Positions 1 through 33,606 of a stretch of 33,606 bases of DNA are shown piece after piece. The stretch comes from Clostridiales bacterium (GTDB lineage Bacteria; Bacillota; Clostridia; Christensenellales; Aristaeellaceae): NCBI GenBank assembly GCA_012520375.1, contig JAAYOH010000092.1, positions 1-33,606 of the forward strand, in the 5' to 3' direction. The position numbers were made by a program, and so were the translations under genes. The notes below the pieces were generated by a model. It was given only the letters and a program-made list of their open reading frames with translations. It ran no database searches and had not been told where the DNA came from. The stretch's first letter is position 1. Each line of letters starts with the position of its first letter.

Positions 1-357
1 ACCAATGAGCAGGTAATTGCAGAACTGATCAAAATGGCCAAGGAAATCAATAACGCCAAGGCTGAAGGAGAAGCCATGGGGTTGACAGAAGAAGAGTTAG
101 CCTTCTATGATGCCTTGACCAGTCCTCAGGCCGTTAAAGATTTTTATGAGAACGATGTACTGGTGTCCATGGCTCGTGACCTTACAGAAATGCTGCGAAA
201 AAACCGTACCATTGATTGGCAGAAAAAGGAATCTGCCCGAGCGAAAATGCGGCGCATGGTAAAAAAGCTGCTGCGGAAATACAAGTATCCGCCTGAAGGG
301 ATGGAAGACGCGATTGCTACGGTGATTGGGCAGTGTGAGATGTGGGCGGATGGATAA
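1..357 (+). CDS. hsdR: Type I restriction endonuclease subunit R, C-terminal fragment (cut by window edge)
   Basis: The reading frame is open from base 1 and stops with TAA at 355-357, so only the last 118 residues are visible. They match the helical C-terminal region of EcoR124-type HsdR subunits (the DUF3387-type tail): an acidic 'LTEEELAFYDAL' segment, then 'TIDWQKKESARAKMRRMVKKLLRKYKYPP' split over about residues 71-99, which is the family's closing helix bundle. HsdR is the ATP-driven translocase and nuclease of the type I restriction complex; this tail is thought to contact the HsdM/HsdS methylase core. An internal ATG at 34 is not a credible start because the match continues upstream of it. 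The nuclease, helicase, hsdM and hsdS parts must lie to the left of the window. The AT-rich composition is unlike the rest of the window and fits a transferred defence locus. Confidence 0.85.
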   Translation, partial: TNEQVIAELIKMAKEINNAKAEGEAMGLTEEELAFYDALTSPQAVKDFYENDVLVSMARDLTEMLRKNRTIDWQKKESARAKMRRMVKKLLRKYKYPPEGMEDAIATVIGQCEMWADG

Positions 358-409
358 TGAATTGAAGATGTGCTGCTCTTATTGAGTCATGTGATACGGA
401 GGTGCTGAT

Positions 410-2527
410 TTGAAAATTGACTTACATTGTCACACAAAAATGACGAAAAAGGGAGATGGCGAGGGACGAAATGTAACAACTGAGGTATTTCGTCAAAAGG
501 TCGCCAATGCGGATGTTAAGATTATTGCAATAACGAATCACAATCACTTTGACTATACGCAATATATCGAGCTTCGTGATGTGGTCAACGAAATATGTCA
601 AGTATGGCCTGGGGTAGAGATAGATATAAAACAGGAACATGGTAGCAAATGGCATTTAGTTGTTGTGGCGAATCCTGATAATGCGGAAGAGTTTGCCCAA
701 AAAGTAAATAAGCTGTTTTCGGGGAAGAGCATTGAAACAGTAACGTGTACAATTCAAGAAGTATATAAAGCGCTAAACGATTGCGATACAATTTATATAG
801 CGCACTTTCATAAAAAACCATCAATTTCCGAGGAAGATCGAGAAGAACTACTTCGAGTTGTTGGTGACACGGCTAGAGTTTTCAATGAAACTTCTGACCA
901 TAAGGCATTAGGTGTTTTTGCTAACCATGGTTTTAATGTGCTAATAGGTAGTGATGTAAAAAACTGGGATGATTACGAGAAGTCAACATTTGCGGAGCTT
1001 AGGTTGCCTGTAGCAAGCTTTCAACAATTTTGTTTATTAGCCAAAAGGGATTCCACGGTTGTTAACACATTGCTCAACAAGAAAAAGTATAATACTATGA
1101 CGGCCTCACCTCATCATACAGTGAAAATAAAACTCAATATTTACGAGGACATGAACATTGTTTTCGGACAAAAAGGAACAGGAAAAAGTGAAATTCTTCA
1201 AACACTCTACAATGAAGCAAAGGCCTTGGGTATAAATAGCCTTTTATATAAGGGAGTAGAGAAGGATGAAAAGTTTAGTGAAATTTTAGATACGAGAAAC
1301 GTTGATCGAGATATATCTAAAATCAATGCCAATGACTGTGAATTAGAGTTTACCAGAATATTTGAATGGACAGAAAAAACTCCCACTCTCTTAGCGAGTT
1401 ATTTGTCATGGTGCTCAACGAGAGATCATAATACGAATAAAAGCAGAATGAAAATCACTGATTCATCTGACCTTGTAGATTTGGAACCAAGCTGTACTAG
1501 GATTCATCATTCGAATTACAAGCAAATCAAGTTAATTAATGAGACTATTAGTAAAATCGATCCTTCACTATATTTAGATGAACATGATGTTAAGAAATTA
1601 AAAGAGCTCTTAGAAAAGCTACTTATAAACAATAAAAAGAAGTTGTTGCAGTGTATTATCGAAGAGCAAGCAACTTTACTTGTTAACTTTAGCTTGAGAT
1701 CTATAAAATCCATTGCTGATAAAAAATCAAGCACTGTATCAAAACCTGCTTCTACTGGGTTTAGAGAATTTGCATTGAATCGTATTGAGTTAAAGCAACA
1801 TGCAAACTCTATCATTAAGAACCTTCAAAGCAAAGAACACAACGAAACGAAATACTTGGGGGAAATTGATGGGAAAGGCCAAGTTTATATTAACACTAAA
1901 TATAGATTATTATGTGATGAGTCAAGAACGAATGAGTTTTTCCTAGGCATAAGAAATTTGAGGGATGTTATTGCTAAATTGCGTGATATAGAAAGAAATG
2001 CCTGCAAAATAGACGTTGCGAATCTAGTCGTTGAGTTCGCCCAAAAGTGCCACGAAATGCAGGTGGATTCATTAGAGAAATTCTTGGGAATCTCTAGGCA
2101 AATTGTGTTAGAGGACGGAAGTCTATACTCACCGTCAAGTGGAGAAAAGAGCATACTCATGTTGCAGCAGGTGTTATCTAGTGATGCAGATGCCTACTTT
2201 CTTGATGAGCCGGAGTTGGGGATGGGGAATTCCTATATAGACAGTAGTGTTAGACCGATATTGTCTGATCTAGCAAAGAAACACAAAATGGTGGTAGTTG
2301 CTACTCATAATGCAAACATTGCTGTAAGAACGCTACCCTACATGTCAATACTGAGGACGCATAAAAATGGTGTTTATGCCACATATACTGGGAATCCTTT
2401 TGACGATAGACTGGTAAACATAGAGAATTCAAATGATGTTAGGAGTTGGACAGAAGAAAGTCTCCATACGCTTGAAGGGGGAAAAGAAGCTTTTTATGAA
2501 AGGAAGAGCATATATGAAACAAAGTAG
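410..2527 (+). CDS. PHP-domain AAA/ABC-type ATPase, putative defence protein
   Basis: This 705-residue protein fuses a PHP phosphoesterase domain to an SMC/ABC-like ATPase. PHP metal ligands visible are H6 and H8 (DLHCH), H44 (ITNHN), E70, H82, H132/H134 (AHFHK) and D182 (GSD). The ATPase follows: Walker A GQKGTGKS at 253-260, a long helical middle (about 290-560), signature SSGEKS at 576-581, Walker B YFLDEP at 596-601 and a switch histidine in ATHNA at 631-635. The start is TTG at 410, chosen for the GGAGGTG about 7 bases upstream and because the PHP motif begins at once. It lies 52 bp after hsdR and overlaps the next gene by 14 bp. The layout resembles the proteins pipelines call TrlF-type AAA-like ATPases (from memory, not checked). 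A nucleic-acid or nucleotide hydrolase controlled by ATP and serving phage defence is inference. Confidence 0.72.
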   Translation: MKIDLHCHTKMTKKGDGEGRNVTTEVFRQKVANADVKIIAITNHNHFDYTQYIELRDVVNEICQVWPGVEIDIKQEHGSKWHLVVVANPDNAEEFAQKVNKLFSGKSIETVTCTIQEVYKALNDCDTIYIAHFHKKPSISEEDREELLRVVGDTARVFNETSDHKALGVFANHGFNVLIGSDVKNWDDYEKSTFAELRLPVASFQQFCLLAKRDSTVVNTLLNKKKYNTMTASPHHTVKIKLNIYEDMNIVFGQKGTGKSEILQTLYNEAKALGINSLLYKGVEKDEKFSEILDTRNVDRDISKINANDCELEFTRIFEWTEKTPTLLASYLSWCSTRDHNTNKSRMKITDSSDLVDLEPSCTRIHHSNYKQIKLINETISKIDPSLYLDEHDVKKLKELLEKLLINNKKKLLQCIIEEQATLLVNFSLRSIKSIADKKSSTVSKPASTGFREFALNRIELKQHANSIIKNLQSKEHNETKYLGEIDGKGQVYINTKYRLLCDESRTNEFFLGIRNLRDVIAKLRDIERNACKIDVANLVVEFAQKCHEMQVDSLEKFLGISRQIVLEDGSLYSPSSGEKSILMLQQVLSSDADAYFLDEPELGMGNSYIDSSVRPILSDLAKKHKMVVVATHNANIAVRTLPYMSILRTHKNGVYATYTGNPFDDRLVNIENSNDVRSWTEESLHTLEGGKEAFYERKSIYETK

Positions 2528-2834
2528 CCAACAGTCAGTTCGTGTTATTGTCGAACTAAAAGAACTTAATAATGAAGATGTGATGGTTTTTAAAATGGAT
2601 GAAGATGAAAATAAGTACGTGATTTACATGAATAGATCAAGTGGTCAAGCTGAGATGAAAGATGTTTTCACTAAGTTATTAGAGTTGCTTATGAACAACA
2701 ATGTTACTGTTGAGTTAGTAATTGCTGATGGCTATGCCAAGGGGTTATATAAGGAGGTTTGTAGCGAGTATGTAAGTGAACTAAATCGAGAACTAATTCA
2801 AGTTAAAACAAGTATGGAGGAACTACTTAAGTAA
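2514..2834 (+). CDS. Small protein of unknown function paired with the PHP-ATPase
   Basis: This 106-residue protein belongs to no family I recognise. I chose ATG 2514 because AGGAAG sits about 9 bases upstream; in-frame ATGs at 2433 and 2496 would add residues encoded inside the upstream gene. The start lies 14 bp before the end of the ATPase gene, a typical translational coupling arrangement, so the two are almost certainly one operon. Residues 8-40 look like beta strands (VRVIVELKEL, VMVFKMD, KYVIYMN), 50-75 is helical, and the last 30 residues form a charged helix. There is no signal peptide, membrane segment or catalytic motif. An accessory or regulatory subunit for the ATPase is inferred from position only. 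It is AT-rich like its neighbour. Confidence 0.6.
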   Translation: MKQSSQQSVRVIVELKELNNEDVMVFKMDEDENKYVIYMNRSSGQAEMKDVFTKLLELLMNNNVTVELVIADGYAKGLYKEVCSEYVSELNRELIQVKTSMEELLK

Positions 2835-3096
2835 ATTGTTTTTGATTATGCATTAATTGTAGCCGGAATGTAGTTAATCGAATAAAGAATGATGTGGCGA
2901 CGTATTCACCTGGCAACAACAAATATGATAGCCAATACCACCGGGATAATGTAGACACTCGAGATAATGAGCACGATAAAGCTAAACAAAAAAGCTTAGA
3001 TGATGTTTCTCTGCATCGAGTGGGAGTGACAAAAATAGGTCAATGGATAATGCAGCGCTGATAAAATGAAGAATTGAGCAGATAAGAGAGGGGAAA
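2835..3096. other. 262-bp AT-rich spacer with an open stretch but no credible gene
   Basis: The spacer separates the PHP-ATPase pair from the glycosylase gene. One plus frame is open from about 2852 to a TGA at 3059-3061 and reads as a hydrophilic, Asp/Asn/His-rich peptide (for example DNVDTRDNEHDKAKQKS). It has no ribosome binding site, no good start codon and no family resemblance. It may be the tail of a decayed gene at the edge of the defence island, or chance. No convincing terminator hairpin was seen after 2834. Confidence 0.3.
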
Positions 3097-3591
3097 ATGA
3101 CCAGACATCAAACCATTACCCACCCGCTCCGGCCTCTTTTTCGAGCTGATTCAAGAATTCTGATCCTGGGTTCCTTTCCCTCTGTCAAAACCAGAGAATA
3201 TGGCTTCTTTTATGGACATCCCCGGAATCGTTTCTGGCCTTTGCTTGAGCGGATTTTTGATGTGAAACTGAGCATTGATATAGAAGAAAGAAGAGCCTTT
3301 CTTTTGCAGCATCATCTTGCCCTCTACGATGTCATTTACCAGTGTGATATCATCGGGTCCAGTGATGCCAGCATTCAAAACGTAGTTCCCTCCGATTTAA
3401 GCCCGATTTTTATAGAGGCGGATATAAAGCAAGTTTTCTGCAACGGCGGGACTGCCTATCGCTACTATCAAAAATACCAGGAGCAGAACACGGGATATCA
3501 AGCCATTCAACTGCCCTCTACCAGTCCAGCCAATGCAAGGTCTTCGATGGATCATTTGTATGATCAATGGAAGGTGATCAGAGAGGATTGA
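3097..3591 (+). CDS. DNA-deoxyinosine (hypoxanthine) glycosylase, UDG superfamily
   Basis: This 164-residue protein has the full length and motif order of the hypoxanthine-DNA glycosylase branch of the uracil-DNA glycosylase superfamily. Motif 1 is ILGSFPSVKT at about 21-31, followed by GHPRNRFWP at about 41-49, the segment that holds the active-site Asn in this family. The C-terminal motif is LPSTSPANA at about 139-147, and the central FCNGGTAYR is also typical. The enzyme removes deaminated bases (mainly hypoxanthine from deoxyinosine) from DNA to start base excision repair in the cytoplasm. ATG 3097 follows GAGAGGGG with a short spacer. It stands alone, and its composition is closer to the following region than to the AT-rich module before it. 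Confidence 0.85.
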   Translation: MTRHQTITHPLRPLFRADSRILILGSFPSVKTREYGFFYGHPRNRFWPLLERIFDVKLSIDIEERRAFLLQHHLALYDVIYQCDIIGSSDASIQNVVPSDLSPIFIEADIKQVFCNGGTAYRYYQKYQEQNTGYQAIQLPSTSPANARSSMDHLYDQWKVIRED

Positions 3592-3938
3592 TTTGGGATC
3601 CCATTCAGATTGGACAATCGAAACCCGGGGTGTTGCCGGGCCTACGGTGATTTGATCCGATCGTTCAGCGTTTCTCAGGACCACCGATGCAAGCCCAAAG
3701 CATTGCGAACTTGCAGAAAAAAGGAGACGGCGTTATGAAAAGAACGGGGAATGCATTATCAAGGGGATGCGGGGGCATGCCTGCCAAACAATGGATGCCC
3801 TGATGCTGGCGCTTATCCTGTTGCCGGAGCCATTTGCGGTTGACATGAACCTCCCCGACGCCAAACGAGCGCCGCATGCGATTGAAAAGAGCACACGGAT
3901 ACGGACTTCAAATTTACCGATTTATTCAAGAACAGGCG
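3592..3938. other. Intergenic stretch with an orphan translation start
   Basis: This non-coding stretch lies between the glycosylase and the tetR promoter. At 3735 an ATG has a very good ribosome binding site (AAAAAAGGAG about 8 bases upstream) and begins MKRTGNALS, but the frame stops after 22 codons at 3801-3803. A neighbouring frame continues with a hydrophobic run (LMLALILLP). This looks like the start of a small membrane-protein gene destroyed by a frameshift or deletion; that is inference. No other feature was found here. Confidence 0.3.
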
Positions 3939-3967
3939 TTGACAAAAAAGGGCAAACGTGATACAAC
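3939..3967 (+). promoter_or_regulatory. Sigma-A type promoter of the tetR gene
   Basis: A perfect -35 box TTGACA at 3939-3944 is followed by a 17-bp spacer and a -10 box TACAAC at 3962-3967. Expected transcription start is about 3974, just before the palindrome at 3976-3992. Confidence 0.7.
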
Positions 3968-3975
3968 TAACATAC

Positions 3976-3992
3976 CGACAGGGTGCCGGTCG
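3976..3992 (+). promoter_or_regulatory. Putative TetR-family operator, site 1 (autoregulation)
   Basis: CGACAGGGTGCCGGTCG is an imperfect palindrome with six of seven bases per arm matching around the centre. It covers the predicted transcription start of the tetR gene, a usual place for a self-repressing operator. The pattern CGACAGG-N4-CGGTCG recurs at 4709-4725 in front of the MFS gene. Confidence 0.6.
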
Positions 3993-4016
3993 AAAGAGAA
4001 AAGGATCAAGGAAGCC

Positions 4017-4643
4017 ATGAGAGTTGTAAAATCTGCAGAAGAGAGAAAAAACGAAATACTGGATGTGGCGGAGCAGTTGTTCGCAGAGAAAGGCTTTGAC
4101 AATACCAGTACGAACGACATCATCAGCAAAATTGGTATTGCGCGCGGCACGCTGTATTACCATTTCAAAACCAAGGAAGAGATCCTCGATGCCCTCGTAG
4201 AGAGGATACGATGCGAAAAGATCGAACAGGCAGAGGCGATTGTTTCGGACCGGAGCATCCCGCTCCTGGAGCGCCTTACCGGATCCGTTCTGGCGCTGAA
4301 CATCGAGGGCGGAATCGGCACCGAGGTATTGGAGCAGATCCATAAACCCCAGAACGCTTTGCTTCATCAAAAAATGCAGGAGCGTATCATAAAAGGAATC
4401 GTTCCTGTGATCGCAAAGCTGATCGAAGAGGGCAACGCAACCGGCATCTTCGACACGGAATACCCTTCGGACGCGGTGGAGATGATCCTTACGTATTCGA
4501 GCAATGCCTTTGATGAGCTTTCCGGCTTGTCGCCTTCGGCAATCGAAAAAAAGAGCAAGGCGTTCATCTACCATACCGAGAGGATTTTGGGCGCACGGGA
4601 AGGCAGCCTCACGGCGGCGATCAGGAAGATTTTTTCCAAATAG
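4017..4643 (+). CDS. TetR/AcrR-family transcriptional regulator
   Basis: This 208-residue protein begins with a TetR-type DNA-binding domain at about residues 8-65: RKNEILDVAEQLFAEKGF (helix 1), STNDIISKIGIARGTLYYHF (helix-turn-helix with the family signature) and KTKEEILDAL. The rest is an all-helical ligand-binding and dimerisation domain without close recognition. I chose ATG 4017, which follows AAGGA closely; in-frame starts upstream would lie in the promoter and operator. The gene carries a consensus promoter and a palindrome over its own transcription start, and the same palindrome precedes the MFS exporter, so it probably represses itself and the export genes until a toxic ligand binds. 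The ligand cannot be read from sequence. Confidence 0.85.
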   Translation: MRVVKSAEERKNEILDVAEQLFAEKGFDNTSTNDIISKIGIARGTLYYHFKTKEEILDALVERIRCEKIEQAEAIVSDRSIPLLERLTGSVLALNIEGGIGTEVLEQIHKPQNALLHQKMQERIIKGIVPVIAKLIEEGNATGIFDTEYPSDAVEMILTYSSNAFDELSGLSPSAIEKKSKAFIYHTERILGAREGSLTAAIRKIFSK

Positions 4644-4660
4644 AACAGGTTCGGGAAAGC

Positions 4661-4689
4661 GGGATCTACCCCATCGCATGGTAGGTCCC
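4661..4689 (+). promoter_or_regulatory. Inverted repeat in the tetR-MFS spacer
   Basis: GGGATCTACC at 4661-4670 faces GGTAGGTCCC at 4680-4689 with a 9-base loop. In RNA this gives ten pairs including one G-U. No U-tract follows, so it is not a classic terminator; it may slow or trim read-through from tetR into the exporter gene, or be a second protein site. Confidence 0.4.
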
Positions 4690-4708
4690 ATACATTGGCG
4701 ACAACAAC

Positions 4709-4725
4709 CGACAGGCAGACGGTCG
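4709..4725 (+). promoter_or_regulatory. Putative TetR-family operator, site 2 (export genes)
   Basis: CGACAGGCAGACGGTCG matches site 1 at all positions except the four central ones; one flanking base on the left (A before C) and on the right (A) is also shared. It is followed directly by TAATAC at 4726-4731, a plausible -10 box, so a bound repressor would cover the promoter of the MFS gene. The -35 region (AACAAC at 4703-4708) is weak. Confidence 0.55.
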
Positions 4726-4749
4726 ATAATACAATTCGGAGAGTGGAAC

Positions 4750-6000
4750 GTGAAACGGAAAACGAACTACAGCAAATTTTTGCTTCTTTGGAGCGGAGAA
4801 CTGGTGTCGGCGATAGGCGGGGGGCTCACCAGCTTCGGGCTCGGCGTGTACGTGTTTCAAAAGACGGGAAGCGCCGGCAGTATGGCGTTGGTGACCTTGC
4901 TGGCATTTTTGCCCAAATTGCTGTTGAGCGTGCCGGCGGGCATCGCGGCCGACAGGTACGACAGGCGGCTCCTCATGATCATAGGCGACGGCCTGTCCGC
5001 GCTTGGGCTCGTTTATATCCTCGTCTGCATGCTGATGGGCGAGGCGGCGCTGTATCAGATCTGCATCGGCGTATTTGTCAGTTCCGTCTTTTCATCCCTT
5101 CTGGAACCGTCCTACAGGGCGACGGTGACAGATCTTCTCACCAGGGAGGAATTCTCAAAGGCGAGCGGCATGGTAAGCGTCGCGGGAAGCGCCAGGTATC
5201 TTGTTTCGCCTGTCGCCGCAGGGCTCTTGCTGGCCGTAAGCGACGTAAAGCTCCTGCTGCTCATCGATATCGGCACATTTTTTTTCACGGCAGCCTGTAC
5301 TGCGATCGTAAGAGCCGGCCTTCCGTCCCAAACGCCTGAAGACAACGTGACGTTGTTGGATAGCTTCAGGGAAGGATGGAGCGCCATCACAAAAAAGCGC
5401 GGCGTTCTGATCCTGATTGTCGTTTCATCCATCATGACCTGCTTTATGGGCGCCATGCAGGTCTTGTCGGAGCCGATGATTCTTCATTTCGCAAACAGCA
5501 GCGTCCTCGGCGCCGCAGAGACCATCTGCGCATGCGGGATGCTTGTATCGAGTGTAATTTTGGGGATTTGGGGAGTAAAGAAGCACTTTGCAAGGGTGCT
5601 CAGCGCATCCCTGATTTTGGCGGGCCTTGCAATGGTCGGCTTTGGCTTGAAAGAAAACATCTATACAATCTGCTGTTTCGGCTTTCTGTTTTTCTTCACG
5701 CTGCCTTTTGCCAATAACTGCCTGGACTACCTCATCAGGACGAATATAGATGCCGATGCGCAGGGAAGGGCATGGGGACTGATAGGCCTCCTGTCGCAGT
5801 TTGGTTACGTCGTGGCATACGGATGTATGGGATGGGTGGCAGACAGGGTAGGCTCGGTCAGGCAGGTAGGCGTTGGAAGGGGGGCGGCATATGTGGTGAT
5901 GGTCTCGGGCGCGCTTCTTGCCATGGTTGCCGTGGCACTTATTTTTTTCAAAGACGTGAGGGATTTGGAGCAAAATGAAAAAACGATTGATCGTCAATGA
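4750..6000 (+). CDS. MFS transporter, probable drug/toxin exporter
   Basis: This 416-residue membrane protein has about 12 hydrophobic segments. The first helix (FLLLWSGELVSAIGGGLTSFGLGVYVF) and the loop 2-3 motif AGIAADRYDRR are typical of the MFS_3 group of exporters related to macrolide and enterobactin efflux; a matching WVADRVG motif lies in the second half. The start is GTG 4750, with GGAGAG about 7 bases upstream; the frame is open further upstream but would run through the operator. The last 26 bp overlap the start of the FtsX-type permease, so both are translated together. Placement behind a TetR operator supports regulated export of a harmful compound; the substrate is unknown. Confidence 0.85.
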   Translation: MKRKTNYSKFLLLWSGELVSAIGGGLTSFGLGVYVFQKTGSAGSMALVTLLAFLPKLLLSVPAGIAADRYDRRLLMIIGDGLSALGLVYILVCMLMGEAALYQICIGVFVSSVFSSLLEPSYRATVTDLLTREEFSKASGMVSVAGSARYLVSPVAAGLLLAVSDVKLLLLIDIGTFFFTAACTAIVRAGLPSQTPEDNVTLLDSFREGWSAITKKRGVLILIVVSSIMTCFMGAMQVLSEPMILHFANSSVLGAAETICACGMLVSSVILGIWGVKKHFARVLSASLILAGLAMVGFGLKENIYTICCFGFLFFFTLPFANNCLDYLIRTNIDADAQGRAWGLIGLLSQFGYVVAYGCMGWVADRVGSVRQVGVGRGAAYVVMVSGALLAMVAVALIFFKDVRDLEQNEKTIDRQ

Positions 6001-8257
6001 TTTACAGGCGAACAAGCTGGTCGCCGTATCGACCTGCATCTTTATGGCGGCTTCTGCCATGCTGCTTGGGCTTTCAATCCTTCTGTTCGGAAGCCTTTCA
6101 AGCTCCATCGACTGTTTGATGGAAACCGCACAGACCCCGGATTTTCTCCAGATGCATGCCGGAGAGATCGATGAAGAGGAGCTTGCCCTCTTTTCGGAGG
6201 AGAGAGGCGACGTGGAGGCCATGCAGGTATGCAGATTCCTGAACTTGCAGAATTCCCAGCTATCGATTGGCGGGAAATCGCTTATCGACAACATGCAGGA
6301 CAACGGGCTGTGCTGTCAAAATCACTCGTTCGATTTTCTCATCGACGCGGAGAACAAAAGGATCCAGCCCGATCCGGGGGAAGTATACGTCCCGGTCTGT
6401 TATAAAAGGGAGTACGGGATCCAGACAGGGGATGTCATGCAGATCGGCCTGCAAGAGCTCGGCGTTGCGGGATTTCTGAGGGATTCACAGATGAATTCCA
6501 TGATGGCTTCTTCCAAGAGGTTTCTGGTGAACCAAGCGGATTATGAAAGGATGAGGCCTCTTGGACACGAAGAGTACCTGATCGAATTCAAGCTTCGAGA
6601 AGGCAGCGATACCAACGCATTTTCCACGGCGTATGAGGATGCGGGCCTGCCGGGAAACGGCCCTACGATCACGTATCCCCTCGTCAAAATGATGAACGCG
6701 CTTTCCGACGGAATGATGATCCTTGTCATCTTGCTGGTCAGCGCCGTGGTGCTTTTTATCTCCATGCTGTGCATCCGATATATCATACTGACACAGCTTG
6801 AAAAGGACAAACGCGAAATTGGCCTGCTGAAAGCTGTCGGTATTTCGAAAAGAGACGTTCGCAGCCTGTATTTTTCCAAGTATTTGCTGTTGTCCGTGTT
6901 CGGATGCCTGGTCGGCGTCATAGCGGCGCTGATCGCTGCGGAGCCGCTGGGCGCGCAGATGCGGGAACTATACGGCGAGGCAGGCCATATGGACCTGATC
7001 TATCCCTTGATGATCCTGGGTTCTCTTGCGGCAGAAGGGATCATTTTGCTGTCCGTGTACCGCACGCTTGGCAAAATGGAAAAAATGTCTGTTGTCCGGG
7101 CGCTGTACGGACAGGGGAACTACGGAAAAAAGAAGAATCTTTACCTGCCGATCGGAATCATCACCGCGTCAGCAGTATTTATGATCCTGGTGCCATGGAA
7201 TATACAAAGCACCATCGCAGCGCCCGGATTTGTCACGTATATGGGGATCGGAGAGAGCCAGGTCCGAATCGATATCAGGCAGACCGAGGCGGTTGAAGAA
7301 AAAGCAAAGGCCGCTGCGAGGGAAATAGAGCAGGATGCGTTGGTGCGGGATTATGCGTTGATGCATACCGGTTCTTACAAGACGGTGCTGCCTGACGGAA
7401 CTGCCTACAATCTGATGATCGAAAACGGAGATCACGGCAGATTCCCGGTGCGTTACCTGGAAGGCAGCCATCCTGACAGCAGGGATGAAATAGCGGTATC
7501 GATCCTGAATTCAAAGGAAATGAACGTCCACGTAGGCGATACGATCCGCGTCTATCCTGATTTGGGGGATAACCATGCGGGCCCTGTGTCCTGCACAGTC
7601 TGTGGAATCTATTCGGACGTCACAAATGGGGGCAAGACGGCCAAAGCCTGCTTGGCCGGTTATGAAGATCAGACGCCGGTCATGTGGAGCGTGATCTATC
7701 TCTCCCTGGAGGATGATCGACTCGCGGGCGCATGGGTTGAAGCGTACCGGACAAAGTATTCTTCCCACGATGACGGAATCAAGGCGGCCACGATCGCGGA
7801 CTATATCAGGGGGACCTATGGGCAAACCATCCGCAACATCCAAAAAGCAGCCGTCGTGTCGGCCGCCTCGGCATGCCTGATCCTCTTTGTGGTGACGCTC
7901 TTGCTCTTGCGCCTGGCGATCTGGCGAGAGCGCAGCGATAGCTCGCTCAAGAAAGCGCTGGGATTCACCTCGGCAGATATCAAAGAAGCGTATGTGAAAA
8001 AGACTTTTCAATATGTTTTGCCGGGCATTGCGGTCGGGTGCTTTGCCGGGATCGTCCCGGGACAAAGCCTTGCCGGCGCATTGCTGGGCTCCATGGGGGC
8101 ATACGGATTTCATTTTATCATCAATCCGATCGCGGTATTTGTGGTTGCGCCCGTGGCGATCGCAGCGGCAGCGGCGCTTGCAACCTGGGCAAGCCTGAAA
8201 GAAGTTGGCAGGATTCGGGCATACGAATGCCTCGGCGCCCGCACGGGCAATGATTGA
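5975..8257 (+). CDS. ABC transporter permease with FtsX domains (MacB/LolE-like)
   Basis: This 760-residue protein has two FtsX-type halves. An N-terminal helix (about 16-40) is followed by an extracytoplasmic domain (about 41-240) and three helices near 246-270, 303-327 and 342-366. A helix at about 389-410 starts the second half, with its own large outer domain (about 411-620) and three closing helices near 626-650, 675-700 and 715-745. The segments EKDKREIGLLKAVGISKRDV and ERSDSSLKKALGFTSADI are the cytoplasmic coupling helices that dock on the ATPase. ATG 5975 follows GGAG. Its ATPase partner begins 20 bp downstream. Members of this class move lipids, peptides or antibiotics, or drive mechanical work, rather than importing solutes; which applies here cannot be told. 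Confidence 0.85.
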   Translation: MKKRLIVNDLQANKLVAVSTCIFMAASAMLLGLSILLFGSLSSSIDCLMETAQTPDFLQMHAGEIDEEELALFSEERGDVEAMQVCRFLNLQNSQLSIGGKSLIDNMQDNGLCCQNHSFDFLIDAENKRIQPDPGEVYVPVCYKREYGIQTGDVMQIGLQELGVAGFLRDSQMNSMMASSKRFLVNQADYERMRPLGHEEYLIEFKLREGSDTNAFSTAYEDAGLPGNGPTITYPLVKMMNALSDGMMILVILLVSAVVLFISMLCIRYIILTQLEKDKREIGLLKAVGISKRDVRSLYFSKYLLLSVFGCLVGVIAALIAAEPLGAQMRELYGEAGHMDLIYPLMILGSLAAEGIILLSVYRTLGKMEKMSVVRALYGQGNYGKKKNLYLPIGIITASAVFMILVPWNIQSTIAAPGFVTYMGIGESQVRIDIRQTEAVEEKAKAAAREIEQDALVRDYALMHTGSYKTVLPDGTAYNLMIENGDHGRFPVRYLEGSHPDSRDEIAVSILNSKEMNVHVGDTIRVYPDLGDNHAGPVSCTVCGIYSDVTNGGKTAKACLAGYEDQTPVMWSVIYLSLEDDRLAGAWVEAYRTKYSSHDDGIKAATIADYIRGTYGQTIRNIQKAAVVSAASACLILFVVTLLLLRLAIWRERSDSSLKKALGFTSADIKEAYVKKTFQYVLPGIAVGCFAGIVPGQSLAGALLGSMGAYGFHFIINPIAVFVVAPVAIAAAAALATWASLKEVGRIRAYECLGARTGND

Positions 8258-8277
8258 TTTGGAGGGTGAAGAAAGCC

Positions 8278-9012
8278 ATGGGTACAGTCCTAACGGTCAG
8301 GGATCTATGCAAAGGGGATATTCTCAAAAGCATCGGTTTTGAAATCCAGGAAGGGGAAATGATCGCCTTGATGGGGCCTTCGGGTTCCGGCAAATCAACG
8401 CTTTTGTACAATGTGTCCGGAATGGATCAGGCGGATGGCGGAGAGGTCCGGCTCGGCGGCATTGAAATCGTCGGCCTGCGCGAAGATGAGAAGGCGCGTT
8501 TGCGGCTGAACCAAATGGGGTTCGTATTTCAGCAGATGAACGTATTGGCCAACCTAAACATCATCGACAACATTGTTTTGCCGGCGGTTCATGCAAAGAA
8601 GAAGCAGAGGCGGGAACTGTACAAACGGGCACGGGCCCTGATGGATGGTTTTCACATCGGAGATCTTGCCGAAAGGCGGGTCCATGAAGTGTCCGGCGGA
8701 CAGCTTCAGAGGGCGTGCATCTGCCGCAGCATGATGATGGAACCTGAAATCCTGTTCGCGGATGAACCTACCGGGGCTTTGAACCAGGCGGCCGCGATGG
8801 ACGTGATGGAGGCGTTTTTGCAGATCAACCGGGCAGGGACCTCCATCCTGATGGCCACCCACGACAGCAAAAATGCCGGGGTGTGCGAGAGGATCTTGTA
8901 TATCCTGGACGGCGAGATCAAAGGCGAACTGAAACTTGGGAAATACACACGGGACGACGCGAAAGAACGGGAGAAAAAAACGCTCCGCTGGCTTGATGAG
9001 ATGGGGTGGTGA
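8278..9012 (+). CDS. ABC transporter ATP-binding protein (MacB/LolD type)
   Basis: This 244-residue nucleotide-binding subunit carries all the expected motifs: Walker A GPSGSGKST at about 37-45, Q-loop in GFVFQQMNV, signature VSGGQLQRA, Walker B ILFADEPTG and switch histidine ATHDS. The LolD/MacB subclass is shown by the Q-loop and signature wording. ATG 8278 was chosen for the GGAGGG 11 bases upstream; a TTG at 8254 overlapping the permease stop is less likely. With the permease it forms one transporter, and with the MFS exporter and TetR regulator a four-gene resistance or export cassette. No terminator was recognised after the stop. Confidence 0.88.
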   Translation: MGTVLTVRDLCKGDILKSIGFEIQEGEMIALMGPSGSGKSTLLYNVSGMDQADGGEVRLGGIEIVGLREDEKARLRLNQMGFVFQQMNVLANLNIIDNIVLPAVHAKKKQRRELYKRARALMDGFHIGDLAERRVHEVSGGQLQRACICRSMMMEPEILFADEPTGALNQAAAMDVMEAFLQINRAGTSILMATHDSKNAGVCERILYILDGEIKGELKLGKYTRDDAKEREKKTLRWLDEMGW

Positions 9013-9092
9013 TCGGCGATCCGGCCGGGATGGCCAAGGGATCGAACGCGGTGCAAAACAAACTCTCTGAATGGAAAATGGGTACGTCCATG

Positions 9093-9121
9093 TTGATTTT
9101 TGAATGTGCTTGTGCTACACT
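9093..9121 (+). promoter_or_regulatory. Promoter of the racemase gene
   Basis: -35 box TTGATT at 9093-9098, 17-bp spacer, -10 box TACACT at 9116-9121 preceded by TGC (extended -10 form). It lies about 87 bp before the gene start. Confidence 0.55.
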
Positions 9122-9207
9122 GCATATGCGCCAAAAACCATGTTTGCGCACAGTGGATCGGTGGAAACGGCTGCACAGCACATCCTTGGAGCGGGGGAGA
9201 ATCAATT

Positions 9208-9897
9208 ATGAAAAAGATCGGCATCCTCGGCGGCATGGGGCCCATGGCCACGGTGGATCTGTTCCAGCGCATCGTGACGGGGACCCCGGCCCGGTCGGAC
9301 GGGGAGCATATTCATATCGTAATCGACAACAACACCGCCATTCCCGACCGGACCCGGGCGCTGCTGCACGGGGGCGCGGATCCCCTGCCGGAAATGGTGA
9401 ACAGCGCCATCCGCCTCGAGGCCATGGGCGCGGATTTTCTCATCATGCCCTGCAACACCGCCCACGCCTTTTACGACAGGCTGCTGCCCTTTGTCCACGT
9501 ACCCTTCCTGCACATGATCCGGGAGACCCTGGAGGAGACCCGGCGGCGGGGCGTCCGGAAGGCGGGTCTGCTGGCTACAGACGGCACCCTCCGCGCCAGG
9601 ATATACCACGACGTGTTCGAGCCGGCGGGCGTTGCATTGATCGAGCCGGACACAAAGGGCCGGGAGGAAGTGATGGGCCTTATCTACAAAGGCGTCAAGG
9701 CGGGAAAGAGGGACTACGACACCGGGCCCCTGCGCCGCGCCCTGGACGACATGCTGTCCCGGGGCGCGCAGGCGCTGATCCTGGGCTGCACGGAATTGCC
9801 CCTGGCCTTTGCCCAGTACGAGGGCCTTTCCGCGTATCCCACCATCGACCCCACCGCGGTCCTCGCCCAAGCCGCCATCCGGGAAGCCATGGGATGA
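9208..9897 (+). CDS. Aspartate/glutamate racemase family protein
   Basis: This 229-residue cytoplasmic enzyme belongs to the cofactor-independent Asp/Glu racemase family. It opens with KKIGILGGMGPMAT, the hallmark of aspartate racemases, and has both catalytic cysteines: C82 in MPCNTAHAF and C194 in LGCTELPLA. These act as the two acid/base catalysts that invert the alpha carbon. Length agrees with the family (about 230). ATG 9208 is preceded by GGGGGAGA; the frame extends upstream but without a binding site. It has its own promoter and converges on the minus-strand IMPase operon. The likely product is D-aspartate, used in Bacillota for peptidoglycan cross-bridges in some lineages; glutamate or another amino acid cannot be excluded. 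Confidence 0.85.
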   Translation: MKKIGILGGMGPMATVDLFQRIVTGTPARSDGEHIHIVIDNNTAIPDRTRALLHGGADPLPEMVNSAIRLEAMGADFLIMPCNTAHAFYDRLLPFVHVPFLHMIRETLEETRRRGVRKAGLLATDGTLRARIYHDVFEPAGVALIEPDTKGREEVMGLIYKGVKAGKRDYDTGPLRRALDDMLSRGAQALILGCTELPLAFAQYEGLSAYPTIDPTAVLAQAAIREAMG

Positions 9898-9979
9898 TGC
9901 GCAAAGGAGGACGGGTAGCCTGGTATAAAAAGGCGCCCATCCCCCTGATGTTGTCGCTTTCTCATTTACTTTTCCTGCC

Positions 9980-10762
9980 CTATTCCCACGCAAACCCCCT
10001 CATGATCTCAAGCACGGCCTCCTGCAGGTGCCCGTTGGTGGCCATCATGGAGCGGACCCGGCCCCGCATCACCAGGGGCTTCCCCTCGCAGTCCGTGGCC
10101 ACGCCCCCGGCTTCCTCGAGGATCAGCCGGCCCGCGGCGTAGTCCCAGGGATGGATGGCGTCGAAGACGCAGGCGCTCAGGCGGCCGGCGGCCAGGTAGC
10201 ACAGGTCCAGGGCAGCGCTGCCCAGCAGCCGCACCCCGCTGGACGCCTGGTGCAGGGCGGTGACCCGGGCCAGGTATCCGGCTTGTTGTCCCTTGGCGCA
10301 GGGGCCCAGTTCAAAGCTGATCAGGGCGTCCGCCAGGTCGCGGGTGTCGCTGACCCGGATGAGCTGCCCGTTCAGGAAGGCGCCGCCCCCCTTTTGGGCG
10401 TGGAAGAGTTCGCCGCTAAACGGGTTATATATTGCCCCCGCCCGGACGCAGCCGTCGGTGACCAGGGCCGCGGAGATGGCGGACAGGTTCAGGCCGAACA
10501 TCACGTTGGTGGTGCCGTCGATGGGGTCCACCACCCAGGTGTTTCCGGGATAGTCCCCGGGGTCGATGGGGGTCTCTTCGGTGTACATCCGCCCGGGCAC
10601 GAGCCTGGGCAGTTCCCGGATCAGGAAGGCGTCCACCGCCCGGTCCACGTCGGTGACGTAATCGCTCGCCCCCTTGGTATGGGGATGCAGTTCCTCAACG
10701 GACAGGGCGACCCGGCCCGCCCGGCGCATCACTTGGATCAGGGCCCCCATGTCAAAATCCAT
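9980..10762 (-). CDS. Inositol monophosphatase family protein
   Basis: This 260-residue enzyme of the Li+-sensitive, Mg2+-dependent phosphatase superfamily has its three metal-site motifs: acidic EE at 62-63, DPIDGTTN at 79-86 and HPWDYAAG near 205-212. Substrates in this family include inositol-1-phosphate, 3'-phosphoadenosine phosphates and fructose-1,6-bisphosphate; the sequence alone does not decide. ATG at 10762 overlaps the thiI stop by one base (TAATG) and has a strong GGGAGG inside the end of thiI, so translation is coupled. It is the last gene of the minus-strand operon. Open frame upstream of 10762 belongs to the opposite reading of thiI and is not part of this protein. Confidence 0.88.
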   Translation of the reverse strand: MDFDMGALIQVMRRAGRVALSVEELHPHTKGASDYVTDVDRAVDAFLIRELPRLVPGRMYTEETPIDPGDYPGNTWVVDPIDGTTNVMFGLNLSAISAALVTDGCVRAGAIYNPFSGELFHAQKGGGAFLNGQLIRVSDTRDLADALISFELGPCAKGQQAGYLARVTALHQASSGVRLLGSAALDLCYLAAGRLSACVFDAIHPWDYAAGRLILEEAGGVATDCEGKPLVMRGRVRSMMATNGHLQEAVLEIMRGFAWE

Positions 10763-11916
10763 TATGAATCCTCCCAACTCTTGTACTGGGTGACCCCATC
10801 CAGGGCGGCCTCGACCAGGCCCTCCACGTCCAGCCTGGCCTCTGCCTTGACCAGGTCCGCCAGCCTGGGCTTTGTGACGGGATGCCGGGGCGTGAACACG
10901 GTGCAGCAGTCCTCGTAGGGGAGGATGGAAGTCTCGTAGGTGCCGATCCTGGCGGCGATGTCGGTGATCTCCAGCTTGTCCAGCCCGATCAGGGGGCGGA
11001 ACACGGGCATGCCCGCCACCGCATCGGTGGCGGCGATGGCTTCCATGGTCTGGCTGGCCACCTGGCCCAGGCTCTCCCCGGTGATCAGGGCGCCGCAGCC
11101 CTGGGCCCGGGCGATGCGCTCCGCGATGCGCATCATGAAGCGGCGCATCAGCACGGTCCCCAGCCCGTCGGGGCACTTTTCATGGATCTCCAGCTGGATC
11201 TCGGTGAAAGGTACGATGTGCACCAGCATGCCGCCGGCGTACTCTCCCAGGATCCGGGCCAGTTCGCACACCTTTTCCCGGGCGCGCTCGCTGGTGTAGG
11301 GGAAGGAGAAGAAGTGCACCGCCTGCACCCGGACCCCCCGCTTCATCACCTGGAAGCCCGCCACCGGGCTGTCGATGCCCCCGGACAACAGCAGCATGGC
11401 CTTGCCGCCGGTGCCCATGGGCAGGCCCCCCACCGCCTCTACCTCGTGGAGGCGGATGTAGCAGTGATCCCGGATCTCCACGTTCAGTTTGTGGTCGGGA
11501 CGGTGCACGTCCACCGTGAGGTGCGGATTGGCTTCCAGCACCCGCCCCCCGATGATCTTCTGCAATTCCATGGAATCCAGGGGGAAGGATTTGTCGCTGC
11601 GCCGGGCGATCACCTTAAAGGTGCCCGTCAACCCTTCGGCCATGCGGGCGCACTGCTTGCAGATGGCCTCCAGATCCTTTTCCATTTCCACCGCGGGGCA
11701 CACCCCCAGGATGCCGAAAACCCGGCGCACCCGCTGGGCGCAGGCTTCCATGTCGGGGCAATCGGATACGTAGATGCGGGAATCGCTCATCCACACCCGC
11801 CCCCCCAGGGGTTCCACGGCGCGGCGCACATTGTCCACCAGCTTGCGCAGAAAATAGGGCCGGTTCAGCCCCTTCAGGTGCACTTCGCCGAAGCGCAGCA
11901 AGAGCACGTCTCTCAT
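10762..11916 (-). CDS. thiI: tRNA 4-thiouridine synthase ThiI (without rhodanese domain)
   Basis: This 384-residue protein has the ThiI layout: an N-terminal ferredoxin-like region (RDVLLLRFGEVHLKG), a THUMP RNA-binding domain (about 60-165) and an ATP pyrophosphatase domain with PP-loop SGGIDS at 178-183. It adenylates U8 of tRNA and inserts sulfur to give 4-thiouridine, a near-UV sensor, and may serve thiamine synthesis. The C-terminal rhodanese domain of the E. coli enzyme is absent, as is common in Bacillota, where a dedicated cysteine desulfurase supplies sulfur. That partner is the gene directly upstream, ending one base before this ATG. AGGAGG lies just before the start, inside the end of the desulfurase gene. 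Confidence 0.92.
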   Translation of the reverse strand: MRDVLLLRFGEVHLKGLNRPYFLRKLVDNVRRAVEPLGGRVWMSDSRIYVSDCPDMEACAQRVRRVFGILGVCPAVEMEKDLEAICKQCARMAEGLTGTFKVIARRSDKSFPLDSMELQKIIGGRVLEANPHLTVDVHRPDHKLNVEIRDHCYIRLHEVEAVGGLPMGTGGKAMLLLSGGIDSPVAGFQVMKRGVRVQAVHFFSFPYTSERAREKVCELARILGEYAGGMLVHIVPFTEIQLEIHEKCPDGLGTVLMRRFMMRIAERIARAQGCGALITGESLGQVASQTMEAIAATDAVAGMPVFRPLIGLDKLEITDIAARIGTYETSILPYEDCCTVFTPRHPVTKPRLADLVKAEARLDVEGLVEAALDGVTQYKSWEDS

Positions 11917-11917
11917 G

Positions 11918-13060
11918 TCATTTCCTCCTGAAACGTTTGAGGGTATCATACAGCTCACCGGTACAGCGGCAGGCGTAATCGATCTGGCTTTCCCGGGTGT
12001 CCGGGCACAGGCTGAAGCGCAGCGCGCCCTCCGCCACGTCCAGGGGGATGCCCATGGCGCTGAGCACCCCGCTCACCTTGCGCTTTTTGGACGAGCAGGC
12101 GGCGCCGGTGGACACGTACACCCCTTTGGCCTCCAGGGCGTGGAGCAGCACCTCTCCCCGGACCCCGGGGAAGCTGAGGTTCAGGATGTGGGGCGCCCCC
12201 GCACCGGGATCGGGGCCGTTCACCTTTAGGTCCGGGATCCGCTCCCGCATCCCCTTCAGCAGCCGCATTTTCAGTTCCATCATGGTTTTCGCTGCCGACG
12301 CCGGATACCTCTCTACGGCCGCCAACAATCCCGCGATGCCGGGGGTGTTCTCGGTCCCGGAGCGCAGCCCGTCCTCCTGATCGCCGCCCAGCTGCCGGGG
12401 CGCCAGCCGGACCCCCTTGCGCACCCACAGGGCGCCTACTCCCTTGGGCCCGTGGATCTTGTGGGCGCTCAGGGTGTACAGGTCGAAGAGACGGGCGTCC
12501 GTGGGCAGGCGCAAAAAGCCCTGTACCCCGTCCAGGTGCAGCAGGGTGTTGGGGGACAGCCGGCGGGCCAGTTTGGACAGTTTCCGAACGTCCAGCACCG
12601 CCCCGGTCTCGTTGTTGACCTGCATCATGCTGATCAGGTCCGGGGGGTCGCGTTCCAGCAGATCCTCGAGTTGCGCCCAGTCGGGTTCCCCCGTCCCGTC
12701 CACCCGGATCAGGCTGAGCCGGTGCCCCAGGCGCTCCAGGGCCCGGGCGGCCTCCAGCACCGAGGGATGTTCCACCCGGCTCACCGCCAGATGCCGCATC
12801 CCGTACATGGCTTCCACGGAACCCATCAGGGCCAGGTTGTTGGCTTCGGTGCCCCCGGAGGTAAAGAGCAGCTGCCCGGCAGGGGCATGCAGTATCTCCT
12901 CGATGACGGCCCGCGCCCGCTTCAGCTGTTTTTCCGCCTCCATGGCCGGAGCGTAAAGGGAGGAGGGATTGTAAAACCCCTCCCGCATACAGTGCTCCAT
13001 GGCCGCGATGACCGCCTCGGAAGGCCGGGTCGTGGCGCTGTTGTCCAGGTAGGCAGTCAT
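11918..13060 (-). CDS. Cysteine desulfurase, NifS/NifZ type, partner of ThiI
   Basis: This 380-residue PLP enzyme begins MTAYLDNSATTRPS and shows the family motifs in order: GGTEANN, PLP-region histidine in VEHPSV, Asn/Glu in VNNETG, the PLP lysine in SAHKIHGPKG (K201) and the sulfur-carrying cysteine in STGAACSS (C322). It takes sulfur from cysteine as a persulfide and passes it to an acceptor. I chose ATG 13060, which overlaps the upstream stop as ATGA; a GTG at 13069 is possible. Since thiI follows after one base, the natural acceptor is ThiI, as with B. subtilis NifZ, rather than an Fe-S scaffold; no iscU is present here. Confidence 0.9.
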   Translation of the reverse strand: MTAYLDNSATTRPSEAVIAAMEHCMREGFYNPSSLYAPAMEAEKQLKRARAVIEEILHAPAGQLLFTSGGTEANNLALMGSVEAMYGMRHLAVSRVEHPSVLEAARALERLGHRLSLIRVDGTGEPDWAQLEDLLERDPPDLISMMQVNNETGAVLDVRKLSKLARRLSPNTLLHLDGVQGFLRLPTDARLFDLYTLSAHKIHGPKGVGALWVRKGVRLAPRQLGGDQEDGLRSGTENTPGIAGLLAAVERYPASAAKTMMELKMRLLKGMRERIPDLKVNGPDPGAGAPHILNLSFPGVRGEVLLHALEAKGVYVSTGAACSSKKRKVSGVLSAMGIPLDVAEGALRFSLCPDTRESQIDYACRCTGELYDTLKRFRRK

Positions 13061-13620
13061 TTCTGCCACACCCCGAAGCCCAGGTATCCCGCCTTATTGA
13101 CCATGGCCACCATTTCGTCGGACAATTCCACCACCATCAGGTGCTTTACCTGGTTCTTGGTGAAGTAAAAGTAATACAGCTTGGCTTCCCGGTTCACGAA
13201 CCAGTTGTGCTTTTTGACGTCTTTCATGGAGACCAGGCGCCGGAAACCCTCGGAGTTCACCGGGCCCGCCGCATCCACGTTTTTCATGTTCAGGCAGGTC
13301 AGGTACTTGCGCTTTCTGTTGTTCATCACCTTGGACACGTCCAGGTCCCCGTTGGTGAAGGTGTACTCGAACTCGGTTTTCAGGTTGTCCTTGTTGCGCA
13401 GGCACAGAAAGAGGGCCAGGCCGAAGAGCAGCGTCAAAACGATGTTGAACAATGCGGTGCCGTCAAAGCCTGTTGTGGTGATGGCCAGCAGGACGCCCTG
13501 CAGGCTCATAAAGGCCATGATGCCGCTGAGGACGATGATCACCCAGCACAGGATATACATCAGGTTGTACAAACCGGGCTTTTGGCGCACGGCCACCTCT
13601 TCCCGAAAATTGTCCATCAT
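13057..13620 (-). CDS. DUF6106-like membrane protein, function unknown
   Basis: This 187-residue protein has two transmembrane helices near the N-terminus (about 21-42 and 58-80) and a cytoplasmic C-terminal domain of about 105 residues. The helices and the sequence VSKVMNNRKRK remind me of the DUF6106 family found in Clostridia (from memory). The soluble domain looks like a small beta-rich fold with no catalytic residues. ATG 13620 is preceded by AGGAGG nine bases upstream; a second ATG follows directly. It is the first gene of a four-gene operon with cysteine desulfurase, thiI and IMPase, and its stop overlaps the desulfurase start by four bases. Nothing ties it to sulfur transfer beyond this coupling. 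Confidence 0.7.
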   Translation of the reverse strand: MMDNFREEVAVRQKPGLYNLMYILCWVIIVLSGIMAFMSLQGVLLAITTTGFDGTALFNIVLTLLFGLALFLCLRNKDNLKTEFEYTFTNGDLDVSKVMNNRKRKYLTCLNMKNVDAAGPVNSEGFRRLVSMKDVKKHNWFVNREAKLYYFYFTKNQVKHLMVVELSDEMVAMVNKAGYLGFGVWQK

Positions 13621-13655
13621 GCGTATGTTCCTCCTGATCCGTAATGCTATCTTCC

Positions 13656-13664
13656 ATTATACCA
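13656..13664 (-). promoter_or_regulatory. Extended -10 promoter of the DUF6106-thiI operon
   Basis: On the minus strand TGG-TATAAT reads as an extended -10 element (perfect TATAAT, 13661-13656) about 36 bp upstream of the first start codon. No clear -35 box lies 17 bp upstream, which fits the extended -10 type. Confidence 0.5.
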
Positions 13665-13912
13665 CATCAACGGCATGATGGGGGCAGATTTTTCGGGGGA
13701 ATTTGTGAAGTTTGCCACAGGAAAGGGGCAAACCGGCTTTTGCATCCCAATGGATCTGCGGCGGGGGGCTTCCGGCGGGGCGTTCCGCCTCGGCGCAACG
13801 CCGGCAAGGAAATCCCCATTTAGCATCAGATTTCCCTTCCCGCGCTTTTCTTTTGCCTGCCGTTGTGCTATGATAAACTATAGCTACATCCACGGGAAAG
13901 GTGAGGAATGTT
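13665..13912. other. Divergent intergenic region
   Basis: About 250 bp separate the minus-strand operon promoter from the first plus-strand gene. TATGAT at about 13869 could be the -10 box for the plus operon, but no good -35 box is seen. No hairpin, repeat or small gene could be supported. Confidence 0.3.
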
Positions 13913-14821
13913 GTGGCCTGGAACATTTTCAATCGATTCTATTACGGCAAGGCGGGTCAGGCGGATTTCACCACGGAAAACCTGCCCGCAAACCGCTGGC
14001 AGCTGTTCTGGCAGATGCTGCGGGTGCGGCTGAGCAGCCTGGTGGGGGTCAACCTCTTGTACGCCCTCTTCTGCCTGCCCGGCATCGTGTGGACCGTCGT
14101 CAACTTGATGGCCCTTTTGGGCAGCGCCCGGGAGGGCTCCATAAACCTGATAGAAAACGGCCTCATGACCATCTACCTCCTGGGCATGATCCCGTGCCTG
14201 GCGGTGGCGGGCATCGGCGCCACGGGGGAGATGTACGTGCTGCGCAACTGGGCCCGGGACCAGCATGCCTTCGTGCTCAGCGACTTCAAAGACGCGGTGA
14301 AGGGCAACTGGAAGTACGGGCTGCTCGTGGGGCTGATCAACGGGCTCTCCCTGTTTCTGGTGTACATCTGCTACATGTTCTACGGCCACATGTCCAGGGA
14401 GAACTGGCTCTGGGTGATCCCCCAGATGCTTTCCCTGACGGTGTGCGCCCTGTGGTGGATGATCAACATGATCATCTATCCCATGATGGTGACCTACGAC
14501 ATGAAGTTCAAGGTGCTGGTGCGCAACAGCGCCATCATGGTGGTGGCGCGGCTGCCCTGGTCCCTGCTGTTCCTGGCCACAACTTCGGTGCTGCCCGCCC
14601 TGTTGTCCATGGTGTACCTGCCCTACAGCGCCCTCATCGTCGCGCTGTTCTTCCTCCTCATCGGCTTTGCATTCAACGGCTTCATCTATGCCTCCTACGC
14701 CAACAGCTGCTTTGACAAGTACCTGAACCCCAGGATCGAAGGGGCTGCCGTGGGCCGGGGCCTGCGCCAGGATGACGACGAGGACGACGAGGACGTCGAA
14801 GATCCCAATCCGGTGATCTAA
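13913..14821 (+). CDS. YesL/DUF624 family membrane protein
   Basis: This 302-residue protein has six predicted membrane helices and the family's characteristic opening WNIFNRFYYGKAG, followed by a conserved aromatic first half. The C-terminus is a short acidic tail (DDDEDDEDVED). DUF624/YesL proteins are often encoded near sugar-uptake genes in Bacillota, but their function is unknown; here it heads an operon of housekeeping genes. I chose GTG 13913 because AAAGGTGAGG lies six bases upstream; GTG 13901 would place the start inside that ribosome binding site. The next gene starts 13 bp downstream. Confidence 0.78.
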   Translation: MAWNIFNRFYYGKAGQADFTTENLPANRWQLFWQMLRVRLSSLVGVNLLYALFCLPGIVWTVVNLMALLGSAREGSINLIENGLMTIYLLGMIPCLAVAGIGATGEMYVLRNWARDQHAFVLSDFKDAVKGNWKYGLLVGLINGLSLFLVYICYMFYGHMSRENWLWVIPQMLSLTVCALWWMINMIIYPMMVTYDMKFKVLVRNSAIMVVARLPWSLLFLATTSVLPALLSMVYLPYSALIVALFFLLIGFAFNGFIYASYANSCFDKYLNPRIEGAAVGRGLRQDDDEDDEDVEDPNPVI

Positions 14822-14834
14822 GGGGAGGCCCGGC

Positions 14835-15617
14835 ATGTATACCCCCCAATTTGCAGCTTTGTACGACAGCCTGATGGAGGATTTCGACTACCCCGCCTGG
14901 GCGGACTACTACCTGGAATTGATCCGGGAGAGCGCCGGGGGCAAACCAAAGCACCTGTGTGAGTGCGGCTGCGGCACCGGGAACATGACCCTGGAATGGG
15001 CGGCGAAGGGCATCCGGGTGACCGGGGTGGACCTGTCCGCCCCCATGCTCCAGGTCGCCTCGGACAAGGCGCGGAAGCGGGGGCTATCCCTGACCTTTGT
15101 GTGCCAGGACATGACCCGCCTGGCCCTGCATCGGCCCGTGGATGCCATCGCCTGTCCCTGCGACGGGGTCAATTACCTGCTGGATGACGAGGCAGTGGCT
15201 TCTTTTTTTGCCCGGGCCCATCAAAGTTTGCGCCCCGGCGGCGCCCTGGTCTTCGACGTGTCCACCCCGCACAAACTCTTTGGGATGGAGGGAGCGCCCT
15301 ACTACGAGGACCGGGAGGACCTGACCTACCTGTGGACCGCCCGGCGGCGGGGGGGATTGGTGGACATGGCCCTCACCTTTTTTCTGCGCCGGGGGGGCGG
15401 CCTGTACCAGCGCTTCGACGAAATGCAGACCCAGCGGGCGCACCGGGCGGAAGACCTCGTCAAGGCCCTGGAAAAGGCGGGATTCACGGGCATCGCCCTG
15501 TACGGGGACAGGCGCCTGGATCCGCCGGAAGACCAGGAACTGCGCTGGCATTTCGCGGCGCGGAAAAAAGGCGCATCACAGCGCCCGACAGTCGGGAAGG
15601 AAACGATCGGCGTATGA
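14835..15617 (+). CDS. Class I SAM-dependent methyltransferase
   Basis: This 260-residue protein carries the SAM-binding motif I CECGCGTGNMT at 42-52, an acidic end of strand 2 in VTGVDLS, and a motif IV-like CPCDGVNYL. The Methyltransf_25/11 fold fills residues 35-150; the rest is a beta-rich region common to small-molecule or lipid methyltransferases. The substrate cannot be named. AGGGGAGG stands about 7 bases before ATG 14835. Its stop overlaps the hsp33 start (ATGA), so the two are translated together. The same order, methyltransferase followed by Hsp33, has no known functional meaning that I can cite. Confidence 0.82.
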   Translation: MYTPQFAALYDSLMEDFDYPAWADYYLELIRESAGGKPKHLCECGCGTGNMTLEWAAKGIRVTGVDLSAPMLQVASDKARKRGLSLTFVCQDMTRLALHRPVDAIACPCDGVNYLLDDEAVASFFARAHQSLRPGGALVFDVSTPHKLFGMEGAPYYEDREDLTYLWTARRRGGLVDMALTFFLRRGGGLYQRFDEMQTQRAHRAEDLVKALEKAGFTGIALYGDRRLDPPEDQELRWHFAARKKGASQRPTVGKETIGV

Positions 15618-16504
15618 ATCAGACGGTTCCGGCGGATATCCTGTATCGGATCGATCTGCTGAATGGACAGGCCCGGGGGCTGCTGTTGCGCTCCACCGCC
15701 ATGGCGGAGGAGGGGCGGCGGATCCACGGGCTCAGCCGCACCGCCACCGCGGCCCTGGGCCGGCTCATGAGCATGACCTGCATCATGGGCGCCCTGCTGA
15801 AGGAGGACAAGGGTTCGGTGAGCTGCATCGTCCGCGGGGACGGGCCCCTGGGCACCATGATCGCGGTGGGCCGCCCCACCGGGGACGTGAAGGGCTACGT
15901 ACAGCAGCCGGACGTGGAGCTGCCCCGGGTAGAGGGCAAGCTGCCCGTGGGGGACGCGGTGGGCCGTCACGGAACCCTGCAGGTCATCAAGGACCTGGGT
16001 TTTGGCGAGCCCTACTCCGGACAGGTCAACCTGGTCTCCGGGGAATTGGGGGAGGATTTCGCCCTGTACTTCACCGCCTCCGAGCAAACCCCTTCTCTGG
16101 TCTCCCTGGGGGTGCTCACGGGGGACACCGTGCAGGCCGCAGGGGGGCTGCTGGTGCAGCTGCTGCCCGGCGCTTTACAGGAGGCCCCCGGGCTTTTGGA
16201 AGCGAGGGCCCCTGTCTTTTCCCACATCTCTTCCCTGTTGGCAGAGTGGGGGGACGAGGCATTGATCCACAGGCTCTTTGAGGGGCTGGAGCCCAAGGTG
16301 CTGGGTACCCAGTCCGTCCGTTACGCCTGCGACTGTTCCCGGGAGCGGGTGGAGCGGGCGCTGATCTCCCTCGGGCGGGCTGAATTGGAGCAGCTGATCC
16401 GGGAACAGGATCATTGCACCGTGGACTGCCAGTTCTGCAACAGCCGGCGCGCCTTCAGCGGGCAGGAGCTTCGCGCCCTGCTGGACGTGGCGACCCGGCC
16501 CTGA
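15614..16504 (+). CDS. hslO: Hsp33 redox-regulated chaperone
   Basis: This 296-residue protein is a complete Hsp33. The N-terminal substrate-binding domain includes CIVRGDGPLGTM and GYVQQPDVELP, and the C-terminal zinc switch has the four cysteines as CDC (in RYACDCSRERV) and CQFC (in TVDCQFCNS). Under oxidative stress these cysteines form disulfides, zinc leaves, the linker unfolds and the dimer holds unfolding proteins in the cytoplasm. Start ATG 15614 overlaps the methyltransferase stop by four bases; a longer frame upstream is the shadow of that gene. Length and motif order are normal. Confidence 0.94.
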   Translation: MNQTVPADILYRIDLLNGQARGLLLRSTAMAEEGRRIHGLSRTATAALGRLMSMTCIMGALLKEDKGSVSCIVRGDGPLGTMIAVGRPTGDVKGYVQQPDVELPRVEGKLPVGDAVGRHGTLQVIKDLGFGEPYSGQVNLVSGELGEDFALYFTASEQTPSLVSLGVLTGDTVQAAGGLLVQLLPGALQEAPGLLEARAPVFSHISSLLAEWGDEALIHRLFEGLEPKVLGTQSVRYACDCSRERVERALISLGRAELEQLIREQDHCTVDCQFCNSRRAFSGQELRALLDVATRP

Positions 16505-16519
16505 ACGGAGGATTTTGCC

Positions 16520-17344
16520 ATGAAACTGATCCCCTTTGACGAGAAATTTCACGAGTACCTGCACCGGTGGATCCAGAAAAACGCCGCCCGCTATCCCAAA
16601 CCCGAGGACATGGAGGCGCAGCTGCCCGAGGTGTACCTGCGATTCATCAACCAGCCCTTCCCCTGGCTGGAGGGGCAGTCTCCCGCCGGGTATTTCGCCT
16701 CTTTTGCGGACCCGGGGCAGCTGATCGACCTGCTGAAGGCCTACGAGGAGGCGGACATGCCTGCGCCGGACCTTTTGACCGATCGGCTGGCCGCCCTGGG
16801 GGAGGCTTCCGTAGTGCCCCTGATGGCACTGGTGAACGACCCTTCCGCCTGTTCCGGCCTTCGGACCACCGCCCTCAACATCCTCATCGAGATCGGGACC
16901 GATGCCCCCATGGCGGACTGCCTGCTTCTGGTGGACCGGGGCGAGCCCGAGGAACTGGCGGACGTGGCGGCGGAACTGCTCCAGAGCCTGGGGGAAAAGC
17001 CGGTGTCGGAGATGCTGGAGCGGCTGGAAGGGGCGAAGCCCAGGGCGCTGGCCACCTACCTGGACCTGTTATGCAACTTTCCGGGGGATCAACGCATCTA
17101 TGATTATACCATGCGGGAATTTTTGCAGCGCACCGGGGAGCGGGCCATGTTCGCCTCCTTCCTGGGCAAGCTGGGAGATCCCCGGGCCATCGATGCCCTC
17201 CGCATGGTCATGGGCATGGAGGACATCAATTACCTGGATTACCTGGAGATCGCCAACGCCATTGAGATGCTGGGGGGCGAGGCCGGGGACAGGGATCGGG
17301 ATTTCTCCGGAGATCCCTACTACGAATCCCTGAGGGATATGTAA
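16520..17344 (+). CDS. HEAT-repeat-like alpha-helical protein, function unknown
   Basis: This 274-residue acidic protein is almost entirely helical, with repeated helix pairs of about 30-35 residues from residue 75 on (for example ASVVPLMALVNDP, GLRTTALNILIEIG, ADVAAELLQSLGEKPV, LGDPRAIDALRMVMG). This is the pattern of HEAT/PBS-lyase-like repeats, which form protein-binding solenoids. No catalytic motif, signal peptide or membrane helix is seen. ATG 16520 has ACGGAGGA upstream; the gene sits 16 bp after hsp33 and 12 bp before the next gene, so it belongs to the same operon. A role in protein assembly or quality control would suit its place but is a guess. Confidence 0.7.
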   Translation: MKLIPFDEKFHEYLHRWIQKNAARYPKPEDMEAQLPEVYLRFINQPFPWLEGQSPAGYFASFADPGQLIDLLKAYEEADMPAPDLLTDRLAALGEASVVPLMALVNDPSACSGLRTTALNILIEIGTDAPMADCLLLVDRGEPEELADVAAELLQSLGEKPVSEMLERLEGAKPRALATYLDLLCNFPGDQRIYDYTMREFLQRTGERAMFASFLGKLGDPRAIDALRMVMGMEDINYLDYLEIANAIEMLGGEAGDRDRDFSGDPYYESLRDM

Positions 17345-17355
17345 ACGGAGGCAGT

Positions 17356-18363
17356 ATGTTCTGTATCAGTTGCGGCAAAGACAACCCGGACGGCGCGCTG
17401 TACTGCGCCTTCTGCGGCGTGCAGCTTTTGACCGGGGAGCAGGAAACGGAAGACGAGCGCTTCAAGCGGCCCGATCCTTCCCGGCTGGTGGTCCCCCTGG
17501 AGGAGAACCCCGCCCAGCCCGTAAGAAGGACGGAGGCCAGGCGCAGGAGGAGGGCTGAACCTCCGCCTCCTCCCCGGAAAGAACCCCGGGAGGAGCCTTG
17601 GGAGGAGTCCTGGGAGGACCTCTGGGAAGAACCCCGGGAGCCCCGCCGGAGCATTCCGGAGCGCCGGGCGCCGGTCATCCCCCGCAAGCGGGCGGACCGG
17701 GAGAACCCCAACACCATCGTGCCCCGGAAGCGGCGGGTCCGGAAAGAGGACCCTTTCTTTGAAATGGACGAGTACGACGAAGTGGAAAGCGCCTATGGGC
17801 GGCACGTCAAGTCGGCGGTGGCGGGCCTGTTCCTGTTGGCGGTGCTGGCGGGCATCTTCTATCTGCTGGTGATGCCCGGCGGGCAAAAGCTTCGGGCAAG
17901 CATGGGCCTGGGGAGCAAGGCCTGGGCCTATGCGGCCCTGGGGGACGAATACCTGGAGGGGGGCAGCGTGAAGCGGGCGGCCGACGCCTACTACGACGCC
18001 CTGCGCATGGATCCCGACAATTTCGACTACGCCCTGAAGGTGGCGCGCACCCAGGAGATGATCGGGGATCGGGACAAGGCCCTGAACGCCTATGCCAAAT
18101 GCATCGACCTGGATCCCGCCCGCCCCGAGCCCTACACCGAGGTGGCGGAGCTCTACCGGCTGATGGGGGATGTCGAGCGGCAAAAGAACAGCCTGAAGGC
18201 GGGCTTCGACCGCACCGGGGACACCGAACTCTTCCGGGCCTACGAAAAACTGATCCGGGAAAAAACGACTCCGGAGCCTACCCCGGAACCTACCCCGGAA
18301 CCCACGCCCACGCCTACCCCCACGCCCAAACCGGTGTGGATGCCGGAAAAGACGTCGGGATAA
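17356..18363 (+). CDS. Zinc-ribbon, single-pass membrane protein with TPR domain
   Basis: This 335-residue protein starts with a zinc ribbon (C3-x2-C6 and C17-x2-C20), then a charged, disordered stretch (about 25-150) with a run of prolines and a Glu/Trp-rich patch at 77-92. One transmembrane helix (153-174) follows, then at least two TPR repeats (about 190-290, for example AADAYYDALRMDPDN and ALNAYAKCIDLDPAR), and a Thr-Pro-Glu repeat tail (about 304-325). By topology the zinc ribbon is inside and the TPR domain outside. Zinc-ribbon plus TPR proteins of this build are common in Clostridia without known function. Start ATG 17356 has GGAGG upstream. It closes the plus-strand operon. Confidence 0.75.
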   Translation: MFCISCGKDNPDGALYCAFCGVQLLTGEQETEDERFKRPDPSRLVVPLEENPAQPVRRTEARRRRRAEPPPPPRKEPREEPWEESWEDLWEEPREPRRSIPERRAPVIPRKRADRENPNTIVPRKRRVRKEDPFFEMDEYDEVESAYGRHVKSAVAGLFLLAVLAGIFYLLVMPGGQKLRASMGLGSKAWAYAALGDEYLEGGSVKRAADAYYDALRMDPDNFDYALKVARTQEMIGDRDKALNAYAKCIDLDPARPEPYTEVAELYRLMGDVERQKNSLKAGFDRTGDTELFRAYEKLIREKTTPEPTPEPTPEPTPTPTPTPKPVWMPEKTSG

Positions 18364-18439
18364 GGCGGCGATCGGTTGCAGGACGGTGTTGCACAAGAGG
18401 GGTTGTTGCACAAAACATGCAGCGGCCCTTCTTGTTTTG

Positions 18440-19120
18440 CTACCGGCTGCGCTTTAACCCCCGCAGGGTTTGTTTTTCCTTGAGGGGGATGCGGCGGCTC
18501 TCCAGGGCCTTTTGGATGGCCTTGTTGTGCACCCAGGCCTCCATCCGGTTCTCCTCGAGATAGGGGAGGGCTGCCTCGTACTTTTTGGCCAGGGCGGTGG
18601 CGAAATACCAGGCGATCATCATGTTGACGTAGTAGGCATCGGAGCGGAGCCGGGCGACCCACGCCAGGTACGACGGGTCGAAATCTTCCCCCAGGAAGTG
18701 TTCCATCAACATGCCGATGCCAAAGCGAAGGGTGTATTCGTGGGGGGAATCCAGCCAGCTCCGGATACGGGTCAACAGTTCGGGGCGATGTTTCCGGAAG
18801 ACCTTGGGGGACAACTGGTCGCAGGTGGCCCAGTTGTTGATATGGGGCAGGAATTCCTCCAGCCCCTCGATGCAGGTGTCGTAATCCCTTTCCAGGGAGA
18901 GGATGAAGGCGTGGAGCTGGTCCTCCTCAAAGTACCGGTGGGGCAGCGCGGCCAGAAAGGGACCGGATTCCCCGCTGTGCACAATTTTCTTGGCCAGTTC
19001 CCGCAGCGCCGGGGTACGCACCCCGATGATGGCCTCCGCCGGTAGGTTCGGGATCAGCCTGCACTGAAAGGCCCTGTATGCCCCGTCCTGCCGGGCCAGC
19101 AGTTCCCGGACGATGTCCAT
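18440..19120 (-). CDS. DNA alkylation repair protein, AlkD family
   Basis: This 226-residue protein has the length and pattern of AlkD/AlkC-like DNA glycosylases, a HEAT-repeat fold that excises positively charged alkylated bases without base flipping. Recognisable stretches are IGVRTPALRELAKKI (about 32-46), FEEDQLHAFILS, the conserved INNWATCDQLSPKVF, and NMMIAWYFATALAKKY near the C-terminus. The Trp and Asp of NNWATCD correspond to residues that contact the lesion in studied members. ATG 19120 follows GGGGGG with a slightly long spacer. It converges on the plus operon and has its own promoter with two direct repeats just upstream. A related protein-only regulatory role cannot be excluded. 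Confidence 0.85.
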   Translation of the reverse strand: MDIVRELLARQDGAYRAFQCRLIPNLPAEAIIGVRTPALRELAKKIVHSGESGPFLAALPHRYFEEDQLHAFILSLERDYDTCIEGLEEFLPHINNWATCDQLSPKVFRKHRPELLTRIRSWLDSPHEYTLRFGIGMLMEHFLGEDFDPSYLAWVARLRSDAYYVNMMIAWYFATALAKKYEAALPYLEENRMEAWVHNKAIQKALESRRIPLKEKQTLRGLKRSR

Positions 19121-19158
19121 GGGCTAAAGCCCCCCTTTCCCTCGTGCTCACCAAATCC

Positions 19159-19187
19159 ATTGTACACCGGGACGGCTTTCCCGGCAA
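19159..19187 (-). promoter_or_regulatory. Promoter of the AlkD gene
   Basis: On the minus strand -35 TTGCCG (19187-19182), a 17-bp spacer and -10 TACAAT (19164-19159). The predicted transcript starts near 19152, giving a leader of about 32 bases. Confidence 0.6.
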
Positions 19188-19194
19188 GGGGGGA

Positions 19195-19240
19195 TGGGCG
19201 AAAGATCGGAACGATAGGTGGGCGAAAGATCGGAACGATA
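19195..19240. repeat. Two perfect 22-bp direct repeats, 24-bp period
   Basis: The copies at 19195-19216 and 19219-19240 are identical over 22 bases (core GGCGAAAGATCGGAAC), separated by GG. They sit seven bases upstream of the -35 box of the AlkD promoter and before the L-fucose isomerase terminator. The position suggests two binding sites for an activator; a replication slip is the simpler alternative. Confidence 0.7.
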
Positions 19241-19275
19241 AGGGAGATCACCCTTGTGCGGGGAAAAGGTCCGCG

Positions 19276-19313
19276 AAAAAAGGACCGCCGCCCAACACTG
19301 GTGCGGCAGTCCT
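19276..19313 (-). terminator. Rho-independent terminator of L-fucose isomerase
   Basis: On the minus strand AGGACTGCCGC pairs with GCGGCGGTCCT around an 11-base loop, and is followed by TTTTTT. It lies 16 bp after the stop codon of the isomerase gene. Confidence 0.88.
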
Positions 19314-19328
19314 CTTGGCCACAGGGCT

Positions 19329-21128
19329 TTACTTCTTGTAGAAGGGGCCGTAGTTGGCGCAGGCGCGGTAATCCGAACCCTCTTTGCACATGCCGAAGGC
19401 GTTCCAGCAGGAGGGGCGGAAGATTTTGTCCAGGGACACGTTGTGCATAGCTACCGGGATGCGCAGGATGGAGCAGAAGGTGATCAGGTCCGCGCCGATG
19501 TGGCCGTAGCTGATGGCGCCGTGGTTGGCGCCCCAGTTGTTCATGACCTCGTAGGCGGTCTTGAAGGGGCCGTCCTTGCCGTCGCAGCGGGGGGCGAACC
19601 AGGTGCAGGGCCAGGTGTAGTCGGTGCGCTTCCACAGGGTGTCGGTGACCTCGTCGGGAAGCTCCACGGTCCAGCCTTCGGCGATCTGCAGCATGGGGCC
19701 CAAGCCGTCCACCAGGTTCAGCCGGATCATGGTGGCGGGCATCTGGCAGTCGGTGACGAAGCGGGAAGAGTAGCCGCCGCCACGGAAGTAGCCCAGATCG
19801 GCGTAGTTCCAGGTGGTGTGGGCCATGATCTCTTTCTGGTCGGCCTCGGTGACCTCGTACCAGGGCTTCATCAGGCGCTCGCCCGCCTCGTTCACGGCGC
19901 GGCCGTTGGCGTCCAGGCAGCAGGCGCCGGAGTTGATCAGGTGGATGATGCCGCCGTTTTCCTTGGCGACGCCCTTCAGCTCGTAGCCGGTGACCCGCTT
20001 GACGGCGTCGGGGCTCCAGTAGGTGCGCACGTCGGCGAACATCTGGGCGCGGTTGGTCAAAAGCTTCATGAACAGCATGCTCAGGCCGTTGAGGACGTCG
20101 TTCTCGGTGGCCAGCACGTAGGGCTCCCGGGCGCCGTTGTGGTCGAAGCTGGTGTTCAGCATGGCCTCGGGGAAGTCGCAGTTGGGGTAGAAGTCGGTCC
20201 ACTGGCGCTGGCCCTGGAAGCCGGCGGCGATGGCGTTGTGCCCCACGGCCTCTTCCTCGCAGCCCTTGGGCAGGTTGGGGTTGCCGTTCATCAGGTCCTT
20301 GATGATCAGGTACATCTTCAGGGTGAACAGCCAGTCCTCATCCTTGGCTTCCCGGGTCTTCTGGAGCTCGGGGGGATTCTTGTCGAAGCCCTCGATGACG
20401 TGCTCCTTGGCCCAGGCCTGGAGCTTTTCCAGTTCCTTGGCGTCGTAGATGCCGTTGGTCATGCGGCGGATGACTTCCACCTCGTCCACGGATTCCACGC
20501 GCATGCCCAGGTATTCTTCGATGAACTTGGAGTCGATGATGGAGCCGCCGATGCCCATGCAGACCGAACCGATCTGCAGGTAGGACTTGCCCCGCATGGT
20601 GGCGGCGGCGACAGCGCAGCGGGCGAAGCGGAGCAGCTTCTCTTCCACGTCCGAGGGGATGGAGGTGTCGTCAAGGTCCTGCACCTCGTGGCCGTAGATG
20701 CCGAAGGCGGGCAGCCCCTTCTGGGCGTGGGTGGCCAGGACGCTGGCCAGGTACACCGCGCCGGGGCGCTCGGTGCCGTTGAAGCCCCACACCGCTTTGA
20801 TGGTGTTGCGGTCCATGTCCATGGTCTCGGAGCCGTAGCACCAGCAGGGGGTGACGGTGAGGGTGATGGCGACGCCGTTTTTGCGGAACTTTTCTTCGCA
20901 GGCCGCGGCCTCGGCGACCCGGCCGATGGTGGTATCGGCGATGATGACCTTTACCGGCTCGCCGTTGGAGTAGCGCAGGTTCTCTTCGTACAGCTTCTTG
21001 GCGGCCTTTGCCATGTTCATGGTCTGGTCTTCCAGACTCTCGCGCACCTTCAGGGCGCCGCGACGGCCGTCGATGGTGGGGCGGATCCCGATGACGGGAT
21101 ACGCGCCGACATATCTGTTTTCTGCCAT
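19329..21128 (-). CDS. fucI: L-fucose isomerase
   Basis: This 599-residue protein has the full length and layout of the hexameric, Mn2+-dependent FucI family, which turns L-fucose into L-fuculose (and D-arabinose into D-ribulose) in the cytoplasm. The conserved central block at about 294-346 ([38 protein letters not shown]) carries the metal-binding Glu and Asp of the family, and the C-terminal [17 protein letters not shown] supplies the histidine region. ATG 21128 follows AGGAGG nine bases upstream. It is divergent from an AraC-type regulator, the likely controller, and ends with its own terminator. Fuculokinase and fuculose-phosphate aldolase are not in the window. Use of host mucin or plant fucose is inferred. 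Confidence 0.93.
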
Positions 21129-21186
21129 GATCTTTGCCTCCTGTTGATGGTTTGTATCTGAGTGTGCCTTTTGCACCCTTACCCTT

Positions 21187-21215
21187 AATAATAACATTGA
21201 CAGCGGGGGCTGTAT
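21187..21215 (-). promoter_or_regulatory. Possible promoter of L-fucose isomerase
   Basis: On the minus strand TATACA (-35-like, about 21215-21210), a 17-bp spacer and TATTAT (about 21192-21187). It overlaps the divergent AraC promoter, so the two compete for the same DNA. The -35 box is poor, as expected for a promoter that needs an activator. Confidence 0.4.
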
Positions 21216-21226
21216 AGTGTTATAAT
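21197..21226 (+). promoter_or_regulatory. Promoter of the AraC-family regulator with inverted repeat
   Basis: Perfect -35 TTGACA (21197-21202), 18-bp spacer, perfect -10 TATAAT (21221-21226). The spacer holds ACAGC-GGGG-GCTGT (21200-21213), a perfect 5-bp inverted repeat that also lies in the facing isomerase promoter and is a candidate regulator site. Confidence 0.72.
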
Positions 21227-21264
21227 CACAAAAAATCGTCAGATATTCACCGGAGGACCATTGT

Positions 21265-22140
21265 ATGCATTACCTGGATTACCGGGAACAGATCAAGCAC
21301 AGCACTGGGGATCTCCCCCTGGCATATTACTTTGTGGACGAGCACTTTCCCCGCTACCGCATGCCCGCCCACTGGCACAAGGAGACCGAGGCCATCCGGG
21401 TGCGCTCGGGCCGGCTGCGGCTGTACCTGGACGAGGAGGAACTCACCATGGAGGCGGGGGACGTGCTGACCGTCAGCGGCGGCGTCATCCACGGGGGGGA
21501 CCCGGAGGACTGCGTATACGAGTGCGTGGTGTTCGACGCCCAGGCCCTGCTGCCGGGGATCCGGAGCGCCCGGGCCGGTTTGCAAAAGCTGCAGCAGCAC
21601 AACCTGCTGATCAAAAATGGTTTTATCGGGGACAGCCGCGTTCTGGATACCTTTTTCGAACTGGCCGCCGGAAACGTCCAGAGGCACAGCCTGGAGATGC
21701 TGTGCGCCGCCCTGAACTTCCTGACCGTCCCGGTGGGGGAGGGGCCCGGGATCCGGCGCAGCACCGTCAGCCGGCGCAACTGGCAGAAGGCGGAGCAGAT
21801 CAAACCCGCCCTGGAATACATCGAAAAAAACTACAGCACCCGCATCACATTGTCCACCCTGGCGGCGCTGGCGGGTTTTTCCCCCAAGTATTTCTGCCGA
21901 TACTTCAAGTCCGTGGTGCACAGGTCTCCCATCGACTACCTGAACTACTACCGGGTGGAGTGCGCCGCCCACCTCCTGACGGACGGGAACATGAACGTGG
22001 CGGAGGTGGCGGCCCGCTGCGGTTTCGCGGATTCCAGCGCCTTCATCAAGCAGTTCCGCCGCTACAAGGGGGACACCCCCAAGCGCTACAAGAGCCGGAT
22101 GCTGGAGAGCCGGGGCCGGGATCAGCCTTTTGGGCCGTAA
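21265..22140 (+). CDS. AraC-family transcriptional regulator with cupin sensor domain
   Basis: This 291-residue protein has an N-terminal cupin domain (HWHKE at 36-40, [14 protein letters not shown] near 71-84) for sugar sensing and a C-terminal AraC double helix-turn-helix at about 180-285. The helices are recognisable in [23 protein letters not shown] and, for the second, [36 protein letters not shown] 21265 is preceded by CGGAGG. It is divergent from fucI with overlapping promoters, the usual setting for a local activator, so control of fucose use in response to a sugar is likely. The window offers no way to identify the ligand directly. Confidence 0.87.
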
Positions 22141-22146
22141 TGAAAA

Positions 22147-22260
22147 ATGGAAAGCTCTGCACCCGTCGCTTCGGCCCTCAATATTCCCATTGCCTTACAG
22201 GAGATAGCCTTTGCGATATGGCTCATCGTCAAAGGTGTGAAAACCAATAACGAACGATAA
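22147..22260 (+). pseudogene. C-terminal remnant of a DUF4386-type membrane protein
   Basis: A 37-codon open stretch ending in TAA at 22258-22260 reads VASALNIPIALQEIAFAIWL-IVKGVKTNNER. This closely resembles the last helix and the closing IWLIVKGV motif of DUF4386 membrane proteins (about 220 residues when complete; from memory). No ribosome binding site precedes it, and upstream DNA changes at once to the GC-rich araC gene. It is therefore a broken 3' end, left where lower-GC DNA joins the chromosome. Confidence 0.5.
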
Positions 22261-22334
22261 CGTGCGACATCCGTCGCAAAGACGGACACCTGGTAAACAT
22301 ATTGACAAATGATGTCTTTGGGAGGTGGTGCGTG

Positions 22335-23090
22335 ATGTCCAATATCCTGATCGTCGGAGCCAATCAAGGCATTGGGTATTACATGGTGAAACAATTGCTT
22401 GAGGACGGCAACAAGGTTTCGGTTTTGGATATTCAAACAGATCATGTCGATAAACTGAAGGCGTTGTATCCTGAAAACCTGTTTGTTACTTATGCGGATG
22501 CGACTGACGAAACTTCGTTGAAGCAGGGGATACAGTCCGCCATGGATCGCCACGGCACGATTGACATAGCCGTTCACAACGCTTGCATATGCACGTTTGA
22601 CAGCGAAGCGGATACGGATTATGAAGTCTATCGCAAGGTGATGGATGTCAATTACTATGGGGCATTACGGCTCTCGAAGATCGTCCTTCCTTACATGCGC
22701 AAAGCAAAGAAAGGAAGAGTGATTTTTACGAGTTCGGGAGTGGGCGTTACCGGGTTCGGGAATATATCTCCGTTTGCCTCATCAAAGGGGGCCATCGAGG
22801 CATTGGCAAAGTGCCTGGCCATTGAAAATGAAGCATACGGCATATCATTTCACATCATGCACCCGCCTTTGACAGACACGGCTTCGGCTTCAGGGTTGCC
22901 TGTTCCCAAACAGTTCAAAGCGGATGCGGAAAAAGTAGGCAGGGGACTCGGGAAGAAGATAAAGTCCCGGAAGTTTGTCATCTGCCATTCATGGAATCAG
23001 GGAATTCAAATGAGGATCTGCTATCGATGCCCTTTGCGCATGGGAAAAATGATGTGGAAAATGACGCAGAGAGGCAAATCACAAACATAG
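22335..23090 (+). CDS. SDR-family oxidoreductase with Phe in place of the catalytic Tyr
   Basis: This 251-residue protein has the Rossmann fold of classical short-chain dehydrogenases: GANQGIG at 8-14 for NAD(P), an Asp at strand 2 (VLDIQ, 31-35), HNA at 81-83 for NAG, the active-site Asn N106, Ser S134, and Lys K151. The catalytic tyrosine position is F147 (PFASSK, codon TTT), 13 residues after S134 as in active enzymes. So all of the tetrad is present except Tyr. It may have lost activity, use another proton donor, or bind cofactor as a regulator. ATG 22335 is chosen for GGGAGG upstream. Its composition is lower in GC than the flanks. No partner gene is evident. Confidence 0.8.
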   Translation: MSNILIVGANQGIGYYMVKQLLEDGNKVSVLDIQTDHVDKLKALYPENLFVTYADATDETSLKQGIQSAMDRHGTIDIAVHNACICTFDSEADTDYEVYRKVMDVNYYGALRLSKIVLPYMRKAKKGRVIFTSSGVGVTGFGNISPFASSKGAIEALAKCLAIENEAYGISFHIMHPPLTDTASASGLPVPKQFKADAEKVGRGLGKKIKSRKFVICHSWNQGIQMRICYRCPLRMGKMMWKMTQRGKSQT

Positions 23091-23261
23091 TTTTTGCTTC
23101 GGGAAACATCGCCTAAGGAACCGCTGATTTCATCGTCGTTCAGCATATGGGATACTCATCTCATCAAGAGCCAAACTTCGAAGAGGATGAAGCAAGCAAA
23201 CCGCAACCTGCACCGACCGGGGAGCCGGGTGCGCTTACAGAAAACCTGATGAGGTGAGTTT
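23091..23261. other. Intergenic stretch with a 36-codon open frame
   Basis: ATG 23147 opens a 36-codon frame ending at 23257, four bases before the next gene. The product is acidic and proline-rich (EPNFEEDEASKPQPAPTGEP). No ribosome binding site is visible, so it is more probably a fragment than a gene. Nothing else is recognised. Confidence 0.25.
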
Positions 23262-23897
23262 ATGAAGTGGGCAGAGTACTATGACAGGTGCTGGCAATGG
23301 GCCGAAAGCACGCGCATCAACAGGATCTCCACGCTGACGGATTTCACGTCTTCAGCCGAAGTGGCTGAAATTGCCCCTACATTCTGCGATGAAAAGATCG
23401 GTTCGCGTTTGGTGAAACGCGCCATGCAGCACGGCGTTCGCTTTACGCCTTCAGAGATCATCGAGCTTGACAGGAGCGTAACCGATGAGACGCTGCGCGA
23501 AGCCATCCTGAACCGCCGCGGGCGCTTCAACGCAGAAGAAGAGTATGAATGGTTGGAGAGCGCTTATTACGGGGACCCCTTGCTCGAAACCGTAGCCAAA
23601 GAGGACGGCATCCGGCGCGAAGACGATGACCTGCCGTTCGGACCCGGAACAACTGCAGGGCAGCCGGCCGAAGCCGGAACTACCGCAGCGCAGCCGGCAG
23701 GGTCTCCGGGGCTGCTGTCCCTGCTCTTTGGCCTTGGCGGGCAGAATGCCGGCAACGCAGCCCACCCGGGGCGATGCACACGCGATTGCGCCAACTGCCC
23801 CGCCCACTACGGCTATCGCTATGGCCGGTGGTATTACGGCCATCATCATGCGTACGGGTGCGAATTCGGCGGCAACGACGGGAGCGGGAGACCATAA
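23262..23897 (+). CDS. Uncharacterised protein with Cys/His-rich tail
   Basis: This 211-residue protein belongs to no family I recognise. The first 125 residues are charged and mostly helical (EYYDRCWQWAEST, EKIGSRLVKRAMQHG, DETLREAILNRRG). A low-complexity linker with the repeat TTAGQPAEAGTTAAQPAG follows (about 129-147), then a short hydrophobic patch (GLLSLLFGLGG) and a tail with four cysteines and a cluster of His and Tyr (CTRDCANCP, YYGHHHAYGC). The tail could bind a metal. ATG 23262 is preceded by GAGGTGAG. It sits at the end of the lower-GC insert and converges on aspS over a shared terminator. No function can be given. Confidence 0.6.
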   Translation: MKWAEYYDRCWQWAESTRINRISTLTDFTSSAEVAEIAPTFCDEKIGSRLVKRAMQHGVRFTPSEIIELDRSVTDETLREAILNRRGRFNAEEEYEWLESAYYGDPLLETVAKEDGIRREDDDLPFGPGTTAGQPAEAGTTAAQPAGSPGLLSLLFGLGGQNAGNAAHPGRCTRDCANCPAHYGYRYGRWYYGHHHAYGCEFGGNDGSGRP

Positions 23898-23907
23898 CGG
23901 GAGACAG

Positions 23908-23949
23908 AACAGGACTGCCGCAGCTCTTGCGCCGCGGCAGCCCTGTTTT
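23908..23949. terminator. Bidirectional terminator between the unknown gene and aspS
   Basis: ACAGG-A-CTGCCGC (from 23909) pairs with GCGGCAG-C-CCTGT, with one mismatch and a loop of about 10 bases. TTTT follows on the plus strand at 23946-23949; an A-run on the other side is weaker. It closes the plus gene ending at 23897 and may serve aspS, which ends at 23965 on the minus strand. Confidence 0.8.
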
Positions 23950-23964
23950 ACCGTTTCTGTTTCG

Positions 23965-25755
23965 CTATTCGCCTTTTTCCGCCAGGCTCTTGATGTGCAG
24001 GTCTTTCAGCTGCTCGTCCCGCACGTCGGCGGGGGTGTCCATCATCAGGCAGTTGGCGCCCTGGGCCTTGGGGAAGGCGATGACGTCCCGCAGGCTGTCC
24101 CGGTTCAGCAGCATCATGACCAGGCGGTCGATGCCGAAGGCGAACCCGCCATGGGGAGGCGTGCCGTAGCGGAAGGCGTCCAGCAGGAAACCGAAGCGGT
24201 GCCGGGCCTCCTGGGGGGTGAGCCCGATGAGCTCGAACATCTCTTCCTGCCAGTCGCTGCGGTGGATCCGGATGGAGCCGGAGCCCATCTCGATGCCGTT
24301 CAGCACCAGGTCGTAGGCCTTGGCCCGCACGGCGCCGGGCTCGGTCTTCATGAGTTCCCGGTCCTCGTCCATCACCGTGGTGAAGGGGTGGTGCATGGCC
24401 ACAAAGCGCCCGTCCTCCTCGTCCCACTCCAGCAGGGGGAATTCGACGACCCAGAACAGGTCGAAGCGGTCGCAGTCGATGAGGTTGTGGCGCCGGGCGA
24501 TCTCCTTGCGCAGTTCGCCCAGGGACTGGAGCACCACCGACTTTTTGTCCGCCACGAAGAACAGGGCGTCCCCCGGCCTGGCGTCCAGGGCGGCGAACAG
24601 GGCGCTCTTCAGCTCCTCGGTCAAAAAGCGGTTGAAGCTGGAGCGGAGGGTGCCGTCCTCGTTCAATACGACCCAGGCCAGGCCCCTGGCGCGGTAGGTC
24701 TTTGCGTATTCGCCCAGGGAATCCAGCTCTTTTCGGGACATGGCGGCGGCCAGTCCTTTGGCGTTGATGCCCCGCACGGTGCCGCCGGCAGCCACCGCGT
24801 CCTCAAAGACGCCGAAGCCGCAGTTTGCCGCGGCGGCGCTCACGTCCACCAGCTTCAGGCCGAAGCGGGTGTCGGGCTTGTCGGAGCCGTAGTTTTCCAT
24901 GGCCTCGGTCCAGGTCATCCGGGGCAGAGGCAGGGGCAATTCGATGCCCTTGACCTCGCGGAACACCTGGGCGAAGGCCCCCTCGATGACGCCCTGGATG
25001 TCCGCGGGCTCGATGAAGCTCATCTCCACGTCGCACTGGGTGAACTCGGGCTGCCGGTCGGCCCGGTTGTCCTCGTCCCGGAAACAGCGGGCGATCTGGA
25101 AGTAGCGGTCGAAACCGGACAGCATCAGCAGCTGCTTGTAGATCTGGGGGGACTGGGGCAGGGCGTAAAAGGCGCCGGGGTGCTGGCGGGAGGGGACCAG
25201 GAAGTCCCGGGCGCCCTCGGGGGTGGACTTGGTCAGGATGGGGGTCTCCACCTCGATGAAGCCGCAGTTCTCCATGAAGCGGCGGATGACGCCCACCACC
25301 CGGCTGCGCGTCCGGATGGCCTGCTGCATGGAGGGGCGCCTGAGGTCCAGGTAGCGGTACTTCAGCCGCACGTTTTCGTTCTCGTTGGCGTTGTCGTCGA
25401 TGTAGATGGGGGGCGTGTCGCTTTTGTTCAGCAGCAGCGCCTCTTCCACAAAGACTTCCACGTCGCCGTTTTCCATCTTTGCGTTGACGGCTTCCGGGGC
25501 GCGCATGCGCACTTCCCCCACCACGCTGACCACGTATTCGGCCCGCAGGGAGGCGCCCAACTTGAAGCACTCTGCGCCGCAGGTGCCCTCGTCGAACACC
25601 AGCTGTACCAGGCCTTCCCGGTCCCGCAGCCATACGAAGACCACGCCGCCCAGGTCCCGGGTGCGCTGTACCCAGCCGGAAAGGTGTACCCGCTGCCCCG
25701 CCAGATTTGCGCGGATTTGGCCGCAGTAATGATCCCGCCTGTAGTTGATCGCCAT
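23965..25755 (-). CDS. aspS: Aspartyl-tRNA synthetase, bacterial type
   Basis: This 596-residue class II synthetase has the bacterial AspRS order: N-terminal OB-fold anticodon domain (LSGWVQRTRDLGGVVFVWLRDREG, about 25-48), motif 1 and 2 in the catalytic core (FIEVETPILTKSTPEGARDF; YQIARCFRDEDNRADRQPEF-like), the GAD insertion (about 290-420), and motif 3 near the end (GFAFGIDRLVMMLL). It charges tRNA with aspartate in the cytoplasm. ATG 25755 lies two bases after the hisS stop, with GGGAGGG upstream inside the end of hisS; TTG 25761 is possible but less likely. hisS-aspS pairs are a well-known arrangement in Bacillota. Whether it also charges tRNA-Asn cannot be told here. Confidence 0.95.
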   Translation of the reverse strand: MAINYRRDHYCGQIRANLAGQRVHLSGWVQRTRDLGGVVFVWLRDREGLVQLVFDEGTCGAECFKLGASLRAEYVVSVVGEVRMRAPEAVNAKMENGDVEVFVEEALLLNKSDTPPIYIDDNANENENVRLKYRYLDLRRPSMQQAIRTRSRVVGVIRRFMENCGFIEVETPILTKSTPEGARDFLVPSRQHPGAFYALPQSPQIYKQLLMLSGFDRYFQIARCFRDEDNRADRQPEFTQCDVEMSFIEPADIQGVIEGAFAQVFREVKGIELPLPLPRMTWTEAMENYGSDKPDTRFGLKLVDVSAAAANCGFGVFEDAVAAGGTVRGINAKGLAAAMSRKELDSLGEYAKTYRARGLAWVVLNEDGTLRSSFNRFLTEELKSALFAALDARPGDALFFVADKKSVVLQSLGELRKEIARRHNLIDCDRFDLFWVVEFPLLEWDEEDGRFVAMHHPFTTVMDEDRELMKTEPGAVRAKAYDLVLNGIEMGSGSIRIHRSDWQEEMFELIGLTPQEARHRFGFLLDAFRYGTPPHGGFAFGIDRLVMMLLNRDSLRDVIAFPKAQGANCLMMDTPADVRDEQLKDLHIKSLAEKGE

Positions 25756-25757
25756 GC

Positions 25758-27029
25758 TCAATCCCTCCCTAATCGCTCTTTCAGTGTGGGTATCAGGTGT
25801 TCAAAGGGGACCTCTTCTTCGCTGCTGCCCGCCATGTCCCGGAGCTTTGCAGCGCCTTTTGCCAGTTCGTCCCCCGCCAGCACGACGACGTAGGGGGCGC
25901 CTATCTTGTCGGCGTACTTGAACTGGGCTTTCAGGGAGCGGGCCGCGTGGTCCAGGTCGGCGGACAGCCCGGCTTTCCGCAGATCCGCCACCAGGGACAG
26001 CCCCTTCAGCCGGGCGTCGCGGCCCAGGGTGCACACGAAGGCGTCGTACAGCCGGGGCGCGGGGGGCGCGGCGCGCTCCAGCTCCTGCACCATGAGCAGC
26101 CTTTCCACCCCCATGCCAAAGCCGATGCCGCAGGTGGGGGGGCCGCCCAGTTCCCCGATCAGCCCGTCGTAGCGCCCGCCGCCGCACACGGTGAGATCTC
26201 CCGTGGGCAGTTTTGCGATGAGCTCGAACACGGTCTTGGTGTAGTAGTCCAGGCCCCTGACGATGCGGCTGTCCACTTCGTAGTCGATGCCAAGGGCGGC
26301 GAGGTAGCCCTGCAAGGCGTCGAAGTGGCCGGCGCAGTCGGCGCACAGGTGGTCCAGGATGCCGGGGGCGCCCTGGATGGCCTTCTGGCAGGCCTCCTCC
26401 TTGCAGTCCAGGATGCGCAGGGGGTTCCGCCCGAAGCGGTCCCTGCAGTTTTCACACAGGCCCGGGAGTTTGGGGGCCAGGAAGGCCTGCAGGGCCTCGT
26501 GATAGGCGGCCCGGCACAGGGGGCAGCCGATGGAATTGATGCCGAGGTGCAGGTTCTTCACCCCCGCCCGGTGCAGCACGTCCATGGCCAGGGCGATGAC
26601 CTCGGCGTCCACGCTGGCGTCTTTGGCGCCGAACACCTCGATCCCGTGCTGGTGGAACTGGCGCAGGCGGCCCGCCTGGGGCTTTTCGTAGCGGAAACAG
26701 GGGGTGGATACGTAGTACATCTTGCAGGGCAGGGGCTCCTGGTACAATTTGCCCTCCAGAAAGGCCCGGGCGACCCCCGCGGTGCCCTCGGGCTTGAGGG
26801 TGATGGAGCGGTCCCCCTTGTCGGTGAAGGTGTACATCTCCTTTTGCACCACGTCGGTGGTGTCCCCCACGCTGCGCTGGAACAGTTCGGTGTGCTCGAA
26901 TACCGGGGTGCGCACCTCCCGGTAGCCGTACAAATCGCACACCTGGCGCATGATGGCTTCCACGGCCTGCACGCGGTAACTCCCCTGGGGGAGCAGATCC
27001 TGTGTGCCCTTGGGCGCCTGTGTCAACAT
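25758..27029 (-). CDS. hisS: Histidyl-tRNA synthetase
   Basis: This 423-residue class II synthetase starts APKGTQDLLP, a HisRS opening. Motif 2 appears as FRYEKPQAGRLRQFHQ, and the two histidine motifs as RIVRGLDYYTKTVFE and CGGGRYDGL. The anticodon-binding domain occupies the last 95 residues. An insertion with CxxC pairs (CPLC, CENC, CADC) is the usual one in many bacterial HisRS and may bind zinc. ATG 27029 is preceded by AAGGGA. It is the first gene of the hisS-aspS operon and is fed by a perfect promoter through a leader with two hairpins, one resembling an attenuator. No T-box signature was found. Confidence 0.95.
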   Translation of the reverse strand: MLTQAPKGTQDLLPQGSYRVQAVEAIMRQVCDLYGYREVRTPVFEHTELFQRSVGDTTDVVQKEMYTFTDKGDRSITLKPEGTAGVARAFLEGKLYQEPLPCKMYYVSTPCFRYEKPQAGRLRQFHQHGIEVFGAKDASVDAEVIALAMDVLHRAGVKNLHLGINSIGCPLCRAAYHEALQAFLAPKLPGLCENCRDRFGRNPLRILDCKEEACQKAIQGAPGILDHLCADCAGHFDALQGYLAALGIDYEVDSRIVRGLDYYTKTVFELIAKLPTGDLTVCGGGRYDGLIGELGGPPTCGIGFGMGVERLLMVQELERAAPPAPRLYDAFVCTLGRDARLKGLSLVADLRKAGLSADLDHAARSLKAQFKYADKIGAPYVVVLAGDELAKGAAKLRDMAGSSEEEVPFEHLIPTLKERLGRD

Positions 27030-27070
27030 GATATCAATCCCTTCGAAATCGTACCGTCAATCACAAAGAA

Positions 27071-27120
27071 ACCCCCTCGCCCGCAGGGGCGAAAGGGGTG
27101 AACTCCCGTCGCTTTCGGGA
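27071..27120 (-). promoter_or_regulatory. Structured leader of hisS with terminator-like hairpin
   Basis: In the minus-strand leader, hairpin 1 is TCCCG-N7-CGGGA (27120-27104). Hairpin 2 pairs ACCCC-TT-TCGCCC with GGGCGA-GGGGT (27099-27071) and is followed by TTTCTTT, as in an attenuator. CGAAAG in hairpin 1 is also complementary to CTTTCG in hairpin 2, so an alternative fold is possible. Confidence 0.45.
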
Positions 27121-27133
27121 TACCGTGCCCGGA

Positions 27134-27162
27134 ATTATAGCGCGTCGGCCCGGTTCTGTCAA
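27134..27162 (-). promoter_or_regulatory. Consensus promoter of the hisS-aspS operon
   Basis: On the minus strand TTGACA (27162-27157), exactly 17 bp, TATAAT (27139-27134). Both boxes are perfect. Transcription should start near 27127, leaving a leader of about 98 bases before hisS. Confidence 0.9.
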
Positions 27163-27216
27163 GCCGGGTTTGGTTATATGTGATGGTTCCCCCGGAAGGG
27201 GCGGAGCCATGGATGC

Positions 27217-27248
27217 AAAAACGCCCCGGCGCGTGGCGCACCGGGGCG
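27217..27248 (-). terminator. Rho-independent terminator of the sugar ABC operon
   Basis: On the minus strand CGCCCCGG (27248-27241) pairs with CCGGGGCG (27229-27222) around an 11-base loop, followed by TTTTT. It lies 13 bp after the permease stop. Confidence 0.92.
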
Positions 27249-27260
27249 CGCCGTTTTTCT

Positions 27261-28562
27261 TCAGGCGCCCGAGTCGGAAGCTTTCCGGCGGATGACGTCG
27301 ATGATGACCGCCACCACGATGATCAGGCCCTTGACCATTTTTTGGGGCCCCTGGGCCACGCCCAGCAGGTTCAGGCCGTTGGCGATGATGCCGATGATCA
27401 GGATGCCGATCAGGGTGCCGATCATGGAGCCCTCGCCGCCGCTCATGCTGGTGCCGCCGATGACCACCGCCGCGATGGCGTCCATCTCCTGGCCGTCGGC
27501 GTTGGTGGGCACCGCGGAGTCCAGCCGGGAAGAGAGCAGCAGGGAGGCCACGCCGCAGCACAGGCCGCTGACCAGGTATACAAAGCACTTGACCTTCCTG
27601 ATGTTGATGCCGGACAGCCGGGCGCAGCTCTCGTTGCCGCCCACGGCGTAGGTGAAGCGGCCGATGCGGGTGTAGCGCAGCACGTACCAGCCCAGCAGGA
27701 TCACCGCCAGCATGATCAGGGTGGAGTACAGGGGGATGCCCGCCACCCGCCCGGATACGGCGGTGAAGCCGGTGGGGAAGGTGTAGATGGGCTGGCCCCC
27801 GGTCACCGTGTAGGCCGCGCCCCGGACGATGGACATGGTGCCCAGGGTGGCGATGAAGGGGGGCAGGTCCAGGAAGGAGATCAGCACGCCGTTCACCAGG
27901 CCTATGAAGCCGGAGAACAGGATGCAGACGATGATGGTCACCGGGACGGGCACGCCGAAGTTCTTCATGAGGATGCCCATCAACAGGCCGGACAGGGCGA
28001 TGTTGGAGCCCACCGACAGGTCGATGCCCCCGGAGATGATGACGAAGGTCATGCCCACCGCCACCACGAAGTTGATGGAGATCTGCTGGAACACGTTCAG
28101 GAAGTTGCTGCCCGTCAGGAACACGGGGGAGGCGATGGCCAGGTCCAGGCACAGGGCCAGCAGGGCGATGAGGATGCCCAGCACGTTGCTGCCGGAGCCC
28201 GGCTTTTTGTCGGAGCCCGCCGCCTTGCCCCGGGCCTTGTACAGGCTGAACAGGATGCCCCCCACCCCGATGATGAGGAGGTCGATGCCCAGCACCATGA
28301 GCAGGGTGCGGGCGCCCTGGAGCGCCATGACCAGTTCGTCCATGCGGGTCAGGGTCACTTCGTCCGGGACCACCACGGTGTCGGGATCGATGCCCAGGAT
28401 ATCGGCGGCCTGGATCTGGGCCAGGGCCTTTTTGCGGGCGGCCTGCTGCGCCCGGATGTCCTCCAGGTGGCCGTACTGGGAGGCGGCGAACAGGTTGACC
28501 GCCAGACAGACCAGACCCAGCGCGATGCACAGGATGAAGATGAGCTTGCGATTCTTTTTCAT
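27261..28562 (-). CDS. Sugar ABC transporter permease (RbsC-like) with N-terminal extension
   Basis: From about residue 125 this 433-residue protein is an RbsC-type permease: hydrophobic helices with the family motif ISGGIDLSVGS at 176-186, later GVLISFLDLPPFIATLGTM and GGTSMSGGEGSMIGTLIG. Ordinary RbsC proteins have about 320 residues. Here an extra N-terminal part holds one helix (7-28), a hydrophilic region of about 58 residues (29-86) and a second helix (87-108), then a Gly/Lys linker. The extension is in frame without codon or composition change. ATG 28562 is the only good start, 24 bp after the ATPase stop. It moves a sugar across the membrane with the two upstream gene products. Confidence 0.9.
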   Translation of the reverse strand: MKKNRKLIFILCIALGLVCLAVNLFAASQYGHLEDIRAQQAARKKALAQIQAADILGIDPDTVVVPDEVTLTRMDELVMALQGARTLLMVLGIDLLIIGVGGILFSLYKARGKAAGSDKKPGSGSNVLGILIALLALCLDLAIASPVFLTGSNFLNVFQQISINFVVAVGMTFVIISGGIDLSVGSNIALSGLLMGILMKNFGVPVPVTIIVCILFSGFIGLVNGVLISFLDLPPFIATLGTMSIVRGAAYTVTGGQPIYTFPTGFTAVSGRVAGIPLYSTLIMLAVILLGWYVLRYTRIGRFTYAVGGNESCARLSGINIRKVKCFVYLVSGLCCGVASLLLSSRLDSAVPTNADGQEMDAIAAVVIGGTSMSGGEGSMIGTLIGILIIGIIANGLNLLGVAQGPQKMVKGLIIVVAVIIDVIRRKASDSGA

Positions 28563-28586
28563 GGTGTACGACCTTCTCTCTTGATG

Positions 28587-30089
28587 TTACGCGGTGTGCT
28601 TTTTGCCGCCCGTCGCATAGTACAGCACCTTTTCCTGGGTGAGCGTTCCGTCGTTGTCGAAGATGCCCGTGATCTCTCCCTGGTGCATGACGGCGACCCG
28701 GTCGGACATGCCCAGGATCTCGGGCAGCTCCGAGGAGATCATCACCACCGCCACGCCGGAGCGGATCAGGCTGTTGATGATGTTGTACACCTCGATCTTG
28801 GCCCCCACGTCGATGCCCCGGGTGGGTTCGTCAAAGAGGATGACCTTGGCGTCGCTCAGCAGCCACTTGGCCAGCACCACCTTTTGCTGGTTGCCCCCGG
28901 ACAGGTTCCGGGCCAGCTGCAGGTGAGAGGGCGTCTTGATGTCCAGCTTGTCGATGAAATCCAGCACGACGGCCTTCTCGCCCCCCAGGTCCAGGCGCAG
29001 GGCAGCGCCGAACTTTTCCAGGGTGGCCAGGGTGATGTTCTGGCTCACCGGCATGGTGAGCACCAGGCCTTCCCCTTTGCGGTCCTCGGTGACGAAGCCG
29101 ATGCCCGCCCGGATGGCGTCCAGGGGGTGCTGGATGGAGACCTCTTTGCCGTCCACGGATACGGTGCCGGACTCTTTCGGGTCCATGCCGAAGATGGCCC
29201 GGGCGGTCTCCGTGCGCCCCGCGCCCACCAGCCCGGCAATGCCCAGGATCTCGCCGCTGCGCACGGAAAAGCTGATGTTTTTCACCTGTTTGCCCGCGTT
29301 CAGCTTGTCCACCTGCAGCCTGGTCTCTCCGATGTCCGGGTGGATCTTGGGAAATTTCTCTTTCAGTTCCCGGCCCACCATGTAGCGGATGATCTCGTCC
29401 AGGTTGGTCTCCGCCACGTTCAGCACGGTGACGTTGCGCCCGTCCCGCATGATGGTGGCCCGGTCGCACACCTCCATGACCTCTTCCAGGCGGTGGGAAA
29501 TATAAATGATGGATACGCCGCGGCTCCTGAGCATCCGGATGGTATCGAACAGGGTCTTGATCTCCCGGCTGGTCAGGGGCGCCGTGGGCTCGTCCATGAT
29601 GAGCACCCTTGAATTGATGGAGAGGGACTTGGCCAGCTCCACCATCTGCTTGTGGGCCACGCCCAGGTCCCGGACCAGGGCTTGGGCGCTGATGTCCACC
29701 CCCAGGTCGTCCAGAATGGTCTGGGCCTTCGAAAACATGCCCTTCCAATCCACCATGAAGGGGCCTTTGGTCGGCTGACGGCCCATGAAGATGTTTTCCG
29801 CCACGGTCAACTGCTCCGTGAGGTTCAGTTCCTGGTAAATGGTGCTGATGTTCAGGGCCTGGGCGTCGTGGGAGGAATGGATCTCTACGGGTTTGCCGTC
29901 AAACAGGATCTCTCCCTCGTCCATCCGGTAGGCGCCGGACAGGATCTTCATCAGGGTGGATTTGCCCGCGCCGTTCTCCCCCAACAGGGCGTGTACCTCC
30001 CCTTTGCGCACGGACAGGCTGACGTTGTCCAGGGCCAGCACGCCGGGGAACCGCTTTGTGATGCCGCGCATCTCGAGGAATTCTGCCAT
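28587..30089 (-). CDS. Sugar ABC transporter ATPase, double domain (RbsA-like)
   Basis: This 500-residue protein has two nucleotide-binding domains in one chain, as in RbsA/MglA. Domain 1 has Walker A GENGAGKST at about 37-45 and Walker B VLIMDEPTA; its signature region is DLGVAHKQMVE rather than LSGGQ, as is common in this family. Domain 2 has the degenerate Walker A GLVGAGRTE, but a full signature NLSGGNQQK and Walker B VILFDEPTR. This asymmetry is normal for the group. It powers import with the permease downstream and the binding protein upstream. ATG 30089 is preceded by GGGAGATG. A strong hairpin lies between it and the binding-protein gene. Confidence 0.93.
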   Translation of the reverse strand: MAEFLEMRGITKRFPGVLALDNVSLSVRKGEVHALLGENGAGKSTLMKILSGAYRMDEGEILFDGKPVEIHSSHDAQALNISTIYQELNLTEQLTVAENIFMGRQPTKGPFMVDWKGMFSKAQTILDDLGVDISAQALVRDLGVAHKQMVELAKSLSINSRVLIMDEPTAPLTSREIKTLFDTIRMLRSRGVSIIYISHRLEEVMEVCDRATIMRDGRNVTVLNVAETNLDEIIRYMVGRELKEKFPKIHPDIGETRLQVDKLNAGKQVKNISFSVRSGEILGIAGLVGAGRTETARAIFGMDPKESGTVSVDGKEVSIQHPLDAIRAGIGFVTEDRKGEGLVLTMPVSQNITLATLEKFGAALRLDLGGEKAVVLDFIDKLDIKTPSHLQLARNLSGGNQQKVVLAKWLLSDAKVILFDEPTRGIDVGAKIEVYNIINSLIRSGVAVVMISSELPEILGMSDRVAVMHQGEITGIFDNDGTLTQEKVLYYATGGKKHTA

Positions 30090-30127
30090 GGGATCATCTC
30101 CCGCCTAAAGATATAGAAAATCCAAAA

Positions 30128-30156
30128 TGCGGCGACGGCAAGGCGCCGCCGCCGCA
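30128..30156 (-). terminator. Intercistronic hairpin after the binding-protein gene
   Basis: On the minus strand a 12-bp GC-rich stem (including one U-G pair) with a 5-base loop is followed by ATTTTGG, a weak U-run. It stands 14 bp after the binding-protein stop. It probably stops part of the transcripts or protects the 3' end, giving more binding protein than membrane subunits. Confidence 0.65.
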
Positions 30157-30169
30157 GGGAAAGACCGGA

Positions 30170-31087
30170 TTATTTGATGTAGTCGTCCACCAGGGTGATG
30201 TCCACAACGGTGGTCTCGGCTTCGATGACCTTCTCGGTGCGCTCCACGCCGTCGATGGCATCGGCCAGGGCCTTGATGGCGTTGGCGCCGATGGCCACGG
30301 GGCCGCAGTCCAGGGTGGCGGTCAATTCGCCGGCTTTGACGCTCTCAAAGGCGTTGGGGTTGCCGTCGAGGCCTACGCAGATGATGTCGGTGCGGTTGAG
30401 CTGTTTGCAGGCCTGCACGGCGCCCAGCGCCATCTCATCGGACAGGCCGTAAATGACGGAAATTTCGGGATGGGCCTGGATCATGTCCATGGCGGCGTTC
30501 ATGCCCTTCTCACGGACCCAATCGCCGGGCTGGCTGGCGACCACGATGATGCCGGGATAGGCTTCGGCGCAGCGGTCCACAAAGCCGCCCATGCGCTGGG
30601 TGGTGTAGTCGGAGGGCAGGCCCTCGATGATGGCCACGACGGCTTCGCCGCCGGTCTGGGCGTTGACCCAGTCGGCGATCTTGCCGCCGCCGTTGTACTG
30701 GTTGTAGCCGGAATAGGCGTACACGTCCACGCCCTCCAGCTCGGTGATGGTGTTGAACATGACCACGGGTACGCCGGCCTCGTTGGCCTTTTTGATGGCG
30801 GGGATCAGGGCGTCCAGGTTGATGCCGCACACCGCGATGCCCTTGACGCCCTGGGTGATGAAGTCTTCCATCATGGACGTCTGGGTGGCGTAGTCGTCTT
30901 CAGATTCGGGGGCCATGATGACCAGCTCATAACCCAGGGCTTCGGCCACGGGGGTGGCGCCTTCGATGCAGCTGGCATAGAAGGGGCTGGTCATGGCGGG
31001 GGGCAGGAAGCCCAGCTGATCCGCCGCGAAGGCGGAGGAAGTCAGGGCCATCAACAGAACGAGAACCAGAGCCAATGCTTTTTTCAT
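30170..31087 (-). CDS. Sugar-binding protein of the ABC importer (RbsB-like)
   Basis: This 305-residue protein has a signal peptide (KK, then a hydrophobic core at 4-19, ending in SSAFA at about 21) and a periplasmic-binding-protein type I fold: LGFLPPAMTSPFYASC at the start, GVKGIAVCGINLDALIPAI, VIYGLSDEMALGAVQA and VGLDGNPNAFESVKAGE. This is the RbsB/Peripla_BP_4 group for ribose-like or galactose-like sugars. ATG 31087 is preceded by AAAGGAGG. The signal peptide has no lipobox Cys and cleavage would be after AFA, so the protein would not be lipid anchored. Operon order (binding protein, ATPase, permease) is the usual one. The sugar is unknown. Confidence 0.9.
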   Translation of the reverse strand: MKKALALVLVLLMALTSSAFAADQLGFLPPAMTSPFYASCIEGATPVAEALGYELVIMAPESEDDYATQTSMMEDFITQGVKGIAVCGINLDALIPAIKKANEAGVPVVMFNTITELEGVDVYAYSGYNQYNGGGKIADWVNAQTGGEAVVAIIEGLPSDYTTQRMGGFVDRCAEAYPGIIVVASQPGDWVREKGMNAAMDMIQAHPEISVIYGLSDEMALGAVQACKQLNRTDIICVGLDGNPNAFESVKAGELTATLDCGPVAIGANAIKALADAIDGVERTEKVIEAETTVVDITLVDDYIK

Positions 31088-31125
31088 GGGGTCTACCTCC
31101 TTTATTGTGCCAAATGGCTGATAAA

Positions 31126-31154
31126 ATTGTACCATATTGCGCTAAAAAACGCAA
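31126..31154 (-). promoter_or_regulatory. Promoter of the sugar ABC operon with inverted repeat
   Basis: On the minus strand -35 TTGCGT (31154-31149), 17-bp spacer, -10 TACAAT (31131-31126) preceded by TGG. The inverted repeat TTGCG-N8-CGCAA (31137-31154) covers the -35 box and is a candidate repressor site. Confidence 0.6.
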
Positions 31155-31202
31155 CTTTATTTTCCGGGGCGAGATTGCTTCAAATTTCTTTGCGCATTAT
31201 GC

Positions 31203-31231
31203 TTGATTTGAGGGGAGGGTGGTGTTATACT
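31203..31231 (+). promoter_or_regulatory. Promoter of the apbE gene
   Basis: -35 TTGATT (31203-31208), 17-bp spacer, -10 TATACT (31226-31231). The expected transcript begins near 31238, about 15-20 bases before the start codon. Confidence 0.6.
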
Positions 31232-31255
31232 TGAGGGAAGATGTGAGGGGTCATG

Positions 31256-32251
31256 ATGGGAGATGGGCATGTGCGTAGGGTCCTTGCGGTTCTGTTGACG
31301 GTGCTGTTCGTTTCCGGGGCCTGTGTTGCCGGGAGCGAAACCAAGCGCACGGCGACAGGCTTTTATTTTGACACCGTGGTGACCCTGACGGCCTACACCG
31401 ACGACCCGGAGCTTTTGAACGAGGCGTTGGAGGAATGCGCCCGATACGAGGGGCTCCTCAGCAAGACCCTGCCGGAGTCCGACGTGTGGCGCATCAACCA
31501 CGCAGGTGGGCAGCCCGTCACGGTGAGCGATGAGACGGCGGAGGTCCTGGAGCTCGCCCAAATGGTGTCCCGGCTGTCCGGGGGCGCCTTCGACGCGACG
31601 GTGGCGCCGGCGATGGCCCTGTGGGATTTCACGGGGGACGACCCCAAGGTGCCCGACCCGGCGGAACTGGCGGAGGCGGCACAAAAGGTAGACTACACGA
31701 AGCTGATCCTCGCGGGCAATGCGGTCACCCTGCCGGAGGGCATGCAGATCGACCTGGGGGGCGTGGCCAAGGGCTGGATCGCGGACAAGATCGCCGAACT
31801 GCTGCGGCAGCGGGGCGTCACCAGCGGGCTGCTGAATTTCGGCGGCAACGTGGTGACCATCGGGGAAAAGCCCGACGGGGCGGGCGCCTGGCGGGTGGGG
31901 ATACAAAACCCCGAAGAGCCCCGGGGGGACCACCTGGTGGCCCTGTACGCAAAGGACCTGGCCGTGGTGACCAGCGGTACCTACGAGCGGGGCTTTGACC
32001 TGGACGGGGTGCGCTACCACCACATCCTGGACCCGGACACCGGCATGCCCGTGCAGAACGGCCTGACGGGCGTCACCGTCGTAGGCCCGGATTCCGGCCT
32101 GGATGACGGCCTTTCCACCGCCCTCTTTGTACTGGGGCTGGAGGAGGGCATCCGGCTCGTGGACTCCATGGAGGGCGTGGAAGCCCTGTTCATCACCGAC
32201 GAAGGAAAGATCATGGCGACACCGGGCGCTGCGGCGCTCGTCGTATCATAA
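31256..32251 (+). CDS. apbE: FAD:protein FMN transferase (ApbE)
   Basis: This protein of about 331 residues belongs to the ApbE family, which moves FMN from FAD to a Ser or Thr of target proteins outside the membrane. Motifs visible are TGFYFDTVVTLTAY near the mature start, SGGAFDATVAPAMALW, the family core DLGGVAKGWIADKI, NFGGNVVTIG, and HHILDPDTGMPVQ with SGLDDGLSTALFVLG. A hydrophobic signal segment ends in VSGAC, a plausible lipobox. ATG 31256 has GAGGGG six bases upstream; ATG 31253 and GTG 31271 are alternatives in the same frame. The next gene, 27 bp downstream, encodes FMN-binding domains with ApbE target motifs, so enzyme and substrate are made together. Confidence 0.92.
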   Translation: MGDGHVRRVLAVLLTVLFVSGACVAGSETKRTATGFYFDTVVTLTAYTDDPELLNEALEECARYEGLLSKTLPESDVWRINHAGGQPVTVSDETAEVLELAQMVSRLSGGAFDATVAPAMALWDFTGDDPKVPDPAELAEAAQKVDYTKLILAGNAVTLPEGMQIDLGGVAKGWIADKIAELLRQRGVTSGLLNFGGNVVTIGEKPDGAGAWRVGIQNPEEPRGDHLVALYAKDLAVVTSGTYERGFDLDGVRYHHILDPDTGMPVQNGLTGVTVVGPDSGLDDGLSTALFVLGLEEGIRLVDSMEGVEALFITDEGKIMATPGAAALVVS

Positions 32252-32278
32252 ACGAACGCATACGGAGGGGGAAGGACC

Positions 32279-33606
32279 ATGAAAAAACAGCTTCCGGCAT
32301 GGTTGGCGCTGTGCATCATCTCGCTTGTCGCGGGCTTGCTGCTGGCGTTGACCAATCACCTGACGGTGGATCGCATCGCCGAGCAGGGGGCAGCCAAGGC
32401 CAACGCGGCGCGGCAAAGCGTCATGCAGGGGGCGGAGAGTTTCACCCTGCTGGAGTTGAACCCGGAATGGCTGAAGGATTGCGGAGTGGATGACTGTTAT
32501 GAGTGCCGGGACGGGGAAGGCGCGCTCACCGGCTATACCAGCCAGATCACGGTGAAGGGATACGGCGGGGCGATCGAAGTGGTCACCGGCATGGACACCG
32601 CTGGCGCCATCACCGGCATCGACGTGGGCGGTTCCGGCTTTGCCGAGACGGCGGGGCTGGGGGCCAAGGTCAAGGATGCCGCCTTTACCGGACAATTTGC
32701 GGGCAAGGCCGTCCCCTTGGCGCTGAAAGAGGACATCGACAGCATCACCGGCGCTTCCATTTCTTCCGGCGCCGTGGTGGGGGGTGTGAACAAGGCTGCC
32801 ACCTACATGATGTACCAGGCGGGGCTCGCCCAGCCAGAGGAGAACCCCCTGGAGGGCGCCTTTGAAGTGCGCACCGCCGAAGCCCAGGGTTTTGCGGGGC
32901 CCGTATTCCTGCAGGTGGGCGTGGATGAGAGCGGCGCCATTACCGGGATCAAGGCCGGGGACGAGCGCTTTGCCGAAACCAGCGGCCTGGGCGACCGGGT
33001 GAAGGAGAAGGTCTTCCGGGATCAGTTCCTGGGAAAGAGCGGCCCCTTGAGCTACGGGGAGGATATCGAAGCCATTGCCGGCGCGACCGTCACCTCCGAC
33101 GCCTTCATGGCTGCCTTGAACGAGGCTTTGGGGACTGCGGCGGAGGAGCCTGCAGTGGAGCCTGAGGAAGCTGTGGAAGAAGTTGCAGAAGAGACCGCAG
33201 AGGAGCCTGCGGCGGAGCCCGTTGAGGAAGTTGCGGAAGCATCTGATGCCGAATCCTTAAGCGCCTCCGGCCAAGGCTTTGGCGGGCCCGTGGAGGTCAC
33301 CATCACATTGAACGCGGACGGCACCATCGCTTCCCTTGAAGTCGGGGGCGAAGGGTTTGCCGAGACGCCGGGGCTGGGCACCAACGTCCAGGAGCCCGCC
33401 TTTACGGACCAGTTCATCGGGAAGAAGGGCCCCTTCGCCTTCGGCGAGGGCGTGGAAGCCGTGGCCGGGGCCACCGTGACCTCGAACGCGGCCCTTGACG
33501 CCCTGAACAGCCTGTTCGCCGCGGAAGAAGCTGCGGACATTGCGGCGGAACCCGTTGAGGAAGTTGCGGAAGAAGCGGCCGGGGGGCCGGAGGAAGCTAC
33601 AGAAGC
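32279..33606 (+). CDS. Multi-domain FMN-binding (RnfG/NqrC-like) membrane protein, cut by window edge
   Basis: The frame is open from ATG 32279 to the window end, giving 442 residues so far. One N-terminal helix (about 7-26) anchors it; the rest should be outside the membrane. Three FMN-binding domains follow at about 92-182, 203-285 and 331-413. Each has the pattern GFAET-GLG (or ERFAETSGLG) and ends in the flavin-attachment motif: TGAS at 157-160, AGAT at 267-270 and AGAT at 396-399, with S160, T270 and T399 as likely acceptors. Linkers of Glu, Ala, Pro and Val (about 286-326 and 414 on) join them, and the second linker suggests that further domains follow. GGAGGGGGAAGG precedes the start. 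With apbE upstream, an electron-carrying flavoprotein is very likely. Confidence 0.88.
   Translation, partial: MKKQLPAWLALCIISLVAGLLLALTNHLTVDRIAEQGAAKANAARQSVMQGAESFTLLELNPEWLKDCGVDDCYECRDGEGALTGYTSQITVKGYGGAIEVVTGMDTAGAITGIDVGGSGFAETAGLGAKVKDAAFTGQFAGKAVPLALKEDIDSITGASISSGAVVGGVNKAATYMMYQAGLAQPEENPLEGAFEVRTAEAQGFAGPVFLQVGVDESGAITGIKAGDERFAETSGLGDRVKEKVFRDQFLGKSGPLSYGEDIEAIAGATVTSDAFMAALNEALGTAAEEPAVEPEEAVEEVAEETAEEPAAEPVEEVAEASDAESLSASGQGFGGPVEVTITLNADGTIASLEVGGEGFAETPGLGTNVQEPAFTDQFIGKKGPFAFGEGVEAVAGATVTSNAALDALNSLFAAEEAADIAAEPVEEVAEEAAGGPEEATE
33218..33572 (+). repeat. Repeated linker segment in the multi-FMN gene
   Basis: A 22-base segment encoding PVEEVAE (core GTTGAGGAAGTTGCGG) occurs identically at 33218-33239 and 33551-33572, in the linkers after FMN domains 2 and 3. 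The 333-bp distance (111 codons) is about one domain plus linker, which suggests growth by tandem duplication. Confidence 0.75.

What the first reader, a model, noticed from the sequence alone, without database searches (positions are those of the whole stretch)
31256..33606. ApbE paired with a protein carrying at least three FMN-attachment domains
Covalent flavins attached by ApbE are known from RnfG and NqrC, which have one FMN-binding domain. Here one membrane-anchored protein has three successive domains, each with its own GAT/GAS acceptor motif, joined by flexible acidic linkers, and the frame continues beyond the window. No rnf or nqr genes are visible. Such a chain of flavins could act like a multihaem cytochrome for electron transfer outside the membrane. 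Domain 1 has Ser instead of Thr as acceptor.
Basis: partly seen in the sequence, partly recalled or inferred. Interest (0 to 1): 0.6.

Follow-up and report, generated by a model that had tools for sequence, protein, structure and literature searches.

The report
Multi-flavin RnfG of an RNF operon
The protein is most likely the RnfG subunit of an ordinary bacterial RNF electron-transport complex, extended by a string of extra flavin-binding domains; the rest of the operon lies on another contig because the assembly broke inside the repeats, and RnfG proteins of this kind were already described in 2021.

Summary
The inference from "no rnf or nqr genes visible" fails: the window is a whole contig that breaks inside a tandem repeat. 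Contig C40 of the same genome starts in the same repeat, gives three further domains (one cut), a stop, then DUF1622 and rnfC-D-E-A-B. C53 and C40 do not overlap, so their adjacency is inferred; in the only congener held, the two matching contigs share an exact 124-base end overlap. Of 20 selected family loci, 15 have a complete multi-domain RnfG (3-11 domains) before rnfC, 3 one cut at its 5' end, 2 a single-domain RnfG. Domain 1 is the RnfG domain; distal domains arise by repeated duplication. Multi-flavinylated RnfGs in RNF clusters, some in Christensenellales, were reported by Meheust et al. 2021 (PMC8238504) with the same multihaem-like proposal. Verdict: new member of a known kind. The distal flavins' electron acceptor is unknown; secreted FAD reductases are not a general partner.

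The parts
31253..32251 (+). apbE: FAD:protein FMN transferase with an N-terminal hydrophobic signal or anchor; first gene of the proposed operon and the only ApbE found in this genome
   Evidence: PF02424 E = 3.3e-88; one match in the own genome; hydrophobic segment 10-28
32279..33606 (+). rnfG, 5' part (442 codons, then the contig ends): multi-domain RnfG
   Evidence: PF04205 x3; TIGR01947 rnfG 167 bits, cut-off 102, for the 442-aa protein, but 89.5 bits for residues 1-177 alone; PDB RnfG 7zc6_G E = 6.3e-19 over residues 8-176
32279..32809 (+). RnfG core: membrane helix (aa 7-25) and FMN_bind domain 1, putative acceptor S160
   Evidence: all 19 first domains in the tree form one clade
32876..33136 (+). 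FMN_bind domain 2, putative acceptor T270
33137..33256 (+). acidic, disordered linker between domains 2 and 3
33257..33514 (+). FMN_bind domain 3, putative acceptor T399; close relative of the 300-base repeat units at the start of contig C40
   Evidence: 90-92% nucleotide identity to two C40 copies

Best explanation
This is the 5' part of an RNF operon, apbE-rnfG-(DUF1622)-rnfC-D-E-A-B, in a bacterium of the genus Candidatus Excrementavichristensenella (Clostridia; the name comes from the congener's record). RnfG is extended: its N-terminal membrane helix and domain 1 are the ordinary RnfG, and at least five further FMN_bind domains follow, at least one of them on a long, acidic, disordered linker. 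Inferred function: ApbE attaches an FMN to each domain outside the membrane; domain 1 works in the normal path of RNF (ferredoxin to NAD+ with ion pumping, recalled), and the tethered distal flavins take electrons from domain 1 and carry them outwards, by contacts between neighbouring beads, to acceptors in the wall or outside the cell. That is a side outlet of RNF, loosely like a multihaem cytochrome, though near-identical beads would give no built-in direction. The confidence given is for the identity (multi-domain RnfG of an RNF operon); I put the side-outlet function at about 0.55.
For: Contig C40 of the same genome begins in the same repeat and frame with three more domains (one cut), then a stop, DUF1622 and rnfC-D-E-A-B. 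In the congener, contig C37 (apbE, rnfG domains 1-4) and C39 (the last domains, DUF1622, rnfC-D-E-A-B) share an exact 124-base end overlap. Of 20 family loci that I picked for having both matches on one contig, 15 have a complete multi-domain rnfG with its RnfG N-terminus (3-11 domains) before rnfC, 3 more are cut at the 5' end, 2 are single-domain. On C40 rnfD and rnfE overlap, leaving no room for another rnfG, and one rnfC is found in the own genome at E <= 1e-80. Of 114 domains in a tree, the 19 first domains form one clade, and 51 of 95 distal domains have their nearest relative in the same locus. Copies of the repeat differ mainly at synonymous sites (three pairs: pS 0.15-0.26, pN 0.016-0.039), so the copies look constrained. 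118 of 119 domain rows have Thr or Ser at the acceptor column, the other being a gap. The AlphaFold2 model (mean pLDDT 83, pTM 0.48) is a bead structure; best PDB matches are RnfG 7zc6 and 9eri. The side-outlet function is the published proposal for such RnfGs (PMC8238504, passages read).
Against: C53 and C40 share no exact end overlap, so their adjacency and the true number of domains (at least 6) are inferred; even in the congener an overlap inside a repeat could hide further copies. Residues 1-177 alone score 89.5 bits, below the TIGR01947 cut-off of 102; the whole protein passes because three domains add up. No electron acceptor was found: the genome has seven ORFs that pair FMN_bind with FAD_binding_2 plus one shorter ORF of the type, but 9 of the 15 family genomes with a complete multi-domain RnfG have no FAD_binding_2 match at E <= 1e-15 (7 of the 9 are listed as without a match, 2 fall among its unlisted ones; the first look scored at most 13 candidates per genome). 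The homologous SaFMN3 has one potential for all flavins and flexible linkers, which its authors read as no directionality (PMC10339131, passages). Outside the genus the glycine of the GA[ST] motif is missing in 16 of 17 first domains (TAAT or TSAT), and 10 of 100 other domain rows do not show GA[ST], so flavinylation of every domain cannot be taken for granted in relatives. No flavinylation was measured.
Confidence: 0.85

Rival explanations
1. Electron store: the distal flavins are a capacitor or buffer for RNF, filled when ferredoxin is over-reduced and discharged back through domain 1, with no external acceptor. (Rival of the function, not of the identity.)
For: Near-identical beads on C40 and window domain 3, so probably equal potentials; no consistent partner reductase across the family; domain number varies, 3-11 in 15 complete loci.
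Against: Some six two-electron centres per complex is a small store against a cytosolic ferredoxin or NAD pool, and long linkers are not needed for it (inference).
Confidence: 0.2
2. Stand-alone multi-flavin protein unrelated to RNF: C53 and C40 are not adjacent and the window protein is a separate electron carrier.
For: No exact overlap between the two contig ends.
Against: Same repeat family and frame on both contigs, and of the 17 FMN_bind matches in the genome only those on C53 and C40 lie in frames seen to run off a contig end; congener contigs overlap exactly; unbroken loci of the same order in the family; N-terminal match over nearly the whole rnfG model.
Confidence: 0.04
3. Mainly structural extension: distal domains are spacers or surface-exposed beads grown by unequal recombination, with little redox role.
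For: Array grown by duplication; some distal domains in relatives lack the GA[ST] motif, and the C-terminal part of one RnfG looks decayed (by eye).
Against: Few amino-acid changes between copies; all six domains seen of this protein keep a GA[ST] motif.
Confidence: 0.15

Closest known systems
Multi-flavinylated RnfG of RNF clusters (Meheust et al. 2021, eLife, PMC8238504)
   Same: RnfG with several FMN_bind domains in an RNF gene cluster; the paper also names Christensenellales; same proposed second electron path (passages).
   Different: The Christensenellales examples singled out there carry a multihaem cytochrome domain; no CxxCH is present in the two parts of this protein. I read passages, not the supplementary table, so whether this genus is listed there is not known.
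Canonical single-domain RnfG (PDB 7zc6 chain G, Clostridium tetanomorphum; 9eri chain G, Acetobacterium woodii)
   Same: N-terminal membrane helix and domain 1 align over most of the chain.
   Different: One FMN_bind domain instead of at least six; rnfG between D and E in the usual order CDGEAB (recalled), here before C.
SaFMN3 and CbFMN4, multi-flavinylated proteins (PMC10339131)
   Same: Beads of very similar FMN_bind domains on flexible linkers, modified by ApbE (passages); single-domain structures 8p2a and 8p2b match the model at E 0.0015-0.035.
   Different: Not described as RnfG subunits in the passages read; three and four domains.

Membership tests
RnfG (subunit G of RNF) | Sequence match to the rnfG model over its whole length | tested here: met
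   TIGR01947 positions 2-185 of 187 matched by residues 9-177; 167 bits for the 442-aa protein against a cut-off of 102. Caveat: 89.5 bits for residues 1-177 alone, below the cut-off
RnfG (subunit G of RNF) | Single N-terminal membrane helix followed by an extracytosolic FMN_bind domain with an acceptor motif | tested here: met
   One hydrophobic helix at 7-25, TGAS at S160; best PDB fold matches are RnfG. Topology itself was not tested
RnfG (subunit G of RNF) | Encoded with rnfA, B, C, D and E | tested here: inconclusive
   In this genome by inference across a gap (C40); supported by exact end overlap in the congener and unbroken family loci
RnfG (subunit G of RNF) | Assembles in an active RNF complex | not testable with these tools
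   Needs biochemistry
Multi-flavinylated proteins | More than one FMN_bind domain with acceptor motifs, and apbE in the genome | tested here: met
   Three domains in the window and three on C40 (one cut), a motif in each; apbE adjacent
Multi-flavinylated proteins | Covalent FMN on each acceptor | not testable with these tools
   Needs mass spectrometry
Multi-flavinylated / multihaem RnfG of Christensenellales | Multihaem cytochrome domain (CxxCH motifs) | tested here: not met
   No CxxCH in the window part or the C40 part, nor in the FMN-domain ORFs listed; the unassembled middle was not seen
NqrC (NQR) | NqrC model over its cut-off | tested here: not met
   TIGR01938 50.5 bits against a cut-off of 144

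The most novel reading that the evidence does not exclude
In this family of Clostridia RnfG has become a growable flavin wire: a fixed first domain docks in RNF while the distal beads are repeatedly duplicated and homogenised within each lineage, giving the ion-pumping RNF complex an adjustable outlet to the cell wall or exterior, independent of a dedicated reductase.
Probability: 0.3. Interest if true: 0.45.

Novelty: new member of a known kind. Interest (0 to 1): 0.2.

Why it matters
If the side-outlet model is right, RNF in these Clostridia would lose some of its ion-pumping yield to extracytosolic electron transfer, which is testable.

Tried and rejected
Secreted flavin reductases as the general acceptor: seven FMN_bind + FAD_binding_2 ORFs plus one shorter ORF of the type were found in the own genome, but 9 of 15 family genomes with a complete multi-domain RnfG gave no FAD_binding_2 match at E <= 1e-15. 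Rejected as a general rule, still possible in this genus (10 matches in the own genome; 13, the scoring limit, in the congener).

Multihaem domain in RnfG: no CxxCH.

Exact joining of C53 and C40: no end overlap; the best ungapped register found is 75% over 223 bases, so the two ends are not the same copy.

DUF1622 as a constant part: between rnfG and rnfC in the own genome and, by the inferred join, the congener, and in 2 of 20 other loci (L070, L072); upstream of apbE in L081. Not constant. apbE was found upstream of rnfG within the fetched stretch in 6 of 20 loci (L070, L071, L072, L081, L082, L084); elsewhere the stretch may be too short.

Dropped rows: five domain fragments shorter than 70 residues were left out of the tree; L009, L031 and L085-L087 were not counted as having a first domain because their genes are cut at the 5' end. 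Window and L009, and L030 and L031, are parts of one gene each but count as different loci in the nearest-neighbour tally. Support values of the tree were not inspected; it was rooted at its midpoint. Within the 20 loci two were picked on purpose as single-domain. Change made on rechecking: the count of missing GA[ST] motifs was added and the odds of the structural rival raised from 0.10 to 0.15.

Full report
Observation. The window is the complete contig C53 (33606 bases) of a 106-contig genome. apbE (31253-32251) and an open frame from 32279 to the contig end are real and lie on the same strand, 27 bases apart, with a GGAGG ribosome-site-like stretch before the second gene. Pfam gives ApbE at E = 3.3e-88 and three FMN_bind stretches at E = 1.1e-40 for the protein. 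The putative acceptors are S160, T270 and T399 as stated. Upstream of apbE the genes run the other way (a sugar-type ABC transport set and hisS, judged by eye from the translations) and appear unrelated.

The missing half. A search of the own genome with FMN_bind gave 17 matches, three of them at the very start of contig C40. C40 opens in frame with 245 residues holding three more domains (the first cut), in units of 300 bases, two of which are 93% identical, then a stop at 740. Next come a DUF1622 membrane protein and rnfC, rnfD, rnfE, rnfA and rnfB, with gaps of at most 20 bases or overlaps. rnfD and rnfE overlap, so no rnfG sits between them. The ends of C53 and C40 do not overlap exactly and the copies differ, so the protein has at least six domains and the join is inferred.

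Support from relatives. The only other member of the genus held is G001. The 4000 bases taken from its contig C37 are identical to record DVHZ01000061.1, Candidatus Excrementavichristensenella intestinipullorum. It has the same genes, also split in the repeat, and there the two contig ends share an exact 124-base overlap. In the family, 87 of 120 genomes match the RnfG query at E <= 1e-20 and 106 of 120 match rnfC at E <= 1e-80. I fetched 20 loci chosen because rnfG-like and rnfC matches lay on one contig, two of them for being single-domain, so they are not a random sample. In all 20 the FMN_bind gene precedes rnfC; 15 are complete multi-domain RnfGs with the RnfG N-terminus (3, 3, 3, 4, 4, 5, 5, 6, 6, 6, 6, 6, 7, 7 and 11 domains; the fourth domain of L079 is only a fragment), 3 are cut at the 5' end, 2 are single-domain. 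The order G-C-D-E-A-B is thus shared also by the two single-domain relatives.

How the array evolves. In a FastTree of 114 domains (119 less five fragments, midpoint root, supports not inspected) the 19 first domains form one clade, while 51 of 95 distal domains have their nearest relative in the same locus. The window's third domain groups with the C40 copies and the congener's distal domains with each other, which points to separate expansion or homogenisation in two species of one genus. Three pairs of copies differ at 15-26% of synonymous but 2-4% of nonsynonymous sites. Of 119 domain rows, 114 have Thr, 4 Ser and 1 a gap at the acceptor column; Ser stands in domain 1 of the window protein and of its congener and in two distal domains of G060. 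One genomic domain of the congener is counted twice there because its contigs overlap. The glycine before the acceptor is less constant: 16 of 17 first domains outside the genus read TAAT or TSAT, and 10 of 100 other rows (one of them a gap) do not show GA[ST]. The genus is thus unusual in having TGAS in domain 1.

Structure. The AlphaFold2 model of the 442 residues (18-sequence alignment, mean pLDDT 83, pTM 0.48) shows a long N-terminal helix and three confident domains, with the D2-D3 linker and the C-terminus disordered. The best PDB matches are RnfG of C. tetanomorphum and of A. woodii, then other RnfG and NqrC chains; CbFMN4 domain 1 and SaFMN3 domain 2 follow at E 0.0015-0.035.

Function. 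Shown: domain count and motifs in the sequence seen, gene order in relatives, few amino-acid changes between copies. Inferred: the join in this genome, FMN on each domain, domain 1 in the normal RNF path, distal beads as a side outlet. One ApbE was found in the genome; it would have to serve all substrates, perhaps including RnfD (SSAT at residues 154-157) and the FMN_bind reductases. The end acceptor is open: FMN_bind + FAD_binding_2 ORFs are common in the own genome, but FAD_binding_2 matches are missing in 9 of the 15 family genomes with a complete multi-domain RnfG (seven listed without a match, two among its unlisted ones; at most 13 candidates scored per genome).

Prior art. Meheust et al. 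2021 (PMC8238504; passages read) count 2081 multi-FMN_bind proteins in 1530 genomes with up to 13 sites, report multi-flavinylated RnfGs in RNF clusters, some in Christensenellales with multihaem domains, and propose a second electron path. PMC11334425 and its preprint PMC10979944 (passages) describe beads-on-a-string models, and PMC10339131 (passages) two purified proteins. Full-text searches made; the single paper naming the genus (PMC8035907) was seen only in the listing. In the passages seen I did not meet the fixed first domain, the per-lineage homogenisation or the lack of a general partner reductase; I made no search for these in particular.

Noticed in passing
L009:761-1090; L031:5047-5373; L070:6854-7189; L072:4500-4853: A small DUF1622 membrane protein sits between rnfG and rnfC in this genus and in two other family loci; function unknown, possibly an accessory of this RNF.
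   Followed up: partly
L071:5300-7123: The C-terminal part of a 1323-aa RnfG in a relative looks like decayed FMN_bind repeats without the GA[ST] motif, judged by eye from the translation.
   Followed up: partly
first domains of L070-L083, L088, L089; distal domains of L073-L078: Acceptor motifs without the glycine (TAAT or TSAT in 16 of 17 first domains outside the genus; SSAT, TSAT, SKAT, AAAT or VNAT in nine distal domains), so the number of flavins may be lower than the number of domains.
   Followed up: partly
L085-L087, L070 and L081, before rnfC: Gaps of about 460 bases (three relatives of one genus), 1102 and 848 bases before rnfC may hold further small genes; not examined.
   Followed up: no
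L010, L011, L012, L014, L015, L016, L017, and the shorter L013 ORF: The genome has several ORFs, most with signal-like N-termini by eye, that join FMN_bind to FAD_binding_2 (flavin reductase type), two of them with two FMN_bind domains.
   Followed up: partly
L018:3450-3839: A 130-aa ORF with an N-terminal hydrophobic stretch and one weak FMN_bind-like domain with an altered motif (SGST).
   Followed up: no
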